A stretch of 64,000 bases of DNA from Phycisphaerae bacterium (lineage in GTDB: Bacteria > Planctomycetota > Phycisphaerae > Sedimentisphaerales > Anaerobacaceae), in NCBI GenBank assembly GCA_028714255.1, contig JAQTMR010000008.1, positions 1-64,000 of the forward strand, given 5' to 3'. This document shows, piece after piece, positions 1 through 64,000 of this stretch (the stretch's first letter is position 1; each line of letters starts with the position of its first letter). The notes beneath the pieces are model-generated. The model saw nothing but the letters and a program-made list of their open reading frames with translations. It did not search any database and was not told the DNA's origin. A program made the translations under genes and the position numbers.

Positions 1-288
1 GCCTATTTCACCTATAAAGTAAACAATCGCAAGGAGAACAATTATGGTAAATACTATTACAAAAGAAGTAGTTAAAGAATCGGGCAGGGAATTGATAACC
101 GGATTCTGTGACAGCAGGTTTAAAAGATGAGTTATAATTGGCCTGACAAGACCAGCCACCCAGCCAAAAAGCCATCGCATCACAAGTAGCGTTATACCAA
201 AAGGCATAAGTAGTAATATGCCCGATATAAGACGCGTGGTTACATTTGCCCTGATAATTGACCATATCGTATTTTTCTGGATAGCCAT
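1..288 (-). CDS. DUF502 family membrane protein, 3' end outside window
   Basis: The minus strand is open from an ATG at 288 to the window edge, giving the first 96 residues. The protein starts MAIQKNTIWSIIRANVTTRL and continues with two hydrophobic helices (about residues 19-42 and 78-94), the first followed by a G/W-rich turn with the sequence MRWLFGWVAGLVRPII. This layout (basic N-terminus, TM, RPII motif, second TM ending in FIGEIG) is that of the DUF502 inner-membrane family, whose function is unknown. There is no stop codon in the window, so the C-terminal half is missing only because the window ends. Confidence 0.8.
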   Translation of the reverse strand, partial: MAIQKNTIWSIIRANVTTRLISGILLLMPFGITLLVMRWLFGWVAGLVRPIITHLLNLLSQNPVINSLPDSLTTSFVIVFTIIVLLAIVYFIGEIG

Positions 289-544
289 AACTTAAGCCCT
301 TTAGAAATTACAGTTACTTTGTTGAGGTCATATAGTATCAAATGTTTGGTAAAGAGTATATAGACCTGTGGGCAACAATTAATATAACGGCATATACATC
401 CGCTCCCAGTAGCAGGGATATCGTTAAACAGACCTTGAAGACAAATCTCTGTTTAGTTTTCGCCGCAGGTCTTTCAGGCGGTTTGTTTCATCGAAACCCA
501 TCAGAATATTCGGAAATGCGGTTTTGTTATGCAACAGCGGCTTA

Positions 545-1441
545 TTCATATCTACCCATTTACGGCCGACTTTGTGACTCGGTTTTTGGTCGGTGTTTCC
601 ATCTCCTGTGGAGCCACCAGTATTGACTTGGGTCCTGGCGTATGAAATTCTCGATTGCCTTGGTATATTCTGCCGTAATCCATTCGATGGGGTCATCTTT
701 CTCGGCCCATTCTTCGGGCAATATTATACGCTCGACTCCTATTTCGAAGAAGAAACGATTTCCGATTCGCCTGCTGTATCCTATTACTATGGGTATATTG
801 TTGGTGGCAGCAATTAATCCTATACTTTTATAGGTGCTGGCTTTTCGGCCGAAAAAGTCAACGAAGATTCCCTTTTTGCCGGCGTCCTGGTCGGCGATAA
901 AACATAAAGTCGCACCGCTCGAAGCGGTTTTACTCATCAATTCAGCGGCGCCTTTCTTGTCGATTATTTTTTGCCCCATCCGCCGACGAACTCCATACAG
1001 ATAATTATTAATGAACTTGTTGTCTAACGGCCGGGCGATACTGTAAATATTGAAACCGAACAGCCCCATAAGGTAGCCTACGATTTCGAAGTTAGCGTAA
1101 TGTGCCCCAACTATCAGCAGTCCCCGGCCTTCCTGCATCAGCCATTTGGTCCTTTCGACGTTTTTATATCGCGAGTAATTCCGCCAGTTATCTCTTTTCA
1201 CTAATCGAGGCGTGAACAGCACGTCAACCGCCAGCATCACGATATGCTCGAAGCTTCGCCTGCCCGTATCCCATATCCATTGTTCGTTTTTATCCGGGAA
1301 GCTGGCGCGAAGATTGTCCAGTGCCCGGTCGCGGCCGCGGTGGTAGTATTTCCACAATAATCGGCCGAGAAAACAAGCGGTACGCAGATTGGTCTCGACA
1401 TCGAATAGATAAAGAAACAGTACAAAGATGCGCAATGCAAG
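545..1441. repeat. 897-bp direct repeat, copy 1
   Basis: Matches 2686-3582 with a constant offset of 2141 bases and no gaps. About nine mismatches lie in the first ~115 bases (545-660); I see none in the remaining ~780. The repeat carries most of an LpxL-type gene. Confidence 0.9.
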
Positions 1442-1450
1442 TAGAAGCAT
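560..1450 (-). CDS. LpxL/HtrB-type lipid A acyltransferase, N-truncated duplicate copy
   Basis: Lysophospholipid acyltransferase of the LpxL/HtrB family, which adds a secondary acyl chain to the lipid A precursor at the inner membrane. The catalytic HX4E motif is visible in GAHYANFEIVG, and the C-terminal PSQYWWLHRRWKHRP block is typical of the family. It is nearly identical to the gene at 2701-3648 but lacks that copy's first 20-30 residues: identity ends at 1441 and a chance ATG at 1450 opens the frame. The basic N-terminus, start region and native promoter are therefore missing. It may be a non-expressed partial duplicate, or translated from the new start. Only two residues (I/V and Q/E near the C-terminus) distinguish the shared parts. 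Confidence 0.75.
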   Translation of the reverse strand: MLLLALRIFVLFLYLFDVETNLRTACFLGRLLWKYYHRGRDRALDNLRASFPDKNEQWIWDTGRRSFEHIVMLAVDVLFTPRLVKRDNWRNYSRYKNVERTKWLMQEGRGLLIVGAHYANFEIVGYLMGLFGFNIYSIARPLDNKFINNYLYGVRRRMGQKIIDKKGAAELMSKTASSGATLCFIADQDAGKKGIFVDFFGRKASTYKSIGLIAATNNIPIVIGYSRRIGNRFFFEIGVERIILPEEWAEKDDPIEWITAEYTKAIENFIRQDPSQYWWLHRRWKHRPKTESQSRP

Positions 1451-1636
1451 ATACCGTATGAATCACTAATCTTACGTCTAATTTCAACTTGCCAAATTGT
1501 CTGACAAGTATTATCATAAAACACGCGAATAGGCAATAATTCTCTACGTTTTGGATATTTTTGAGCCTACGTTCCATGACTTAAAAGACGGGAATGGCTT
1601 CAGTTAAACTTTATGGATTAAAACCGGATAACCCAG

Positions 1637-2632
1637 ATGTCGATACGGTTTAAGTGTCCAAATTGTGGTAAACATTACGCGGTAAAAGATGAGTTGGAGG
1701 GTAAAAGTGGCAAGTGTTCGTGTGGGGTTGTTATTCAAATCCGGTCAAAATCCGCTTTGCAGACTTCGGCGTGCGACAATGGAGATCAAGCCTGTGATAA
1801 AGCCGGAATCTGTGCAAGATGCCTGAGGACTATCCAAAGAGGGGAAAAGAGAGAACTCATCGAAGGTAAGATGTATTGCATTGACTGCGCAAAAAGGGTT
1901 GTTCAAATCCAACAGGCACCAGCGATTTCCGACAACAATCGTTTTAGTGATCTTGATTTGGATATCGTATATTTTGACAGGGATAGGATCATAAGAAAGA
2001 ATTTTATTTGTCGCTTGCTTGGATGCTCAATTGGTGCACTTATTACGATTGCCTTTGTCTTTGTTAAAAGTGGTATGATGGCCGCTGCTTTTGTTGGGGT
2101 AATTAGTGTTATATTTGTTCTTTTGATGGTAAAAAAAGGCTATGAACTTGACCTAAAAGCCACAAAGGATAAAGAGGCATATCGGCAGCATAAGGCTGAT
2201 TATAATAGAAGATTCAAGACACTTTCAAATAAACCTCAGACCAAATTAGCTGTAGCAATATTTCTTCTGGTAATATGCATTTCCTTAATTATCCGATGGT
2301 ATGCAACAAAACATAAAGAAGGGTATGAAGAGCTGCTAGTTTCTTTTTTCACCACACATATTGGGTTGAAACTTATTCTACTACTGGCAAATATCCCGGT
2401 GTTTATTCTGATAGGCCGTCTGATGGTCGGCAGTTGGAAGAAATACTGGTTTATAAGCAAATGGCATTTGGTTCCATTTGCGCGTGCGTTTCCGTTTTTT
2501 TTCAAGGGTTGGTGGAAAATGCTCGAGACCATATCTTTTGAGGATTTACTACTGGTAGGTGCTGTAAACACTTTGTGTATTACTATATACTTACTGGAGT
2601 ATCTGGCCATCAAGGTATTCTTCTTAAGCTGA
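1637..2632 (+). CDS. Zinc-ribbon multi-pass membrane protein, function unknown
   Basis: 331 residues. The N-terminus has two short zinc-binding ribbons: CPNCGKHYAV with a partner CSCG (about residues 8-30), like the MJ0042/FHA-associated finger common in Planctomycetota and Deltaproteobacteria, then CARC...CIDC (about residues 59-88). Residues 125-331 hold four to six hydrophobic segments, so the ribbons would sit on one side of the membrane with a helical bundle behind them. Transcribed opposite to the two flanking LpxL-type copies. I do not recognise an orthologue. It sits inside the direct-repeat unit and could have been amplified, or could be lost, together with it. Confidence 0.7.
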   Translation: MSIRFKCPNCGKHYAVKDELEGKSGKCSCGVVIQIRSKSALQTSACDNGDQACDKAGICARCLRTIQRGEKRELIEGKMYCIDCAKRVVQIQQAPAISDNNRFSDLDLDIVYFDRDRIIRKNFICRLLGCSIGALITIAFVFVKSGMMAAAFVGVISVIFVLLMVKKGYELDLKATKDKEAYRQHKADYNRRFKTLSNKPQTKLAVAIFLLVICISLIIRWYATKHKEGYEELLVSFFTTHIGLKLILLLANIPVFILIGRLMVGSWKKYWFISKWHLVPFARAFPFFFKGWWKMLETISFEDLLLVGAVNTLCITIYLLEYLAIKVFFLS

Positions 2633-2685
2633 TATGTTTTTTATCTTAGCTGGTGTGGGATTTCTTCGTCTTTACCTGAGGCTCA

Positions 2686-3582
2686 TTCATATCTACCCAT
2701 TTACGGCCGACTTTGTGATTCTGTTTTTGGTCGGTGTTTCCATCTCCTGTGGAGCCACCAGTATTGGCTTGGGTCTTCACGTACGAAATTCTCAATTGCT
2801 TTGGTATATTCTGCCGTAATCCATTCGATGGGGTCATCTTTCTCGGCCCATTCTTCGGGCAATATTATACGCTCGACTCCTATTTCGAAGAAGAAACGAT
2901 TTCCGATTCGCCTGCTGTATCCTATTACTATGGGTATATTGTTGGTGGCAGCAATTAATCCTATACTTTTATAGGTGCTGGCTTTTCGGCCGAAAAAGTC
3001 AACGAAGATTCCCTTTTTGCCGGCGTCCTGGTCGGCGATAAAACATAAAGTCGCACCGCTCGAAGCGGTTTTACTCATCAATTCAGCGGCGCCTTTCTTG
3101 TCGATTATTTTTTGCCCCATCCGCCGACGAACTCCATACAGATAATTATTAATGAACTTGTTGTCTAACGGCCGGGCGATACTGTAAATATTGAAACCGA
3201 ACAGCCCCATAAGGTAGCCTACGATTTCGAAGTTAGCGTAATGTGCCCCAACTATCAGCAGTCCCCGGCCTTCCTGCATCAGCCATTTGGTCCTTTCGAC
3301 GTTTTTATATCGCGAGTAATTCCGCCAGTTATCTCTTTTCACTAATCGAGGCGTGAACAGCACGTCAACCGCCAGCATCACGATATGCTCGAAGCTTCGC
3401 CTGCCCGTATCCCATATCCATTGTTCGTTTTTATCCGGGAAGCTGGCGCGAAGATTGTCCAGTGCCCGGTCGCGGCCGCGGTGGTAGTATTTCCACAATA
3501 ATCGGCCGAGAAAACAAGCGGTACGCAGATTGGTCTCGACATCGAATAGATAAAGAAACAGTACAAAGATGCGCAATGCAAG
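2686..3582. repeat. 897-bp direct repeat, copy 2
   Basis: Second copy of the repeat described at 545-1441. The two copies enclose the zinc-ribbon membrane protein gene, so homologous recombination would delete or amplify a 2141-bp unit. Confidence 0.9.
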
Positions 3583-3648
3583 ATAGACAAGCAAATCCAT
3601 AAGAAGATTGTGTTTCTTTTTTTTCTTTCGTCGGGCAGAATCAGCCAT
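2701..3648 (-). CDS. LpxL/HtrB-type lipid A acyltransferase (full-length copy)
   Basis: Lipid A biosynthesis acyltransferase family, inner membrane, acting late in the pathway on Kdo2-lipid IVA-type acceptors; exact acyl specificity cannot be read from sequence. With the start at 3648 it has 315 residues, near the usual 290-320. The N-terminus is strongly basic (RRKKKKKH), followed by a TM-like segment and the HX4E catalytic motif (HYANFE). An internal ATG at 3600 (MDLLVYLALRIF) is an alternative start; an upstream one at 3684 reads through a perfect hairpin and is unlikely. The 12-bp stem hairpin immediately before the chosen start may limit ribosome access or serve as an operator. Confidence 0.85.
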   Translation of the reverse strand: MADSARRKKKKKHNLLMDLLVYLALRIFVLFLYLFDVETNLRTACFLGRLLWKYYHRGRDRALDNLRASFPDKNEQWIWDTGRRSFEHIVMLAVDVLFTPRLVKRDNWRNYSRYKNVERTKWLMQEGRGLLIVGAHYANFEIVGYLMGLFGFNIYSIARPLDNKFINNYLYGVRRRMGQKIIDKKGAAELMSKTASSGATLCFIADQDAGKKGIFVDFFGRKASTYKSIGLIAATNNIPIVIGYSRRIGNRFFFEIGVERIILPEEWAEKDDPIEWITAEYTKAIENFVREDPSQYWWLHRRWKHRPKTESQSRP

Positions 3649-3649
3649 A

Positions 3650-3679
3650 AACGGTGATTTTAGACTCAAAATCACCGTT
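3650..3679. promoter_or_regulatory. Perfect 12-bp inverted repeat at the acyltransferase start
   Basis: Arms aacggtgatttt (3650-3661) and aaaatcaccgtt (3668-3679) with a 6-base spacer. It lies directly upstream of the minus-strand start codon at 3648 and in the divergent region to sppA (3759). No U-tract follows on either strand, so an operator or translation-blocking hairpin is likelier than a terminator. Confidence 0.6.
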
Positions 3680-3758
3680 GTCAAGCTTCAAGACTGCCTA
3701 TTGACAGCGGGGTTTATTCGCGCTACACTAAAGTATTAAGTTTTAGGAAGGAATTATT

Positions 3759-4814
3759 ATGGATTTTGAGCAGGATGGTAATCATAGCGAGCCGCTTCAG
3801 CCTCAGTCATCAGAGCCAATTCCCGAGTGGGCCCGGAACATACCGTCGGCGGCAAATATGCCCAAAAAGCGAATCGGCTGGAAAATCTTCTGGGGCATTA
3901 GTCTCGCTCTGTCGGTGTTGGCGAATATTACACTATTGTTGATGGTGATTGGTCTGGCTGCGGTTTTTGTAACGGGGCAAAGAGATACTTTGACCGAAGA
4001 AGTTATACAATCAGGGTCGCGAACGTCGAAAATTGCGGTAATCACGGTGCAGGGCATAATAAATGATGAACAAGCTGAGGATGTGTACGAACATATAAAA
4101 TCTGCCCGACGGGACAAACAGGTAAAGGGACTGATTCTTCGTGTGAATTCTCCGGGCGGAACGATTTCGGGCAGTGACCGAATCTGCAATGAAATTCGCA
4201 AGTACCGCCAAGAGGAAGGTAAACCGGTTGTGGCGTTTATGCAGGGTGTTGCTGCCTCGGGCGGCTACTATGTGTCGGTAGGATGCGATCAAATCGTAGC
4301 CGAGCCGACGGCGATTACCGGCTCAATCGGTGTGATAGCCGGGCATTTTGTTCTCCAGGGATTGCTCGAAGAAAAACTTGGCATTCAGCCGGCTATTTTC
4401 AAATCGGGGGAGAAAAAAGACTGGCCCAGTCCTTTCCAGCAGCTTACGGAAGAACAGCGGCAGTATGTACAGGATAAGCTAATTACCCCTGCCTACAACA
4501 GGTTTGTGCAGATTATTGACGAGGGAAGAGAATCGCTTACATTGGCCGATGTAAAACGTCTGGCTGACGGAAGTATCTATGGTGCAGAGGAAGCGCTCGA
4601 TGAGAAATTAATAGATAAAATTGGTTATATGGACCAGGCCATCGAAGAGGTCAAGTTGCTGGCGGGGATTGAAAAGGCTCAGGTAGTGGAATATCGCAAG
4701 CCGTTTTCTCTGGCGTACTTCTTGAAGTCAAGCAGTAAAAGTATGTTGAAAATCGACAAATCTACTTTGTATGAACTTGGCACACCGCAGGTATTGTATC
4801 TCTGGAGTTTGTGA
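3759..4814 (+). CDS. sppA: Signal peptide peptidase SppA, S49 family
   Basis: 351-residue membrane-anchored serine protease that degrades cleaved signal peptides. A cytoplasmic N-terminus of ~40 residues is followed by one TM helix (about 42-72) and the single-domain protease. The nucleophile is Ser167 in GVAASGGYY and the general base is probably Lys219 in KSGEKKDW, 52 residues later, the spacing seen in short Bacillus-type SppA. NSPGG (130-134) forms the oxyanion strand. A good Shine-Dalgarno (aggaagg) lies about nine bases before the ATG. Divergent from the acyltransferase and followed 65 bp later by corA. Confidence 0.93.
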   Translation: MDFEQDGNHSEPLQPQSSEPIPEWARNIPSAANMPKKRIGWKIFWGISLALSVLANITLLLMVIGLAAVFVTGQRDTLTEEVIQSGSRTSKIAVITVQGIINDEQAEDVYEHIKSARRDKQVKGLILRVNSPGGTISGSDRICNEIRKYRQEEGKPVVAFMQGVAASGGYYVSVGCDQIVAEPTAITGSIGVIAGHFVLQGLLEEKLGIQPAIFKSGEKKDWPSPFQQLTEEQRQYVQDKLITPAYNRFVQIIDEGRESLTLADVKRLADGSIYGAEEALDEKLIDKIGYMDQAIEEVKLLAGIEKAQVVEYRKPFSLAYFLKSSSKSMLKIDKSTLYELGTPQVLYLWSL

Positions 4815-4879
4815 AAGCAGGGGGGCGGGCAGAGTCTAAGAAGTGATAACAGATGCCCCAAAAAGTGTGGTGAGTAAAA

Positions 4880-5944
4880 ATGACCAAACTGGTTAAAAAG
4901 CATTCAGGAAAGGCGGGATTGCCGCCAGGGACCCTGGTTCATATCGGGGAAAGAAAAGTAGAATCTGCAAGAATTACTTTCATCGACTACGACGAGCAAA
5001 ATTTCCAGGAAAAACAAGTATCATCTATCGAAGAGTGTTTCCAGTTTAAAACCACTCCCACAGTAACATGGATTAATATAGATGGTATCCACGAGGTGGA
5101 TATTATAGAGAAACTCGGCAGGCAATTCGAGCTTCACCATCTTATCCTCGAAGATATTGTGAATACGGACCAGCGGCCCAAATTCGAAGATTGTGAAAAA
5201 TACTTTTTTATTGTCCTGAAAATGCTTAGCTATGATGACAAGAATCAAACGGTCGAAGAAGAGCAGGTGAGCCTGGTGCTGGGCGAGAATTTCGTGATTT
5301 CACTTCAGGAACGTATCGGAGATGTCTTCGACCCCGTAAGAGATAGAATTAGAAACTCAAAAGGACGCATCCGCAAAATGGGGGCGGATTATCTCTGCTA
5401 TTCATTGATAGACACCGTGGTTGATAATTATTTTACCATACTGGAGAAAATGGGAGATAAAATCGAGTCTATGGAAGACAAACTGGTTTTAGACCCTACG
5501 CAAAAGACGTTTCAGCAAATCCATATACTCAAGAGAGAAATGATATCTTTGCGAAAATCTGTTTGGCCCTTAAGAGAATTAATCAGCGGCTTGCAAAGAA
5601 GCGAATCTTCGCTTATCAGGCAATCGACAGGGATATATCTGCGTGATGTTTACGACCATACGATACAGGTTATAGATACGGTGGAAAGTTTTCGGGATAT
5701 GGTTTCCAGTATGCTCGACATATACCTTTCGAGTATTAGCAACAGGATGAATGCTGTGATGAAAGTACTGACCATAATTGCCACTATATTTATTCCGTTA
5801 ACTTTTATAGTGGGGATTTATGGAATGAATTTCAGACATATGCCTGAACTCCAGTGGCGATGGGCTTATCCGTTCGTCTGGGCGGTTATGATTACAGTTG
5901 CGATTGGTATGTTGATTTACTTTAGAAAAAAGAAGTGGCTTTGA
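4880..5944 (+). CDS. corA: CorA-family magnesium/cobalt transporter
   Basis: 354 residues, the usual length. A large N-terminal cytoplasmic funnel domain (about 1-290, with a long acidic/basic helix around 190-285) is followed by two C-terminal TM helices. The signature YGMNF loop (about residues 314-318) sits between them, with the acidic loop HMPELQ after it. It would form a homopentameric Mg2+ channel in the inner membrane. Starts with ATG after a weak SD (gtgagtaaaa); the next gene follows after 47 bp, so co-transcription with the RCK-C protein is plausible. Confidence 0.93.
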   Translation: MTKLVKKHSGKAGLPPGTLVHIGERKVESARITFIDYDEQNFQEKQVSSIEECFQFKTTPTVTWINIDGIHEVDIIEKLGRQFELHHLILEDIVNTDQRPKFEDCEKYFFIVLKMLSYDDKNQTVEEEQVSLVLGENFVISLQERIGDVFDPVRDRIRNSKGRIRKMGADYLCYSLIDTVVDNYFTILEKMGDKIESMEDKLVLDPTQKTFQQIHILKREMISLRKSVWPLRELISGLQRSESSLIRQSTGIYLRDVYDHTIQVIDTVESFRDMVSSMLDIYLSSISNRMNAVMKVLTIIATIFIPLTFIVGIYGMNFRHMPELQWRWAYPFVWAVMITVAIGMLIYFRKKKWL

Positions 5945-5991
5945 GTCGTTCAGGAACGTTCTTTTTCGCGGCAATTTAAGGAGAGTCGTAT

Positions 5992-6699
5992 ATGAATTTG
6001 GTATTGTTTATAATCGTTCTTACTGTATCTTTTATTGTTGTAAGAATCGGAGCAATAGCTTTTCAATTGACCGGATTAGAGTGGTCCCTTGCAAAATTTC
6101 AGGCCCTGTCATGTTTTACAGCAACAGGATTTACGACAAAAGAGGCTGAATTAATTACGGCAACCCCCCAGAGACGTCGCATTGCTTCTATCCTCATAGT
6201 TTTGGGTCACGCCGGCCTTGTTACTATGGTAGCAACCTTTGCCAATTCTTTAAGACCATCCAAGATTCCCTTTTTATCTGACTTTCTCTCACTTAGTCTT
6301 ATGCCGTGGATAAATCTGACGATTATTACTGTTACCATATATATTATTTATAAGATTTTCACCAATTCGAAATTCGCCCGGAAGTTAACGGATGTTTTAA
6401 GAAAACGGATGGTAAAGAGGGACATTATTAAATCTGTTTCATTCGAGGAGCTCGCAATAGCGACAGGGGGCTACGGCGTTTCAAGACTTACCGTCGGCCC
6501 GGGTAATGTTATACTTGATAAAACACTTTTAGATGCGCAATTGAGGAAATACGATATAAATATTTTAGCGATAGTGCGAAACGAAGAGACTATACCCAAT
6601 CCTTCGGCTAATATGAAAATAATTGAAGGCGATGAGCTTGTATGTTTTGGAAAATTGGAAAATATAAGAAAACAATTGTGCCTAACGCCGCGTGGTTAA
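5992..6699 (+). CDS. Membrane protein with C-terminal RCK-C (TrkA-C) domain
   Basis: 235 residues. The first half has three hydrophobic segments (about 1-25, 62-82, 98-122) with a FTATGFTTKEAE stretch reminiscent of ion-channel pore loops. The second half (about 148-235) is an RCK-C/TrkA-C domain, a regulatory ligand-binding module of K+ transporters and related channels, ending in the typical EGDELVCFGK strand. It is likely an ion-transport regulator or small channel; the substrate is not decided by sequence. Strong SD (aaggagag) upstream. Placement directly behind corA supports a role in cation homeostasis. Confidence 0.75.
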   Translation: MNLVLFIIVLTVSFIVVRIGAIAFQLTGLEWSLAKFQALSCFTATGFTTKEAELITATPQRRRIASILIVLGHAGLVTMVATFANSLRPSKIPFLSDFLSLSLMPWINLTIITVTIYIIYKIFTNSKFARKLTDVLRKRMVKRDIIKSVSFEELAIATGGYGVSRLTVGPGNVILDKTLLDAQLRKYDINILAIVRNEETIPNPSANMKIIEGDELVCFGKLENIRKQLCLTPRG

Positions 6700-6812
6700 A
6701 TAACGTAATCACAGTAACCGTAGTAAAAATAAAGACTTAGCAAGGCTGTAAATAATCAGCCAGTTTTGTTAGTGAAAAAATAGATTTTTTTGTAAAATTT
6801 CCCAAAATTTAC

Positions 6813-6841
6813 TTGACGTTTTTATTCAGGTTCAATATGCT
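6813..6841 (+). promoter_or_regulatory. Sigma70-type promoter
   Basis: TTGACG (6813-6818), 17-base spacer, TATGCT (6836-6841). Five of six consensus bases in the -35 and four of six in the -10. It faces a short gene-free transcript region that ends at the hairpin at 6976-7014. Confidence 0.6.
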
Positions 6842-6847
6842 CTCATT

Positions 6848-7014
6848 CGGTTTGGAGTGGTGATGAGATGGCTGGCAGACCAGGACGGGCTGGCACTCAT
6901 AAGATATTCTTTGAAGTATCTTTAAGGTGCTTCAAAGAGGAGGAGTGAAGAACGAAAAGGTATTTGTCAGCAACTGAAGGGCTGTAAGTGTTTTGCTTAC
7001 AGCCCTTCGCTCTT
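6848..7014 (+). ncRNA. Candidate small RNA or very short mRNA
   Basis: About 165 bases bounded by a good promoter (6813-6841) and a terminator-like hairpin (6976-7014). The interior contains a 9-bp inverted repeat (tctttgaag ... cttcaaaga, about 6908-6938). A 26-codon ORF (6868-6948, MAGRPGRAGTHKIFFEVSLR plus CFKEEE) has an SD-like ggag 10 bases upstream, so a small peptide cannot be excluded. I do not match it to a known RNA family. Confidence 0.4.
6976..7014 (+). terminator. Rho-independent-type terminator
   Basis: Perfect 13-bp stem (gaagggctgtaag 6976-6988 / cttacagcccttc 6996-7008), 7-base loop, followed by gctctttt on the + strand. Confidence 0.7.
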
Positions 7015-7080
7015 TTAAGAGCCTAACCATTTCTAAATACAACTGTGTAGGGGGTGTATAATTTTCCAGAGGTTTGCTAT

Positions 7081-7153
<73 letters not shown>

Positions 7154-7259
7154 GAATTAGTCGCTAATTTATTTTTCAGGGGGTTATTAGTGATTATCGT
7201 GGCTTTATAAAAACAATTCCATTTACTATCGACTAACGACCAGCAACTAACGACTAAAT

Positions 7260-7331
7260 TGGGCCCGCAAGGATTCGAACCTTGGACCAATGGATTATGA
7301 GTCCACTGCTCTACCGCTGAGCTACGAGCCC
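7260..7331 (-). tRNA. tRNA with CAT anticodon (elongator Met or Ile2)
   Basis: 72 bases on the minus strand, beginning GGGCTCGTAGCTCAGCGG. The anticodon loop CTCATAA reads CAT, the acceptor stem GGGCTCG/CGGGCCC is intact, and the T-loop is TTCGAAT. The variable region TTGGTC resembles lysidine-type tRNA-Ile2, but elongator Met cannot be excluded by eye. It lacks initiator features (G1-C72 is paired). Confidence 0.9.
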
Positions 7332-7425
7332 TGACTACACGCAACATATTCAAGTTATCCCCAATTATAGCCGTAATTTTCATTTCATCAAGGGCAAAAA
7401 CATGTCAGACTTGCCGAATATTTGT

Positions 7426-7980
7426 TTATCTGACGGTTTCTTCGATTGCTCGTGCCACTATGTAGTCCGGCAGTTTCCCGAGAGTGGGTTTGGCTTCGTA
7501 GGCAGATATTATGCTCCCGTCCGGAAAGGCACCGGCTTCTTTGATTAGCTCTTCAACCAGACTTCGCATTCTTTCTTCCGTCATCCCTGCTTGTGCTTTG
7601 GTACGCACAGCTTTCACCAGGGCCTCAAATTCTGCTCGGCTGTCGTACCAGTTAAGCTGCAACTCTAATTCAACAGCCTCCTGCGCCCTGATACGGTCGA
7701 AGGTATATTGAATCCCGACCGGGTTGTAGGTTTCCAGCCGTTCATCCACAAAAGCCAGGCACGCATCCCGATACGCAGTATATTTCTCCTCGTCCTGTGG
7801 TGAGCTTGCCTGTCCTGAGCTTGTCGAAGGAGTCGAACCCACGAAGCTCCCAAATCCGCGATTTAAAATCTCCTCTTTCAGCAGTTTTTCTATCTTCGTT
7901 GCCAAAAGTTCCTTATTGGCATCCAGTTGCTCATACAGGGCTTCGTAATACGCCTTCAGAAGTAAATTTGCTTCATTCAT
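7426..7980 (-). CDS. Hypothetical helical protein carrying an in-frame repeat insertion
   Basis: 184 residues, largely alpha-helical and charged, without TM segments or a family I recognise. Residues about 48-57 (STPSTSSGQA) are encoded by a dispersed repeat (7808-7838) that occurs in many bacterial genomes and reads through in frame, so the protein has a probable surface loop of low complexity between EILNRGFGSF and DEEKYTAYRD. The remainder shows a regular coding pattern ending EETVR. Stands alone on the minus strand behind two tRNAs and is divergent from the DJ-1/PfpI gene. Confidence 0.6.
   Translation of the reverse strand: MNEANLLLKAYYEALYEQLDANKELLATKIEKLLKEEILNRGFGSFVGSTPSTSSGQASSPQDEEKYTAYRDACLAFVDERLETYNPVGIQYTFDRIRAQEAVELELQLNWYDSRAEFEALVKAVRTKAQAGMTEERMRSLVEELIKEAGAFPDGSIISAYEAKPTLGKLPDYIVARAIEETVR
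7808..7838. repeat. Dispersed REP-like repeat inserted in a coding region
   Basis: Contains the core tcctgagcttgtcgaagga, a widespread bacterial interspersed repeat recognisable by its translations (STSSGQA, LRQAQDRQ, LSLSKES) in different frames. Here it lies inside the gene at 7426-7980 without breaking the frame. Confidence 0.7.
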
Positions 7981-8106
7981 TTTTTACCTTTTTAAGTTTA
8001 ATTAGTTGCAGGAGCAGTTTTTGTCAACCAGAAAACTGCCGCCAAAAGTGTTGACATATCGTCGTCCAGACGTTTTAATCACGGGGTAAGTAAAGGAGAA
8101 TTAGAA

Positions 8107-8640
8107 ATGACGGCAAAAAAAGTAGCTATTATGGTTGATGAAATGTATCAGGTTCTCGAAGTCTGGTATCCTTACTATCGGCTCATAGAAGGGGGGTTCA
8201 AGGTCGATTTTGTCGCGGCAGAAGCCAAAAGGCAATACCATTCCAAAGAGGGCTATCCCTGCGTCTCAAACGTTGCAGCCGGCAAAGCCAAAGCTGATGA
8301 TTATGATTGTATGATTGTACCGGGCGGATTTGCTCCGGATTTTATGCGCAGAAGCGAAGATGTTATAAAATTCGCAAACGATATGGTAATTTCCAGCAAA
8401 GTCGTAGCCGCCATCTGCCACGGCCCCTGGCTGTTGTGCAACACGAGAGCTTTAAAAGGCAAGAAGGTGACCTGTTTTATGTCAATTAGAGAAGACATTA
8501 GAAACGCCGGTGCTGAATATGTCGATGCCGACTGTGTTGTGGACGGCAATTTAATTACATCCCGGAAGCCGGATGATTTGCCGGCCTTTTGCTCGGCAAT
8601 ATTAAAGAAACTTGCCGTAAAGAATGCCAAAAATAAGTAA
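8107..8640 (+). CDS. DJ-1/PfpI superfamily protein
   Basis: 177 residues covering one complete class I glutamine-amidotransferase-like fold. The nucleophile elbow is AICHGPWLL with Cys104 followed by His105, as in PfpI/YhbO-type proteins; the conserved acidic residue is likely Glu16/18 of the first helix, and the D-G-N-L-I-T-S-R strand near the end is typical. Family members act as proteases, chaperones or glyoxalase/deglycase-like enzymes, so the precise activity is open. The SD aaaggag lies before the ATG. The response regulator gene starts 16 bp downstream, suggesting an operon. Confidence 0.88.
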   Translation: MTAKKVAIMVDEMYQVLEVWYPYYRLIEGGFKVDFVAAEAKRQYHSKEGYPCVSNVAAGKAKADDYDCMIVPGGFAPDFMRRSEDVIKFANDMVISSKVVAAICHGPWLLCNTRALKGKKVTCFMSIREDIRNAGAEYVDADCVVDGNLITSRKPDDLPAFCSAILKKLAVKNAKNK

Positions 8641-8656
8641 ATAGGAGCTAATACTT

Positions 8657-9139
8657 ATGAATCCGGTAAAGTCGGAAAAACAGCGGGAGAAAACGCCGGT
8701 AGTGCTGGTTGTTGATGACAATCAGCAAAACCTTGAACTATTGCAGGCCTATCTCGAAGATATAAACTGCCGGACAATCCCCGCCGGTGACGGCCCCGAA
8801 GCGCTGGATATTATAAACGACAGCGCCCCTGATTTGATTTTACTGGATGTGATGATGCCTAAAATGAGCGGTTTTGAAGTTTGTAAGAGAATAAAAAACG
8901 ACCCCCGCACCAGCGACATCCCCGTGATAATGGTAACGGCGCTCAATGAATTCGGCGATATCGAACGCGGCATTGATTCCGGCACGGACGACTTTATAAG
9001 CAAGCCCGTAAATAAACTGGAGCTTGTAACGCGGGTTAAAACCATGCTGAAGTTAAAACATCTGACCGATAAGCTTGAACGCACATTGGCATATCTAAGC
9101 GAGATAGAAAAACAGTCGCAAATCCTAAAGGCAGATTAA
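8657..9139 (+). CDS. Stand-alone response regulator receiver protein
   Basis: 160 residues: one REC domain (about 14-133) plus a short helical tail, no output domain. Acidic pocket Asp20/Asp21, phospho-acceptor Asp64 in LLDVMMP, switch Thr94 and conserved Lys116 in ISKP are all present, so it should be phosphorylatable. The sequence is closest in style to PleD/CheY-like receivers. No histidine kinase is in this window. Probably co-transcribed with the DJ-1/PfpI gene. Confidence 0.92.
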   Translation: MNPVKSEKQREKTPVVLVVDDNQQNLELLQAYLEDINCRTIPAGDGPEALDIINDSAPDLILLDVMMPKMSGFEVCKRIKNDPRTSDIPVIMVTALNEFGDIERGIDSGTDDFISKPVNKLELVTRVKTMLKLKHLTDKLERTLAYLSEIEKQSQILKAD

Positions 9140-9403
9140 TAGCCACCTTTACCGGTTTTGAGGGCTGTTTTTGGGGCAGCAGGGGGGTAAGGTCCGGAAA
9201 CTGACCTTCAGAACCCCAATAATCCCTACATCACACACAACCGCCACACTTGTCAGCCTGTGGGCTTCCGCCGTGAAAAATGAATACACAGACAACTAAT
9301 TAGGCGAACACCAAATTAACAAGGCTGGCCATATAGTCGATATTCATTAACAGAGAAGGGTGAGCACAAGAAGCAAAGCATAAGTTGTATTGGCGAGGGT
9401 GAT

Positions 9404-11029
9404 ATGAGCAGATTACTGGAAATTCTCGGCAGGGGGATGACAGTCGATACGGCCGATTTGATATGGCATTGGCTGAATGTAGTCGAACCTCCGAAAGACG
9501 ATAGTGAATCCACGCAGGCTCAGCGATTGGACAAAATCATTGAGCTGATAAACAATAGAAAGACCGAGGCTGCGAAGGAACAGCTAAGGTTGTATCTTTT
9601 TGAAAATCCCGCCTGCACACACGGACGATTGGCCTCGGCAGCGATGTGTCTGGATGAAAACAGGCTGGATAGCGCCATCAAAGAATTAAACTCGGTCTAT
9701 TTGCGCCAGCCGAGTAATACGATGGTTCTTTATGCCCTCGGGTACTGTTATGAACGCCTTGGCAAGGAGGCCGAAGCCGCGGAGTTTTATCAGGATTGTC
9801 TGAAGTTTAAGAATTATTTACAGCTTCCCAGGCAGAGGCTGGCTGCCATTTATTTCAAAAATGGTCAACTGGAAAATACCATAACCGAATACGAACTGTT
9901 AAGAAGTGAATACCCAGATGACCTCCCAACGTTATTGGCGCTTGGCCATTTGTACATCACCGCCACCAAATATGAAAAGGCTCTCGAAACATTTAACACC
10001 GCAATTCTAATACATCCCGATAATTTTCATGTCGAAGACGATAATCTCGACCAGCTCATTGCCGATGGCCGGCTTCACGAGGCAGCTGAACAGATCGGAG
10101 GTTTGCTGGAAACGCAATCTGACAGGGCGGACTTGATTGTCAAATACGCCGATGTTCTTAGTATGTTAGGTGCTGCAACGGAAGCCGTTTCACGGTATGA
10201 AGATGCGATTCGCATTTGCCCGGGCTTCCTGGATGCGACTGTAAAGCTTGGGACGCAATATTTGCAGATATGCGATGAGCGCCTCGCCGCCAGGCAATTC
10301 AATAGGGCGGTCGAGATAAATGACCAGATAGTCGATTCCTATATCGGACTTGCGATTTCCCAGCAATTGGCCGGCAATGTCTCAGCCGCACTGGTAACGT
10401 TATCGCTGGCCGCGGCTATTGATGCCAATAGCTCTTTGTTGCTCGCCGAAACAGCCACCCTGCAGTTCAAAGCCGACTTTATCGTAAATTCGGAATCTCA
10501 CGATGAGGACAAATCAATCAATTTAATTGAGAATGACTCAATCAACCTAATCGAGGATGTAATCGGCATCCACCAGCAGCAAATCGCCCGCAGGCCGCAA
10601 AACCCCGAATTAAATTATAGGCTTGCCGTCTTACTAATGAGCGTTGGAAGGTTGAACGAGGCCGTTAAGTTATTGCAGATTGCCTTGGAGATAAATCCGA
10701 CCTACGCCCGGGCCAGGAGCAAGCTGGCGGTCTGTTTGTTTGAGACCGGCCAAAAACAGGCTGCGCTCGAGCAAATGATTGGTCCTGATTGCCTCGATAA
10801 AGATGCGTTGGAGCTGCACTATAAGGTGGCCTTACTGTATTGTGACAAAGTCAAGTTTGCGTCATCTCTTATTAATTTTGACCGTTTATTGGAGAATAAT
10901 TTCACCTGTGCTGATACGACGATTAACATTTCAGTAGTTCTCCAAAATTTGGGCCTGTTGGATAGGGCAACTGCCATGTGGGATAATCTTTCGGATACCG
11001 CTAAGCAGGTGTTTAATAACAAACAATAA
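9404..11029 (+). CDS. Tetratricopeptide repeat protein
   Basis: 541 residues made almost entirely of TPR-type helical hairpins. Clear units include YALGYCYERLGKEAEAAEFY (about 113-132), LLALGHLYITATKYEKALET and YRLAVLLMSVGRLNEAVKLL (about 407-426). An N-terminal ~50-residue helical segment (MSRLLEILGRGMTVDTADLI) precedes them. No signal peptide or TM, so a cytoplasmic scaffold is likely; the partner is unknown. The SD gagggtg lies just before the ATG. This is the last clear chromosomal gene before the integrase. Confidence 0.85.
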   Translation: MSRLLEILGRGMTVDTADLIWHWLNVVEPPKDDSESTQAQRLDKIIELINNRKTEAAKEQLRLYLFENPACTHGRLASAAMCLDENRLDSAIKELNSVYLRQPSNTMVLYALGYCYERLGKEAEAAEFYQDCLKFKNYLQLPRQRLAAIYFKNGQLENTITEYELLRSEYPDDLPTLLALGHLYITATKYEKALETFNTAILIHPDNFHVEDDNLDQLIADGRLHEAAEQIGGLLETQSDRADLIVKYADVLSMLGAATEAVSRYEDAIRICPGFLDATVKLGTQYLQICDERLAARQFNRAVEINDQIVDSYIGLAISQQLAGNVSAALVTLSLAAAIDANSSLLLAETATLQFKADFIVNSESHDEDKSINLIENDSINLIEDVIGIHQQQIARRPQNPELNYRLAVLLMSVGRLNEAVKLLQIALEINPTYARARSKLAVCLFETGQKQAALEQMIGPDCLDKDALELHYKVALLYCDKVKFASSLINFDRLLENNFTCADTTINISVVLQNLGLLDRATAMWDNLSDTAKQVFNNKQ

Positions 11030-11213
11030 ATAGGCAGTCCAAAGCCCTAAAGCCTGCAAATCGGCTATTTAAATCAAAAACAACCCAATGAAACATAACA
11101 TATATTATAGGACGCTTTAATCCCTAAAAAAAAGTAGGAAAACAGATATTTCTTTTGTAGCTTTCAGGAAGTTATGTCACTATATAGGCACAGGGACGGG
11201 CCGAAAGGTTGTT

Positions 11214-12044
11214 GTGCCAAGTGTGCCAAGCCAGAATGTTAACAATAAAATAAATCAGCTAACAACAAGGGATGCTGGCGAAAGATTCCTGCTTCACGTT
11301 TGCCGATTCAGCCCTCATACTCATATTGCCTACAATCGAGTCATAAAACGCTTTGTCATTTTTGCACCCGAATATATCGAAAACATTACCGCAGAAACTA
11401 TCGAGCGATTCATTCTCGAAACAAAGGTTAAGTACAGCAATTCCACCCGAAACAATTATTTAGCCATCATTCAAAGTTTCTTTGCGTGGCTTGGCCTTAA
11501 TTACGATATCAGGAACGTAGCTAAACGGGTCGAACGACTGAAAGCTTTGCCGCCTAAGCAGAGAATTTTGAGCCAGGATGAATACGACAAAGTAATGGCC
11601 GCAACAACTGGCTATATGCGGGACTGTATTCAGTTTTTGGCAATGACCGGCCTTAGAGAATCCGAATTTTTGTCGCTTCAACCTTCAAATATCAGCAATG
11701 GCTTTTTGACAATCGTAGGCAAAGGCAGTAAACAACGCACGATTCCACTTAACCCAACTGCCCTATCTGTCCTCAAGAAAAATCCCACTATGCAATTTTT
11801 AAAGAGCCGTGGCCAAAAATGGCTACTTCGCTTATGCCATCGAGCCGCTAAGATAGCCGAGATTCCAAAGTTTTCGCCCCATTCCTTGAGGCATTATTTC
11901 GCAACCGAGCTTCACATTCGCCATAAGATGCCTATCGAAATTGTCTCGAAATTGCTCGGTCATAGTTCTCCTACAACAACCGCCACTATTTATATTCATT
12001 GGCAAAACGCCGACCTCGCCGGCGTAACGGATTGCCTGAAATAA
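11214..12044 (+). CDS. Phage integrase, tyrosine recombinase
   Basis: 276 residues. An N-terminal SAM-like core-binding domain (about 18-110) is followed by the catalytic domain with all expected residues: Arg148 (TGLRESEF), Lys170 or Lys173 (GKGSK), His223 and Arg226 (HSLRH), His250 (LLGHSS) and nucleophile Tyr260 (ATIYIHW). Starts at GTG (11214) after a gaaagg SD. Its position at the edge of the phage block and orientation opposite to the late genes fit the site-specific integrase of the prophage. A XerC/D-like role is less likely. Confidence 0.88.
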   Translation: MPSVPSQNVNNKINQLTTRDAGERFLLHVCRFSPHTHIAYNRVIKRFVIFAPEYIENITAETIERFILETKVKYSNSTRNNYLAIIQSFFAWLGLNYDIRNVAKRVERLKALPPKQRILSQDEYDKVMAATTGYMRDCIQFLAMTGLRESEFLSLQPSNISNGFLTIVGKGSKQRTIPLNPTALSVLKKNPTMQFLKSRGQKWLLRLCHRAAKIAEIPKFSPHSLRHYFATELHIRHKMPIEIVSKLLGHSSPTTTATIYIHWQNADLAGVTDCLK

Positions 12045-12264
12045 AAAAGACCGGCACGGTGACAACGCACCTGCTATACTTTCGACAGGTTGTCCGGATT
12101 TGTCAACCTTATTTCTCCGAAAATTAGCGAAATTCTATCAATTTAGGCCAACTGTTCTCCTAACTACCTATGTTTTCAACAGTTACACCACAAAAAAAAC
12201 TTGCAAAACCAGTTCTTTTTTGCTAAAGTATTGTGGTATATGATTAATTTCGAGAGGTGGTTAA

Positions 12265-12576
12265 ATGCTTCAAGAAGAGGATTTTATCGTATTGGTTCTC
12301 GTCCTCGGACTCATTGCTGCTTTTATTTTTATAGGGGCAATTTATCTTTTGTCCGCGTTCGTCCGCTGGGTATTCAGAATCAATGAGATAGTGACCTTGT
12401 TAAAAACTATTCACTCTGCTATCCTGCCGCGATGTTCAATTTCTTCCGATGATAAGACCTCTTTGCAGTTGTGTGATGGGTGTAATAAGAATTTTGATAA
12501 AAACCTGCTTAGAAAAATAGATTCCGGCCAGCTGCTCTGCCCTAAGTGTGCCGGCGATCTAAACAACAATCACTGA
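12265..12576 (+). CDS. Small membrane protein with zinc ribbon
   Basis: 103 residues: one TM helix (about 8-35) and a C-terminal CDGCNKNF...CPKC ribbon (about 70-95). Preceded by the SD gagaggtgg. Lies between the integrase and the convergent tail-fibre end of the late operon, a common place for genes expressed from the lysogen. No family recognised. Confidence 0.6.
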   Translation: MLQEEDFIVLVLVLGLIAAFIFIGAIYLLSAFVRWVFRINEIVTLLKTIHSAILPRCSISSDDKTSLQLCDGCNKNFDKNLLRKIDSGQLLCPKCAGDLNNNH

Positions 12577-12594
12577 TATCATTTAGCCTTATTT

Positions 12595-13002
12595 TCAGGT
12601 TTTTTCTGGGCCTTCTGCTGTTCTGTAACCCACCCACCTGCTGCCTTGCGGGTGCAGACATTTTTTTTCGGGCACTCTGGCGGCGGCCGCACAGAGACAT
12701 TTGCAAATTCGGCAGTACATACCAGCCTGCTGCTTGCCAATCCCGGATTCTTTCGGCAGCTTAGGTATATTTTCGAGGCAATCAAATTTTTTAGCAACAT
12801 CAACCCCGTTTATGAGCAACCATTCGGCCACCTCCACCCTCGTCAACCAAGTGTGTTCGTCGCAGGCACGACAGGCCTCCAGTCTCCCCGCAACAAAGTC
12901 CGCAGGTGTTGTAATTCCAGCCTTGTCGGCAACCAATCTTGCAAAGCCCAGTGCTATCATTCCAGCCTGCCTGATTTTCCTGCCACCACCACAACAACCC
13001 AT
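12595..13002 (-). CDS. Cys-rich phage protein, end of late operon
   Basis: 135 residues with MGCCGGG at the start, CRACDEHTWL in the middle and a dense CRICKCLC...KKCLHPQGSRW block near the C-terminus. The spacing suggests at least one structural zinc site. The GSRW/GKW ending after the last Cys is a pattern seen in small phage proteins encoded next to tail fibres. Last gene of the leftward tail operon, 18 bp after the preceding gene. Function unknown. Confidence 0.6.
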   Translation of the reverse strand: MGCCGGGRKIRQAGMIALGFARLVADKAGITTPADFVAGRLEACRACDEHTWLTRVEVAEWLLINGVDVAKKFDCLENIPKLPKESGIGKQQAGMYCRICKCLCAAAARVPEKKCLHPQGSRWVGYRTAEGPEKT

Positions 13003-13020
13003 TTAATACTCCTTAATTTA

Positions 13021-13713
13021 TCACATTTTTTGCAGAATGACGTGGCCGTTGCCTATACATTGGTTATTCCACAACCCGCTGTCGTCGCACGTAGCCTGGT
13101 TTTCTATGGTTAAATTGTAAGGAAAACATTCCCCGTTTGGGTAGCCCCATGCGGAATGGTTATAAAACAGGTGAATATAGCCGCAGTTGTTGTACGGGTC
13201 ACTCCGTCCCTTGTAGCCGAGTTCGACTTGTATATCTACTATCCCCTCGTATTGGTCAATTGCAAGTGCGTGGCAACCCAACACGTTCAAATCACAGATA
13301 TCCTTGACGCCGCCTTCGCAACCATCCAGGTTGTAAAATTCGAACGACCCAAAATTGGCAAATTTAATGAAACTGAACCAGCAGGGCAATATCACACCCA
13401 ATTCACGGTGGAACGACCCTCCGCCTGGGCCTTCCTGTTGTATGATTCGCCCCATGTCCAATTTGCAACTAATATCCCATCCTATGCCCTGGTCAATAAA
13501 TTTCATTCGCGTATCACTGACGCCTACGCCGTCCACCGGGCAGCACTGCCCGAGATTTGGGCAATGAAGAACCCCTGCCATATCAAAAGCGATTTGGTTC
13601 GGCGTCGTGCCTTCGGGGCATACCTCACATATACCTCCACGTAACTGAAGCATGCCGGTCGCTTCGTCGAACATAACCCTACCGTCACTCGTATTCATAT
13701 CTTGCAGTCCCAT
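13021..13713 (-). CDS. Cys-rich tail-tip or fibre-region protein
   Basis: 230 residues with about 14 cysteines distributed through a beta-rich, aromatic sequence (for example CPEGTTPNQIAFD, CPNLGQCCPVDGVGVSD). No signal peptide. Located at the distal end of the tail module where receptor-binding and fibre proteins are usual, so a structural role is inferred only from position. Directly behind two paralogous proteins of similar C-terminal style (Cys-x-Cys ends). Confidence 0.6.
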   Translation of the reverse strand: MGLQDMNTSDGRVMFDEATGMLQLRGGICEVCPEGTTPNQIAFDMAGVLHCPNLGQCCPVDGVGVSDTRMKFIDQGIGWDISCKLDMGRIIQQEGPGGGSFHRELGVILPCWFSFIKFANFGSFEFYNLDGCEGGVKDICDLNVLGCHALAIDQYEGIVDIQVELGYKGRSDPYNNCGYIHLFYNHSAWGYPNGECFPYNLTIENQATCDDSGLWNNQCIGNGHVILQKM

Positions 13714-13716
13714 TTT

Positions 13717-14286
13717 TTAAGCCTCGTTACAAAAACAATTATTTGTTCTACTGGCGCCCGTTCCCGCGAACCACCATACCCCTCCGTGATTCACGACAAA
13801 GATACTGTCCCCCCCGTCGCCACTGGTCCATTGCAGGGCGGGGTTAATGGCGTTGACTGATGCTTCCATCGTAGTTTTAAAATTAACAATGATGCCGGCC
13901 CCCAAGCCAGATGTTATTTCTAAGCCTGTATCCATCGAAACAAGGTTGCAAATTATTTGCTGCGAACCGCCAGGGGCCGCTGCCAGCACTGCCATTCTGA
14001 CGTCAGGTGTTAACGGAATACCTACAAGGCGACTGTGGCCCAGACAATCCGTGAGAGGATATGCTGCTATTCTGTCGCCGACAGCCAGCGCTCTATCACC
14101 TGCCGCGACGTAGTTCTCCTTCAAATTTAGTACCTCGATGATTACTGGTCCCTCTTCGCCGGGCAGTATATAATCTTCGAATTTGTCTCCGACCCCCGCC
14201 TGCCATGCTGTTGGCGACAATATCTGCTTATGGCAGTTATATATGCCGTAGCCCAGGGCTTCAGATTGTACTTCGTATGTTTCCAT
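13717..14286 (-). CDS. Tail-region structural protein, paralogue A
   Basis: 189 residues. Shares an ordered set of motifs with the preceding gene (14293-14934): VGIPLTPDVRMAVL, IICNLVS, GLGAGIIVNFK, then GGVWWF followed by a Cys-x-Cys-Asn ending. The two therefore arose by tandem duplication of one beta-rich domain, while their N-termini differ. Position and length suit a tail-fibre or baseplate-decoration protein. Separated by only six bases from its paralogue. Confidence 0.65.
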   Translation of the reverse strand: METYEVQSEALGYGIYNCHKQILSPTAWQAGVGDKFEDYILPGEEGPVIIEVLNLKENYVAAGDRALAVGDRIAAYPLTDCLGHSRLVGIPLTPDVRMAVLAAAPGGSQQIICNLVSMDTGLEITSGLGAGIIVNFKTTMEASVNAINPALQWTSGDGGDSIFVVNHGGVWWFAGTGASRTNNCFCNEA

Positions 14287-14292
14287 ATTAAG

Positions 14293-14934
14293 TTAAGAGT
14301 AATTACATATACAACTTTTCGCGCACTGCGACGTTTGCGCCTTCCACCATACGCCGCGTAAGTTCTCAACAAATATATATTCACCCTCCACCAGTCGGGG
14401 TGACGAATTGGGGATGTTCCATTGGTTGAGTTCTTTGTCCCGTGTGATTTTGAAATGCACCGTGATTCCGGAGCCAAGGCCTGACATTCTTTCCACACCT
14501 TCACAACTTACAAGATTGCATAAAACCTCCTGCGAAGCGTCAGGGGGCGCCACCAGCCTGGCCATCCGAACGGCCGGCGTTAACGGAACGCCTACCCAGT
14601 GCGGCGTCCCGGCCGCATTGGACGTCTGGAACGCCATCATTCGGTCGCCGGCAGCAAGCGCTGGTTCGTAATCTTCTTCGACAGTTTGGCTCTCAAAAAG
14701 ATTGAGGACCTCTGCCGTAGGTGCTCCGAAAAGTCCGAATGCTGTTTGAGTATTACACGTATAAATGCCATTCGACTCGGTAACAGATAGCGCCTCGAAA
14801 AGATAAAACTCGGAGACATTAGCTAAAAGTACCGGACCGGGCGGTTCAATCCTAAGAGGGCTCCTGCCCATTTCACCCTTTAACCCTTCTATTTCCCACT
14901 CAAGCTGTGCTATTTTTCTGTCAACTTCGCTCAT
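14293..14934 (-). CDS. Tail-region structural protein, paralogue B with coiled-coil N-terminus
   Basis: 213 residues. The first 25 (MSEVDRKIAQLEWEIEGLKG) form a short coiled coil, suggesting trimerisation as in phage fibres. The rest repeats the domain of the next gene: VGVPLTPAVRMARL, VLCNLVS, GLGSGITVHFK, GVWWKA, then a Cys-x-Cys-Asn end. Lies immediately downstream of the large tail-tip protein. Function inferred from position. Confidence 0.65.
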   Translation of the reverse strand: MSEVDRKIAQLEWEIEGLKGEMGRSPLRIEPPGPVLLANVSEFYLFEALSVTESNGIYTCNTQTAFGLFGAPTAEVLNLFESQTVEEDYEPALAAGDRMMAFQTSNAAGTPHWVGVPLTPAVRMARLVAPPDASQEVLCNLVSCEGVERMSGLGSGITVHFKITRDKELNQWNIPNSSPRLVEGEYIFVENLRGVWWKAQTSQCAKSCICNYS

Positions 14935-14936
14935 TT

Positions 14937-17027
14937 TTACCTAACAACAACATTCGAGCTAAAAATTCCTGCAATGTCCAGCTCGCCATGGTCTGTAATA
15001 ATAGTAGTCGAAACGGAGCGCGACTGAAAATCCCACCTCAACTCGGTTACCACCGAGCCGATGGCGCCAACATCGGCGACATCGACATTTTCGATCAGCG
15101 TTCCGATGGGAATGCCCGCGTCAATGTCCTTTATTGTGATTACAATTTTATTTCTCTGCTTTCCGTACCAGGCTACGGCTGCAGCCAGCGCTGAAAACAA
15201 CCGCTCTGTATCATCACGCAAAAGTGTCGGAACTGAAGGCGTTACCACTCCATATTCGATAAGGTCTCCGTTTTCATCAATACCTATAATCGTCCCGGGC
15301 ACTATGTACCACAATTCACAGTCAGGCAGATCAATAACTAATGTTCGTGGATTCTCAAAAGAGCCGAGAGAAAATTCCACCTGCACAACCTGGTCCGTTT
15401 CCAGAAATGCCGTGACTACAATGTCTTCGTAGTCAATTCCATCTAATTCAATTACACCCTCGTATTTCGCCGGCTCGGCCTCTGTCCAGTGATTCTTCGA
15501 CGCGAGGTATTGCGGATTGAACCGCATCTCGACAGCCGCCTCTCTTGTCAAAGGTCTTACCCTCGCATGATATGGGGCGATACGGTCTGCATACTGATAT
15601 TTGCCATCAGTATCTTTAACCAGTACAAACATACACCTGTACTCCGGCTCGGCGTAGTCCGGATTATTATCTATCGGCGCGCTGCCGCTGTAGTCGATGC
15701 CTATCTTAAGTGGCAGTGTACCGGCAAGTCGTTTATCCGCGTTCCAGTGAGGCGCCTGCATCTCTAAATTCAGCATTCCTACCGACGTATCTAACAGAGG
15801 ATTGACTATTTCCGCATCTTCTCCGCTGCCTACGACCCAGTCCCAGTCGTGCGGAATCCGAAACGTTGTAAATACCCGCTCGAATCTGTCTTCGGCCCGG
15901 AACTTGTCGTTCTTGTCGGCCTGCTCATCGTCACCAAGCTCATCGTATCCGTCAGTCTCGTTACACGCGTTTTTGAACGCCGTCTCTTCCTCGTCGCTCC
16001 AGGCCTTTTTCAAACCCTTATCAAAACTCAAGGTGCAGCAGCTCTTCATCCTTGAACCCTGAACCACGATGCGGTCGAAAGTATTTACGATACTACTGGT
16101 GACTTCGGCCGTCGTATGTGTCTGCTCGGTCCAGAGGTCAACGGGTACCTTTTTGGGATTAGCCGGCATTATGATATCGCCCAGTTTGATATCTTCGTCG
16201 AGCATACTGAACGGGACGATATCAACAAAGTCATCGTTGCCTACGTAATTCTTCGCAACAGATACATACCAACCGAATCCTCGGCTCCGGTTTATCAGTT
16301 TATTGAGCGCATCCAATACAGTCATCGAACTGAATTTGTAAACGCCTTTGAGTCCTTTGAGTGCATTTATGACCGCTTCATCCCCGGAAATCCCAAAGTC
16401 CGGTCCTGTTCCCTGCTGGTAATGCGCAATCAGATAGTTGGCTATTTCATAATTATCCCAAACCTCACCTTCGGCGGAAAAGATGTAGGTCAGTTTTTCC
16501 GTCGCCAGCATCCCTGAACGGTTCCCCATAATATTTCCGCCATATTCATGCTGGCGGTTAAAAACGGGAATATAATTTATCCATTTCGGCTGCTCTTCCT
16601 CACCCGCCGAAAGTACCCATGCCCCGTCTAATCTGTTCTTCAGCAACACCTCCAGCCCGTGCGCCTGTATGATTTGGTCTGCTTTTTTGGCTCCGCTCTG
16701 TCCGAGCAGCTTGAATGTCTCGGTTTCTATTATTCCGGTCCATAGCAAGGTTTCATTTTCACCTCGCCTGGCCCGTATTTGAATATAGCAGTAGCGATAG
16801 GACTGCATATTGCTGCCGTCTGTAAAATCGGTCATATCTTCCCACTTGCCGGAACCATATCGCATCTTGAATGTTGCTGTGCTGATTGTCGGCGCCGTCG
16901 CCCGGGCCGCAGTCATCGGCTCGATGTACGGCATGAGTATCCATGGGTCGGTCCATATCCACTTGCAATAGACCGCACATCGCGCTTTTTGAATAACACC
17001 ATCGAGAGATATTCCTGCCACTGCCAT
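14937..17027 (-). CDS. Large tail-tip / hub-like protein
   Basis: 696 residues, no signal peptide. The N-terminal third has the feel of tail hub proteins (KMRYGSGKWEDMTDF, then IQIRARRGENETLLWTGIIE), with beta-rich segments throughout and a C-terminal PIGTLIENVDVADVGAIGSV region typical of phage tip proteins that set surface topology. I cannot assign a Pfam family by eye. Its place after the tape measure and two mid-size tail proteins matches the siphophage tail-tip (gpL/gpJ-like) position. Its ATG overlaps the stop region of the preceding gene. Confidence 0.6.
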   Translation of the reverse strand: MAVAGISLDGVIQKARCAVYCKWIWTDPWILMPYIEPMTAARATAPTISTATFKMRYGSGKWEDMTDFTDGSNMQSYRYCYIQIRARRGENETLLWTGIIETETFKLLGQSGAKKADQIIQAHGLEVLLKNRLDGAWVLSAGEEEQPKWINYIPVFNRQHEYGGNIMGNRSGMLATEKLTYIFSAEGEVWDNYEIANYLIAHYQQGTGPDFGISGDEAVINALKGLKGVYKFSSMTVLDALNKLINRSRGFGWYVSVAKNYVGNDDFVDIVPFSMLDEDIKLGDIIMPANPKKVPVDLWTEQTHTTAEVTSSIVNTFDRIVVQGSRMKSCCTLSFDKGLKKAWSDEEETAFKNACNETDGYDELGDDEQADKNDKFRAEDRFERVFTTFRIPHDWDWVVGSGEDAEIVNPLLDTSVGMLNLEMQAPHWNADKRLAGTLPLKIGIDYSGSAPIDNNPDYAEPEYRCMFVLVKDTDGKYQYADRIAPYHARVRPLTREAAVEMRFNPQYLASKNHWTEAEPAKYEGVIELDGIDYEDIVVTAFLETDQVVQVEFSLGSFENPRTLVIDLPDCELWYIVPGTIIGIDENGDLIEYGVVTPSVPTLLRDDTERLFSALAAAVAWYGKQRNKIVITIKDIDAGIPIGTLIENVDVADVGAIGSVVTELRWDFQSRSVSTTIITDHGELDIAGIFSSNVVVR

Positions 17028-18712
17028 TACATCACCTCCGCTGCGTGTCCAAGGAACGCTCTACCGGTCGGCTCATCCGGACCCTCGTCGGACGCCGTGC
17101 ACGAATGGATATCCGTATTGGTGCTGTCGGCCGATTCTTCTCCGCTGACCACTCTCGTCCGCACAATTACCTTCAAAGTGTCTTCGTTGTCCGCCGCCGA
17201 GCTGGTCCATTTCAGGTTTGCCATCCCGTTTCTTTTGCTCATTGTAACCACAACCGGCTCATCAACATCCGGGTCGGGGTCAGCCCCATCATCGGTGAAA
17301 TATACAAGCCAGTGAGTTGCCGCGTCTTCATCGCTGTCACCATACAGGTATTGGGCCGTGACATAGCCGGTTGCTCCGGCTGCCGGAGCTATATTCACGT
17401 TCTGCGGACCGGCGGGGTCCGGCAGTACCACATTGCTATCCGCGTCGAGTTTGACCGACCATGACTGGATATTAAGGCAGCTGAGGTTGAATTCGTTTCT
17501 TCTGCGCAGAACAAAAAACGTCTTCGCGTCCGGCTCGGCGTCCGTTATGTGCGGCAGTGTTGTAAACGTTTCGTACGGCTCGCCGTCAAGGTCAGGTTCC
17601 TCATCAACGCCTCGGAACAACTCATATCGTTCGAGCGTGTCGTCGGCGATTCGGTATTGTCCTGCGGATTTGTTAGACAGACTTTTTGCCGATATGTCGA
17701 AGCTCCACTCCAGTATATCCTCCATCAACGGTGATGCAGTCCTTCCCTCAACTACCTCCATCTGAAACCATATCCCCACCATTTCCCCGGCCACCAGGCT
17801 GCCCACATCCAGCCCGCCCGCCGCCGTTATTCCTGTTGACCAGGACAGGCCTGATACCTCATCGGTATCATATTCATTTTCTGGCATGCTAAAATGGTCG
17901 CTGCTCGGCGCTTCGGCGGCTATTTTAACGCCTGGCACGGCGTCCAGCTTATCGTCTGCAGCCCCTGCCGCCGCGATTGAGTCCAGAAGCCCCCTGCCGG
18001 CGGCAGGAACTGTCAGGACGGTATTTGTCCTTGACGAGTAGTAAACAATCTCCCGCAGGCTGTCTGCAGCCGTTGTAATTCGACAAAAGCCGGTTGCGGG
18101 CCAGTCGGTAAACGTTCCGCTCGTCTCGATGGTTCCGGCACCGGATGCGCCTAATTGGCCCGAGTCGCTCACCTGCTGCGTCCCCAGCGTCCCGAGCCAC
18201 ACCTTAAGGTTCGTAATGCCGTCGGCTGCGTTAACGTTTTTGAACGCGATACATCGCAGCCTGGATGCGGCCTCTCCGCTCGGCACGTTCGCAAAACCGA
18301 CAGCGTTATTAAAAACAGATACCATGTTAACTGTGGCCGAGCCGATTAAGCTCGCAGTTGTGTTGCGCGATATTACGATGTACTTTGCCGCATCCCCTCC
18401 TGATTGCAGCATTTTTGTTTCACCATCCGCTATCGTGACGGCCACACCGGGTGTGTCATCCGGCGCCGTCCATCGGCAGCTCCCTCCGCCTGCGGTCTCC
18501 AGCAGACCCAGACCGCCGCCATTGGCGCCGCTTATTCGTTCGATGATAATACCAGGGATGGACCGGTTAAGGAAAAAACCGATTTGATCCTCTCGTATAG
18601 AGCTTCGGAAATTGCCTAACGACAGGTTTGGGTCAGGCTGGCTGCCGCCGTCGCTTGTCGCACCTGTCAGAAATAATCCGAGTGCATCTGCTATCGTGTA
18701 TTGTTCGGTCAT
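17027..18712 (-). CDS. Tail structural protein, possible distal tail / baseplate component
   Basis: 561 residues, Gly/Ser/Thr/Asp-rich and beta-predicted, with no TM. It begins MTEQYTIADALGLFLTGATS and ends RAFLGHAAEVM. A central part reads like a carbohydrate-binding or Ig-like beta domain (VSGEESADSTNTDIHSC near the end). The start at 18712 (ATG) is preferred over a TTG two codons upstream. Part of the tail operon with 2-9 base gaps. No confident family; a tail-tip role is inferred from gene order. Confidence 0.55.
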   Translation of the reverse strand: MTEQYTIADALGLFLTGATSDGGSQPDPNLSLGNFRSSIREDQIGFFLNRSIPGIIIERISGANGGGLGLLETAGGGSCRWTAPDDTPGVAVTIADGETKMLQSGGDAAKYIVISRNTTASLIGSATVNMVSVFNNAVGFANVPSGEAASRLRCIAFKNVNAADGITNLKVWLGTLGTQQVSDSGQLGASGAGTIETSGTFTDWPATGFCRITTAADSLREIVYYSSRTNTVLTVPAAGRGLLDSIAAAGAADDKLDAVPGVKIAAEAPSSDHFSMPENEYDTDEVSGLSWSTGITAAGGLDVGSLVAGEMVGIWFQMEVVEGRTASPLMEDILEWSFDISAKSLSNKSAGQYRIADDTLERYELFRGVDEEPDLDGEPYETFTTLPHITDAEPDAKTFFVLRRRNEFNLSCLNIQSWSVKLDADSNVVLPDPAGPQNVNIAPAAGATGYVTAQYLYGDSDEDAATHWLVYFTDDGADPDPDVDEPVVVTMSKRNGMANLKWTSSAADNEDTLKVIVRTRVVSGEESADSTNTDIHSCTASDEGPDEPTGRAFLGHAAEVM

Positions 18713-18720
18713 AATCAACT

Positions 18721-19497
18721 TTAATTTTCTTCGATGGTAACATCACCCGTATCGCCGGCTGAAACAGTGGCCGTGCCGCTTGTTCCACCACCATAGGGTA
18801 TATATGGCCCTTCTATATCCATTGAACCTCTTAGCCAGCCAACAACTCCCAACTCGTTACTTATCACCCACTGGGCACCAAGCGGCCCGGCGTACCACCA
18901 TATGTAATAGGCGCCATCTGCTCTGCGGTAATACTTTTTAAGGTTGTATGTACCCGCCACGAAGTAATTGCCGGTTGCGTCGGGCGTCAAACTGCCTGTA
19001 ACTTGATAATCAGCCTTTTGATAGCTGTAATTAACATCCGGCACATCGGGTCTGCGGCACATCAATACCGAAAACTGCCGCTGCGTCCCTTCGTTTCCGT
19101 TTGTACCCACTGGAACGATTCTAAAAAGGTGTGTCTGGCCGTCTTCGAGGAACCGGCTCCGCCACGACATATATCCTCCGTTTTCCGGCATCCTGTATCT
19201 TGGCAACCAGGCGGAATCGACGTACTCATCGATGCGGTAATAATCTGTGCCTTCCACGAAGAACCAGCCCAGCCTGACCTTGCCCGGGAAGATTTGCAGA
19301 GGCGTGTCGGGGTCATCCAGCACCTCGATAACGGAATCCCCATCCAAACCAATAGCGATGCTGTATTCGGTCTGCTGTGTCTCGGCTATCAGGTTTCCGT
19401 CGAGATATATATAAAACATCGGCTCTGGCAGATCGCTTGAATACTTCAGCCGCCAGCTGTACAGCCCCATTTTTGTCAACGATACTATCGTTACCAT
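18721..19497 (-). CDS. Tail-module protein with fibronectin-like features
   Basis: 258 residues. The N-terminal half (GLYSWRLKYSSDLPEPMFYI, then YLDGNLIAETQQTEYSI) looks like two fibronectin-III/Ig-type strands repeated about 100 residues later (YRIVPVGTNGNEGTQRQFSV is the typical last strand). The C-terminal half is rich in Tyr and Gly. Such domains decorate phage tails and bind cell-surface sugars. One base separates it from the upstream gene, so it is tightly operonic. Confidence 0.5.
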   Translation of the reverse strand: MVTIVSLTKMGLYSWRLKYSSDLPEPMFYIYLDGNLIAETQQTEYSIAIGLDGDSVIEVLDDPDTPLQIFPGKVRLGWFFVEGTDYYRIDEYVDSAWLPRYRMPENGGYMSWRSRFLEDGQTHLFRIVPVGTNGNEGTQRQFSVLMCRRPDVPDVNYSYQKADYQVTGSLTPDATGNYFVAGTYNLKKYYRRADGAYYIWWYAGPLGAQWVISNELGVVGWLRGSMDIEGPYIPYGGGTSGTATVSAGDTGDVTIEEN

Positions 19498-19498
19498 T

Positions 19499-19879
19499 TT
19501 ATGCCTTCGTGGGTTTAAGCAGCCAAACCGCCCTCACCAGATAACTTGTTCCGGCAGGCACGGACCGCGCCAGTTTCTGCGGCGTGTTGAGTATTCGGAC
19601 ATCGACCACCAGCACATCTTCTACTTCGCGTCCGATATCATTGATGACCGTGACGTGCGTGCCTTTTAATGCCGGGTAATCGTCGGCCCTGCTGTTGGCC
19701 GTTGTAAGGTTCGCTACTCCTTCGGTTGTATATTCAGTCACCTCTTCCGCTTTGAGTGCGTCGATACTGCTGGCCGTGCCGTCAACACCGGCCCTGTCGA
19801 TTATATCGACCGAGACGGCCAGCAGAGGTATCGGCGGGCCTTCCATCTTCAAAAATTCGAATTCTCCGATACTGCTCAT
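19499..19879 (-). CDS. Small tail-module protein, function unknown
   Basis: 126 residues, soluble, beegins MSSIGEFEFLKMEGPPIPLL. The start overlaps the TGA of the tape measure by an ATGA-type junction (stop at 19880), which indicates translational coupling. In siphophages the gene directly after the tape measure usually encodes a distal tail or tip connector protein; that is the best guess by position. Confidence 0.55.
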   Translation of the reverse strand: MSSIGEFEFLKMEGPPIPLLAVSVDIIDRAGVDGTASSIDALKAEEVTEYTTEGVANLTTANSRADDYPALKGTHVTVINDIGREVEDVLVVDVRILNTPQKLARSVPAGTSYLVRAVWLLKPTKA

Positions 19880-21499
19880 CTAATCCACCATCCCGGAATT
19901 AATGCCAACCATTCTCAACGCCAGGTCAGGCCGTGAAAGTTCTGTAAGAGTTTTCTGTAACAATTTGTTTACTTGTTGCAGCTCTTTGACGACTGGATCG
20001 CCCTGTTCCCCCTGGTTAAGCCGGCTCATTGCCTTTTCAATTACCACCTTTTCCAGAATATCTTTGATAAGCACGCCGATTTGTTCCGCTAACTCGGGGT
20101 TATATTCTATGTTTTTAGTTGAAGGTTGATAGTATTGTCTTGGCCCATAGGCCGCGTCAAACTGGGTAGTATATCCGCCTGGCAGCATAGGCTCGCCAAA
20201 TCTTTGTTGAAGGCTTGTCAATCTTTTAACTGCCGCCGCCGCATAATCTCCGCCTATTCTTCCATTTATTTCAACGGCAGCGAGAATCAAATCCCGCTCG
20301 GTTTTGCCAATACCAGGCATACTCTTTAATAAATCCTCCGCTGACTTGCGGGCAAAACCGGCCGTTGCCCCTTTCGTATTTTTCAATTTTACCCATTGTT
20401 CCGCCGCCGCACGATTTTCAGCAAGGCGTACCTCTGATGCCAGTGCAGATTTTTGCTGATCTTCAAGTTCTTTTTGATACTCATCCCCAGTTTGAATTTT
20501 TTTAATCTCACCAGCTTGAGTTTCTATAACCCCTGGCTTCATTACAGGAGCGATCCCAACCCACTGTTGCGGCCCTATTATTTTCTTTGCCTTTTCGGGA
20601 TTATCTATTACCCATTGCAGTATCTGCTCGGGATTCATTCCGGCAGTTTCACGCTGAATTTTCTGTTCTTCAGTAAATGGTTCTCCGGGCGTTCGTTTGA
20701 CTTCTTGCCCAAACAGTTCAGGCAGTCGAGCTATTGTTGTTAATGTTTTAGTACCTTGTTCTTCTCCAAATGCGGCCATCATGATAGATAACGCTTTTTC
20801 GGGTGAGAAACCCTCGGTTATCATTTGGCGGATTGCTTTCATGCTTCCTTCAATCTCTTCTCTATGTCGGCCGGCCCTCTTTTGGATTCCAACAGCAAGG
20901 TCTGCGATGTCCTCTGTTGTTTTTTTAGGGAAAATTTCCTCCAGTTCTCCAATTATTTTAACGGTTTCTTCTTTGGCATACGTTAAAGGCGCAACCAGCT
21001 TGACCACTTCCATACTCCTGGCCAGCTCGGCCTCTGGTTCTATCTTTGCCCTCGCCTTAGTTCCGGCGTAGGCCGAGAGTATTGCCTGGGCACTGGCAGG
21101 CGACAAGGATGGTATTTCTTTTGCTATTTTCGTTAGGGCAACATGTGCTTTATCAATCATCCCCGCCCCAAGCCACTGGCCGATAGTCGTCGAGAAGGTT
21201 TTCGCGTAATCTGCGGTTGTTTTTTGCGCTTCGGATTCTTTTCGCCGTAGGTCTTCTATTTCTTTGACTATAAGTCCGAGGGTTTGCCGAAATAACTCAC
21301 CGGCACTTGTGGCTATCCCAAAACCCCCTGCAACTGCAAGCATCCCGGAAGTGATCGATTTGCCCGCCCCACTCCCCTCTCGGTTCATCTTGGACAGCTT
21401 GTTTATCATCACCTCCTGTTTATCTATCATTTTGGCCATTGCCTGAATTGCCTGCTCGGCTTCAGCGGTAACGTTAAGTTGAAGGTCTTTTTTTGCCAT
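19880..21499 (-). CDS. Putative tape measure protein (short)
   Basis: 539 residues, mostly helical. A Gly/Ala-rich hydrophobic segment (KSITSGMLAVAGGFGIATSA, about 46-65) is followed by long coiled-coil stretches and a C-terminal region ending VGINSGMVD. Helical content, the hydrophobic patch near the N-terminus and position right after the G/GT chaperone module identify the tape measure. At roughly 1.5 angstroms of tail per residue this predicts a short tail, near 80 nm. It is shorter than most lambda-type tape measures, so other helical tail roles are possible. Confidence 0.65.
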   Translation of the reverse strand: MAKKDLQLNVTAEAEQAIQAMAKMIDKQEVMINKLSKMNREGSGAGKSITSGMLAVAGGFGIATSAGELFRQTLGLIVKEIEDLRRKESEAQKTTADYAKTFSTTIGQWLGAGMIDKAHVALTKIAKEIPSLSPASAQAILSAYAGTKARAKIEPEAELARSMEVVKLVAPLTYAKEETVKIIGELEEIFPKKTTEDIADLAVGIQKRAGRHREEIEGSMKAIRQMITEGFSPEKALSIMMAAFGEEQGTKTLTTIARLPELFGQEVKRTPGEPFTEEQKIQRETAGMNPEQILQWVIDNPEKAKKIIGPQQWVGIAPVMKPGVIETQAGEIKKIQTGDEYQKELEDQQKSALASEVRLAENRAAAEQWVKLKNTKGATAGFARKSAEDLLKSMPGIGKTERDLILAAVEINGRIGGDYAAAAVKRLTSLQQRFGEPMLPGGYTTQFDAAYGPRQYYQPSTKNIEYNPELAEQIGVLIKDILEKVVIEKAMSRLNQGEQGDPVVKELQQVNKLLQKTLTELSRPDLALRMVGINSGMVD

Positions 21500-21500
21500 T

Positions 21501-22001
21501 TTATCTTCTTATCACTCTGCGGTTTTGTGACGTCTTTTCTAACTCGTCTGCAATAGTATTCTGCAAACCCAGCTTAATCTGCTCCTCTTCATCTTTGCTA
21601 AGCACAGTAACTTCCGCCGCCATGTTGGGGCCCGGGTTTTTCTTTCTCATTCGCTGGTCGATCCAGAAGTACCTGATACTGTTTACGTTTATGATTCTGC
21701 CGGATGCTCCCGCTTTGCCGTATTTAACAACTTTGAAATGGCCCGGACTGGTTATCTTATCTCTCGCCCTGCCCGAATGTACTAAGGCAGGCATTGAACC
21801 GTGCCTTCGTTTGTGTTGTTGGTATTTAAGACTTCGAGCCATATACCCATATCGCTTCGCGGCCCCATGTTCGAAGTGTCTTGGCAGGATATATTTGCTC
21901 CAGCCTTTCAATAATCCGCTCAATACATTAAAAATTGCGACAGGTAATCGCTTGGCTTTGTCTTCTATAGGGTCGTTAATAATTAGCTGGCAGTAAAGCA
22001 T
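21501..22001 (-). CDS. Small basic protein between tail chaperone and tape measure
   Basis: 166 residues, strongly basic (many Lys/Arg: KYQQHKRRHGSMPALVHSGR), ending ELEKTSQNRRVIRR. Starts one base after the stop of the frameshifted GT product at 22003 and ends one base before the tape measure start. I do not recognise the family; its genomic slot suggests a tail assembly factor. Confidence 0.55.
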   Translation of the reverse strand: MLYCQLIINDPIEDKAKRLPVAIFNVLSGLLKGWSKYILPRHFEHGAAKRYGYMARSLKYQQHKRRHGSMPALVHSGRARDKITSPGHFKVVKYGKAGASGRIINVNSIRYFWIDQRMRKKNPGPNMAAEVTVLSKDEEEQIKLGLQNTIADELEKTSQNRRVIRR

Positions 22002-22002
22002 T

Positions 22003-22135
22003 TCAATGTCCCATGGATTTAAAATATAAATCTGCGAACGTCGGCCAATACTCCTTTAGCTGGTTGTCCTTCCACATCCTGTAAATCAGCCATCGTTTAC
22101 TTTGGGTTCTGTTCCTTCTGTTCCTGTTTTTTTTT
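22003..22135 (-). other. -1 frameshift extension giving a gpGT-like chaperone
   Basis: The minus strand has a slippery A_AAA_AAA run at 22127-22135 followed by an open -1 frame to a TGA at 22003-22005. The fused product would have 276 residues (830 bases plus one re-read base equals 277 codons). The extension (ending YWPTFADLYFKSMGH) is rich in Trp and aromatic residues like T domains of phage chaperones. Established knowledge: lambda G/GT and most siphophages use such a -1 shift in this very slot. The zero-frame stop is at 22086. Confidence 0.65.
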
Positions 22136-22832
22136 GAGCGGCTATCTCTTCGCCGAGAAGTTTGATGGTAGGCAGGTCCACTATCGCGCCATATATTTCG
22201 AACAAATTCGCGGTTGTTATAAGTTTTAATGCGTTAATCTCTTCCGCCGCGACATGGTAATTAAAGGCCATCGCGTCAACTACAAGCCCCATTTTTTCCT
22301 CCTCGGTAAGTTTTCTTTCACCTTCCATCCATCCGAGTATTTTTTGGATGTCCTCCCATAGTGTTTCCGCCTTTCGGCTGAACTCGGCGTATTGAGGGAT
22401 TGTCTCTTTTATGACCTTGCCGCCCGCGCCTATCAGCAATGTCTGGGGCAGCATTGTCCCTTCGGGAAACATTCGGGCAAGTGGTATCAGCCATTTCTCG
22501 CCTTTCAATTCAACCTCGTGTCCATTAAGTTGCTTATATCTTCGCAGAAATTGTTCGCCGGGAACGCTGTTATTTATAATCCCTACCCAGTATTTACCGT
22601 TTAAGCTCTGCTGCCATGTCTGCTCGTTGGGTTTGTAATAAAGCTGCGACACATCGGAGCCTATGCAAATCAGCGCGCCCTTCATGCCGCCCGGGCCGGG
22701 TTCGATGTCCCTCTGCGAAAAGTTGGGCATAATGTCACCGAAGATATTCATCAGCCCGGCCTCTTTTATCTTTTGCTCGTTTATCAGACCGCTATCATTT
22801 GGGATTGCGTACAGGAATCCTGCCATTGTCAT
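22086..22832 (-). CDS. Tail assembly chaperone, gpG-like (zero-frame product)
   Basis: 248 residues, soluble and mixed alpha/beta, located between the major tail protein and the tape measure, the conserved position of lambda G. Near the 3' end the codons Gln-Lys-Lys are written as CAA AAA AAA ACA, giving a run of nine A (22127-22135). A -1 slip there leads into a second frame (see next entry). The protein is longer than typical gpG (~140), so it may include an extra domain. ATG start at 22832 with an alternative two codons later. Confidence 0.65.
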   Translation of the reverse strand: MTMAGFLYAIPNDSGLINEQKIKEAGLMNIFGDIMPNFSQRDIEPGPGGMKGALICIGSDVSQLYYKPNEQTWQQSLNGKYWVGIINNSVPGEQFLRRYKQLNGHEVELKGEKWLIPLARMFPEGTMLPQTLLIGAGGKVIKETIPQYAEFSRKAETLWEDIQKILGWMEGERKLTEEEKMGLVVDAMAFNYHVAAEEINALKLITTANLFEIYGAIVDLPTIKLLGEEIAAQKKTGTEGTEPKVNDG

Positions 22833-22843
22833 TTCCTCAATTA

Positions 22844-23095
22844 TTATTTACTGTCTTGCTTCTTATCCGGCTCGCCGGCGATTGCCGGCGGCTTGATTCT
22901 TCCCAGTCGGATGTCTTCGACCAGCTGCCATGCCTGATTTTTGACTTGCAGTGCTGTTCGACACGATTCGAAGTGTTTCTTCTTCTGCTCTTCGTTCATT
23001 TTAGCAGTCGGACCGCTGACCACTAATTCGTAAGCCGCCTCGGCCGCCCTTAACTGTTTTGTCGCTTCTTCGAGATTTGTTGTCGTCTTTGCCAT
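22844..23095 (-). CDS. Small helical tail-module protein
   Basis: 83 residues, almost entirely alpha-helical and charged (KQLRAAEAAYELVVSG, then EEQKKKHFESC), ending in a Lys/Asp tail. Lies between the major tail protein and the gpG-like gene with 11 bases to the latter. Possibly an additional assembly factor; no family recognised. Confidence 0.55.
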   Translation of the reverse strand: MAKTTTNLEEATKQLRAAEAAYELVVSGPTAKMNEEQKKKHFESCRTALQVKNQAWQLVEDIRLGRIKPPAIAGEPDKKQDSK

Positions 23096-23175
23096 AAATT
23101 CGCCCTTTCTGCCGCCTGTGTGCCTCGTGGGCAGCTTATTTTTACCAAATAGACTTATGCCCCTATTGGCCTGTT

Positions 23176-24063
23176 TTAGCTTATACCGCTAACCGCCACG
23201 ATGGCATTGGTTCCGTCATATACCGGCGTCATTGCCGCCGGGCCTTTGACTAACTGACCGTGTCTGCCGCCCAGCGATTGGAAATTTATCATTCCTGCAT
23301 CGACTGACAGCGTAATTGGGTTGCTGCCCCGGGCCCCGCCCGCAGTCTGGTCCAGCAGCTGAACCGTCGAATTTGTCGCTCCCTGCACCGCGCCTTCGAT
23401 GCCCCAGCTCGCAAATGCATCGACGTCGCTCGTTTGTATCGTAATCACCGGCGATATTGTCTGGATTCCTACGAACGTCGGGTAAACATGACCGCTGTGC
23501 GTTATGATTTCCAAAACGATATTTAACACAAGAGTCCAGCTTTCGACGCCATCGAGTGCCGTCCCGTTGACTTCGGCCCCGCCGAGTACATACACCTCAT
23601 CTACCAGGTCCTGACCGGCCTCAAGCGACTGGCTCGCTGTAATCGCAAGAGGCGATGCAGAGCCGTCGGCGCTGATTGGCACTGCTCGGTATCCGATTTT
23701 CGATTCACCGGGCAGTGCGTTCGCGGTGATTTGGGTCGGCACTATCAACCCCGACGCCATCACTACCTTTGTATGCGACGATGCCCCTGCCCTTCCCGTT
23801 GCCGCCATTTTCTGAAAGTAAAATGTGTCGTTATTCAACGCCGCTCCGACTATCCCGCCCATGGCCGCCAGTGCCGTCTTGATTGCTGATGTTTCGAAGC
23901 TGACCTCCGGCTGGAGCGTTCCCACGCTGACAAACGTCGGATAAACCGCTCCGCTGCCCGACGATATAATCTGCTGCATATTCAAATTAACATCCGTGCT
24001 CTCGATACCTTTAACCAGCGTGCTTGCGTGTTTATATGCGCTAAGTGTATATTTATTTCCCAT
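23176..24063 (-). CDS. Putative major tail (tube) protein
   Basis: 295 residues, Ala/Gly/Thr/Val-rich and beta-predicted, lacking cysteine. It shows an internal duplication: YPTFVSVGTLQPEVSFETSA (about 41-60) resembles YPTFVGIQTISPVITIQTSD (about 199-218). Two copies of a tube domain per chain are known in some phages. Position before the G/GT module and high-abundance composition support the tail tube role. A strong SD (caggagaaaataaa) precedes the ATG. Confidence 0.65.
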   Translation of the reverse strand: MGNKYTLSAYKHASTLVKGIESTDVNLNMQQIISSGSGAVYPTFVSVGTLQPEVSFETSAIKTALAAMGGIVGAALNNDTFYFQKMAATGRAGASSHTKVVMASGLIVPTQITANALPGESKIGYRAVPISADGSASPLAITASQSLEAGQDLVDEVYVLGGAEVNGTALDGVESWTLVLNIVLEIITHSGHVYPTFVGIQTISPVITIQTSDVDAFASWGIEGAVQGATNSTVQLLDQTAGGARGSNPITLSVDAGMINFQSLGGRHGQLVKGPAAMTPVYDGTNAIVAVSGIS

Positions 24064-24096
24064 TTTATTTTCTCCTGTTTTATATGGATTATTTAC

Positions 24097-25227
24097 TCAC
24101 GAACTTATACCCCAGTTAATCATTAACCGGATTCCGTTTACAAAATTCCCTGCTGTTTCTTCGTATAGCCCCGGCCCTTCAATTAGTGTTATGCTGTTGA
24201 TTCCAATCTTTCCGGGTTGTCTGCTGAGTGTCCACATCTCTCTCAGGACAGCTTCAACCATATTCAGAAAATACAGCTCTGCATTTCCCGGTTGTTCTTT
24301 AAAATCAATGGGTATTTTGTCCTCTAATCTTAGTTCGAGGTCCCCGCCGACAGTATCGGAATCAACGGCGATAGCTTCATTCTTGTCATTTTCAGTCCTG
24401 CATATAACGCCTAACGGTTTAACAAGCTCCGTATCTTTTGGAATGTAATATGCGGCGACATACAAAAACGCCTTTGCCGCCTCTGCATCCGCAGCCCCTG
24501 TCCATGCCTGCCAGCTCTCGCATTCTGCGACGAGGTTTCGCAGGTTGACCATTGCCATGCCTCGCGAGCCTGTCGGCACTATTTCGTCCGACACCGTGGT
24601 CCCGAACCACAGCACTTTGTCCCTTCCGATAAGCCGGTCGGTTATATCGTATTCGCTGCCGAGCTTATCGTTATATAATATATGGTATGTCCCTGCCGTT
24701 GCGCAGGCTGACGGGAACGGCTTCGTATAATAACCGCCGCCCTTATCATCCATATCGTATGCACACTCCGCCAGGCGGCTATTGTCCCAATCGCCAATCT
24801 CCTCGATTGCTTCATTGCCCGCGTTCCATATACCGGCGTCAGCCTGCAAACGGATAGTCGCATAGATTGTCCTGCCTGCCGAGCCGCCGGCAGCGAGCAT
24901 GCAGCGTTCCTCGATGGATGCTGCCCCGTTTATAAACTTCTCCAGCGAAATGAGCCGGTCGGTTATGCTTCTCTCGGCGCCGAGCTGTACGAAATAGAAC
25001 GCGTCCCAAACACCGTCGTCGCATCCTTCCGGGAAAGGGGCCTGGTAGTAATTGCCTTTTTCGTTTGTCAGTGGTACGCCGCACTCGGCCATTCGGCTGT
25101 CGTTCCACGTCCCCAATTCTTCTTCGGCCCCTGTCGTATTGTTGTATATATAGCCATTGAGCCGCCTGCGTAATATGACGCAGGTCGGCTTCTCCATCGA
25201 ATGAGATATGGCTAATTTCCTTATCAT
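24097..25227 (-). CDS. Head-tail or tail completion protein with N-terminal repeats
   Basis: 376 residues. Residues about 35-170 contain two copies of a ~90-residue unit sharing EELGTWNDSRMAEC / EEIGDWDNSRLAEC, then PFPEGC / PFPSAC and a twice-used ITDRLI. The C-terminal ~150 residues (TLSRQPGKIGINSITLIEGP, then GNFVNGIRLMINW) look like a phage minor tail or completion domain. The repeats may bind ligand or calcium. An ATG at 25197 is an alternative start. Confidence 0.55.
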   Translation of the reverse strand: MIRKLAISHSMEKPTCVILRRRLNGYIYNNTTGAEEELGTWNDSRMAECGVPLTNEKGNYYQAPFPEGCDDGVWDAFYFVQLGAERSITDRLISLEKFINGAASIEERCMLAAGGSAGRTIYATIRLQADAGIWNAGNEAIEEIGDWDNSRLAECAYDMDDKGGGYYTKPFPSACATAGTYHILYNDKLGSEYDITDRLIGRDKVLWFGTTVSDEIVPTGSRGMAMVNLRNLVAECESWQAWTGAADAEAAKAFLYVAAYYIPKDTELVKPLGVICRTENDKNEAIAVDSDTVGGDLELRLEDKIPIDFKEQPGNAELYFLNMVEAVLREMWTLSRQPGKIGINSITLIEGPGLYEETAGNFVNGIRLMINWGISS

Positions 25228-25231
25228 GGCC

Positions 25232-26809
25232 TTAAAATCCCCCGCTGTTTGTCAGCCACATATCTGCGATTTTGCCCGCCATTGTAGCCTTGTCGTTTGG
25301 ATCGGTTGCCTGTGCCGCGATGACTTCGACGTTCGTTTTGATGTCGTTGATATCGTTGGAATCCAAAGCCTGCTGTATTTTAATGGCGTTCACGTCGCCT
25401 GTGCCGCCGGATTTGACTATGTCATGAATGTAGCTGACAGTAGTGTTGGCGTTGTTTGCGTCGGTCGCCGTTATACCTGTGATGCGTTCGAGTCTGGACA
25501 GCCTGCCGACGACCGTATTGGACGCTTCCGCTAAAGCGTCCGCAATTGCTTGTGCAATTTGGATATTTCCGGCAGAATTGTAATGTATATTATCATCGTA
25601 ATCATAGGCTGATTGAATGTCCCAAAGATTTCCAGGCGTAACTGTTCCGGGTACAGTTCCGGGGGATGGGCGTTCCTGCCCTACATACTCCGAAGCATCA
25701 ACTATTATAGCAGTCGGGTAATTTGCTTCGCATAATGAAACAAGTGCGTCATTCCACTCATCCCTCATCTGTAAATCCTGATTGTACCCGCCAAGTGTGC
25801 CGTAAGAACAGGGCAATATCTTAACCACAACAGGCGTAATGTCATTGGACACACACAAATCCAGCATTGTCGTCCAATTGGCCAAAAAAGTGGAAAGAGT
25901 TATGCCGCTGGCATTGAGATTGCGTATATCATTTATGCCGCCCTCGATGACCGCAATTTTTGGTTTCAAATCCACAACATCGGCTTCAAATCTGGCGGCT
26001 ATTTGGGTGGTAGTCTGCGATCCAATGCCCATATTCTGATAGTTATATCCTGTAAGAAGTCCGAGATTGTAAGCAATAGTTGAATCTCTGTCTTCGGCAG
26101 TATCTACCTCGCAATATGACCGATGTGGCGGATTGCCCGCTATAATCGAATCGCCAATCGCAACTACAATAGGTGCTTGTATATGAACGTGCCACGGTAC
26201 AAAGAAGGCCAGTCCACTCTTGCTATCCCACGCATAATTTTCCGCATCCGGCCCTGCTGCGTTCATATAAAATCTCATATTTGTGCCGCTTGCCGACGCC
26301 AGCTTCCAAATTAAAGATGGAGTGCTTGCAGTGATTCCCCCGCCAATATAGTCCCCTTCCTGAACAAGTATCGGGGTGTCCAGCGTGATTGTAGCAAGGC
26401 CGGTATCTTCCGCCAGCAATTTTGACCAGACATCTTCGTAGCCGACTCTATCGTAAGTTGAGCCATCTTTTCGCCACACATAAAAATAAAAATGAGTAAT
26501 GCCCGCAGGTTTAGCCCCCAAATGCACCGTAAGTTGCGTGATGTACCCATTTTGCCGGATGCGTTGTCGATGTTCGGTTGTGAGCCACCAAATTGACGTT
26601 CCCGATGCAAGTCCCCCGTCTGGAGTTCCCGTAGGAATTGTATAATAGCCGCTGGCCTTGACAATATCTGTATTGGCTGTTCCGCCATATAAAGAAAGCT
26701 CCCGCTGGAGCAATTCATAAATATCATTCAAATCAGCCGCTCTTGCGATGCCCGCTATCGCCAGAACGAGCAGCAAAACATTTATAATTTGTAATTTATG
26801 GTTTCTCAT
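25232..26809 (-). CDS. SGNH/GDSL-type esterase with signal peptide, in the virion operon
   Basis: 525 residues. Residues 1-24 form a signal peptide with an AXA-type cleavage site (GIARA-A). A beta-rich domain (about 45-210, with WRKDGSTYDRVG) precedes an SGNH hydrolase domain: nucleophile Ser221 in AIGDSIIAG, block III Asn293 in GGINDIR, and a terminal D-N-I-H that supplies the Asp/His pair. Such enzymes deacetylate or hydrolyse surface polysaccharide esters and could help a tail cross the envelope. A signal peptide is unusual for a capsid/tail-module protein. The last ~110 residues are helical. Confidence 0.8.
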   Translation of the reverse strand: MRNHKLQIINVLLLVLAIAGIARAADLNDIYELLQRELSLYGGTANTDIVKASGYYTIPTGTPDGGLASGTSIWWLTTEHRQRIRQNGYITQLTVHLGAKPAGITHFYFYVWRKDGSTYDRVGYEDVWSKLLAEDTGLATITLDTPILVQEGDYIGGGITASTPSLIWKLASASGTNMRFYMNAAGPDAENYAWDSKSGLAFFVPWHVHIQAPIVVAIGDSIIAGNPPHRSYCEVDTAEDRDSTIAYNLGLLTGYNYQNMGIGSQTTTQIAARFEADVVDLKPKIAVIEGGINDIRNLNASGITLSTFLANWTTMLDLCVSNDITPVVVKILPCSYGTLGGYNQDLQMRDEWNDALVSLCEANYPTAIIVDASEYVGQERPSPGTVPGTVTPGNLWDIQSAYDYDDNIHYNSAGNIQIAQAIADALAEASNTVVGRLSRLERITGITATDANNANTTVSYIHDIVKSGGTGDVNAIKIQQALDSNDINDIKTNVEVIAAQATDPNDKATMAGKIADMWLTNSGGF

Positions 26810-27110
26810 TATTATTTTTCACTTCCTGTTTCTGGTTTTTTTGCGGTGGACATACCGCATCTTTTATCTCTTTCAATCTATCGTTGATTTCCCCAAAAAG
26901 AATCCTCCTGTCTTTTGAGTGGTTTGCCAGATGCACCATAAAGCCCGTAAAAAAAACCGATAGCAGGAGCATAATTACTCCGCTAAGTAATGCCATAACT
27001 TTGACCCAAAAATCTTCCTTACCGCAGGCCGAGGCAAGTGCTATATTACCTATCCCAGCAACCGCCAACAGGGTGCGAACCGAATAATCTACAATAGTAC
27101 TTATCATCAC
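26796..27110 (-). CDS. Small membrane protein in the head-tail operon
   Basis: 104 residues with two TM helices (about 12-28 and 35-60) and a basic, charged tail (KNQKQEVKNNNEKP). Overlaps the SGNH gene start by 14 bases, indicating coupling. Topology resembles small holins or superinfection-exclusion proteins, but there is no direct support for either. ATG ATG start; no SD stronger than gggagac is seen. Confidence 0.55.
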   Translation of the reverse strand: MMISTIVDYSVRTLLAVAGIGNIALASACGKEDFWVKVMALLSGVIMLLLSVFFTGFMVHLANHSKDRRILFGEINDRLKEIKDAVCPPQKNQKQEVKNNNEKP

Positions 27111-27124
27111 ATCGTCTCCCTTGA

Positions 27125-27493
27125 TTAAGTTGCTCTCTTTTTGTGCATCTCGCCGTGCTTGCTCGTCACCCTATTATATCTGCACTGCAGGTCCACAAAA
27201 CCCGAACTAATACTGCCAGGCTCGGTCACTACCCAGTCCTCGCCTTCGATGGTTACAATTCCATCAACGTATTCAACTGTTTCCGCCGGCAGCGGTATCG
27301 TTATTGGGCGGCTCTTGATTATTTGCTCTCCCACATCATCACTATCGATGTCGCCTGATATTACACCCAATATCGCTTCGGTCTCAAACGCTTCGCCGAC
27401 TTTTGGCGCGAAGGTGATAGGCTTATCCGCCTTAAACTCGGCGAATACCTTCCCCTTCGCCTTTATCATATGTCCTTCAAACCTGCTGACCAT
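27125..27493 (-). CDS. Head completion or head-tail connector protein
   Basis: 122 residues from ATG 27493 (MVSRFEGHMIKAKGKVFAEF). The frame is open further upstream to 27544, but that stretch is a dispersed repeat (27517-27556), and an AGAGG lies just before 27493, so the shorter start is chosen. Beta-rich, no TM. It sits in the order capsid - decoration - this gene - tail, the place of lambda FII/Z-like proteins. Family not recognised. Confidence 0.55.
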   Translation of the reverse strand: MVSRFEGHMIKAKGKVFAEFKADKPITFAPKVGEAFETEAILGVISGDIDSDDVGEQIIKSRPITIPLPAETVEYVDGIVTIEGEDWVVTEPGSISSGFVDLQCRYNRVTSKHGEMHKKRAT

Positions 27494-27516
27494 ATTGCCT
27501 CTAATGTCTTCGAGAA

Positions 27517-27556
27517 TGCCCCCGCCGCTGTTTTGCGACAGCAAGACGCGGGGGCA
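27517..27556. repeat. 40-bp hairpin repeat, copy 1
   Basis: Matches 55820-55859 with one mismatch over 40 bases. It folds as a hairpin (gcccccg...cgggggc outer pair, ctgtt/c-ttgc-gacag inner). Here it spans the gap between two head genes, overlapping the possible upstream start of the 27125-27493 gene. Confidence 0.75.
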
Positions 27557-27579
27557 TCAACCGAATAGTGAAAGTTTGT

Positions 27580-28383
27580 TTAAGCCAGCCTGGCGTTGTT
27601 AATCACATAGGTGGTTATCACAGTGAGGGTTGTATCGCCGGTCGCGTTGCCGGTGTAATCCGTGCCATTGTTGTCAAGTACCACCGCCTTATTGACCATA
27701 GTCGAAGCCGCCGCTCCCGCGATGTTCTTAATCTGCGGCTGAGCGATGGCGTCGGCGCTGCCTATGACGAAATCGCCGATGACATCTGCAATCGATGTCC
27801 CTCCTGCCGCATCGTAAACAACCTCAAGGTCGTCCGGAGCCGTCGGCTCGGCCAGGACCTCTGAACCGTAGTTAAGAATCATTTGAACGCCCAGCACCTG
27901 GTTGATTTTGTCCGCTCCCGGCGCGGCAACCAGTGTTTGCTGTGTCGTCGCCAGCAGCTTGATTTCGGCGGCTGTTAATTTTACCATCGCCGTTTTTATT
28001 GTCCCTTTTAGATGCGCGTTAAGCTCGACAATAGCCACCCCGTCAGTTGCCGTCAGAACTTTGCGGAGTCGGCCAACGAGGAAATCTGCATTCCGCAGTT
28101 CCGTCGTCAGCGCTCCCAACCCTGCTGTGTCGCCGTATGGGTCTCCGTCCTCGTCCCATCCGACGAGGTCGCCGTCGTTTCCTGTAACCGCTGCTGCCCT
28201 GCCTTTGATGATTCCCTGGACCCGCAGCGACCCTTTTACATTTGCGGCGATTGCCGTGGCGCACATGCCGGCCTGACCGCCTACCTGCACGATTTGGCCT
28301 GCGGTTCTTGCCGCAGTCGGCGTGTAATCCAGGGAACCCCCTTCCTGGTAATTTTGAGCTTCTGAATTTAATTTCTCACTCAT
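27580..28383 (-). CDS. Capsid-associated protein with DUF2190-like N-terminus
   Basis: 267 residues. The N-terminal ~110 residues (YTPTAARTAGQIVQVGGQAG, AIAANVKGSLRVQGII) have the look of DUF2190, a family that includes phage capsid cement/decoration proteins. The C-terminal half has a repeated Ala/Thr/Asn-rich beta pattern (TVITTYVINNARLA at the end). It follows the capsid gene and the small zinc-ribbon head protein, matching decoration protein position. Confidence 0.6.
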   Translation of the reverse strand: MSEKLNSEAQNYQEGGSLDYTPTAARTAGQIVQVGGQAGMCATAIAANVKGSLRVQGIIKGRAAAVTGNDGDLVGWDEDGDPYGDTAGLGALTTELRNADFLVGRLRKVLTATDGVAIVELNAHLKGTIKTAMVKLTAAEIKLLATTQQTLVAAPGADKINQVLGVQMILNYGSEVLAEPTAPDDLEVVYDAAGGTSIADVIGDFVIGSADAIAQPQIKNIAGAAASTMVNKAVVLDNNGTDYTGNATGDTTLTVITTYVINNARLA

Positions 28384-28474
28384 AACTTTTCTCCTTCTGA
28401 AAAAGGTTTTAATTTTTCAACTCTTTACAATTCATCCAATTTATTCTTACTGTCCGTGCCCATCTGCAGGTGAG

Positions 28475-28957
28475 TTATTCTCCTTCGCTACCTTGCTGCC
28501 CTTCGGCTCCGTCTGCCTCTGCCTCGTTGCCTTCAGCCCCATCTGTCTCCGCCTGGGCTGAAGCGATGTAGTTCCTTATCAGTTGCTGTATTGCTTTTTT
28601 AGTAATCGTGCCAAACGGAATCTTTACCCCAAGTTTGTCCGCGTATTCCCGCAGCTGCGCTACGTTCATCTTATCCGGCCCGTCATCTGCCGCACCGTCA
28701 CCTTCGGCCTGCGTCTTTTCATCGACATCGGCGCCGGTCTCGTCGATTGCTTCTGTTTTCTTTACTGGGGCTGGGGCTGGGGCCGGGGCCGGCTTCGGGG
28801 CAAGTTCTTTTAACGGCTTCCTGCAGTTGAAGCACAGCCCGCCGCACAGCTCGCCGTTGCCGTGCCTTGTCTTGTCGAATCGCAGCCCTTCCGGCGATTC
28901 GACAAGCTGGGTTTCCTGCCCGCATGGGCATTTAATTTTTTTGAATGTTCTACTCAT
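28475..28957 (-). CDS. Head-module protein with zinc ribbon and HeH/SAP-like motif
   Basis: 160 residues from ATG 28957. The N-terminus is a ribbon (CPCGQ...CFNC, about 9-45), followed by an Ala/Pro linker, an acidic segment, and NVAQLREYADKLGVKIPFGT, a helix-extended-helix type motif like Rho-N/SAP/FI-type phage proteins. The C-terminus is acidic repeats (AEGNEAEADGAEGQQGSEGE). Located directly after the capsid gene, the position of lambda FI, which helps genome packaging. Function inferred. Confidence 0.6.
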   Translation of the reverse strand: MSRTFKKIKCPCGQETQLVESPEGLRFDKTRHGNGELCGGLCFNCRKPLKELAPKPAPAPAPAPVKKTEAIDETGADVDEKTQAEGDGAADDGPDKMNVAQLREYADKLGVKIPFGTITKKAIQQLIRNYIASAQAETDGAEGNEAEADGAEGQQGSEGE

Positions 28958-29016
28958 CTGTGAACCTTCAATTAAAGTTGTTACTATCCACCAATTACCA
29001 TTCACTATTTACTAAC

Positions 29017-31140
29017 TTACGCCGTGTTCTTCTGCACCCCGCGATGGTCCATGGACTTGCAGCCGACGTCGATGAATATGCGGTAAACAAGGCCCATCAC
29101 ATTCGGGCCGGGGTTGAACTGCTCGAGTGTAGGCTCCTCCTTGCCGTTGAGAAACGCCACGATGATGGTGTCGATAATGCTCGGATTGCCTACCAGGAAC
29201 CAGGTTGTTTCTGAATAATTGGTATAGCTGGGATTGCTCAACCGCACCTCGGATACGACCTCGATGCCCGTATCACTCAGCGCGTTGTAAGCCGGTTTCG
29301 TCAAATCGGTTGTTCCTGTAACAACAATCGTCGCGGCCTTCAGCAGCTCCGCTGCCGTGAACCTTAGCTCATGCGGCACAAGTAGTACCCTCGGCTCCAC
29401 GTGGATAGGCTGACCGTCTTTATCGACCTGCTTGGAAAACGCCGTAATTGCCGTTTTCAGTGTTCCCTGTGCCAGCGCAGCGGACGTATTGAGGTTCAAG
29501 TGGTCCGCGTGGAACAACGCTTTCCCATCCGTCATTGCTCCGTTCGCCATAAGATGCGCATAAACAAGGTCACCTGCTTTGCGTTTGGCCCTGGCACCCA
29601 TTTGTTGCGGAATCGTGGTTAGAGCACGAAGGTCGTCATTGATAATGTTCTGTCGCGTAACGCGGAAGTTTTTGGCAAACGTAGCAACGCTGTATTTCTC
29701 AGATTCCTCGGTTGCGCTTCCGTATTTGACCTCGCCGCCATTGCCGACCTGCTCAAGCTCTCCGGTATCTGTTAACCTGGCGCCGGTGACCTCTTTAAAG
29801 TCCGTAACGGACCCTGTCTGGCACCATTTCCGCCACGTCTCAGGCACGCTGTTATATCCTTTGAGCATGGCCTTCTTGGCGATATTGCCGAGTATAGTTG
29901 GCAGTTCCATCGTCGAGAACGCGGCCCTCATGATTTCTTCGCGTCCAACGGGTATTGCCTGACCTGCCAGCACAATGGCCTGCCTGCATACATCTAAAAG
30001 GGTCATATCACGGAACCTTTTCGCGGCCTCGAATCGTTGCTCGCCTTTGACCTTGTCACTGCGAACAATATCTTCGCTTCCGGCCCTAATCAGCATACCG
30101 TCAACAAGCGTTTCCCTATTGACCTCGCTTGTGTTCTGAATGTTCGGCGATACGTTGGCTCTGCTGCTTCTAACCGCCTTCAACACCTCGGCCCAAGCGT
30201 CAGCTACCGTTAGTCCGCCGCTGATGCACCGCTCGATAACTTCCGCCGGCACATCATCGCCGCCGAGTTCACGAATGCTGTTCATCCTTGCTCGCTCAGC
30301 CGCTATCCCCTCCTGGGTCGCTCTCTGGGCTATTGCCGCCAAGTCATCCGTCGGTTGTTTTGCCGGCTCGGTCCGCTGCACGGCTTTGTCATCCGGTTTT
30401 TTTGCGGGCTGTTCGGCCGATTCGCTGCGCTTCAGCTCAGCTTTGTATTCAGCCTCCAGTTCCGCCCGCTTAGTTTCGTCAAGGGTATCCGGATTTTCGC
30501 CCCTTGCGATTAGCCATTCCTTAAATTTCGGGTCCATTGTTCTGTCTCCTTTTGTAGTAATAATATGTTGGTTTCTGCTTCTAAATTTTGAATCCTCATC
30601 GGCTCCGATATCACAAACACTTGTTTCACCAAGTATCCATAAAGTCGAAATCCTTAAGTCCCTTGTCTCTGAGGCCTGGAACTCCCTGCCTTCGACAACT
30701 GTTTTTTCACCTTTTAGAATCATTACGTGACTTACGACTTTGTAACCAGCCGATTTATCTGTGAGATGTCCCTCTTCTGTAAGTGTCCATGGATGCTCGG
30801 CCACTATTGACTTGCTGAAGTAGTCCCGCCCAATTAGCTTGTCAGCCTCGACACGGAAATTGCGTGTGCTGCCAAGCATTTTCTGCACCGTCGAACGGTC
30901 GTGGGTATCTATCAACGGAACCTGTCCGTTTTTCGGGGCCCTGAACCCGCTCATTAGCAGGATTTCCTCAATTATTTCGCCTCGGCCCCAGTCGTAAACA
31001 AGAACCGGGTTCTCTGTGGCAATCACCGATTCTATCGAGCGAGTCTTCTTATCGAGCGTTTCCGTCCGGGCATGGTAAGCCCGCGTCGTAAGCTCGTTCC
31101 TCTCAATCAGTCCGTCAATTTTCGACCGTTTCGTCTTCAT
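29017..31140 (-). CDS. Fused prohead protease - major capsid protein
   Basis: 707 residues. Residues 1-~190 are an HK97/S78-type prohead protease with likely catalytic His80 (LIDTHDRS) and Ser130 (DKSAGYKV). Residues ~202-330 are a charged, helical scaffold-like delta region, and ~330-707 the HK97-fold capsid (YGSATEESEKYSVATFAKNF, then LLVPHELRFTAAELL and a VGNPSIIDTIIV strand). Met202 is preceded by a strong in-frame SD, so capsid protein alone may also be produced. Protease-capsid fusions are known in some phages and Mu-like elements; cleavage between the parts is expected. Confidence 0.85.
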   Translation of the reverse strand: MKTKRSKIDGLIERNELTTRAYHARTETLDKKTRSIESVIATENPVLVYDWGRGEIIEEILLMSGFRAPKNGQVPLIDTHDRSTVQKMLGSTRNFRVEADKLIGRDYFSKSIVAEHPWTLTEEGHLTDKSAGYKVVSHVMILKGEKTVVEGREFQASETRDLRISTLWILGETSVCDIGADEDSKFRSRNQHIITTKGDRTMDPKFKEWLIARGENPDTLDETKRAELEAEYKAELKRSESAEQPAKKPDDKAVQRTEPAKQPTDDLAAIAQRATQEGIAAERARMNSIRELGGDDVPAEVIERCISGGLTVADAWAEVLKAVRSSRANVSPNIQNTSEVNRETLVDGMLIRAGSEDIVRSDKVKGEQRFEAAKRFRDMTLLDVCRQAIVLAGQAIPVGREEIMRAAFSTMELPTILGNIAKKAMLKGYNSVPETWRKWCQTGSVTDFKEVTGARLTDTGELEQVGNGGEVKYGSATEESEKYSVATFAKNFRVTRQNIINDDLRALTTIPQQMGARAKRKAGDLVYAHLMANGAMTDGKALFHADHLNLNTSAALAQGTLKTAITAFSKQVDKDGQPIHVEPRVLLVPHELRFTAAELLKAATIVVTGTTDLTKPAYNALSDTGIEVVSEVRLSNPSYTNYSETTWFLVGNPSIIDTIIVAFLNGKEEPTLEQFNPGPNVMGLVYRIFIDVGCKSMDHRGVQKNTA
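30535..30552 (-). promoter_or_regulatory. Internal ribosome-binding site and start for capsid protein
   Basis: Within the fused gene the minus strand reads AAAGGAG, eight bases, then ATG at 30537 (sequence MDPKFKEWLIARG). The spacing is ideal. It would give a 506-residue scaffold-capsid protein without the protease. This decides a possible second product; it could also be a relic of two once-separate genes. Confidence 0.6.
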
Positions 31141-32605
31141 CTTCCATTTCCTTATTATTTTCCGATTTTTTTTCGGCCTGCCACGGTATCCCCAGCTCTT
31201 CGCACAAATCCTTCTCTTTCTTTATCTGCCTCAGTTCCCGCTCCCAGTCCTTGCCCTGCTGTGCATATTCCCCCTTAAGATTGGTCGTCAGGCTCCGTCG
31301 CCGCGTATTCTGAGCATCCGCTTCTTTCTTCGGGTCCACGTGTTCGCTGCCCGGCCAGTTCCATTCCGGCCTGGCGGTGTTGACATTGCCTTTGAAGTAT
31401 TTGAAGTACCCTGGCATAAGAATCCCTTCTCTAAGCCAGGCGTAAAATACGCGGTTACATTCGTGTGCCTCCAGCCAGCTTCGGATTGTTCTTATAAATC
31501 TGTAATAAATCTGCCAGTCCAGCCGGCCCGATGCGTAGTTGTATTTCGCGGAGTTAGCCGCCGCCACGTTGAACGGCATACAAACGCAGCGTGCGATTTC
31601 GTTAATGACTTCATTTTTGAACATTTCGTAGGTCGCGGCCGGATGTTCCGGCTTTACTTGCGACATATTATGTCCCCTCGGCAGCGTTAAAAAAGAATTG
31701 CGGGGCAACTCAACTTCGTCCAACGCCTCTACCTCGTCCGGCTCTGTCCCCGCCTCTGTTTGTATTGTTCCCGATACATTCGCTGCCGTTTCGGCTGACT
31801 GGACTGTCGCAAGTGTGAATCTGCGGAGTTGCGCGAATAAAGGCAGTGAAGGCGTTACCCACGGCATCCCACGCGATTGGCCCGGGCGTTTTATCTTGTA
31901 CAGATGAATCATCTGTGAAGCCGGAACCTTGTCGTAATCACCGAACCCGCCGCCGAAATTAGTCGCCGAACCGGGATGCTGTTTGAATATGTAATAAAAT
32001 AAGGGCCTGCCGTCCTCGTCATATTCGATGCCGTCCCTTACCTTTTCATCGTTTACTATTCCGGCCAGGCCGTACGGTGATGCTAACCTGTCAGGCTCAA
32101 TCACCCTAAGTCGCAGCAGCGGCTCAGGCCTAACCCTTGTCCAGTTTTTTTGCCGCCTGATATTTACAAAAGCTGTAAGCCCTTCCCCCGATTCGCATTG
32201 CTGCCTGCCGCCTGTCAGGGTCAGTATTTCCCCGAAATTTAATTTGCCCTCGATATCGCAATCCTGTGACCACTGAAAAAATTTCTCCTCAATCTCGCTG
32301 TCGGCGTCGGAGTTTCCAGTATCCATCTGCAAGTCCGGCCCTGTCCCCACAAGGTCGTTTGCCAGCGTTTCGATTATCCCTTCAGCGTAGGAGTTGTTTT
32401 TGACTTCATACCGTGCGCGGTTGCGTGTCGTCGGCAGGTCCTGCCTAATCCAGAAATCGGCGTCGCTGCCGTCGGCATAGCGCCAGTGGTTCTCGTTGTG
32501 CCGGCTCGTCGCGGCCGCGTCGTAAGAACGACCGGTTAGCTGCGTCGATCGCCCGGCTTTTACGGCGTCTGTTTGCGGTATTAATAATTCACCAAAAATA
32601 CTCAT
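31115..32605 (-). CDS. Portal protein, lambda family
   Basis: 496 residues. The N-terminal pattern NRARYEVKNNSYAEGIIETL followed by ANDLVGTGPDLQM is characteristic of lambda gpB-type portals, as are RVIEPDRLASPYG, MIHLYKIKRPGQSRGMPWVT and the C-terminal helix NVAAANSAKYNYASGRLDWQ. It forms the dodecameric DNA gate of the head. The C-terminal tail is acidic (EMEDEDETVEN). Overlaps the start of the protease-capsid gene by 26 bases, typical of coupled head genes. Confidence 0.92.
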   Translation of the reverse strand: MSIFGELLIPQTDAVKAGRSTQLTGRSYDAAATSRHNENHWRYADGSDADFWIRQDLPTTRNRARYEVKNNSYAEGIIETLANDLVGTGPDLQMDTGNSDADSEIEEKFFQWSQDCDIEGKLNFGEILTLTGGRQQCESGEGLTAFVNIRRQKNWTRVRPEPLLRLRVIEPDRLASPYGLAGIVNDEKVRDGIEYDEDGRPLFYYIFKQHPGSATNFGGGFGDYDKVPASQMIHLYKIKRPGQSRGMPWVTPSLPLFAQLRRFTLATVQSAETAANVSGTIQTEAGTEPDEVEALDEVELPRNSFLTLPRGHNMSQVKPEHPAATYEMFKNEVINEIARCVCMPFNVAAANSAKYNYASGRLDWQIYYRFIRTIRSWLEAHECNRVFYAWLREGILMPGYFKYFKGNVNTARPEWNWPGSEHVDPKKEADAQNTRRRSLTTNLKGEYAQQGKDWERELRQIKKEKDLCEELGIPWQAEKKSENNKEMEDEDETVEN

Positions 32606-32844
32606 TTGATTTTCCGTTTGAGAAATTTGTCAAGCCAGTAATCGGCCAGCAGAATCACTCCAACAATTACCAGCGATGCTCTCCCGTCGTATCCCTTTGT
32701 CCCCACCCATATAAAGAAAATAGCCGCAACAGCCGTCAGGGATTCGACCCTTTTTAGTATTACTTTGATTACTTTCTGGACTCCTCCCGTGACGGCTGCT
32801 GTGGAACCGGTAATCAGCGATTTGATTTTTTTTGGCAGCTTCAT
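32602..32844 (-). CDS. Small membrane protein between gpW-like and portal genes
   Basis: 80 residues. A basic amphipathic N-terminus (MKLPKKIKSLITG) is followed by a hydrophobic stretch (about 36-68) and a KRKIK end, so one or two TM passes with positive cytoplasmic ends. ATGA overlaps on both sides couple it to its neighbours. Not a known head protein; a holin-like or exclusion role is possible but unsupported. Confidence 0.55.
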   Translation of the reverse strand: MKLPKKIKSLITGSTAAVTGGVQKVIKVILKRVESLTAVAAIFFIWVGTKGYDGRASLVIVGVILLADYWLDKFLKRKIK

Positions 32845-33056
32845 CTCGCTCCCCCGGCTTTAAGGTGTGTTATCCTGAACGGTTTTTTATTATTGATTTG
32901 CAACTGCAGGGTAGCATAGTATTTTCGAGTTTCTATCAACTGGGTTAAGCTGCGATACGTCACCGAGCTTCCCTGTTCGCTAAGCATTACCGGTTCTCCC
33001 ACCCAGTTTTCGATTGCTTCGTCGATTTTGTTTATTATTGCCGTGTAATCAGCCAT
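32841..33056 (-). CDS. gpW-like head-tail joining protein
   Basis: 71 residues from ATG 33056 (MADYTAIINKIDEAIENWVG). Length, a helix - beta hairpin (VMLSEQGSSVTYRSLTQLIE) - helix layout and position immediately before the lambda-type portal match gpW, which binds the head vertex after packaging. An upstream in-frame ATG at 33131 lies inside a terminator hairpin and is rejected. Start is only 32 bases after that hairpin. Confidence 0.7.
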   Translation of the reverse strand: MADYTAIINKIDEAIENWVGEPVMLSEQGSSVTYRSLTQLIETRKYYATLQLQINNKKPFRITHLKAGGAR

Positions 33057-33088
33057 TGTTAACTCATTTGCCTTTTTGGGCCAAAGAA

Positions 33089-33128
33089 AAAAGCGCCGTG
33101 CAGGGGTGCAGCCCTGCACGGCGCTTTT
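33089..33128 (-). terminator. Strong terminator hairpin upstream of gpW-like gene
   Basis: Perfect 17-bp stem (33089-33105 / 33112-33128, arms ending ccgtgcaggg / ccctgcacgg) with a 6-base loop. On the minus strand it is followed by TTTTTTCTTT. It would stop leftward transcription from the accessory island before the head genes. Confidence 0.85.
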
Positions 33129-33237
33129 CAATCTTTGGCTTTTAATTGTAAAGAGCTGTCCCTCTAAGGGACTTTACAATGTGATTTTCGGCTAATTAGA
33201 CAATCCCGTCAACGGCAAAATTGTGATTTCGGAAGTG

Positions 33238-33257
33238 ACGGTCTATATATAGACCGT
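33238..33257. promoter_or_regulatory. 20-bp perfect palindrome
   Basis: acggtctatatatagaccgt, perfectly symmetric, followed on the + strand by seven T. It could be an operator (dyad site) or a + strand terminator for the opposite direction. Lies just after the coiled-coil gene that ends at 33293. Confidence 0.55.
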
Positions 33258-33292
33258 TTTTTTATTTATGGGCTACTAATAGGAAAGAATTT

Positions 33293-33898
33293 TCATTTTT
33301 TACGTTTACTATCGCTTATTCTTTTCCTAAGGTCCTGCTTTTCCATTTCGGCATTTTTCTTGTCGCCTCGGCACTCATCGAGTTCTCTCTTGGCCGCTAT
33401 AACATCAATGCCGAGGTCTGAGTTGCGTTTGGCTATATAAACTATGCTTGATAAATTGCGCTCCAGGTTCGCAAACAGCTGCCACTTATCTTTGACTATT
33501 TCCAGTTTGTCCTCCAACGATTTACCATAAGTAGAAGGGAGGCTGCTTATCTTATTTCTCGCAAGTTTCACCGCGTCCCTTGCTGCATCGAGCTTTTTGT
33601 TGGCCCGTTCGATTCTCAATGCTTCCCTGTCGGCGTCTGGCTGGGCCCGACGTGCGGACCGTTCTCCGGTCGAATTATTATCCGAAGTATCCTCCGAACC
33701 GTCATCTTCAAGCTGGTCGATTCGCTGTTTGAGTTCTTCTACTTGGTCTTCGAGTTGTTCGAGTTCTTCTACTCGTCCCTCCAACTCCGCTACCCTGTCT
33801 TCGAGTTCTTCCGGCGTATTCGGCTCGTTCACATCCGCAAAAGATACCGCCGTTAGCATCACAACCAAAACTCCTGCACACAATAATGACCTTTTCAT
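33293..33898 (-). CDS. Secreted coiled-coil protein
   Basis: 201 residues. Signal peptide at 1-21 (MKRSLLCAGVLVVMLTAVSFA-D), then a strong leucine/glutamate coiled coil (about 30-66: VAELEGRVEELEQLEDQVEE), a Ser/Asp/Thr-rich linker and a second, basic helical region to the end. Exported to the periplasm or surface; likely oligomeric. As a lysogenic accessory gene it might alter the host envelope. No orthologue recognised. Confidence 0.65.
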   Translation of the reverse strand: MKRSLLCAGVLVVMLTAVSFADVNEPNTPEELEDRVAELEGRVEELEQLEDQVEELKQRIDQLEDDGSEDTSDNNSTGERSARRAQPDADREALRIERANKKLDAARDAVKLARNKISSLPSTYGKSLEDKLEIVKDKWQLFANLERNLSSIVYIAKRNSDLGIDVIAAKRELDECRGDKKNAEMEKQDLRKRISDSKRKK

Positions 33899-33910
33899 AA
33901 TTTGCTCCTT

Positions 33911-34162
33911 CTAAAATGGTTTGTAATTATCTTTTATCCGCCACGATTCAGGCAGATTAACATTGTATTTGCACTCAAGGCATTTTTCATCGGCTTTCGC
34001 TGAACAGGTTGTCATCCCCTGTAAATCCTTATCACATTCCACTGGCCAGATATGGACGAACAAATCATTTATATCGTCCGGCCCGGCCTTGCTGTCGAGC
34101 CATTCTTTTATCGTATCAATTCTTCGACTGGTCAAAATGTCTTTTTGAACTTTAGTACCCAT
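33911..34162 (-). CDS. Small Cys-containing hypothetical protein
   Basis: 83 residues with four cysteines in CSAKADEKCLECKYN and a preceding VECDKDLQG, a possible zinc or disulfide site. Polar N-terminus MGTKVQKDILTSRRID. Ends 13 bases before the coiled-coil gene start, in the same leftward accessory operon. No family recognised. Confidence 0.5.
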   Translation of the reverse strand: MGTKVQKDILTSRRIDTIKEWLDSKAGPDDINDLFVHIWPVECDKDLQGMTTCSAKADEKCLECKYNVNLPESWRIKDNYKPF

Positions 34163-34195
34163 TTTTTCACCTTACTTAAAATTATCAATAACAAA

Positions 34196-34453
34196 TCATA
34201 AATTACAAATCCCCAGTGCTTCCAATATCAGTTCGAGATTTGCGCTTGTCATTTTAGATCTGCCTTCCAGATAGTTACCTATCGCCTGTCTCGTTATAAA
34301 TTGAGTACTCTTCGGCAGCACACCCAATCTTTCCACCTCACCTGCCAGCCAGTAGTTATTAACCGTTGTTGTAAGCTGCGCTGCGTTCTCGATTCCCTGC
34401 TGCTTCATTGCTTTTTTTATGATTTTCCGAAAATCAATCTTCATAAACTTCAA
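34196..34453 (-). CDS. XRE-like helix-turn-helix regulator
   Basis: 85 residues. The segment TRQAIGNYLEGRSKMTSANL with following LELILEALGI is a Cro/CI-type helix-turn-helix with the usual final helix, and the first part (IDFRKIIKKAMKQQGIENAA) supplies helix 1. A single-domain DNA-binding protein, candidate repressor for the accessory island or lysogeny. Alternative starts at 34453 and 34444. Confidence 0.7.
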   Translation of the reverse strand: MKFMKIDFRKIIKKAMKQQGIENAAQLTTTVNNYWLAGEVERLGVLPKSTQFITRQAIGNYLEGRSKMTSANLELILEALGICNL

Positions 34454-34674
34454 TATCCTTATCTTCTTTGCTCCAGAGGCCGGCCGCCAAACGATGGTAT
34501 ATCAAACGCCGCGAACCTCAATCCTACTTCCTTGCGTTTTAGACAAAAATCATAATTATTTAACTACCTTACAATTTTCAAACTCATCGACCATAACCAA
34601 AACAGCTTTTGAGGGTGTGCGTTTTAGGTTTGCGTCTTTTCATCTTTCAGCCTTTTGTTTTTTTCTCTAATGAG

Positions 34675-35127
34675 TTAACCATAAATCCGCTCATCTTCGC
34701 AATCGTCGCAGAAATAGCCGGTGCGAGAGTCAATATCACGTTCGGCCTCCTCTTGATTAGAACCTTCACCATGTGTACCTATCCGCCAGACGCCTTCTTT
34801 TTTGCCGCAAATTTCGCAAGGATGTATTAAGTTGTGCGTTTTTTTGGACTTCATATATTTATCCCTCTTAATTTTTGAAAATCCGACCTTTTCCATATTT
34901 CCATCGAAGTTTGGCAGAAAATCAAATGTAGATAAATCTTTATTTCCTCGCACATTTTGGTCAAATTCATCTTTGAATCTTATACCTCCATCGTGTTGTT
35001 TATTTTGCAAAGCTAATCGTCTTAATCTTTCACAAAAAACCACTCTTTTTCTGTTGTGGCGTTGTCCAAACAGAGCAATAATATCTCCTTCTTTGCAGTC
35101 ATTTTTTTTGATTCCCACTTTAGCCAC
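34675..35127 (-). CDS. Zinc-ribbon hypothetical protein in accessory operon
   Basis: 150 residues from GTG 35127, which has an AGGAG ten bases upstream and lies 16 bases after the previous stop; longer starts would run into that gene. A basic N-terminal half (KKNDCKEGDIIALFGQRHNR) is followed by CEICGKKEGVWRIGTHGEG and a final CDDCEDERIYG, a four-Cys ribbon. Downstream partner of the 35144-35551 zinc-ribbon gene. Function unknown. Confidence 0.6.
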   Translation of the reverse strand: MAKVGIKKNDCKEGDIIALFGQRHNRKRVVFCERLRRLALQNKQHDGGIRFKDEFDQNVRGNKDLSTFDFLPNFDGNMEKVGFSKIKRDKYMKSKKTHNLIHPCEICGKKEGVWRIGTHGEGSNQEEAERDIDSRTGYFCDDCEDERIYG

Positions 35128-35143
35128 CGTTTTTCGTCTCCTG

Positions 35144-35551
35144 TTATTTTTTTCTCTGTGTCCTCTGTGCTCTTTTTTGCTTTTGGCAGTTTTCGCACGT
35201 CTGGCTATAAAGCCGCACCCCATCCTTGTATCTTGTGGCTTCGGCCTGACCACAGTATTGGCATTTTGTCGGTGGTTGGGCTATGCCTTCAGTGTCATCT
35301 GGTATGTCGCAGCAGTGTTCGCAACTGCCAAGCGGATAGTTATGGCCTTCAACATACGGCTCACTCCAGTTGTTTCCAAGGTCGCTATAAGCACCGCATC
35401 GCCCGCATCGCAACGCTTGGCCGTCGCGAATCTGCGCGACGCAATCCACACAAAGAAGGATTGCCGCATCGAACTTGTTTTTAAACTTCATCAGATTGCC
35501 GATGATAACTTCTTTTTCGCACCACGCACAATTTTTTGTTTCCGAGTCCAT
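35144..35551 (-). CDS. Zinc-ribbon protein, paralogue of the IS-associated gene at 52908
   Basis: 135 residues with five CxxC-type pairs: CAWCEKE, CVDC, CGRCGAYSD, CEHCCDIPDD and CQYCGQAEA plus CENC. About 85% identical by eye to the 130-residue protein at 52908-53300, including the GNNWSEPYVEGH...YPLGSCEHCC core, and the similarity extends ~20 bp into the upstream SD region. Probably binds two or more zinc ions. Role unknown; see the finding on exchange between phage and transposon. Confidence 0.7.
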   Translation of the reverse strand: MDSETKNCAWCEKEVIIGNLMKFKNKFDAAILLCVDCVAQIRDGQALRCGRCGAYSDLGNNWSEPYVEGHNYPLGSCEHCCDIPDDTEGIAQPPTKCQYCGQAEATRYKDGVRLYSQTCENCQKQKRAQRTQRKK

Positions 35552-35686
35552 TTTTTAACCCTTCTAAAAATTTGTTACTAAATTGTTTTCAATCGGCTTT
35601 TCGCTCAAAGTTAAGAACTTTAGCCGAATTTAACCTCCTGGCTCCGGAGGTTCAAAGGTTACTATTGACTTATCAATTCTATGTAA

Positions 35687-35715
35687 AGTCTAACGCCGCA
35701 ACTGAACTTTGTCAA
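35687..35715 (-). promoter_or_regulatory. Sigma70-type promoter for the leftward accessory operon
   Basis: Minus strand TTGACA (35715-35710), 17-base spacer, TAGACT (35692-35687). It points towards the zinc-ribbon gene at 35551 and lies divergent from the restriction-modification gene at 35830. A perfect -35 makes host-polymerase expression in the lysogen likely. Confidence 0.7.
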
Positions 35716-35829
35716 GTCTTTTTCCTTGAAATTTTGGTAACTATCCCCTCATGACAAGTACAAAAGTGTTTTTTTGAGCCTATCCTATTCTGCTGGTTAA
35801 TTGATTAGTGCGTTTATATAATAGGAGTT

Positions 35830-38187
35830 ATGATGTATACTAAACCATTAGAAAGAGATACGGAATACTTAATAAATACACAACTCCAAAATTTATCTTG
35901 GGTTTTAGAACCAAAGGATAAAAAGAGAAACGTATATTTTCAACGTCCCAAAACCGAACTCCAACGTAAAGCCCTAAAAGGTAACTTTCCTGATTATGTG
36001 CTTTATCCTACTGATTCTGATAGCCCCCTAATCGTAATTGAGGCAAAGCGACCACAAAAGAGTATAGAAAAAGCAATGGAGCAGGGTATTAAATATGCAA
36101 GTGCTTTAAAAGCTCCGATAGTATTTGCCAGCAATGGAATTTTCACAAAAACATTTCATCTAAAAAATCACAATAACCTTATCCTAAATGGAACTGAAGT
36201 AGAAGAGTTCATCAAGGAAGTAACTGCCCTAAAATTTCTAAATACAAATGAGTATACATCACTTGATAAATATGTAATAAAATCTCGCAAGGAACTCATA
36301 GATATATTTGATAAAGCCAACAATGTCCTAAGAGAAGAAGAGGGACTACAAGCGGGAGTAGAACGGTTTAGTGAATTTGCCAATATATTATTTTTGAAAT
36401 TAATAAGTGAACGAGAAGATTTAAATGAGGAAGAGGGGAAAGATTTTATTATTGACCGTGAATACCGCTGGTCATTTTTCAGAGACAAAAAAGGCAAAGA
36501 GTTGTTGAGTTACATTAACGATACGGTATTGCCTAAATTTAGGGAAGAATTTGACGATAAAATTATATTTTCAAAACTCAAAATTTCAACACCCAAAACC
36601 CTCGAAACACTTGTTGACAAAATAGACCCCTTGTATCTTACCGATACGAAGAGCGATATAAAAGGCGATGCGTTTGAGTATTTTCTTAAATCTTATAGTT
36701 CTGGAAACAACAATGATTTAGGCCAATATTTCACTCCACGTCACATTGTTAAAACAATGGTGAAATTGCTTTCGCCTACATTGGGCGAAAGAATTTATGA
36801 CCCCTTCTGCGGGACGGGCGGAATGCTTACGGAATGTTTCAAGCATATCAATAATACAATGCCACATAATCGGTCATCATTAGATACGTTAAAAACCAGG
36901 ACATTATTCGGCAGAGAAATTACGGATATAGTTCGCATTGCAAAAATGAATATGATTTTATGGGGAGACGGCCATAATAATATTGACAAAATCAACAGCT
37001 TAAAAAATCCCAAAAAACACGAATACGATGTAGTAATAACAAATATCCCGTTTGCTCAGACAACAAATTATGGAGAACTATACGATATTCCTTCCAACAA
37101 TGGGGACAGTGTTTGTATACAGCATTGTTTAATGGCCTTAGATGACAAAAACCCAAACAGCCGCGCTGCTATCATAGTACCAGAAGGTTTTTTGTTTGAC
37201 AAAGTGTATAAGCGAGAAAGAGAGTATTTGGTAAATAGATATAGTTTGCAAACGGTAATATCTTTGCCGTCTGGCGTTTTTCTGCCTTATACGCCACAGA
37301 AAGCCAGTATTTTATATGTAAAACTCAAACAGGCTAATCAAAAAACTATAAAGTATTTTACTGTTCACAGCGATGGTTATACGCTAAATAACTATCGGAA
37401 AAGATTATCTGGCATAAATGACTTAGACAGATTACTTGACGGCATCGAATTTGATTTGCTCTCAATAAAAGATATTGCCAAAAACAATTACGAACTGATA
37501 AAAGGCATATATACCTCTGCCGGTTTTACTTTTAAAAATACAAAAATGGCATTCCTGAAAGATGTGACTGTTGATATTAAAAGCGGCCAGTCTGCTCCAC
37601 AGGATTTACAGTTGTTTGAAAATGGAACACATAATTTTGTTAGGGTTTCCGATTTGGCGAAAGAACATATTGTTTATCATTTAGTTGAGTCCAGAGATAA
37701 GCTAAATGACAAAGGCATTAAAGGACTCACTATTTTCCCAAAAGGAACTATCTTGTTTCCTAAAAGCGGAAAAACTGTAATTAAAAATCACAGGGCAATG
37801 CTGGGAGTAGATTCTTATGTGGTAAGTCATTTGGAGGGCATAATACCGAATACTCAAAAAATAGACCCTTATTATTTGTTTGGCTGTCTTTTAAATATTG
37901 ACGCAAAAGAACTGTTGTTGAATGAGGGGTATCCATCTATAAGAAAAGGTGTTTTTGAAAATATAATTATTCCTTTGCCCTCAAAAGAAAAACAAAAAAC
38001 AATCGCTAAATCTATCCGAGGATTAGTAAAAATGGAAAAACGTAAAAACGAATTGCTTGTCAAGGTACAGCAAAGCTATGAACAAGCACAAAGCCTAAAA
38101 GGATTATCTACTAATAAATCAGTCTTTGACGCTATGATTAAACGGGCATCGCAGCCGATTCAGAAAGAGAGAAAAACAAAGGATTAA
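35830..38187 (+). CDS. Single-chain restriction-modification-specificity enzyme (type I-derived, type IIG/IIB-like)
   Basis: 785 residues joining three type I modules. (1) N-terminal HSDR_N-like nuclease: Asp55 (NFPDYVLYP) and Glu71-x-Lys73 (VIEAKRP), a PD-(D/E)XK site. (2) HsdM-like N6-adenine methylase about 170-560: LGQYFTPRHIV, SAM motif I DPFCGTGGM (324-332) and catalytic motif IV written Asn405-Ile-Pro-Phe instead of NPPF. (3) C-terminal HsdS-like target-recognition domain about 570-785 (KGTILFPKSGKTVI, then SIRKGVFENIIIPLPSKEKQ and a coiled coil). There is no helicase/translocase. Start has AGGAG then two ATG; a TATAAT box is just upstream. AT-rich relative to flanks and inverted to the late operon. 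Confidence 0.88.
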   Translation: MMYTKPLERDTEYLINTQLQNLSWVLEPKDKKRNVYFQRPKTELQRKALKGNFPDYVLYPTDSDSPLIVIEAKRPQKSIEKAMEQGIKYASALKAPIVFASNGIFTKTFHLKNHNNLILNGTEVEEFIKEVTALKFLNTNEYTSLDKYVIKSRKELIDIFDKANNVLREEEGLQAGVERFSEFANILFLKLISEREDLNEEEGKDFIIDREYRWSFFRDKKGKELLSYINDTVLPKFREEFDDKIIFSKLKISTPKTLETLVDKIDPLYLTDTKSDIKGDAFEYFLKSYSSGNNNDLGQYFTPRHIVKTMVKLLSPTLGERIYDPFCGTGGMLTECFKHINNTMPHNRSSLDTLKTRTLFGREITDIVRIAKMNMILWGDGHNNIDKINSLKNPKKHEYDVVITNIPFAQTTNYGELYDIPSNNGDSVCIQHCLMALDDKNPNSRAAIIVPEGFLFDKVYKREREYLVNRYSLQTVISLPSGVFLPYTPQKASILYVKLKQANQKTIKYFTVHSDGYTLNNYRKRLSGINDLDRLLDGIEFDLLSIKDIAKNNYELIKGIYTSAGFTFKNTKMAFLKDVTVDIKSGQSAPQDLQLFENGTHNFVRVSDLAKEHIVYHLVESRDKLNDKGIKGLTIFPKGTILFPKSGKTVIKNHRAMLGVDSYVVSHLEGIIPNTQKIDPYYLFGCLLNIDAKELLLNEGYPSIRKGVFENIIIPLPSKEKQKTIAKSIRGLVKMEKRKNELLVKVQQSYEQAQSLKGLSTNKSVFDAMIKRASQPIQKERKTKD

Positions 38188-38188
38188 G

Positions 38189-38317
38189 CTGTTTTCTTCT
38201 GTTGTATCTGTAAGCAAATTCATTCACATAGGTTTGTAGATATTTAGGGCTTACGGCGTGATAAGTGCCGTGAATAGACCTTTTAAGCTGGCTCCAAAAT
38301 CCCTCTAAAATCAACAG
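38189..38317 (-). pseudogene. IS1595/ISXO2-type transposase remnant
   Basis: Only the C-terminal ~40 residues remain, in one minus-strand frame: LEGFWSQLKRSIHGTYHAVS continuing PKYLQTYVNEFAYRYNRRK. This is the conserved end of the DDE domain (compare the intact gene at 53304: GIDNFWSLLKRSIKGTY). There is no start and no upstream domain. It abuts the stop codon of the restriction-modification gene, suggesting that gene arrived by or beside a transposition event. It is a different family member, not a copy of the 53 kb element. Confidence 0.75.
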
Positions 38318-38331
38318 TTACAGCCTGTAAA

Positions 38332-38547
38332 TTAATACGTTTTATCGATGATCTCTTTTGTCCTCACACTCTTCCCGCAATGTCGGCATATCTTATATCT
38401 GCGAATTGCCCCCGGTATAGGGCTCGTTTTAACCGTGTCCCAGGGGCGGCCAGCCTCATCACGGAAGTCCTCGCACCCGCATTGTGGGCATTGCAGGCCT
38501 AATTTTCTTTTTTGTTTATCGTCCATTTTTGGTTTTTCGTCAGTCAT
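38332..38547 (-). CDS. Small zinc-ribbon protein
   Basis: 71 residues: CPQCGCEDFRDEAG and CRHCGKSVRTKEII form a four-Cys ribbon like those at the start of NrdR or of Ogr/Delta-like phage regulators. Four bases separate it from the ClpP-like gene, so it belongs to the late operon. Possible nucleic-acid-binding regulator. Confidence 0.6.
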   Translation of the reverse strand: MTDEKPKMDDKQKRKLGLQCPQCGCEDFRDEAGRPWDTVKTSPIPGAIRRYKICRHCGKSVRTKEIIDKTY

Positions 38548-38550
38548 AAT

Positions 38551-39096
38551 TCAAACAACTTTATCAATAAGTCCATATTTCTTTGCTTCCTTACCTGTCA
38601 TCCACACATCCGTTGCCGGCAGCAGAATCTCCTTGATTTGCCGTTTGTTCAATTTTGTGTGTTTCAGATAATGCCTAATCATCCTCTCCTGCACCATATT
38701 CTGCTCTTTTCGGTCGGCTATCAGCTCGTGATATTTTCCCGAAGTTTCCCATGAATACTGGTGACTTAATAGTCTCGTATTTTTCGTAATTATCCTGTGA
38801 CCCTTTGTCCCTGAACAGAGAATAAGCAGCCCCATGGAGGCGCAGGTGCCAAGTCCTGTGATATAGACCGGCATTTTGGAAAACTCGATAAAATCAGTCA
38901 CCATAAAACCTGCGGGCATAGTTCCGCCGGGTGAATTGAGAATCATCTGAATAGCCTTAAAGTTCGGCTTGACCATTGTATTGATATATACGAGCTCTTC
39001 GACTATCGTTTTCATCGAATCGTCGCTTATCGCACCACATATATTAACCATCCCTTGTTCCCGTAGTTCTATTGATGTTGCGATCGTACTTTTCAT
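38551..39096 (-). CDS. ClpP-like serine protease (S14), probable head maturation protease
   Basis: 181 residues covering the ClpP fold: NSPGGTMPAGF (54-64), nucleophile Ser87 in CASMGLL, base His112 in LLSHQYSW, and an Asp near 163 in PATDVWMTGKEAKKYG followed by GLIDKVV. The full triad is conserved. In lambda-like phages a ClpP-fold (S49/S14) enzyme next to terminase acts as prohead protease; here a separate S78-type protease is fused to the capsid, so roles may be split, or this one may work with host ClpX-like partners. Confidence 0.85.
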   Translation of the reverse strand: MKSTIATSIELREQGMVNICGAISDDSMKTIVEELVYINTMVKPNFKAIQMILNSPGGTMPAGFMVTDFIEFSKMPVYITGLGTCASMGLLILCSGTKGHRIITKNTRLLSHQYSWETSGKYHELIADRKEQNMVQERMIRHYLKHTKLNKRQIKEILLPATDVWMTGKEAKKYGLIDKVV

Positions 39097-39106
39097 TTTG
39101 CACCTT

Positions 39107-41032
39107 TCATCTCAATCTTTTTTGTCTTTGTAGTTCCGACAACACTATTTTTTTCTTTAGTCCCGCCGCTGCGGCTCTTCTTTCCACTTTTACCTTCGGG
39201 TCCCTGCCGTAAAGAATATGTACTCTTTTGTAATGGGCCGCCGCCGCCGCAAGCACCGCTGTATCGAGATGGTGTGTTTTGGCGCCTTTTGACACCGGCA
39301 CCCATCTCCACGTTTCTTGCCCGTATTTGTCTCTGATTTTTATTTTGTGCTCGTTGCAGAAGTCTTTGAAGTACCTGTCGGGAATTTCTATATAAAACTC
39401 TGTCGAGCCGGGCGAGCCTGCAGGCCTCGACACCCACGTTGTCACCCTGTCTTTGAAAAATCCGGTATCTATCATAAACAGCTGCATACCCCTGTATTTT
39501 TTGGCCCGCACATCCGATATCCTTTCCATGGCGCTGGCGACGATCGGCGCCCGCTGTTCGCCCGATGCTCCCTTCGTCGGGAAAACAAGTCCGGGATATT
39601 TCATGCAGAAATCAAATACCCTGTCCTCCATAAACCCAGAATCGACGAACATGCAGACCACCGGCAGCCAGGGCTTCTCTTCGTTCAGTGTTCCATCTTC
39701 CCACGGGAACGGACTAAGCAGCACCTCGTCTTCGAGCTGGTCGAAGTTCGTCGCCGACCCGCTCGACACGACGCAGTTTCGCATCCCGTATCCGAATCCT
39801 CTCACCTCATAATCTATTCGTATCATGTGCCGTTCGTCTTCGTGATAATCCGCCCCGGCAACCAGTATCAGCACCCAGTCCGGCACCGTTCCTCTGCTGG
39901 ATTGGCCTTTATGCTCGTCCATTTCCGACCGGCTGACTTTACGGCCGCTCTCCTCGTGTATCTGTGACAGTACCTGATTCCTGAATTCTCTTAATACCTC
40001 CGGTGCTATTTCCTCTTTGTTTTGCGCCTCGAAAAATTCCGCCAGCATCCTGTGCCACAAAATCCACGGGCTGATTAGGCCGTCTATCCAGAACCCCGTG
40101 TGTCTCTTGCCTCGTCGAGGTTTACCGATGATATTGCCTTTGGCATCTATTATTTGCCCCCTTGGCACCCATTTACCGGCTGCCACCATATCCGTCTTGT
40201 GATGCTGCTCGATATGCCCTGCGCAGACGTTGCATTCGTAATAAACACATTCGTCTTTTATGATTATTTCCGGGTCGCGAAGGCCCGGCGGGTCCACCTT
40301 AAGATTGCCGAATGACGGGTCGAAGTACCGCCCACATAATGGGCATGGAATCCAGTACCGCTGCATATTTGAATCATTCAGCGAAATCCATATAAATCCA
40401 TCCGCTGTTGTAAGCGTACAGAGATATATAACCTTGAAATCTGGGAACGTGGTCCCTCTTCGGTAGGCCAGCTTGGCTGGGCTGCCTTCTCTGCCGACGT
40501 ATTTAGGCCATTTATCTGTCTCATCGCACGCAAGCACACCGATTGCTCTGCTCGCCATCCCCATCGCCGACTGACTACCTGTGAAATAAAGAGGCATTGT
40601 ATCAAACTGGAATACTCTGCCGATTTTTATATCGCGGCAGTGTTTGGTAAAATGTCTGCTTAGGGCTGGACTGTCCCTGAAGGTTGGCAGCAGCCTTTCA
40701 GTTGATATATTCTCGCAATCTTCATCACGTCCGGTGACATAAAGGGTAGGTGCAGGATTGACATCCACCGTATATCCAATCATATTAAAGACCGCTTCCG
40801 TCTTCCCGCATTGTGCCGGTCCGGTAATTGTGATTTCCTCCACCTCCGGGTCTGTAAATGCGTCCATTATGTCGCGAAGATACGGCGCCCTATCCGTCCG
40901 CCATTGCCCGTGTTCGGCGGATGTGCTGGGTAGCATACGGTTCGTGTCTGCCCATTGCGACACGGTCGTCGGCGCCGGCGTATCCCATGCTTGGCGTTCC
41001 TCTTTGCTCCATATTGTTTTAGTTGCAGCCAT
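39107..41032 (-). CDS. Terminase large subunit, GpA family
   Basis: 641 residues from ATG 41032 (MAATKTIWSKEERQAW). Walker A ITGPAQCGKTEA, Walker B with GVLACDETDKWP, and the GpA-type opening SQWADTNRMLPSTSAEHGQW identify the packaging ATPase-nuclease of lambda-like phages. The nuclease half includes LVAGADYHEDERHMIRIDYE and CMFVDSGF acidic sites. A TTG start 11 codons upstream would overlap TerS but lacks an SD. It pumps DNA into proheads with TerS and the portal. Confidence 0.92.
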   Translation of the reverse strand: MAATKTIWSKEERQAWDTPAPTTVSQWADTNRMLPSTSAEHGQWRTDRAPYLRDIMDAFTDPEVEEITITGPAQCGKTEAVFNMIGYTVDVNPAPTLYVTGRDEDCENISTERLLPTFRDSPALSRHFTKHCRDIKIGRVFQFDTMPLYFTGSQSAMGMASRAIGVLACDETDKWPKYVGREGSPAKLAYRRGTTFPDFKVIYLCTLTTADGFIWISLNDSNMQRYWIPCPLCGRYFDPSFGNLKVDPPGLRDPEIIIKDECVYYECNVCAGHIEQHHKTDMVAAGKWVPRGQIIDAKGNIIGKPRRGKRHTGFWIDGLISPWILWHRMLAEFFEAQNKEEIAPEVLREFRNQVLSQIHEESGRKVSRSEMDEHKGQSSRGTVPDWVLILVAGADYHEDERHMIRIDYEVRGFGYGMRNCVVSSGSATNFDQLEDEVLLSPFPWEDGTLNEEKPWLPVVCMFVDSGFMEDRVFDFCMKYPGLVFPTKGASGEQRAPIVASAMERISDVRAKKYRGMQLFMIDTGFFKDRVTTWVSRPAGSPGSTEFYIEIPDRYFKDFCNEHKIKIRDKYGQETWRWVPVSKGAKTHHLDTAVLAAAAAHYKRVHILYGRDPKVKVERRAAAAGLKKKIVLSELQRQKRLR

Positions 41033-41033
41033 T

Positions 41034-41624
41034 TTAAGGAGTTTTGTAATTTGCGAATAAATCAATTATAAAAATAACTTCTTTTTTAAGAATTTCCTGC
41101 ATCCTCGCCGGCGTCTGTCCCCTTAATAGTGGCACCGCTTTTCTCGGCAGATTCAGCAGCATCTTTTTAACGACCTGTATCCGTTCGACGTCTCTCTTGT
41201 CGTAGTCCGCCTTTTTAACCCATTCTTTTTTTAATATTTCCAGTTGTATTCTTTCCCGTTCGTCGCGGGTTGCTTTTATATTTGCCTCCGACTCCTCTTT
41301 TTTCAGCTTTGTTTTCGTCGATTTCTTGCCTTCGTGCTCGGCAAACTGTTTGAGTTGGCTCCTGATATAGACCTTTTTGCCGTCCTTACCGGCCGTCAGC
41401 ATCCCCTCTTTTTCCCATCGGCGGATAGTCCGAGCGTTTCGCCCTACGAACAGTGCCGCCGCTTCCTGCGTTTCGATAATCTCGGATTCCGCAATCTCGG
41501 CCCGGCTGTTTTTAGCCTTCGATTTTCTACTGTTTTTTTTTGGTTCTTCGCTCATCTTTTCGAATTCATCCAGTTCAGCCAGCTCCGGCCTCGACAGGGG
41601 CTGGTTATTCCTTACGCGCGTCAA
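41034..41624 (-). CDS. Terminase small subunit-like (Nu1-type), start uncertain
   Basis: 196 residues from TTG 41624. Contains a MerR/excisionase-type winged helix (TQEAAALFVGRNARTIRRWE, then KDGKKVYIRSQL) followed by a helical oligomerisation region ending in IIDLFANYKTP, as in lambda Nu1. Coding-like sequence continues upstream in the same frame (DPIEVAQKQRHLYLLTRVRN) without an ATG, while an ATG at 41706 in another frame leads into it over a run of five A (41683-41687). The true start or a frameshift is therefore open. Precedes TerL with overlapping ends. Confidence 0.72.
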   Translation of the reverse strand: MTRVRNNQPLSRPELAELDEFEKMSEEPKKNSRKSKAKNSRAEIAESEIIETQEAAALFVGRNARTIRRWEKEGMLTAGKDGKKVYIRSQLKQFAEHEGKKSTKTKLKKEESEANIKATRDERERIQLEILKKEWVKKADYDKRDVERIQVVKKMLLNLPRKAVPLLRGQTPARMQEILKKEVIFIIDLFANYKTP

Positions 41625-41727
41625 GAGGTACAGGTGCCTCTGCTTCTGTGCTACCTCGATAGGGTCTATTTTGTTATCCGTCTTTTTGATTGTCTCCGGC
41701 CTGCATTTCTAATATCCTTTTAGTGCT

Positions 41728-41812
41728 AAAAAAGTCCCCGGCGGGGTTAATATGCCGTGCCAGTTACAGCTGTCACGGCAGACGGTTAATATCGCCGTCT
41801 CCTGCCGGGGCG
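41728..41812 (-). terminator. Branched terminator-like element before the late operon
   Basis: On the minus strand an outer 7-bp stem (ccccggc 41810-41804 / gccgggg 41742-41736) encloses two hairpins (gacgg...ccgtc; tgccgtg...cacggca) and ends in ACTTTTTT. The motif atattaac occurs twice. It lies between the 41947 gene and the terminase small subunit, where transcript antitermination is used in lambda-like phages. Confidence 0.6.
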
Positions 41813-41946
41813 TCTTTTATTCCGGCTTCCCTGCCATAAGCATTATTTTCGACTGGCTTTAACAGCCTTTCTTCCTGTCCATTGTTCCCATCGTTTGACT
41901 GCCACATCGCAGAAAACAGGTTCGGTTTCCATCGCGTAGCATCGCC

Positions 41947-42396
41947 TCAATTCCGAACTGGCCGCATTTCGGGAAAGGGCGGCGTATTTTTCTCCGGCAC
42001 CTGGATTGCCCAGACATATTTACCTGTTGCGCGTGTTGCACAAGGCCTGTTCGGGTCGTCTGTAACGGTGATTTTGACGTAGTAAATACCCGCCGTCGGC
42101 GGCGTCCACTTAATTTGATTTTTGGCGGCGTCCCACGTCATGCCTTTCGGCAAGCTTATCGGTTCCAAGATATACGAGTCGCCTTCGTCATCGCAGCATA
42201 CTATATCCCAATAAAATGTCGGCCCTTGGCAGACTATTTCGTATCCTACGAGATAGAAACCAGCTATTTCGTTCGGGTCTATCTCAAATGGTACAGTGTT
42301 TACATCGACCGGCGTTCTATCGCAGGACTCGGCTACTACGAATTGTTTGCCCTGGGCAAACGAGGCCAACAATGTTAATAGTATCAACTTTTTCAT
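41947..42396 (-). CDS. Secreted Ig/cadherin-like domain protein
   Basis: 149 residues. Signal peptide (MKKLILLTLLASFAQG-K) followed by one beta-sandwich: LEPISLPKGMTWDAAKNQIK, then WTPPTAGIYYVKITVTDDPN, the classic putative-Ig/cadherin pattern abundant in Planctomycetota exported proteins. Two Cys pairs may form disulfides. An exported, host-type protein in a phage late-adjacent block may be a moron altering the cell surface. ATGA overlap with the short ORF upstream. Confidence 0.75.
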   Translation of the reverse strand: MKKLILLTLLASFAQGKQFVVAESCDRTPVDVNTVPFEIDPNEIAGFYLVGYEIVCQGPTFYWDIVCCDDEGDSYILEPISLPKGMTWDAAKNQIKWTPPTAGIYYVKITVTDDPNRPCATRATGKYVWAIQVPEKNTPPFPEMRPVRN

Positions 42397-42542
42397 AATA
42401 CAATCCTTTCTTGCAAAATGCGGCGCGGGGCGTTTGAAAAGTTACAGGTCAACCTAACTTTATTGTTAATGTTTACTGTTCCCGCGCCGCTACATAATTG
42501 TTTACATTTATTTGCCTTTATTTTCATTCCCGTTCCACTCAT
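42393..42542 (-). CDS. Small Cys-containing ORF coupled to the Ig-like gene
   Basis: 49 residues starting MSGTGMKIKANKCKQLCSGA. A GAGGAG lies nine bases before the ATG, and the stop overlaps the next gene's start (ATGA), both supporting translation. Three cysteines; function unknown. Confidence 0.55.
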   Translation of the reverse strand: MSGTGMKIKANKCKQLCSGAGTVNINNKVRLTCNFSNAPRRILQERIVL

Positions 42543-42562
42543 GCTACACAACTCCTCACGGC

Positions 42563-43060
42563 TCATTCAAGCTTTACCCCTCTTTGCGGCATACAGCTCG
42601 GCGTAGGAACAGAAGGCTTAATACTGGTATCTATTTTCTTCGCCCATTCTTTTTCCTTAAAATATTCGGGGCCGATGACTTGTTTATCTCCTTCCGACGG
42701 TATCTCCTTTAGCAACTCTAAATCCTCTTTTGCAAAGTCGCACGATTCAATCCAGCCATTGATTATTTTGCCTTCTGGAATTAACCCCTTTTTCAATCGC
42801 CGCCAGTGTCTTTTCTGCTCTGCGACAAACACCAAAAGTCTTGTATATGCGTCTTCTTTATCACTCATTTTTCTCTCCTTCATTATTTCCTCGAAGTACT
42901 TGCTGTTCTCGTCTTCGAGGTCATGGACTCTCGCCCATGCAATTTTATTTTCATTTTCCGCCTTCTTCAGCTTCGCCCGAAGCTCTCTAATTTTTCCAGT
43001 CTGTCTGTCCAACGCTCGCATATCAAATTCATTGGCTTCGACATTCTTACTGTCGCTCAT
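42563..43060 (-). CDS. Coiled-coil early phage protein
   Basis: 165 residues. A long coiled coil (about 15-68: LRAKLKKAENENKIAWARV, then DLEDENSKYFEEIMKERK) is followed by a domain MSDKEDAYTRLLVFVAEQKR...GWIESCDFAKEDLELLKE that is duplicated at 44045-44248. Start preceded by ggagataag in the end of the previous ORF. No known family. Confidence 0.6.
   Translation of the reverse strand: MSDSKNVEANEFDMRALDRQTGKIRELRAKLKKAENENKIAWARVHDLEDENSKYFEEIMKERKMSDKEDAYTRLLVFVAEQKRHWRRLKKGLIPEGKIINGWIESCDFAKEDLELLKEIPSEGDKQVIGPEYFKEKEWAKKIDTSIKPSVPTPSCMPQRGVKLE
42701..42881. repeat. Repeat A, copy 1
   Basis: 181 bases matching 44081-44261 (offset 1380) with about four mismatches. Confidence 0.85.
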
Positions 43061-43062
43061 TC

Positions 43063-43265
43063 TTATCTCCCGTCATATTCACCGGTTAACCCAATATCTA
43101 CGATTACTTTATGTTTGTATTTCTGGCGTGAATTGCGGCGGTTGCTTGAGCGTTTTTATATTGCTCGTTACGCCAACCACAATCTTCGCATTCGGCGGTT
43201 GCGTGTACAACACCAAAGCTGCGTTTTATTCTTGTGGCGCTTTCAAGGAAACTCTTTTTACTCAT
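43063..43265 (-). CDS. Small zinc-knuckle phage protein with apparent 1-base frameshift
   Basis: From ATG 43265 the zero frame gives 53 residues (MSKKSFLESATRIKRSFGVV, then ECEDCGWRNEQYKNAQATAA) and stops at 43104. The -2/+1 frame continues with KYKHKVIVDIGLTGEYDGR to a stop at 43063 that overlaps the SD of the next gene. Together they read as one small ECxxCGW family protein, so a single base appears to be missing near 43115-43120. Either a true mutation or a sequencing error. Confidence 0.55.
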
Positions 43266-43267
43266 TC

Positions 43268-43351
43268 TTATCTCCTTCCGGCGTATTTTGTTTCACTAAA
43301 TTCAATGATTTCCCTTTCTTGATTCTTTTTGTTAACATCTTCGCGATTCAT
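43268..43351 (-). CDS. Very short ORF before the zinc-knuckle gene
   Basis: 27 residues (MNREDVNKKNQEREIIEFSE and on). Its end supplies the SD (ggaaggagata) for the next gene. May be a translated leader; its 3' part is the repeat B also found at 44254-44318. Confidence 0.35.
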   Translation of the reverse strand: MNREDVNKKNQEREIIEFSETKYAGRR

Positions 43352-43353
43352 TC

Positions 43354-44058
43354 CTAAGAAACGAACCCTCTACATGCCTTGACTGCAATTTCTGATAATT
43401 GCAGTATTTCTTTTGCTGGTTTTTGCATTACAACCGCACTGTGAACTTCCTCGACAGTTTTAGCCATATCAATCATTTGCTCGAAATAACTCCGACGACA
43501 ATTTTTCTCCAACCAAAGCATATCGAAAGCAATGGAATGTATGGTTTGTTCTGGAAGAATATTTAGTCTGGGCATTTTCTTTTCCGTCAAACCTGTCCCG
43601 TATGGCTCTAGTAGCCCCCAAAAATCAGGTAACTCATCGGGCTTACATACCCCCTTTTCCGCAACTACCCAATGAGCAGTACCACAAGGCTCAATACGCG
43701 CCTTTGCGTGGCGAGAATCCTTATCGCCAAAAGTGCTAAGGAAGTCGCTGCGAGAAATCTTGGTTTCAAAAACACAAACGTACCATCTGTCAATATCGCC
43801 GTGTATTACATATTCCCATCTATCATCGCCCTCAAATTTTTCGTAATCATTTTTAAGCCTACTCGACATAGATTGGGTTTCAAGTCCCGAATATTTTGCA
43901 TACCTTTCGTGATATATAGATTGCATACCCGCTAATGCAACTAAGTCGGCAATGTAACCAACAGAACCACACTCAGGCAGAATACACGACTTAAACGCTC
44001 GATTACTTATCCAGCGAGTTGCTAAATGGGTCAGTTCAATATGTCTATCGCTTGGCAT
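43354..44058 (-). CDS. Putative PD-(D/E)XK (MmcB/VRR-like) nuclease
   Basis: 234 residues. The order SVGYIADLVALAGMQ - RWYVCVFETKISRSDFLS - GTAHWVVAEKGVCKPDELP fits a PD-(D/E)XK fold: Asp in IADLV, Glu-x-Lys in FETK, and a following basic helix. The WVVAEKG...PDELP strand is common in MmcB-like DNA-repair nucleases. The N-terminal ~25 residues (THLATRWISN) also match that family. Probable DNA processing enzyme in phage replication or recombination. Confidence 0.65.
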   Translation of the reverse strand: MPSDRHIELTHLATRWISNRAFKSCILPECGSVGYIADLVALAGMQSIYHERYAKYSGLETQSMSSRLKNDYEKFEGDDRWEYVIHGDIDRWYVCVFETKISRSDFLSTFGDKDSRHAKARIEPCGTAHWVVAEKGVCKPDELPDFWGLLEPYGTGLTEKKMPRLNILPEQTIHSIAFDMLWLEKNCRRSYFEQMIDMAKTVEEVHSAVVMQKPAKEILQLSEIAVKACRGFVS

Positions 44059-44248
44059 TCCTGCTTCTCTCCTTCCGGTTTATCTCCTTTAGCAACTCTA
44101 AATCCTCTTTTGCAAAGTCGCACGATTCAATCCAGCCGTCGATTATTTTGTCTTCTGGAATTAACCCCTTTTTCAATCGCCGCCAGTGTCTTTTCTGCTC
44201 TGCGACAAACACCAAAAGTCTTGTATATGCGTCCTCTTTATCACTCAT
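44045..44248 (-). CDS. Truncated duplicate of the coiled-coil protein domain
   Basis: 67 residues nearly identical to residues 65-120 of the 42563-43060 product (MSDKEDAYTRLLVFVAEQKR), then ending in an unrelated tail NRKERSRNAKR. It arises from repeat A (44081-44261). It keeps an SD (ggaaggaga) and an ATG, so it could be expressed as a separate small protein overlapping the nuclease start by 14 bases. Confidence 0.5.
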   Translation of the reverse strand: MSDKEDAYTRLLVFVAEQKRHWRRLKKGLIPEDKIIDGWIESCDFAKEDLELLKEINRKERSRNAKR

Positions 44249-44318
44249 TTTTCTCTCCTTCCGGCGTATTTTGTTTCACTAAATTCAATGATTTCCCTTT
44301 CTTGATTCTTTTTGTTAA
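44081..44318. repeat. Chimeric duplication (repeat A joined to repeat B)
   Basis: 44081-44261 repeats 42701-42881, and 44254-44318 repeats 43271-43335 exactly (65 bases, offset 983). The two join at tctccttc, the complement of a Shine-Dalgarno sequence present at both parent sites; 42882-43270 is absent from this copy. Confidence 0.85.
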
Positions 44319-44614
44319 TTGTTCATCAATGGACTATCAATCTTGTGGGTTATATAGCGTCTATAATTCCCATTATTAAAGTCTTCCATCTCCATGATTC
44401 TGTCCAGCCTGCGACATATATATTCCCCATCGTCTCTGGCATATGAATATGACCAATGTCTATCGAAACAGTCACAGCAATACCAACATGTCACGCTGTC
44501 GCCCGTATCGGAGGATAATGAAGAAATAGTTTCGCCGCACACGAAAACGTGACCGCATTCGATGCACGGCTTCCACTCCTCGCCAGTCGCAGTAACTTGA
44601 GAAAATATTTTCAT
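44315..44614 (-). CDS. Cys-rich small protein
   Basis: 99 residues with CIECGHVFVCGE and CWYCCDCFDRHW, two close Cys clusters suggesting a zinc-binding treble or ribbon. Starts inside the stop of the preceding gene (4-base overlap at 44611-44614). Unknown function in the early operon. Confidence 0.6.
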   Translation of the reverse strand: MKIFSQVTATGEEWKPCIECGHVFVCGETISSLSSDTGDSVTCWYCCDCFDRHWSYSYARDDGEYICRRLDRIMEMEDFNNGNYRRYITHKIDSPLMNN

Positions 44615-45129
44615 TCCTGATTGCCCAGTTTTTGCATTAAAGGTAAAAATTCGTTATTAATTACATCGTCAAGTTCTCTCTGTCTTCTGCCGGGGTCCTC
44701 AAACTCCTCTTTAAGCCTTGCTTCCCTTCTGGCTCGTTCGGCTGGCTCCCTATCTAATACTGCCTGTGAGGCCGGGTTCGTCGCCGTGCCTTTCACCTTG
44801 TTTTTAAACGGCAAGTCCCAGTTTTCGATAATTAAGTCCCAGTTGATTTCATCCGGCTTCGCATCAGCTAATCCGACCCGCATTATTTCCGTGAATTGCT
44901 TTTGTATGTGCGGATGAACCAAAGCCTTTGGCCCTGACCCCGCCAAAATCATATTTACCGGGTAGGTATTTTGCAACCAATCGTGGACGGCGCAGTTTAC
45001 GCACAGACCTTTGGGCTTTTTGGACCTGCGAAGCATTTTCGCTTTTGAATTTTGCGGCCCCGCTACTTTTACAGGAGTTCCGCACCGTTCGCAGTGGGCC
45101 ATGTTATTGATTTCAAACAAATCACTCAT
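44611..45129 (-). CDS. Zinc-ribbon protein of the early operon
   Basis: 172 residues. N-terminal CERCGTPVKVAGPQNS...CVNCAVHDWLQNTYPVN ribbon (about 13-50), a central helical segment, and a charged C-terminus (RRQRELDDVINNEFLPLMQK). The Cys-His-Trp spacing CAVHDW recalls small phage zinc proteins. Four-base overlaps on both sides indicate translational coupling. Confidence 0.6.
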   Translation of the reverse strand: MSDLFEINNMAHCERCGTPVKVAGPQNSKAKMLRRSKKPKGLCVNCAVHDWLQNTYPVNMILAGSGPKALVHPHIQKQFTEIMRVGLADAKPDEINWDLIIENWDLPFKNKVKGTATNPASQAVLDREPAERARREARLKEEFEDPGRRQRELDDVINNEFLPLMQKLGNQE

Positions 45130-45132
45130 CTT

Positions 45133-45465
45133 TCACCTATTCTGTCTCCTGTGTTCTGTGTCCTGTTTCTTTGCCTGATAATCAGACCACAAATCCTCTG
45201 CGAACTGTGCCTCTGCCTTCGTGAACCGGCGGCTCGAATCGGCTAACCGCTCGGCTATTTTCACGTCTGTCGATAGTACAATCGCTTTAATCTCGCCGAG
45301 CAGTGCAATCAGTTTGCGCTTAAGTTCTTCTGTTTCCGCCCTGCTTACGAATCCTTCGGGTGTATTCTCATCCATCGTCCCTCGTCTCTCATCCCTCGCT
45401 GCTGCGAATAACGGCAGCGTTTTCCGCTCCAGCCTCTTTTCGATTTCCTTAATCGCAGTAGTCAT
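45133..45465 (-). CDS. Helical hypothetical protein
   Basis: 110 residues, nearly all helix with heptad-like pattern (EELKRKLIALLGEIKAIVLS). No Cys, no TM. Overlaps the end of the preceding zinc-ribbon gene by 17 bases. Function unknown. Confidence 0.5.
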   Translation of the reverse strand: MTTAIKEIEKRLERKTLPLFAAARDERRGTMDENTPEGFVSRAETEELKRKLIALLGEIKAIVLSTDVKIAERLADSSRRFTKAEAQFAEDLWSDYQAKKQDTEHRRQNR

Positions 45466-45661
45466 TATTTACCTTCAATATTTTAATTTCCTCTATCAAG
45501 AAGCTGCGGCATTTCGGACACCTGTCAGGTCTAACCCTGCCGAATCCGGCTCCGCAATCGTGGCATTCGAATTCGATGGCCACTGCTTCTTCTTTAAGTT
45601 TTTTTATCTGCTCTTTGATGTCCTTATCTGCCGGCAGCACTATCTTCTCTTCCGGCCTCAC
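45449..45661 (-). CDS. Short zinc-ribbon protein
   Basis: 70 residues. CHDCGAGFGRVRPDRCPKCRSFLIEE... gives a rubredoxin-like CxxC...CxxC pair (about 32-52), preceded by a short helix (KEQIKKLKEEAVAIEFE). Starts with a 4-base overlap with the AP2 gene end. Confidence 0.6.
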   Translation of the reverse strand: MRPEEKIVLPADKDIKEQIKKLKEEAVAIEFECHDCGAGFGRVRPDRCPKCRSFLIEEIKILKVNNDYCD

Positions 45662-46086
45662 GGAAAATTTCTTTTGGGCAGTCCCCTCTTCTCCAGCTCG
45701 GCATCCACTGCCTTCGCCGCTTCTGTTTCATCTTGGAACTCTCCAAACCTGTGAAAGGTGGAAGGTGTTGGGTGAAAGCCTGTTCTCCATTTTTTTGTTT
45801 TTGCATTCCAACTGACACCGTAGAAATGTGATTTTAGGCCCTTTTTGATTTTCTCTGGCGAGGATTTCCTCTGTTTATCACCTGTTGTTTCCGGCAAAAC
45901 ACTGGGGACGTCTTTTATCGTCGGCATATCTATTGCTGCAAAACCCGTTACGTTGCTTCCGTTTATTTCGGCAGTGTATGATTGCCCTGTTTCGAGGTTC
46001 AGCAGTACCGCCGCTTTGATTAGTTTCGTGATTTTGAAGATACCGCCTTTGCCGTCGGTTAAAAATACTGGTTTCTTTTTATCCAT
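45658..46086 (-). CDS. AP2-domain DNA-binding protein
   Basis: 142 residues. The C-terminal ~55 residues read KSHFYGVSWNAKTKKWRTGF, then HRFGEFQDETEAAKAVDAEL and KRG, the three-strand plus helix pattern of AP2/ERF DNA-binding domains known from plants and from phage HNH-AP2 homing nucleases. There is no HNH motif here. The N-terminal ~55 residues form a small beta domain (VFLTDGKGGIFKITKLIKAA). Likely a sequence-specific DNA binder. Confidence 0.75.
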   Translation of the reverse strand: MDKKKPVFLTDGKGGIFKITKLIKAAVLLNLETGQSYTAEINGSNVTGFAAIDMPTIKDVPSVLPETTGDKQRKSSPEKIKKGLKSHFYGVSWNAKTKKWRTGFHPTPSTFHRFGEFQDETEAAKAVDAELEKRGLPKRNFP

Positions 46087-46124
46087 TTTGCGTTCCCGCC
46101 TTTCTGAAAAACTATGTTATCTTT

Positions 46125-46496
46125 TCAAATTTCCAATTCATTATTCCGCAAACATCTCGTGCATTTCGAGCGTCGTCGCTTTTTCAGCAAGGCTGCAGAC
46201 GCTGTTAATTTCACTTTGGTTAGTTGCCATTGATATATGTCCCATTTCCTGTTATCCACCAACTCGATTAAAAACGAAATATGGCTGATGTCGCTTCTGC
46301 TGTAGTCACTCGACACTACGATGCTCGGATTACATTCACCGTGTCCGCAGCAATGCCCAAGTGTCTGGATATGATGTCCCCATAGCCCTTTTAAGACCTC
46401 AACGCAGCACTTATCCGCGCTAATAGTCCGATTCTTTTTACCGGGGTCTATATCGTCAGGTAGTTCCAAAACAACCTGCTCACCTTTTTGACACAT
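46125..46496 (-). CDS. Cys/His-rich phage protein
   Basis: 123 residues with CCVEVLKGLWGHHIQTLGHC followed by CGHGECNPSIVVS, a dense Cys/His patch (about 30-60) that could coordinate zinc or iron. The C-terminus is basic (KKRRRSKCTRCLRNNELEI). Overlaps the start of its upstream neighbour by 17 bases. No function assigned. Confidence 0.55.
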   Translation of the reverse strand: MCQKGEQVVLELPDDIDPGKKNRTISADKCCVEVLKGLWGHHIQTLGHCCGHGECNPSIVVSSDYSRSDISHISFLIELVDNRKWDIYQWQLTKVKLTASAALLKKRRRSKCTRCLRNNELEI

Positions 46497-46899
46497 CCTT
46501 CACCTCATTTAATTCGTCTCTTGTTTCTCGTGACCCGGGGCCCGGGCGACTGGTCACGGTTTCCCCATTGAGCATTTTCAAAATCTCTTCCGCTTCGCCG
46601 ACGAGGTCGGTGATTTTAGCTTTGCCGTTTTCCTCCGCCGCTTTTGCGCTACTGACAAACCGCTCGCAGAATCCTCGAGCTTTATCTGCGATTCTGACAT
46701 GTTCTATAAACTCCTTAGCCTCCGCGTCGCCAAGCTTTTCTATTCGCTGATAGCAAGCCTTCACCTCTGTTCGCAGGGCCAACAGTTCCACTGGTTTCCG
46801 CATGACATTTCTAATCGCACATGTCACATACCCTATTGCAAATCCAATCCCGATCCACATCACCGCAACCAAAACAAAACTCAAATCAAAATCTTTCAT
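46480..46899 (-). CDS. Membrane-anchored helical protein
   Basis: 139 residues: one TM helix near the N-terminus (VLVAVMWIGIGFAIGYVTCA, about 10-30) and a long charged helical region. Could be an i-spanin or a membrane-tethered early protein; no decisive motif. Ends ELNEVKDVSKR. Confidence 0.5.
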   Translation of the reverse strand: MKDFDLSFVLVAVMWIGIGFAIGYVTCAIRNVMRKPVELLALRTEVKACYQRIEKLGDAEAKEFIEHVRIADKARGFCERFVSSAKAAEENGKAKITDLVGEAEEILKMLNGETVTSRPGPGSRETRDELNEVKDVSKR

Positions 46900-46926
46900 A
46901 TCTCACCTGTTTCTAAATTCTAAATT

Positions 46927-47133
46927 CTAAAATCTGAAATCTGAATTTCCCGTTTTCTTTGTTACCGCCAACGCAATAATTGAAATAACTGTTACCGCAC
47001 AAAAACTGACCAGATAGACAATCCCGCCGACCTTTATCCAGGCCGGCGGCTCAAACTCTTTCGTGCCCTGTTCTCGGGCGTGCCTTCCCGGCAAGCAAAG
47101 AGTGGGCCGCCCTGCCAACACTACGGTGCACAT
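46927..47133 (-). CDS. Small single-TM protein, start uncertain
   Basis: About 68 residues if ATG 47133 is used; only the C-terminal half (FEPPAWIKVGGIVYLVSFCA and the following hydrophobic segment) looks coding and forms one TM helix. A longer frame exists upstream but runs into repeat-rich DNA. Confidence 0.4.
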   Translation of the reverse strand: MCTVVLAGRPTLCLPGRHAREQGTKEFEPPAWIKVGGIVYLVSFCAVTVISIIALAVTKKTGNSDFRF

Positions 47134-47625
47134 TCCCACTATCCGTTTCCCCACTGGACGGACACGCGTTTTTCTGCGCAAAATTCACTTTTTGCGCGCC
47201 ATCGTGAACCGCGGGAGTCCGCCCTCCTTGGGAAGGACCCAAATCGTTCTGTTTCGATGCGCGCGCTCCATTTTTGACCCTCAAGAAAATCCTCGTTTCT
47301 GCTTTAAAAACAAAGGTTCTATGTCCCCACGTTTTTAGCTCAAAAACGCAGATTCGTACAAAAAAGCGGACATTGTGATACGGCCTTTTTCCCAAATCCT
47401 CGTTTTTGAACGAATATAAGGGGTAACCGGACAAACCCATGTCCGCCTCATTTTTGAGCAAATAATTCCATATTGTGCAACTAAATCTCATTATTGAGTT
47501 AAAAACGCTGTTTTCAAACAGCCGTTTAAATGTCCTGTCCCGCTTTTTTTCGAATTCCGACTGCCTTTTGTTAATCATTTAACACACCACAAATAAAAGA
47601 GTTAGCCACTGCCCTAAATAGATAC
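47134..47625. other. Gene-free repeat-rich interval next to a recombinase gene
   Basis: No convincing gene. Five degenerate copies of a motif close to cctcgtttttgagc occur at 47291, 47326, 47398, 47446 and 47486, interleaved with four atgtcc-type motifs (47321, 47367 inverted, 47439, 47530). One short perfect hairpin is cgttttt-agctc-aaaaacg (47330-47348). Borders the 3' end of the recombinase gene at 47626. Confidence 0.5.
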
Positions 47626-48333
47626 TCAAGAAAACTCCATAAAACCTTTAGTATGCCTTTGAAATAGAGAAGTCCGCGAACTGAAATCGCGGTCGGTTTT
47701 ATTTGCTTTTTCAAGCAAATTATCATTAAGCATATGAGTGTATATCTCAGTCATCCTGATATCAGAGTGCCCAAGTTGCGATTGAACATCCCGGGTAGTC
47801 ATCCCACTCGCCAGCGCGTTAGTCGCATACGTATGACGCAGCATGTGAGGTTTGACCCTCTTCTCAATTCCTGCCTTCTCACCCGCGGTTCTTATCAAGT
47901 AATATAAGCCTGCAGTGGTGTATTGTCTTTTCTGCTGGCTGAAAAAAACCGGCTGGTTTATATCTTGTCTTCTTATATGTCTTGGCAGTGTTTTGGGCCT
48001 GATGTTTTTTATGTAACTTACCAAGGTGTTCGCCAGCCGCTTTGATATTGCCACATCCCGATCCTTATCGTTTTTGCTTACGAACACAGAAATCGCGGGC
48101 TTATGCAAAACGATCGGGGTATCCATAACTCGCAAAGCGCACACTTCGCATTCTCGCAAACCTGTGTTGATCATCAAATCGCAAATCATCTTTCTCCTTT
48201 TACCCCTGAGCGAATCTGCGTTATCTGCCGTGACATAATCCCTAAACGCTTCAAAGTCCTCACCATAGAGAATTTTGCTCAATCCTATGTTATGCCGGCG
48301 TTTGACTTTGCCTCTTTTTCGCATCCACCTCAT
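47626..48333 (-). CDS. Second tyrosine recombinase
   Basis: 235 residues, essentially only the catalytic domain: Arg60 (TGLRECEV), a Lys at 87-90 (SKNDK), His163 and Arg166 (HMLRH), His189 (QLGHSD) and Tyr198 (EIYTH). The SAM-like N-terminal arm domain is reduced to ~35 residues. Full active site, so probably functional. May resolve multimers, invert a segment or be an alternative integrase. Translationally coupled to the small ORF upstream (TAATG). Confidence 0.85.
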   Translation of the reverse strand: MRWMRKRGKVKRRHNIGLSKILYGEDFEAFRDYVTADNADSLRGKRRKMICDLMINTGLRECEVCALRVMDTPIVLHKPAISVFVSKNDKDRDVAISKRLANTLVSYIKNIRPKTLPRHIRRQDINQPVFFSQQKRQYTTAGLYYLIRTAGEKAGIEKRVKPHMLRHTYATNALASGMTTRDVQSQLGHSDIRMTEIYTHMLNDNLLEKANKTDRDFSSRTSLFQRHTKGFMEFS

Positions 48334-48410
48334 TACTGTGTCCCTTCGAGCTTTTCCTGAACTGGCTCTATAGTTATTGCAACGGACTCCTCGTCCTTCT
48401 TTTTCGCCAT
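48333..48410 (-). CDS. Short ORF coupled to the recombinase gene
   Basis: 25 residues (MAKKKDEESVAITIEPVQEK and on). Its TAA overlaps the recombinase ATG as TAATG, a typical coupling junction. Lies between the membrane protein gene and the recombinase. Confidence 0.45.
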   Translation of the reverse strand: MAKKKDEESVAITIEPVQEKLEGTQ

Positions 48411-48414
48411 AATT

Positions 48415-48804
48415 TCATCCTTTCTTGTCTGCATCGACTCTTAATCTCTGTTTCGCTTTTTTATGATACTGCACACCCGCTATGAGACCGCGGAGCTTCG
48501 TGTTTTCCTCAAGCAGAATTGACAACTGCTTATTGGCAACCTTTGTTGCATCCGCAATCGCCTGTTCGATTTGTTCGTTATGAACCCTACGGAGTGTTTT
48601 CCAGTAGAAAATGCCGAAGAACGCCAAACCCCAGAAAACTCCAAACAGGAATGCCTGAACATACTCACCCTTCCAGATATTGTACCCGCACCACCATGCG
48701 TTGCTTATCAGCCACAGCAAAAACCCCTGCCACTTACCTCGGGCGTTTAAGATTACTCCCGCCAGAGCAACCACAGCCATTAATACATTCAGTCCGTTAA
48801 TCAT
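48415..48804 (-). CDS. Small phage membrane protein
   Basis: 129 residues. Three hydrophobic helices in the first 70 residues with the pattern NARGKWQGFLLWLISNAWWC, reminiscent of small PnuC-like or phage inner-membrane proteins, followed by a coiled-coil tail (QLSILLEENTKLRGLIAGV). Function unknown; a PnuC-type transporter role is not supported because only a fragment of that fold is present. Confidence 0.6.
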   Translation of the reverse strand: MINGLNVLMAVVALAGVILNARGKWQGFLLWLISNAWWCGYNIWKGEYVQAFLFGVFWGLAFFGIFYWKTLRRVHNEQIEQAIADATKVANKQLSILLEENTKLRGLIAGVQYHKKAKQRLRVDADKKG

Positions 48805-48820
48805 TTTTATCCCCTTGCCA

Positions 48821-49078
48821 TCATTGCCATGGCGAACCGAAATATTCCGGCTTTTCTAATCTGAAAGTTATTGGTGAACCAATTCCTTCGGCCTGCTTAC
48901 CCATCATCAACGTAAATCTTAGAATCTTACCTGTGGTTTTGGTAATTGGTTCCAATGCTTCAAATGCAGCAACAGCAATACCACCAGCTTTTTTATGTAT
49001 CTCCGGCGAGTCTGTAACATAGGCTTCATCATCAGGTTCTGCTTGAGACAATAATTTTGCCAAATCCTTAACTTTCAT
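48821..49078 (-). CDS. Hypothetical protein of the early operon
   Basis: 85 residues, begins MKVKDLAKLLSQAEPDDEAY, a pattern common to small phage proteins (a helix followed by a beta strand). Soluble, no Cys. Function unknown. Confidence 0.5.
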   Translation of the reverse strand: MKVKDLAKLLSQAEPDDEAYVTDSPEIHKKAGGIAVAAFEALEPITKTTGKILRFTLMMGKQAEGIGSPITFRLEKPEYFGSPWQ

Positions 49079-49173
49079 TTTTCCACCTTTCGCTTGTCAA
49101 CATCACAAAAAGGAACATCATTGAGATACCTGGCCAGGTCTGCAGCTTTCACCGCCGGCACCCGGATTACGCC

Positions 49174-50853
49174 CTAAGATTTGGCCTTCTTTGATTTGGC
49201 CGCCTTTTTCGATTTTTTAGCCTTCGGCTTCTTACCAACGCAGGCACTGCACAAATCACCTTTGCCTTTAACTGCCCCTGCCCAGTGACATGGCCCTGTG
49301 GGAGTCTCACAGGGATTATCTTCAGTGCACCCACAGACATAACACTTCTTAACATCTTTTGACTTTTGTTTTTTACCTTTAACCTTGTCTGTTTTCGGTG
49401 TGCCGTCCGCGCTTAGATTGGCCCACTCTGCCGGTTCTTTAAACTCGGCCATCCCGCAGACTTTTTTGTATTCTTCCTGCAGGTTAAACCCGAATATTGT
49501 CCCTATTGCCTGATTCAACTCAACGGAATCTTCGTCACCTGTAGTATCAATGGCGTAACGCAAGTTATCCCTTATTGCCTTCCAAAGTTTCTCGGCCAAT
49601 TGCTTTCTTGCCTTGTCTGTTTTTCCTTTGTCATAATTTGCCAGCAGTTCCAGATAGTCATCGCCGCCATCGACGCTGCATCCGCTACTCGCCACTATCG
49701 CTGCCACGGCATATAACGGGTCGCCATGGTCTGTTTTGAGCTCCATCCCCGCGAGCCTGTCGTAAAACTCACCAAACACTTTTCTCCATCGCTGCATATC
49801 CAATTCTGCCCGTAGTTGTTTAAGTGTTTTCGGCTTCTCCGGAGTTTGTGATTGTCCCTGCTGCTGCGTCGGTTTAACAAAAATAATTTTACCCATGCCT
49901 TTTCCATTAACAACCAGTGCGGGTACAGCTCCTTTACTACCTTCCTTTGCCGTCGTATAGTCCCATCCTCGCAGAATCCTGCCGTATGTCTTTTTAGTAA
50001 TATCTTCCGGATGCTCGTCGGCCACACATACAAGTCCTGGATGTTTCTTCTTAAGCTCGGCAAATTTTCTTTTGCCTTCCGCGATCTCCTTGCTTCGCCA
50101 GCACGTCGCATCAAGGCACCTGTCTTTTGCACCGCTCACATCCTCTGTCTTTTCCGCCCACAGTGTGGGCTGTGAACTGCTCCGATTGGCGCAGTTCACA
50201 CACTCGCCGGTGTCGAAGGGAGCTTTTTTAAGCATTCTGAAAAATTCAGATAAATGCTTTTCGAGCTCTCGAACTGTAAAGCGTCCGTGATATTGCATCG
50301 CTTTTATTATATCCCTCTCTTGAATATGCTGTGGGAATCTCGCGATAAGTCCGAGATGTGATGTCGTGAGGTAATCATAATCCTCGTCTTCAAGCACCCG
50401 CGTCCTCCATTTTTTTGATAGATTGTCGTGTATAGCTCCGTGCTGCCGCACCCATTGCTCACTCTTGCCTATTTGTGAAGCGACAGCCGCAACATCACCT
50501 TTATGTTTTGCCATCAAAATCGAAACCGCTTTGCCCTGTTCGAGCACAGTCAGGTCCTCGCGCACGTTTTCGATAAATGTAACGTTAAAAGCCTCATCAT
50601 CACCCAGGTCTCCTTTGTTAATTGCTGGTATTTTATCCAGCCCCGCCTCGCCGGCAGCCAGCAGCCGCCGTTCGCCTGCCAGCAGTTCATAACCTTCACC
50701 TTTGGGGTTGTTGCGAACGTGAATAGGTATCTGAACACCCATTGCTTTTATACTATCCACAAGTTCAGTGAACTTTGGGTTCTTTTTGTTAATGATACGG
50801 GGGTTGTCCCCACTGATTTTGATTTGTCTGATTTCCAATTCACAGAGTTGCAT
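49174..50853 (-). CDS. ParB-domain protein with C-terminal Cys cluster
   Basis: 559 residues from ATG 50853, preceded by AGGAG (8-base spacing); a longer in-frame start (50931) is not supported by an SD. Residues 1-~95 are a ParB N-terminal nuclease-like domain with the GERRLLAA motif, followed by a KorB-type helix-turn-helix (QIGKSEQWVRQHGAIHDNLS). Cysteines in CVNCANRS and CLDATCW form a first zinc site; the C-terminus has CYVCGCTEDNPCETPTGPCH plus CSACVG and a Lys/Ala tail. ParB-family proteins bind DNA as CTP switches; here a replication or transcription regulatory role is likely. Confidence 0.8.
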   Translation of the reverse strand: MQLCELEIRQIKISGDNPRIINKKNPKFTELVDSIKAMGVQIPIHVRNNPKGEGYELLAGERRLLAAGEAGLDKIPAINKGDLGDDEAFNVTFIENVREDLTVLEQGKAVSILMAKHKGDVAAVASQIGKSEQWVRQHGAIHDNLSKKWRTRVLEDEDYDYLTTSHLGLIARFPQHIQERDIIKAMQYHGRFTVRELEKHLSEFFRMLKKAPFDTGECVNCANRSSSQPTLWAEKTEDVSGAKDRCLDATCWRSKEIAEGKRKFAELKKKHPGLVCVADEHPEDITKKTYGRILRGWDYTTAKEGSKGAVPALVVNGKGMGKIIFVKPTQQQGQSQTPEKPKTLKQLRAELDMQRWRKVFGEFYDRLAGMELKTDHGDPLYAVAAIVASSGCSVDGGDDYLELLANYDKGKTDKARKQLAEKLWKAIRDNLRYAIDTTGDEDSVELNQAIGTIFGFNLQEEYKKVCGMAEFKEPAEWANLSADGTPKTDKVKGKKQKSKDVKKCYVCGCTEDNPCETPTGPCHWAGAVKGKGDLCSACVGKKPKAKKSKKAAKSKKAKS

Positions 50854-50937
50854 TGTACATTCTCCTTTCACTATTCGGTTCTTAATACATCCCGCCTGCC
50901 GCGAAAGCGGCAGGCGGGGATTGACTTTCATCTGTCG

Positions 50938-51147
50938 TTATAAAATATTGTCGCCTGTTGCCGATGATACTGACACCGCTGCGTCCCATTTTGCAACCGC
51001 CTGATTCATCGTCGCATTCGCAGTATCAAGTTGCTCTTGAGTCACATCCGTAGGTTGGTTTTCTTTCAGTAATTTCAAAAGCTCAACGATTTTTTCGATG
51101 CCAGCTGATGCTAAAGTTATTACTGTTATCCATTGTACGGGGTTCAT
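50938..51147 (-). CDS. Small helical protein, possible anti-holin or chaperone
   Basis: 69 residues with a hydrophobic N-terminal helix (WITVITLASAGIEKIVELLK) and a polar tail. It starts within the stop of the lipoprotein-fusion gene (4-base overlap, 51144-51147). Role unknown. Confidence 0.5.
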   Translation of the reverse strand: MNPVQWITVITLASAGIEKIVELLKLLKENQPTDVTQEQLDTANATMNQAVAKWDAAVSVSSATGDNIL

Positions 51148-51716
51148 TTGTCACCTCCTTTCGCTTGTGCTTCATATATTAGTAATTTAAGCATCACTCT
51201 ATTGACACACAGAGGCCAGTCGGTCGCGATGATATTCGAGTCTTTGAATGATGCGTTCCACTGATTAAGACAATCCTGTCCTTCGCGGATAACGATTGAT
51301 ATTTCTCCTTGCTGTTTTGGCGTGAATACCCCGAGCTGCTTACATAGCGTGAGTTCTTCGACAATCGCCGTAAATGTTTTTTCAGCTGCCAGACATTGCT
51401 GCTTTTGAGTAGCTATTGGCCCGCCGCATCCGCTAAAAAGCACAAGAGGTAAAAACAATATCAAAAACATCGCCACTACGTTTTTGATATCCTTGCCCCA
51501 GTCATAAATTTTGTTGCAAGCCGCTCCCGTAACAATGCCGACCATAAGCCATTGCGGCAGGTGCAAAAAATATGCCGCTGCAGTCGATGCCGCGATGCAA
51601 AGCAGTGGGCATACCCAGCCCTTGTTATTCTCCACCCATACAATTTTTTTCAGCCCCTGCATCACCAGGGGCAGCACGGCCAACAAGGCCATCTGAATTG
51701 CCGCGTTCGCTTCCAT
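51144..51716 (-). CDS. Holin-like membrane segment fused to a lipobox domain
   Basis: 190 residues. The N-terminal ~78 residues carry two to three TM helices (MALLAVLPLVMQG; VCPLLCIAASTAAAYF; WLMVGIVTGAACNKI) like a small holin or membrane lysis protein. Residues ~82-97 (VAMFLILFLPLVLFSGC) are a perfect lipoprotein signal with lipobox LFSG-Cys97. The rest (~90 residues) is a soluble helical domain with three further Cys. If processed at Cys97 the chain would split into a membrane part and a lipoprotein, like an i-spanin/o-spanin arrangement in one gene. Activity is inferred. Confidence 0.6.
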   Translation of the reverse strand: MEANAAIQMALLAVLPLVMQGLKKIVWVENNKGWVCPLLCIAASTAAAYFLHLPQWLMVGIVTGAACNKIYDWGKDIKNVVAMFLILFLPLVLFSGCGGPIATQKQQCLAAEKTFTAIVEELTLCKQLGVFTPKQQGEISIVIREGQDCLNQWNASFKDSNIIATDWPLCVNRVMLKLLIYEAQAKGGDK

Positions 51717-51731
51717 AATTTCTCCTTTGAT

Positions 51732-52478
51732 TTAAGTAGTCAATAATTTTTTCTGTGCCTTAAAACCTGTCTCTTTTTTTACTTTTACCACGAACAACCC
51801 TTTTCTATTTATTGCATTTGAACTCCATGCTGTTTTGGCCCATTCAATCGCATCGTAAAAAATACTCGGTTTGAGTCTGCCTGCTTGGCACTCCTCGACG
51901 AAGAACACTGCCATTCTCGCAAACGTTACCGTTTCCCGCTTATTCAGCCGGTGAAAAACAACTGGCAGGTAGGTCGTAAAGAATTTTTTGCCCTTTGCTA
52001 TCTCCAAATCCAAACCCAATACTTTTTCAGAAGAAATCAACGGTTGATTTGTTAATATATCTGTACTTTTATTGGTTATTGTATTTGGTATAGGTTGGCC
52101 GTTTCCGTCAATTCGATTTGCCTTTTTAGGTTGTTCCATTTGCCATTTTGGGCAAATGGATTTGCCCGTTACGACAAATCGCTCTTCATCTTCAAAGGCA
52201 TACCAACTCGTGCGGTCATAGCCGGTTAAATTGTAGTTGCCTTTGATTAATACCCGCTTTCGAAGCAGCCCGTCCAGCACCACCCGTACCTGTTTTGGTG
52301 TCCAGTAATCGAAAATTTCCACAAGTGCCTTGACCGAACAATACGTCCACGTCCTGCCTTCGTGGAAATTTTTGCCGTTTGCCTTATTTTTTTTAATCCA
52401 GAAGTGAAAATGCCGTACCACTATCGCGGCATTCACCCCGTACTGCTTTGCGATTTCTACATCAAATGAGTGTTCCAC
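51732..52478 (-). CDS. Winged-helix replication-initiator-like protein
   Basis: 248 residues from GTG 52478 (VEHSFDVEIAKQYGVNAAIV), with AAAGAGG seven bases upstream; longer frames would read back over the neighbour. N-terminal winged-helix features (VRHFHFWIKKNKANGK, YCSVKALVEIFDYWTPKQVR VVLDGLLRK) resemble phage replisome organiser/DnaD-type proteins. The C-terminus is basic and ends in a Lys-rich tail. Expected to bind the phage origin and recruit helicase. Confidence 0.6.
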   Translation of the reverse strand: MEHSFDVEIAKQYGVNAAIVVRHFHFWIKKNKANGKNFHEGRTWTYCSVKALVEIFDYWTPKQVRVVLDGLLRKRVLIKGNYNLTGYDRTSWYAFEDEERFVVTGKSICPKWQMEQPKKANRIDGNGQPIPNTITNKSTDILTNQPLISSEKVLGLDLEIAKGKKFFTTYLPVVFHRLNKRETVTFARMAVFFVEECQAGRLKPSIFYDAIEWAKTAWSSNAINRKGLFVVKVKKETGFKAQKKLLTT

Positions 52479-52684
52479 TGTTTGCCTCTTTCCATTATGC
52501 AGACTTCCGCCCGACAGCCGTAGTTGCTGTCCCAGGCTGAACATTCGATCTTTAGAAACGGACACAATCGTTCCCGGACCTTGAATGTATAGCTTTCAGT
52601 CTCCGGCTCGCCCCAAAGGTCCTCGTATGTCAACGGCTCGGTTTGCTGAAAAACAATCTCTTGTATGGCTTCCCTGCCAGGCAT
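52457..52684 (-). CDS. Small Cys-containing regulator-sized protein
   Basis: 75 residues from ATG 52684 (MPGREAIQEIVFQQTEPLTY), with AAGG eight bases upstream; an ATG two codons earlier is less well spaced. Contains CPFLKIECSAWDSNYGCRAE. The end overlaps the replication gene by 22 bases. Function unknown. Confidence 0.5.
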   Translation of the reverse strand: MPGREAIQEIVFQQTEPLTYEDLWGEPETESYTFKVRERLCPFLKIECSAWDSNYGCRAEVCIMERGKQWNTHLM

Positions 52685-52831
52685 GGTCATTCCCTTAGGT
52701 AATAAATCACTACACACACCAATAATCCATAAAAATTAAGAAAATTCTTGAAAATTTATCACTCATAAACGCCTATAAATACAGGGGTTATGCCTTGATT
52801 GAAAATATATTGAAAATTCCTGATTTTACAC

Positions 52832-52860
52832 TTGACACACCGCCGATAGTGTAGTATGGT
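52832..52860 (+). promoter_or_regulatory. Sigma70-type promoter of the IS element
   Basis: TTGACA (52832-52837), 17-base spacer, TATGGT (52855-52860). A perfect -35 directly upstream of the zinc-ribbon passenger gene. Confidence 0.75.
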
Positions 52861-52907
52861 ATATATAGCGATACACAACTTATTAACTTTTTTAGAAAGG
52901 GTAAAAG

Positions 52908-53300
52908 ATGGCCGCTGAAACAAAAAAATGTGCGTGGTGCGAAGAAGTTATCGTTGGCAATCTGACGGAGTTTGAAGACAAGTTCGGCGAAGCAATCCTT
53001 CTTTGCGTGGATTGCGTGTCGCAGATAGTTGATGGCCAAGCGTTGCGATGCGGGCGATGCGGTGCTTATAGCGACTTTGGAAACAACTGGAGCGAGCCAT
53101 ATGTTGAAGGTCATAGTTACCCGCTTGGCAGTTGCGAACACTGCTGCGATATACCAGATGACACCGAAGGTATAGCCCAACCGCCGGAAAAATGCCAATA
53201 CTGTGGTCAGGCCGAAGCCACAACATACAAGGATGGGGTGCGGCTTTATAGCCAGACGTGCGAAAACTGCCAAGAACAAAAAAGAGTTAATCGGAGATAA
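52908..53300 (+). CDS. Zinc-ribbon passenger protein, paralogue of 35144-35551
   Basis: 130 residues: CAWCEEV, CVDC, CGRCGAYSD, CEHCCDIPDD, CQYCGQAEA and CENC, the same order as in the phage-operon copy. The core GNNWSEPYVEGH and SYPLGSCEHCC are shared. SD agaaagg upstream. Four bases before the transposase start, so the two are expressed together. Possibly assists target recognition or regulation of transposition. Confidence 0.65.
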   Translation: MAAETKKCAWCEEVIVGNLTEFEDKFGEAILLCVDCVSQIVDGQALRCGRCGAYSDFGNNWSEPYVEGHSYPLGSCEHCCDIPDDTEGIAQPPEKCQYCGQAEATTYKDGVRLYSQTCENCQEQKRVNRR

Positions 53301-53303
53301 AAA

Positions 53304-54254
53304 ATGAATCTGCCAAAAACCTTGCTCGATGCCGTCCGATATTTTTCCGATTTGGAGGTTTGTGAAAATTATATGCGTGAGATTCGCTGGGCTGGAGCAC
53401 CTCCCGCCTGTCCGCATTGCGGCGGTATGAGAATCGGCGAAGTCAAAACCCGTAATCTTTTGCGATGTAAAGACTGCCGGAAGCAGTTCAGCTCCAAAGT
53501 GGGGACTATATTTGAAGACAGCCCGCTTGGACTTGTTAAATGGTTTGTCGCTGTTTGGGCAATCGCTAACTGCAAAAATGGAATCAGTAGCCACGAGCTT
53601 GGCCGTGCAATCGGCGTTACACAACGCACGGCTTGGTTTATGCTGCATAGAATCCGCAAAGCGATGGAGTGCTCTGATTCTAACAGATTTGACGGCATTA
53701 CAGAGGCTGATACTACCTATGTCGGCGGACAAGCAAGTAATATGCACGAGCACAAACGGATTAAAACGATACAGGGACGTGGTGCGGTCGGCAAACAGCC
53801 GGTTCACGGAATCCTGCAACGTGGTGAAATTAGTAAAGTCAATGCCAGAGTAATTGACGAGGAAAACTCCGAAACAACGCTCGGCCATATCAAAAGAATC
53901 GTCAAGCGAGGTAGTCAAGTTTTTACGGATGAAGCCAGAGTTTATAGTAGTTTGATTAACAGCCACGCCCACAGAGCTATCGACCATTCCGTAACGTATG
54001 TTCGGGACAATGTTCACACAAACGGAATCGACAACTTTTGGTCGCTGTTGAAGCGAAGCATTAAAGGCACTTATGTTAGTGTTGCAACTTATCACCTGTT
54101 CCGATATGTAGCCGAACAGGTTTTCAGATTCAACAATCGAGACCTTACCGATGCGCAGCGTTTCAGCTTTTTGCTTTCGCATATCTTCAACCGTCGATTG
54201 TCTTATCGCTTGCTGGCCGGAATTGATAACGCTGGCTTTATGGGGAAGATATAA
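53304..54254 (+). CDS. IS1595-family (ISXO2-type) transposase
   Basis: 316 residues. N-terminal zinc ribbon CPHCGGMRIGEVKTRN...CKDCRKQFSSK (about 36-70), an HTH (ISSHELGRAIGVTQRTAWFM) and a DDE domain: EADTTYVGG, DEARVYSS, then NGIDNFWSLLKRSIKGTYVS. Uninterrupted and with good motifs, so probably active. Belongs to the ISXO2/IS1016-related group. Confidence 0.9.
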   Translation: MNLPKTLLDAVRYFSDLEVCENYMREIRWAGAPPACPHCGGMRIGEVKTRNLLRCKDCRKQFSSKVGTIFEDSPLGLVKWFVAVWAIANCKNGISSHELGRAIGVTQRTAWFMLHRIRKAMECSDSNRFDGITEADTTYVGGQASNMHEHKRIKTIQGRGAVGKQPVHGILQRGEISKVNARVIDEENSETTLGHIKRIVKRGSQVFTDEARVYSSLINSHAHRAIDHSVTYVRDNVHTNGIDNFWSLLKRSIKGTYVSVATYHLFRYVAEQVFRFNNRDLTDAQRFSFLLSHIFNRRLSYRLLAGIDNAGFMGKI

Positions 54255-54264
54255 AGGAGATTTT

Positions 54265-54396
54265 ATGAGTAAGCCCAAAGGATGGGGCAACTTCGATAAG
54301 TTAGCCCGCACAGTAGCCGTCGTTCCCAAAGAACAGGTGGAAAACAAAATCAAAACTGAACAAGCGGCACGCAGAAAACATCGCCGCAAAAAATAA
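54265..54396 (+). CDS. Small basic passenger protein of the IS element
   Basis: 43 residues (MSKPKGWGNFDKLARTVAVV, ending RRKHRRKK). A strong AAAGGAGA SD precedes the ATG ten bases after the transposase stop. Short basic proteins with KGW.KFD...VPK are commonly found next to ISXO2-type transposases; role unknown. Confidence 0.55.
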   Translation: MSKPKGWGNFDKLARTVAVVPKEQVENKIKTEQAARRKHRRKK

Positions 54397-54424
54397 GTTA
54401 TTAACATTTTATGAACAATCGTTT

Positions 54425-54721
54425 TCATATTTTTGGTGCGTCAAATGATTCATTGCCTTCCCTTAAATCTTTAAAACTTTCCTGCAGCCAGAACACCTTC
54501 CAGCTGTTTTTGTATTTACCGCTATGCTCGCACTGCGAAAAACCTCTCGCCTCGACCATTGCGACCGTAGCCTCGGCGACCTTCGTGCCGCCGAAATAAA
54601 ACTCCAGCAGGTCGCCCTTCTCGCAGGGCGGTTTATACCGGAACGCCCAAAATTCAACCACGCCTGCCGGCGGCTCATCCCAGAAGTGTGCCTGCGCAAA
54701 TTTAGGTACATTTATTCTCAT
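54425..54721 (-). CDS. ASCH/PUA-like small protein
   Basis: 98 residues. FWAFRYKPPCEKGDLLEFYF followed by GGTKVAEATVAMVEARGFSQ and NSWKVFW has the beta-barrel pattern of ASCH or related PUA-like domains, which bind RNA or modified DNA. Starts MRINVPKFAQAHFWDEP. The neighbouring IS insertion separates it from the 52684 gene; both are on the same strand and were probably contiguous. Confidence 0.55.
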   Translation of the reverse strand: MRINVPKFAQAHFWDEPPAGVVEFWAFRYKPPCEKGDLLEFYFGGTKVAEATVAMVEARGFSQCEHSGKYKNSWKVFWLQESFKDLREGNESFDAPKI

Positions 54722-54723
54722 CG

Positions 54724-54798
54724 TTATGCAGTATCTGTCAGCTCTATGCTGAATTGCTCGGCGATTATTTTGATTACTCTGTTTTCAAATTCACTCAT
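54724..54798 (-). CDS. Very short ORF between lysis candidate and ASCH-like gene
   Basis: 24 residues (MSEFENRVIKIIAEQFSIEL and on), overlapping the 3' end of the 3D-domain gene. Codon pattern looks genuine; function unknown. Confidence 0.45.
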   Translation of the reverse strand: MSEFENRVIKIIAEQFSIELTDTA

Positions 54799-55216
54799 CG
54801 CTGTTCCCCTGCTTAATTTCCAGATATTGAACGCCCCACTGTAATGCCTCATCGTGCTCGTCAAAGAACACATCTAATCTGCCCTCTGTTATTGAGCCTC
54901 CCCTATCCAGTACCGGCACAGGCTCATTGTTGTTGTAGCCGGGTATTATCAGCATCGTGCAGAATGGTATGTTCGCAGGCGCAGCACAGAATTTGTCGCC
55001 CTTTTGGATTTTATGGCCGCTTGCCGTTATGCCGTCAGCGTATTTGCCGCAGCACTTCTCACATGGACAATACGCTGTTACCTTAGTCCGCATTCCCACC
55101 TGCACCTCGACCGCTCTGAGATAGCAACTTTCCGAGCAGGAAAACGTTGCCATCAGCATCGCCAGAACCGTCTGCAAAAGATTTATGATTTTTGATTTAC
55201 AATTTGTTATTTTCAT
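54791..55216 (-). CDS. 3D-domain (MltA/RlpA-like) candidate lysis protein
   Basis: 141 residues from ATG 55216. A hydrophobic N-terminal segment (LLQTVLAMLMATFSCS) acts as signal or anchor, followed by a 3D (Asp-Asp-Asp) double-psi barrel: VTAYCPCEKCCGKYADGITA, then CTMLIIPGYNNNEPVPVLDR and RLDVFFDEHDEALQWG with the conserved Asp of the active cleft. 3D domains occur in peptidoglycan lytic transglycosylases. Position in the early/lysis block makes it the best endolysin candidate, with the holin-like fusion at 51144. Confidence 0.75.
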   Translation of the reverse strand: MKITNCKSKIINLLQTVLAMLMATFSCSESCYLRAVEVQVGMRTKVTAYCPCEKCCGKYADGITASGHKIQKGDKFCAAPANIPFCTMLIIPGYNNNEPVPVLDRGGSITEGRLDVFFDEHDEALQWGVQYLEIKQGNSDE

Positions 55217-55434
55217 TTTATAGATTCCCATTTGTGGGTTTCGGGGTTATATCTTTCTTGGCCTGGGTGCAAGCCGACAAACTGACCTCGTCTGTTGTAG
55301 CATCGAGATGGGAAGCAAGTATAAAGTGTCCCGCTTGTTGGATTATCGCCATCAGCAAAAACACCACAATCAACCGGACGAACAGCATCAACCGCATAAT
55401 CTAATGCTTCCTCTATAGTGTTGAAAATTTTCAT
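55213..55434 (-). CDS. Hypothetical phage protein
   Basis: 73 residues (MKIFNTIEEALDYAVDAVRP), soluble, ending KWESIK. Four-base overlaps with both neighbours show operonic coupling. No family recognised. Confidence 0.5.
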   Translation of the reverse strand: MKIFNTIEEALDYAVDAVRPVDCGVFADGDNPTSGTLYTCFPSRCYNRRGQFVGLHPGQERYNPETHKWESIK

Positions 55435-55691
55435 AAATTATTACCCTTGCTGGTTGGATGATGTTTTTCACAGTCACAAGGTTCGGTTGTTACAAATTGC
55501 CCCGGTTCGATGTTTATGTCGACGATGATTCCACACTTAGGGCAGTAATGCGCAGTGATGCCGCTCTCAAGATTTACCTCGCTGATGCCAGCACATTCCT
55601 CTTTTCCTGCTTCGTATGGCTCCTGGTCAACGCCGAACCTGATATTGTGAGCCGATAACAGAATCAATTTTTTATGTTTGCATTTTCCCAT
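55431..55691 (-). CDS. Small zinc-ribbon protein, first gene of the leftward early operon
   Basis: 86 residues: CKHKKLILL near the start, then AHYCPKCGIIVDINIE and CDCEKHH, a probable single zinc site. Located just left of the hairpin at 55713. Function unknown. Confidence 0.55.
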   Translation of the reverse strand: MGKCKHKKLILLSAHNIRFGVDQEPYEAGKEECAGISEVNLESGITAHYCPKCGIIVDINIEPGQFVTTEPCDCEKHHPTSKGNNL

Positions 55692-55712
55692 ATTTTTTCC
55701 CTCTCAAAAATT

Positions 55713-55740
55713 CCCTGCGGGGCCGTGACACCCCGCAGGG
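55713..55740. terminator. GC-rich hairpin at the right prophage edge
   Basis: Perfect 10-bp stem (ccctgcgggg 55713-55722 / ccccgcaggg 55731-55740), 8-base loop. No clear T-run, so it may be an attenuator or boundary element rather than a terminator. Upstream of the first early gene on the minus strand. Confidence 0.45.
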
Positions 55741-55819
55741 CGCTCTATAGGAGGTTTTACCTTCTGGCCGGTGTTTTTGCCCACCGCCGGCTGGGGCGTT
55801 AGCGTTTTCACTTTTTAAG

Positions 55820-55859
55820 ATGCCCCCGCCGCTGTCTTGCGACAGCAAGACGCGGGGGC
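55820..55859. repeat. 40-bp hairpin repeat, copy 2
   Basis: Second copy of the element at 27517-27556, one mismatch. Located in the 300-base gene-free interval between the early operon and tRNA-fMet. Confidence 0.75.
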
Positions 55860-55994
55860 GGTTCTTTGCCATTCCCTGGCACATCGGGCCCATCCTAAAG
55901 GCATTGGAACTATTAACTTTTCACGAGTCACCAGTGACTCAAATCCGGTCTCCTTCAAACAACCAGCGACCAACAACGAGTAACCAGCAACTAA

Positions 55995-56066
55995 TAGCAG
56001 GGGCGGGATTCGAACCCGCGACCTCGTGGTTATGGGCCACGCGAGCTGCCACTGCTCTACCCTGCG
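55995..56066 (-). tRNA. tRNA-fMet (initiator, CAT)
   Basis: 72 bases on the minus strand, starting CGCAGGGTAGAGCAGTGG. Position 1 C does not pair with position 72 (T), the hallmark of initiator tRNA. Anticodon loop CCCATAA reads CAT, stem CGTGG/CCACG; T-arm CGGGTTCGAATCCCG. The anticodon stem has T-A at position 29 instead of the usual third G-C pair. Confidence 0.9.
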
Positions 56067-56111
56067 TTAAATAAAAAGAAAGCCTTATTAACTTTTCAAA
56101 AATTGCCATTT

Positions 56112-56362
56112 TCACTAAGTTGGGGGCGAGCCAGTTTTGACCGGCTCGCACAATAGTCGCCAATTCAAACGACCTTTTGATTAAGTCGCGGACTCAAACC
56201 GCGATAGAGCCGCCTTCGACCGGGTACTATCGGCTTCGAAAAGCCAGTGGCGGCCCCAATTCCCGAGAAGTGATAACCAGTTGAATTTCTTCAGTAAGGC
56301 ATCACTTTTCTTAATCAAAGGCTGTTCGTTTGAATCTAACTAACCCGCCCCCAACTTAGTGA
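56112..56362. ncRNA. Candidate structured RNA or folded DNA element, bounded by 17-bp inverted repeat
   Basis: 251 bases that fold end to end. Outer arms tcactaagttgggggcg (56112-56128) and its complement (56346-56362); inner arms attcaaacga / tcgtttgaat (56163-56172 / 56326-56335) and tttgattaag / cttaatcaaa (56176-56185 / 56310-56319); then three hairpins at 56186-56204, about 56208-56254 and 56265-56310. Strand is uncertain; on the minus strand it would be upstream of and perhaps co-transcribed with tRNA-fMet. I could not match tmRNA, RNase P, SRP or 6S by eye. Confidence 0.55.
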
Positions 56363-56374
56363 TAGCGTTAAAAA

Positions 56375-56461
56375 AGAATCAGGTGTGATTTGTTTGCCGT
56401 AGCGATTTATCGGCTCGACCTTCACAACGGATGCTGAGAATTGAAATCACACCCTGATTCT
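56375..56461 (-). terminator. Long hairpin with T-run on the minus strand
   Basis: Arms agaatcaggtgtgatt (56375-56390) and aatcacaccctgattct (56445-56461) pair with one bulge around a 54-base loop; on the minus strand the stem is followed by TTTTTT. A further 7-bp stem (ggctcgc/gcgagcc) is at 56483-56505. Part of the gene-free interval 56067-56784. Confidence 0.5.
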
Positions 56462-56618
56462 CGGGGGGTGCTAATAAAAGCCGGCTCGCGATACGTGTGC
56501 GAGCCAGCTTCGGAGGAGGGTTTATGAAAAGCTCTTTGGCGAACGGATTTTGGTAAGGCCCTTACGGGTCGCCAGTGCACCTGACGCCGTCCGCCGCAGA
56601 CCGTCTACCTGAATTTTC

Positions 56619-56647
56619 TTGACTTGCCTTGAGGAATGTTTTATGAT
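56619..56647 (+). promoter_or_regulatory. Sigma70-type promoter
   Basis: TTGACT (56619-56624), 17-base spacer, TATGAT (56642-56647), five of six consensus bases in each box. Faces rightward into DNA with only very short ORFs, convergent to the 56785 gene, so it may make a small or antisense RNA. Confidence 0.55.
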
Positions 56648-56784
56648 GCCTAAAGTGAGAGGGAAATCACGTCGTAAATGTCAGCTTTTTTTGGATTGGG
56701 AAGGTGTTCTATTACATATATTATGAGACGTTGTTTATTGGGAACAATTTAAGGATTTGAGAATTATGGAATTTTCAAAGATGT

Positions 56785-57357
56785 TCAAAACGGTTCTCTC
56801 AGCGACAATGGCTTGCCTAATATCTCGTAATGCAGGATTGCCCTTCTTAGTCTTTCAGGGTCTCGGTAATCAGACGAAATGGCGTAAGCCATCCCTGATG
56901 ACGGGATTCCGGAAAGATATTTTGTCTGTGATGTTTCCGTTCGCACCGTTTTGTCGCTGGGTTTTTTGTCGAGTATAGACTCGACTGCTGCCGCCGCTGG
57001 GGCAAGTTCCGCAGTTGGCCGGATAATTTTTCTGTGTGTCGGCCGGGGGGGCAGAGGCGTTGGCTCAACCACTACTTGCTGGCTCGGCTGACTGCTCGCC
57101 GCAGGTTCTTCATCATTTTCAGGTTCAGGATACCCGAAAAGCTGCTTAAGCATTCGCAAGTCTATCTCTGGCGGTTTACGCCCCGGCTTAAGCGGTTCTT
57201 TTCCCTTTGGTGCAGTCTTATTTGATTTCGCTTTGACGATACTGCCGAGCGAGTAGAAAATCGCCAGTGCCACAAAGACGAGTATTTGCGTCCAGCCGGT
57301 ATCCCCGTCATTGTTGCGCCGAGCAGCCAGAATTAATTGTGTCAGAATATGGTTCAT
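56785..57357 (-). CDS. Hypothetical membrane-anchored protein of the FloA/NfeD operon
   Basis: 190 residues. One TM helix near the N-terminus (WTQILVFVALAIFYSLGSIV, about 22-41), then a Pro-rich, low-complexity cytoplasmic region with PEPENDEEPAASSQPSQQ and a conserved-looking end SDYRDPERLRRAILHYEILG. Follows floA by three bases. Such proteins are found after floA in related genomes and may be FloA partners; function unknown. Confidence 0.65.
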   Translation of the reverse strand: MNHILTQLILAARRNNDGDTGWTQILVFVALAIFYSLGSIVKAKSNKTAPKGKEPLKPGRKPPEIDLRMLKQLFGYPEPENDEEPAASSQPSQQVVVEPTPLPPRPTHRKIIRPTAELAPAAAAVESILDKKPSDKTVRTETSQTKYLSGIPSSGMAYAISSDYRDPERLRRAILHYEILGKPLSLREPF

Positions 57358-57360
57358 ACC

Positions 57361-58374
57361 TTACTCAGGCTTCTTTGGCTTTGCGATGGAATCCCGCATA
57401 TCGGTATCTGCGTTTATGTTTTTCATCCGGTAATAATCCATAATGCCAAGATTGCCCTTCTGGAAGGCCTCAGCGATAGCCAGAGGCACCTTCGCCTCGT
57501 TTTCTACGACCAGTGCCCGCATTTCCTGCTCACGCGCAAATGCCATGGCCCTGCGTTTTTCCGCCTCTGCCTGTGCACGGACTAAATCTGCCTGTGCCTG
57601 ATGCTTCTGCAGCTCTGCTCCGACGTTCACGCCTACATCGACATCCGCGATATCAATAGATAGAATCTCAAAAGCCGTTCCAGCATCAAGTCCCTTGGCC
57701 AAAACCGCCTTCGAGATTCGGTCCGGATTTTCCAGCACGTTCTTATACGTTACCGCACTGCCGATGGTAGTTACAATTCCCTCGCCTACACGCGCAATGA
57801 CCGTTTCTTCCGTTGCTCCGCCGACTAATCGTTGAATATTTGCACGCACCGTAACCCGTGCCTTGGCTTTTAGCTGAATGCCGTCCTGGGCCACGGCGTC
57901 TATTGTATCCTTGCCCTTTTTCGGGTCGGGGCAATCAATAACCTTCGGATTGACGCTCGTCTGGACGGCGTCGAGTATGTCCCTGCCTGCGAGGTCAATC
58001 GCGGTCGCTGTCTTCAAAGACAAATCGATGTTTGCCCTGTCAGCGGCTACTAACGCGCGAACTACATTGGGCACCCGCCCGCCGGCCAAATAATGGCTCT
58101 CCAAATCACGCGTCGTTAGAGTCAGGCCCGCCTGAATAGCCGTTATTTTACTTAAGACTATGGTTCTCGTATCGACCTTTCGCAACCACATCCCGATAAG
58201 CTCGGAGAATTTGACATCGGCGCGGGACAATCTGGCCTGCAGCCATAATCTGAAAAACTTCAAAAACAGCAGAAAGAATACGATTACTGCGAGTATGATA
58301 ATGACTAAAACCGCCATACCGATAACTCTTGCCGGGCTTTCTGCCGCCAGGATTGTATTCATCAAATTACTCAT
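57361..58374 (-). CDS. floA: Flotillin-like protein FloA (YqfA/UPF0365)
   Basis: 337 residues, the usual length. An N-terminal hairpin membrane segment ([20 protein letters not shown], about 17-36) is followed by the SPFH-type core ([59 protein letters not shown]) and a helical coiled-coil end with [20 protein letters not shown]. FloA organises membrane microdomains and works with NfeD. The neighbours upstream are two NfeD proteins, the conserved arrangement. Confidence 0.93.
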
Positions 58375-58389
58375 ATTTTTACCCTTTCT

Positions 58390-58884
58390 TTAGCTCTCTT
58401 CTATAACACGAACAGTCAACTGAGTTCCCTCTACGTGGATGACCTTAATCTTTTTGTCTTTATCAACATAACCGCCCTCGGCTACACATTCAACCCTTTG
58501 TCCGGAAAAATTACATGTCCCCACCGGCCGAAGCGGCGTAATTACCACGCCAACGGTGCCGAGCAACTCTTTCAATTTGGGCGTATCAGCTATCGCATCG
58601 CCCTTTTGACGCTCCGGCGGCGTAAGTATTACGCTCTTACCGAACCTCGTATGTGGGAATATCTTGTAAGCAAAAATCAAAACCGCAGGTATCATTACGA
58701 CCGCGATAATTATACCAACCCAGCCGACTGCTGTGCTGTGACGGAAGAATATTGCCGCCCCGCCGATTAAACAGGCAAGTGCGCAGACACTTATCAGACC
58801 CCCGCTCGGTATGAACACTTCAGCTATTATCAACGCCGCACACGCAAAATACAAAAAAACAGCAAAAACAAGCCACCAATCCAT
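58390..58884 (-). CDS. NfeD-like protein, short form
   Basis: 164 residues: four TM helices (about 5-95) and a C-terminal OB-fold NfeD domain (ELLGTVGVVITPLRPVGTCN, then EGGYVDKDKKIKVIHVEGTQ). Lacks the ClpP-like protease part present in the upstream gene. Probably a membrane partner of FloA. Starts 14 bases after the long NfeD gene. Confidence 0.88.
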   Translation of the reverse strand: MDWWLVFAVFLYFACAALIIAEVFIPSGGLISVCALACLIGGAAIFFRHSTAVGWVGIIIAVVMIPAVLIFAYKIFPHTRFGKSVILTPPERQKGDAIADTPKLKELLGTVGVVITPLRPVGTCNFSGQRVECVAEGGYVDKDKKIKVIHVEGTQLTVRVIEES

Positions 58885-58897
58885 ATAATTTTATCCT

Positions 58898-60436
58898 TTA
58901 ACTCTTCACGGCTCTGACCACGACTCTATTGCCGTGAATCTCGATTATCTCGACCTTTGCTCCCTTGTCAAGGAACTCGGCTTCAGCAACCACATCAACT
59001 ATTGCGTAGGTAAATTTAGCTTTGCCCGCAGGCCTTAATGTCGAAACCACCTCACCGATGTCCCCAACATTAACGCCGGCTATTTTTTCATCAGGCGGGG
59101 CGGTCATACTTACTTTCACTGCCCCCCCCTGCTGCGCACCGGCAGGTACGAGTATTAACCCGCTGAGAAACTCCAATTTCGGCAGATACTTTGTGAGAAT
59201 CCACGCAAGAACAGCGAACCCGACAACACCAAACACCAGCCCCAAAACACCGTCATTGAATAATCGCCAGTCAAGCTGGCTTTCGGGCCACGGCACCTTG
59301 CCAGGCGGATTCTTGACGAGCATTCCGAACAGGCCCGCCAATATGAGTATTATTCCTAAAAACCCTACGACTCCGAAGCCCGGCAGAACAAAAATTTCTA
59401 CCATTAGCAAAATAACGCCCACAAAAAATATCGCCACTTCCACCCAGTTGGCCATTCCGATTAGATATTTACTGCCGATTATAATCGTAAAGCATATAAC
59501 CGCCGCCAGCCCCGGAAGACCGATGCCAGGCGTATTAAATTCGATATAAACCCCCAATAGCGCCAGCATCACCAGCACCCCCATCACCGCAGGCGAATTT
59601 ATCCATCGTACCATTTCCTCCGACCACAGCATCTTGAGCATCATCGGCTCACCGGCAAAAGTCACCCCGTCCCGCTGCTCCAAAAATTTCAACCCCCCTG
59701 CCAAATCCTTCACCACCGCCCGCGATACGCCGTATTCGAGGGCCTGCGAAGCGGTCAGCGTTAACAGCTCATCACTTTTAACAATCAATTCCTTGTTGTT
59801 AAGGTCATAGCTTTTTTTGTCGTCCGGCAGTTGATGTCCCTCGAAAAATTCTTCTTCGCCCGTTTTCAGGTTTTTAATCCTGTAAACTTCCGTCTGCATA
59901 GTAACCATTGCCTTCAGTAGAACATCCGGATACTTGTTCGCCTCTGCCGCTCGCTGAAACGCCGCACGGGTAAAGCTCTCGGTTTTTTCCCGCTCGACTC
60001 CTTCGAGCTTGCCCCCCATCTGAATGGGCGCACAATCGCCGATGGTGGTGTTCTCTCGCATTATAATGTCCTGGCACGACACGCTTATCATCGCCCCCGC
60101 CGATATCGCCTCGGTCGCTACATACGCAACGGTGTGTGCCTTCTTGCCGGCATCGAGTATAAAGTACTTCGATATATCGTCCCCAGACTTAAGAAGCCCC
60201 CCGTATGTGCTTATTTCATATATCAGGTATTCCGCCCCTGCGTTGAGCGCGATTTCCGTTCTTCGCTGAATCGACTTGTACAACCCGTCGTCAATCATCC
60301 CCTTGCAGACAATTACCGCCGCCTTGACCGTTTGCTCCTGCGTCGTGATATTGTTCGGCTCCCCTGCTCCGGGCAAAGTAAGAAGTAAAATCAACGTTGG
60401 CAGAACAACCCTTAATTTACGAAATGCGCTCTTCAT
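58898..60436 (-). CDS. NfeD long form: ClpP-like protease, TM domain and OB-fold
   Basis: 512 residues from ATG 60436 (MKSAFRKLRVVLPTLILLLT), a signal peptide; a frame 12 codons longer lacks a signal-like start. Periplasmic ClpP/SppA-like domain about 40-260 with candidate Ser in EAISAGAMISVSC and a Lys near KKSYDLNNKELIVK; then four to five TM helices (about 275-430) and a terminal OB-fold (IGEVVSTLRPAGKAKFTYAI). Family members cut stomatin/flotillin-type partners. Followed by short NfeD and FloA. Confidence 0.9.
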   Translation of the reverse strand: MKSAFRKLRVVLPTLILLLTLPGAGEPNNITTQEQTVKAAVIVCKGMIDDGLYKSIQRRTEIALNAGAEYLIYEISTYGGLLKSGDDISKYFILDAGKKAHTVAYVATEAISAGAMISVSCQDIIMRENTTIGDCAPIQMGGKLEGVEREKTESFTRAAFQRAAEANKYPDVLLKAMVTMQTEVYRIKNLKTGEEEFFEGHQLPDDKKSYDLNNKELIVKSDELLTLTASQALEYGVSRAVVKDLAGGLKFLEQRDGVTFAGEPMMLKMLWSEEMVRWINSPAVMGVLVMLALLGVYIEFNTPGIGLPGLAAVICFTIIIGSKYLIGMANWVEVAIFFVGVILLMVEIFVLPGFGVVGFLGIILILAGLFGMLVKNPPGKVPWPESQLDWRLFNDGVLGLVFGVVGFAVLAWILTKYLPKLEFLSGLILVPAGAQQGGAVKVSMTAPPDEKIAGVNVGDIGEVVSTLRPAGKAKFTYAIVDVVAEAEFLDKGAKVEIIEIHGNRVVVRAVKS

Positions 60437-60479
60437 ATTCTTAATTCTATCCCCGTCCCCCTGCTCTTGCAATATATAA

Positions 60480-61598
60480 TTAATCTTGTGCCAGCCTGCG
60501 CAGAATCTCTATCCCCTGCTCGATTTTCTCGTTGCTGGTTGCGTAACTTATCCGAAAATGCGTATCTTTTTCGCTGAACACATTGCCCGGTATGATAAGC
60601 ACGTTATTAGCGATAGCCTTTTCCACGAATCTCGTCGCCCCCTGCCCTGCCGGCGTCTTGACAAACGCATAGAACGCCCCGCCGGGCTTGTTCATCTCGA
60701 ATTTGTCTTTCAGACCATCGTAAATGAGGTCTCTTTTCTTTCGGTAAGCCGCCACAAAATCGCTCATGTCATAATCCATCGCTGCCATCGCCGCTTTCTG
60801 GAACGGACTTGGCGCACAGACAAAGGTATATTGTTGTATCTTGGTCATCTGCTCGATTACGTCTTTGATGGATTCGTCCGCCGCCGCATATCCCAGCCTC
60901 CAGCCCGTCATTGCGTAAGACTTGCTGAACCCCCGCAGCAGAAGTACCTTTTTATAATAATTGGCTATGCTCGGACATTCCTGCTCGTAGCAGAATTTAT
61001 CGTATATCTCGTCGGTTATAACAAGCACGTCTTTTTCCGCCGCTATTTTCGCGAGCGCCTTTACCTGTTCCTGCGAATATACCGCGCCGGTCGGATTACA
61101 GGGCGAATTGATAATAATCATCTTTGTTCTGCTCGTTATCGCCCTGCTTATCGCTTCTACCGGAAGCTCGAAAGAGGGATAGCTGTCGACGAAAACGCAT
61201 TTGCCGCCCAGCATATTGACAAGGTGCTTATACATCACGAAATACGGGTCCGGGATAATTACCTCATCGCCGGGATTAACCAAAGACATAAACGCCAGCA
61301 GCAGCCCCCCGCTAACTCCGCTTGTAACTAAGACCGCAGGCTCACCCCAGCCAAATTCTTTTTTGATTGTTCCTGTGATTTTCTCTTTTAGCTGCGTGTC
61401 CCCTGCCGTTTGCGAATATTTATTCTGCCCTGCCCTGATTGCCTTTATCGCCTCTTCTTTTAAAGGCTCCGGCACATCGAAGTCAGGCTGGCCTATCGAA
61501 AAGTTCACCGGGTCCTTCATCTTCTCACCCAGCGCAAATACTTTTCGTATCCCGCTTGCGTCTATCTTATTTGTTCTGTCAGCTAATATTTTCTTCAT
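60480..61598 (-). CDS. Class I/II pyridoxal-phosphate aminotransferase
   Basis: 372 residues from ATG 61598 (MKKILADRTNKIDASGIRKV). PLP-binding Lys in LRGFSKSYAMTGWRLGY, the NSPCNPTGAVYS motif, ITDEIYDKF, and IGQPDFDVPEP near the start are typical of aspartate/aromatic aminotransferases (class I, subgroup gamma). A longer frame to 61688 is possible but is not conserved-looking. Probably transfers amino groups from aspartate, aromatic or kynurenine-type substrates; specificity open. Confidence 0.9.
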   Translation of the reverse strand: MKKILADRTNKIDASGIRKVFALGEKMKDPVNFSIGQPDFDVPEPLKEEAIKAIRAGQNKYSQTAGDTQLKEKITGTIKKEFGWGEPAVLVTSGVSGGLLLAFMSLVNPGDEVIIPDPYFVMYKHLVNMLGGKCVFVDSYPSFELPVEAISRAITSRTKMIIINSPCNPTGAVYSQEQVKALAKIAAEKDVLVITDEIYDKFCYEQECPSIANYYKKVLLLRGFSKSYAMTGWRLGYAAADESIKDVIEQMTKIQQYTFVCAPSPFQKAAMAAMDYDMSDFVAAYRKKRDLIYDGLKDKFEMNKPGGAFYAFVKTPAGQGATRFVEKAIANNVLIIPGNVFSEKDTHFRISYATSNEKIEQGIEILRRLAQD

Positions 61599-61704
61599 TG
61601 TGATGAATATGCTAACCAACCTCCCCCAAATAATCAATTGAAAATCTACCTGCTTGATTACAGAGCCGCGCACATAAGTAAGCGGCATCCCATAAAATAT
61701 TTAG

Positions 61705-61940
61705 CCCCCGAATTTATTCGGGGGTTCGTTTAGCCCCGTTGCTTGCGACGGGGGTTGTTTAGCCGTCGCCGTATCGGCGACGCGATGTCATTCCGAGCGT
61801 AGTCGAGGAATCTACTAAAAATGTCATTGCGAGGCCGAAGGCCGTGGCAATCTCTACTTGTCATTCCGCACTTGATGCGGAATCCAGATTCGTTTAGCCC
61901 CGTCATCTTGATGACGGGGTTGTTTAGCCGTCGCCGGCCC
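61705..61940. repeat. Array of short hairpins each following tttagcc
   Basis: At least five palindromes with arms of 6-9 bp: cccccgaat/attcggggg (61705-61724), ccccgt.../acgggg (61734-61753), gtcgccg/cggcgac (61765-61781), ccccgtcat/atgacgggg (61898-61919) and an imperfect cgtcg...cgacg (about 61930-61948). Four or five directly follow the word tttagcc. An extra palindrome attccgca/tgcggaat lies at 61863-61882. Part of the 754-base gene-free interval 61689-62442. Confidence 0.65.
61775..61833. repeat. 59-bp direct repeat, copy 1
   Basis: Identical to 62183-62241 over 59 bases; contains gtcattccgagcgtagtcga and gtcattgcgag words typical of dispersed bacterial repeats. The interval between copies contains no gene. 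Confidence 0.85.
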
Positions 61941-62182
61941 GCCGACGCTGTCTTTTCCCTTTTTCCACTCTTCACACCCTTAATACTCTTCGTACCTTTC
62001 ATAATAATGAACCTGCTTGTGCTGCCTTCTGTTCGGAAACTGTTTTATTTACTGCGTCCCTGACGGCACTGCGTAAAACTGGACGTTTCCTCATACCGGC
62101 CTCCGGCAGCACTGCGCAACTCGACTACGCATCACGCAATACGAGATCCAACCTGTCTCGCCGAAGCTTTAGTGAAGACGGA

Positions 62183-62241
62183 CGGCGACGCGATGTCATT
62201 CCGAGCGTAGTCGAGGAATCTACTAAAAATGTCATTGCGAG
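62183..62241. repeat. 59-bp direct repeat, copy 2
   Basis: Second copy of the repeat at 61775-61833, identical over 59 bases and diverging directly after. Confidence 0.85.
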
Positions 62242-62442
62242 TTCGCCGCAGGCGAACGTGGCAATCTCAAACTTACAATATCAAATCATAAATCATAAAT
62301 AATAAATCGCAACGTCCCACAATTCTAAATTCTAAATTCCCTTCTCCTCTCTCATAGGGACATTTCATCGACCTTGCTTCTTGCTCAGAATTCACGGGAA
62401 TGGTTAACTATTGGTCTTTTGGGGTGGTTTGCGTTCAGCCTA

Positions 62443-62853
62443 TTATTCGACTTCTTCGGAGCCAAAGTTTTTCTTGCCAACGCCATTAAAAATCATTCCA
62501 ACAATAATGGCCGCATGTTCTGGATTAAAGCCTTTATCTATAAGTGTGCTGAAAGCGGCGTAACGCAAAACATTTGCATTTCCAAATTTCGCCGGGCGAA
62601 AATCTGCCGAACATATTTTGAGCAAGTATTCTCGATCGTCGGAAGATAAGTTCTGAAGTGGGTTTTGAGATGGTGGCTTACCGATTTGAGATGCTTCCCA
62701 AAGTTTTGTCATTGCTTCTTGCTGAACATTGCTTATTGGAATACTGGCACCCCATGTATCTAATTCACGATTCCTGCGTTTGGCGCCTTGTTTATTTATC
62801 ATGAAATAAATTATTGCGACAAATATAACACTTCCTGCGACCCAATAGACCAT
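62443..62853 (-). CDS. Hypothetical single-TM protein
   Basis: 136 residues with an N-terminal membrane anchor (VYWVAGSVIFVAIIYFMI) and a soluble region LSSDDREYLLKICSADFRPA, ending NFGSEEVE. No family recognised. Stands alone between the repeat-rich interval and the next gene. Confidence 0.6.
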   Translation of the reverse strand: MVYWVAGSVIFVAIIYFMINKQGAKRRNRELDTWGASIPISNVQQEAMTKLWEASQIGKPPSQNPLQNLSSDDREYLLKICSADFRPAKFGNANVLRYAAFSTLIDKGFNPEHAAIIVGMIFNGVGKKNFGSEEVE

Positions 62854-62960
62854 CCAATTAAATCTCCTTATTTATGCTACCCAACGCTTAAAGTCACGAC
62901 TCACAAGCGACCCGCCTATTAACCACTGTTTTTATAGTTTGCGTAAATTGTGTAATTAAG

Positions 62961-63329
62961 CTATAGGAAACAGTGATGCTTGCCTCTTCTTTCTTCATCC
63001 TGCCATCCTTGACATATAATAGTATCATCCAGTTTATTCAAGTGAGAGGCAACTAATTTATCAATGGCCGGGGAGAGATCAAAGCCCCCTGAGATACATT
63101 CAGCATAGGGACAAACAATTTTGAAGAACGCTTTGCTTTCTTGAGAGTATTTCTCTTGTTTCGACTCTGGACTACTTCCCCCGTCAGTATCCTTGAATTT
63201 CATTTCAACCCTTATGTCAGTAACTTGGGGATATCTGTCTTTTAAGGAGGGGGACCTATGATATGCTTCCCAATACCCCTGTTTTTCTCGTTCATATATA
63301 TCTGGCTTTTTTCTGCTCATGAAAGACAT
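62961..63329 (-). CDS. Hypothetical soluble protein
   Basis: 122 residues (MSFMSRKKPDIYEREKQGYW), with Cys/His ending ERRGKHHCFL and CPYAECISGG. A second ATG four codons in is a possible start. A 21-codon ORF (63317-63382) with a GAGGAG-like SD overlaps its start and may be a leader. Function unknown. Confidence 0.5.
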   Translation of the reverse strand: MSFMSRKKPDIYEREKQGYWEAYHRSPSLKDRYPQVTDIRVEMKFKDTDGGSSPESKQEKYSQESKAFFKIVCPYAECISGGFDLSPAIDKLVASHLNKLDDTIICQGWQDEERRGKHHCFL

Positions 63330-63382
63330 ACCTCTCGATTTTTACCGGCAAAATCAGGGACCGTTACCGTTTTCCTAATCAT

Positions 63383-64000
63383 ATCATAACTCCTCTTTTT
63401 TCACAATTTTACCTAAACGGCATTCTTTTATAACGTCAAATTCCTCGCGTAATCTCTTAATCCGTGTCTGATAATTCCCCCAGTTCCTTTTGTCTTCCTA
63501 CGAATATATCGCCCTTACCCATTTGTTTTTCCCCTTCTTGTCTCGGCATAGCCAAAGGCGACGCCGGATTCCTTTTTGACTTGCCCCCCCAATTCTACCC
63601 CCAAATCCCCAAAATACAAAGTATTCTTTTACTATTTAAAATCCGTGTAAATCCGTGTTAATCCGTGGTTAATTTTTTCATGTTTTTTGTGCCTTTTCGC
63701 GGCCAAATTTTCTCTGGCGAGATACGCTTCACGCTTCACAAGATACGAACTATTCGTTTCGAACAATTCGCGCAGGGGGGGCGCAAAATTGGTGTAAGTT
63801 TGGTATCAGTTTTTGCAAATTTTGTATAAGTTTGGCTAAGTTTGGCTATTGTTTCCGTAAGTTTGCGCACGTTTCGCAACACCAACTTGCGCAAACGATG
63901 CTACCCCGTATTGCCCATCTTCGCCATCTTACGAAAAAACCCGCGTACCCCCCCCCTGCTCAACCTGCCCATTCTACCTGTTTCAACTCATCTTGCCAGC
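63383..64000. other. Gene-free pyrimidine-rich end of window
   Basis: No convincing gene. Contains near-repeats of atccgtgt-type words (about 63642-63669) and several taagtttgg-type words (63797-63864). No promoter or RNA gene recognised; may precede a gene outside the window. Confidence 0.4.

Follow-up and report, generated by a model that had tools for sequence, protein, structure and literature searches.

A predicted type IIG-like, single-chain restriction-modification gene as probable passenger of a decayed IS1595-family transposon in a prophage

How does a gene that appears to encode a whole restriction-modification (R-M) system come to lie, inverted, among the head genes of a prophage, and what might it do there? 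In the 64,000-nucleotide stretch of DNA that we analysed (hereafter, the window), inspection of ORFs and translations revealed one intact reading frame at 35830–38187 on the plus strand, encoding a chain of 785 amino acids. The gene is present in single copy, and no other match to it exists in the genome. It runs opposite to the head and packaging operon of the prophage, whose genes were assigned with PHROGs, all on the minus strand, to the small (41034–41624) and large (39107–41065) terminase subunits, a ClpP-type head protease (38551–39096), the portal (31115–32605) and a head/protease protein (29017–31140). The orientation of these neighbours, together with a GC content that is about 50% across the head genes but only 34–35% in the R-M gene, bears out the original prediction of a horizontally acquired gene inverted among phage late genes. 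At the right edge of the insertion lies a small phage gene (38332–38547, minus strand; 48% identity to positions 13249–13503 of L131). In a related prophage (G313), its homologue directly follows the terminase and there is no R-M gene; the distance from the small gene to the portal is about 0.8 kb there, as against 5.7 kb in the window.

An RBS-like AGGAG (35823–35827) is, as judged by eye, a better match for the second ATG (35833) than for the first, and the protein may therefore be 784 residues long. A scan for sigma-70 sites around the gene gave no excess over shuffled sequence. Elsewhere in the window, we observed a 927-bp direct duplication (539–1462 and 2680–3605; 98% identical) and, upstream of the terminase genes, two sets of near-identical direct repeats (95%; 42681–42881/44062–44261 and 43252–43335/44234–44318).

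The protein combines three modules, each matched by Pfam above the curated cut-off: HSDR_N (residues 48–112, E = 1.6e-7), N6_Mtase (275–527, E = 6e-43) and a single Methylase_S match (572–742, E = 9e-12). Pfam detected no helicase or translocase domain in the 785 residues, and none of the ORFs listed next to the gene resembles an R subunit. The predicted fusion of nuclease, methylase and specificity functions without a translocase was thus confirmed, with the catalytic residues at the predicted positions. The HsdR-type PD-(D/E)XK nuclease domain (residues 1–150; 35830–36279, plus strand) carries D55, E71-x-K73 and Q85xxxY89, and is supported by Pfam, profile and fold comparisons. It is followed by a gamma-class N6-adenine methyltransferase domain (residues ~151–537; 36280–37440, plus strand) with motif I (DPFCGTGGM) at residues 324–332 and motif IV (NIPF) at 405–408, which matches, besides its Pfam family, the type I M subunits 5ybb, 3ufb and 2okc in the PDB by both profile and fold. 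The C-terminal part (37510–38187, plus strand) comprises one target-recognition domain (TRD; residues ~572–742), which is supported by fold as well as by a profile match to the HsdS protein 1yf2, and a long helix (residues 719–757) seen in a full-chain structure model of moderate confidence (pLDDT 76.9, pTM 0.58; two rows were omitted from the alignment used for prediction). Judging by this model, the helix is likely a dimerisation element.

We examined the N-terminal module separately. Searched against the PDB, a profile built on residues 1–155 gave a single credible match, to the HsdR fragment 3h1t (E = 9e-11), and an AlphaFold model of the nuclease domain alone (pLDDT 89.6) again retrieved 3h1t first in Foldseek (E = 2e-4, probability 1.00), with the type IIG enzyme BpuSI third as a weak match. 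The type IIB enzyme BsaXI (8w0p, 8w2p), likewise an R-M fusion with a gamma-class methylase, aligned with the full-length family profile only across the methylase part (profile positions 146–586, E = 1.7e-31; also by fold), whereas its N-terminal nuclease did not align in the profile search. Since 3h1t ranks best by profile as well as fold and BsaXI aligns in the methylase alone, we regard the module as HsdR-like. The original prediction that the N-terminal module is a nuclease, and an HsdR one, therefore stood, but its contrast with the usual type IIG module was overstated: a review places type IIG cleavage domains in one PD-(D/E)XK family together with the R subunits of type I systems (PMC3874165), rendering the distinction a matter of degree.

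By sequence, the organisation is that of a type IIG-like enzyme, with nuclease, methylase and one TRD in the order found in HaeIV, and with an HsdR-like nuclease. HaeIV is a type IIG enzyme whose organisation is listed as '2R~gammaM~[GAY]' and whose homodimer acts on an interrupted palindrome (PMC3874165). Like HaeIV, the window enzyme has an N-terminal PD-(D/E)XK nuclease, a gamma-class methylase with motifs I and IV and no translocase on the same chain, and its one Methylase_S match plus the C-terminal helix fits enzymes with a single TRD; by analogy, it would be expected to work as a homodimer on an interrupted palindrome. Compared with HaeIV-type IIG enzymes by the described organisation of HaeIV, it differs in that its nuclease is recognisably HsdR-type, its methylase has its nearest relatives among type I M subunits, its family's motif IV reads N[M/I/Y/P]P[F/Y], and its genes are carried by transposons and phages. 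BsaXI differs by having a separate S subunit. Each of the three modules has its homologue in a type I system, in HsdR, HsdM and HsdS, respectively (3h1t, 3ufb and 7eew of Vibrio vulnificus YJ016); however, the separate motor R subunit and the two-TRD S subunit of type I systems are absent from the window enzyme, which has one TRD and no helicase/translocase on its single chain.

The same fusion recurs well beyond this prophage. By tblastn, the full architecture was found on a phage contig from the human gut (43% identity), on a Geobacillus plasmid and in many Acinetobacter phages of the Vieuvirus type, including B1251 (YP_007010582.1; 41% identity over residues 7–575), and profile-derived scans of IMG/VR added about 17 more distinct contigs with relatives. 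Early scans with poor peptide patterns from a single protein had retrieved only distant HsdM proteins from genome contigs and nothing from viral contigs. Within the same bacterial family, one other genome bears a copy at 49% identity, whose neighbours on the contig are chromosomal; this genome and the source genome are the only two of 248 genomes of the class with a full-length match, and the relatives were collected mainly from viral collections. In total, at least 20 relatives with the same domain order form one clade with 100/99 support, outside of which fall all four HsdM proteins of the same phylum that were included in the tree.

Across a 22-row alignment of the family, P54, D55, E71 and K73 are invariant, Y89 and methylase motif I are conserved, and HSDR_N was detected in 17 of 18 family members. 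Motif IV has the form N-x-P-[F/Y], in which N405 is invariant and P407 is lacking from one row only, while position 406 is occupied by M in 11, I in six, Y in three and P in two of the 22 relatives. It had been proposed that the isoleucine at this position could change the activity or the target base of the window enzyme; given the variability of the second motif residue, it is instead normal for the family and was rejected as a mark of either. The sole member without proline at position 407 (L040) reads NYAF, and its methylase is possibly inactive or altered. Two relatives (L028 and L034) have a longer C-terminal part, which, from its sequence, would hold a second TRD.

Directly downstream of the R-M genes of several relatives we observed proteins of 240–310 residues, most of them with an RNxxxH motif (L113/L130 9141–10052, L034 10822–11751, L028 6804–7583, L004 109–837 and L012 3195–3914). 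Pfam HEPN matches to these proteins are sub-threshold only (best E about 0.01), making an HEPN RNase partner or back-up effector a possible reading. No homologue of this candidate partner gene was found in the window.

Where, then, did the R-M gene come from? The original prediction had missed that it is flanked by transposon remains. A 25-nt sequence (GGTAACTATCCCCTCATGACAAGTA; 35736–35760, plus strand), 70–94 bp upstream of the start codon, corresponds to the left terminal inverted repeat of an IS1595-family transposon, 21 of its 25 positions being identical to the left repeat of L135/L037 (best value for shuffled sequence, 17). Allowing up to three mismatches, this pattern, which was derived from the same site, has its only match in the window here (0 expected). 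On the other side of the gene, positions 38305–38147 (minus strand; EGFWSQLKRSIHGTYHAVSPKYLQTYVNEFAYRYNRRK...) encode EGFWSQLKRSIHGTYHAVSPKYLQTYVNEFAYRYN..., which matches the last 40–50 residues of all seven transposases described below. In tblastn searches with these seven, E-values ranged from 2e-15 to 4e-6 on a 4-kb segment, with 60% identity to the L033 protein, and the best E-value over the whole window was 4e-14. This stub is convergent with the R-M gene and overlaps its 3′ end, as does the intact transposase of L036. Another relative, L134, is in the same state, having a left repeat, the R-M gene and the last 41 transposase residues; neither copy retains the right repeat or the remainder of the transposase. 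Pattern and inverted-repeat scans of the window retrieved no right terminal repeat, without which an 8-bp target duplication is not recoverable there, and we infer the right end of the element from the stub. Judged by these sequence remains, edged as it is by the terminal repeat and the transposase stub, the R-M gene most probably came as the passenger of an IS1595-family transposon that has since decayed.

A second IS1595-family transposase, full-length, is encoded in the same prophage at 53304–54254 (plus strand; PF12762, E = 1.7e-36), opposite to the phage genes. It was considered as the missing half of the R-M element; no matching terminal repeats were found there, and it was treated as separate. 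A Cys-rich gene with zinc-ribbon-like CxxC motifs also occurs twice in the window (35170–35586 and 52875–53286; 88% DNA identity), one copy lying just outside the left repeat and the other ending a few bases before the second transposase.

Complete versions of such an element were found among the relatives. A listing of neighbours showed that, in seven viral loci, a gene of roughly 300 codons directly adjoins the R-M gene, and its product is an IS1595-family transposase (PF12762, DDE_Tnp_IS1595, E = 1e-28 to 1e-44; plus PF12760, Zn_ribbon_IS1595), intact in L032, L033, L036, L039, L042, L043 and L044. Across the 28 loci surveyed, transposase matches occur in nine (the above seven, the stub in L134, and L135), each of them no more than 750 bp from the R-M gene; the flanks searched showed no further match. 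In six cases (L033, L036, L039, L042, L043 and L135), inverted repeats of 25–34 nt bound precisely the pair of transposase and R-M gene, delimiting elements of 3.3–3.6 kb, three of which are flanked by perfect 8-bp direct repeats: ATTGACAA in L036, AAAAAGAT in L039 and TAAATTTA in L043. Target duplications of 8 bp, AT-rich, have been reported for an IS1595-family element (PMC12561309), and IS1595-family transposons with passenger genes are known as 'tIS', for example tISCpe8 and MTnSag1 (PMC5704250). The R-M elements resemble these in having an IS1595/ISXO2 transposase and one passenger, in their terminal inverted repeats and in their AT-rich target duplications of 8 bp; they differ in carrying a complete one-gene R-M system as that passenger, and the window copy is decayed.

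The transposase–R-M pairs occur in both orientations and on several branches of the tree, arguing that the association was formed or reshuffled on more than one occasion; by label counts, transposase orientation does not cluster on the tree beyond shuffling. About half of the relatives lack a recognisable IS1595 transposase near the R-M gene (among them L028, L029, L030, L034, L035, L038, L040, L041 and L110), and we therefore consider the transposon one carrier of the gene rather than its obligatory partner. On balance, we lean towards these elements being a recurrent, apparently undescribed class of ~3.4-kb IS1595 transposons whose sole cargo is a one-gene R-M system and which insert into the genomes of phages and prophages, with the transposase later lost and the gene fixed in phages, which it would, from the sequences, serve as a defence or addiction gene. 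Single-chain enzymes of the type IIG-like kind were known already, as were passenger-carrying IS1595 elements; what appears to be new is their combination. No description of a minimal R-M transposon repeatedly entering phages was found in the literature searched, which excluded Siguier et al. 2009, the defining paper on IS1595 passengers.

Based on the domains, the conserved catalytic residues, the family, the repeat and stub, and the complete transposon versions in relatives, we think it probable that the window harbours an intact type IIG-like one-gene R-M system, a passenger of an IS1595-family transposon, that defends the lysogen in the following way. The gene would have entered the head-gene cluster of the prophage with the transposon, whose transposase then decayed to a C-terminal stub. 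Two chains would pair via their C-terminal helices, and the homodimer would recognise a symmetric, gapped (bipartite) site, each methylase domain modifying an adenine in one half-site to give m6A on both strands. Wholly unmodified sites would be cut by the HsdR-like nuclease near the site, independently of ATP-driven translocation, such that host and prophage would be shielded by their own methylation and incoming unmodified phage or plasmid DNA would be cleaved. Loss of the gene may be punished, leaving the host perhaps addicted to the element, and the gene would thus benefit transposon, prophage and host alike.

A defence role is plausible from the sequence. In the Acinetobacter phages, including B1251, the homologue of the same architecture differs in its setting from the window copy: it adjoins the prophage repressor gene in the same direction, and no IS1595 remnant was detected beside that of B1251. 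Its placement suggests expression in the lysogen, which would fit defence there. The Acinetobacter prophage methylome literature that we searched assigns no methylation motif to this homologue.

A serious rival, or companion role, to defence remains addiction, whereby the gene would chiefly retain the transposon or prophage through the death of descendants that have lost the methylase, phage defence being secondary. R-M genes are said to be able to act as selfish elements, a view attributed to Kobayashi (2001), and in the present case a small transposon carries the gene as its only cargo, and the gene outlasts the decay of the transposase. The same anatomy suits defence equally well, however, and in a single chain nuclease and methylase would dilute at equal rate, weakening post-segregational killing; we consider addiction as the chief role a less likely reading, though one to be taken seriously. 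Phages also carry methylases to escape restriction by the next host, and the location of the gene in a phage genome would be in line with an enzyme whose nuclease is silent and which modifies the phage genome to this end. Invariance of P54, D55, E71 and K73 and conservation of Y89 would be unexpected for a silent nuclease, and the gene runs opposite to the late operon and was brought in by a transposon, leaving this role improbable. It is very unlikely that the protein is an enzymatically inactive type I relic, in which an HsdR stump, HsdM and half an HsdS were fused: each module is indeed nearest to type I subunits, but more than 20 divergent homologues (about 33–53% identity) on phages, plasmids and chromosomes retain both the fusion and the catalytic residues, arguing for a stable architecture and no local accident. 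Already disfavoured, and in our estimate barely credible, is an ordinary phage moron gained by illegitimate recombination, with repeat and stub as coincidental resemblances; a transposase is absent from half of the relatives, and the window lacks the right repeat and target duplication, but the 25-nt repeat is unique in the window and the 40–50-residue transposase match (E = 4e-14) is placed and oriented as in L036, L135 and L134.

The intact elements L036, L039 and L043 open transposition, establishment in naive cells, and the choice between defence and addiction to direct testing. In joining an HsdR-type nuclease to a one-TRD methylase, the family bridges type I and type IIG systems. A single gene with both activities suits transfer, because cutting never arrives without protection, and the minimal two-gene transposon, with a self-contained R-M system that needs no partner, offers a concrete route by which phages gain R-M genes.
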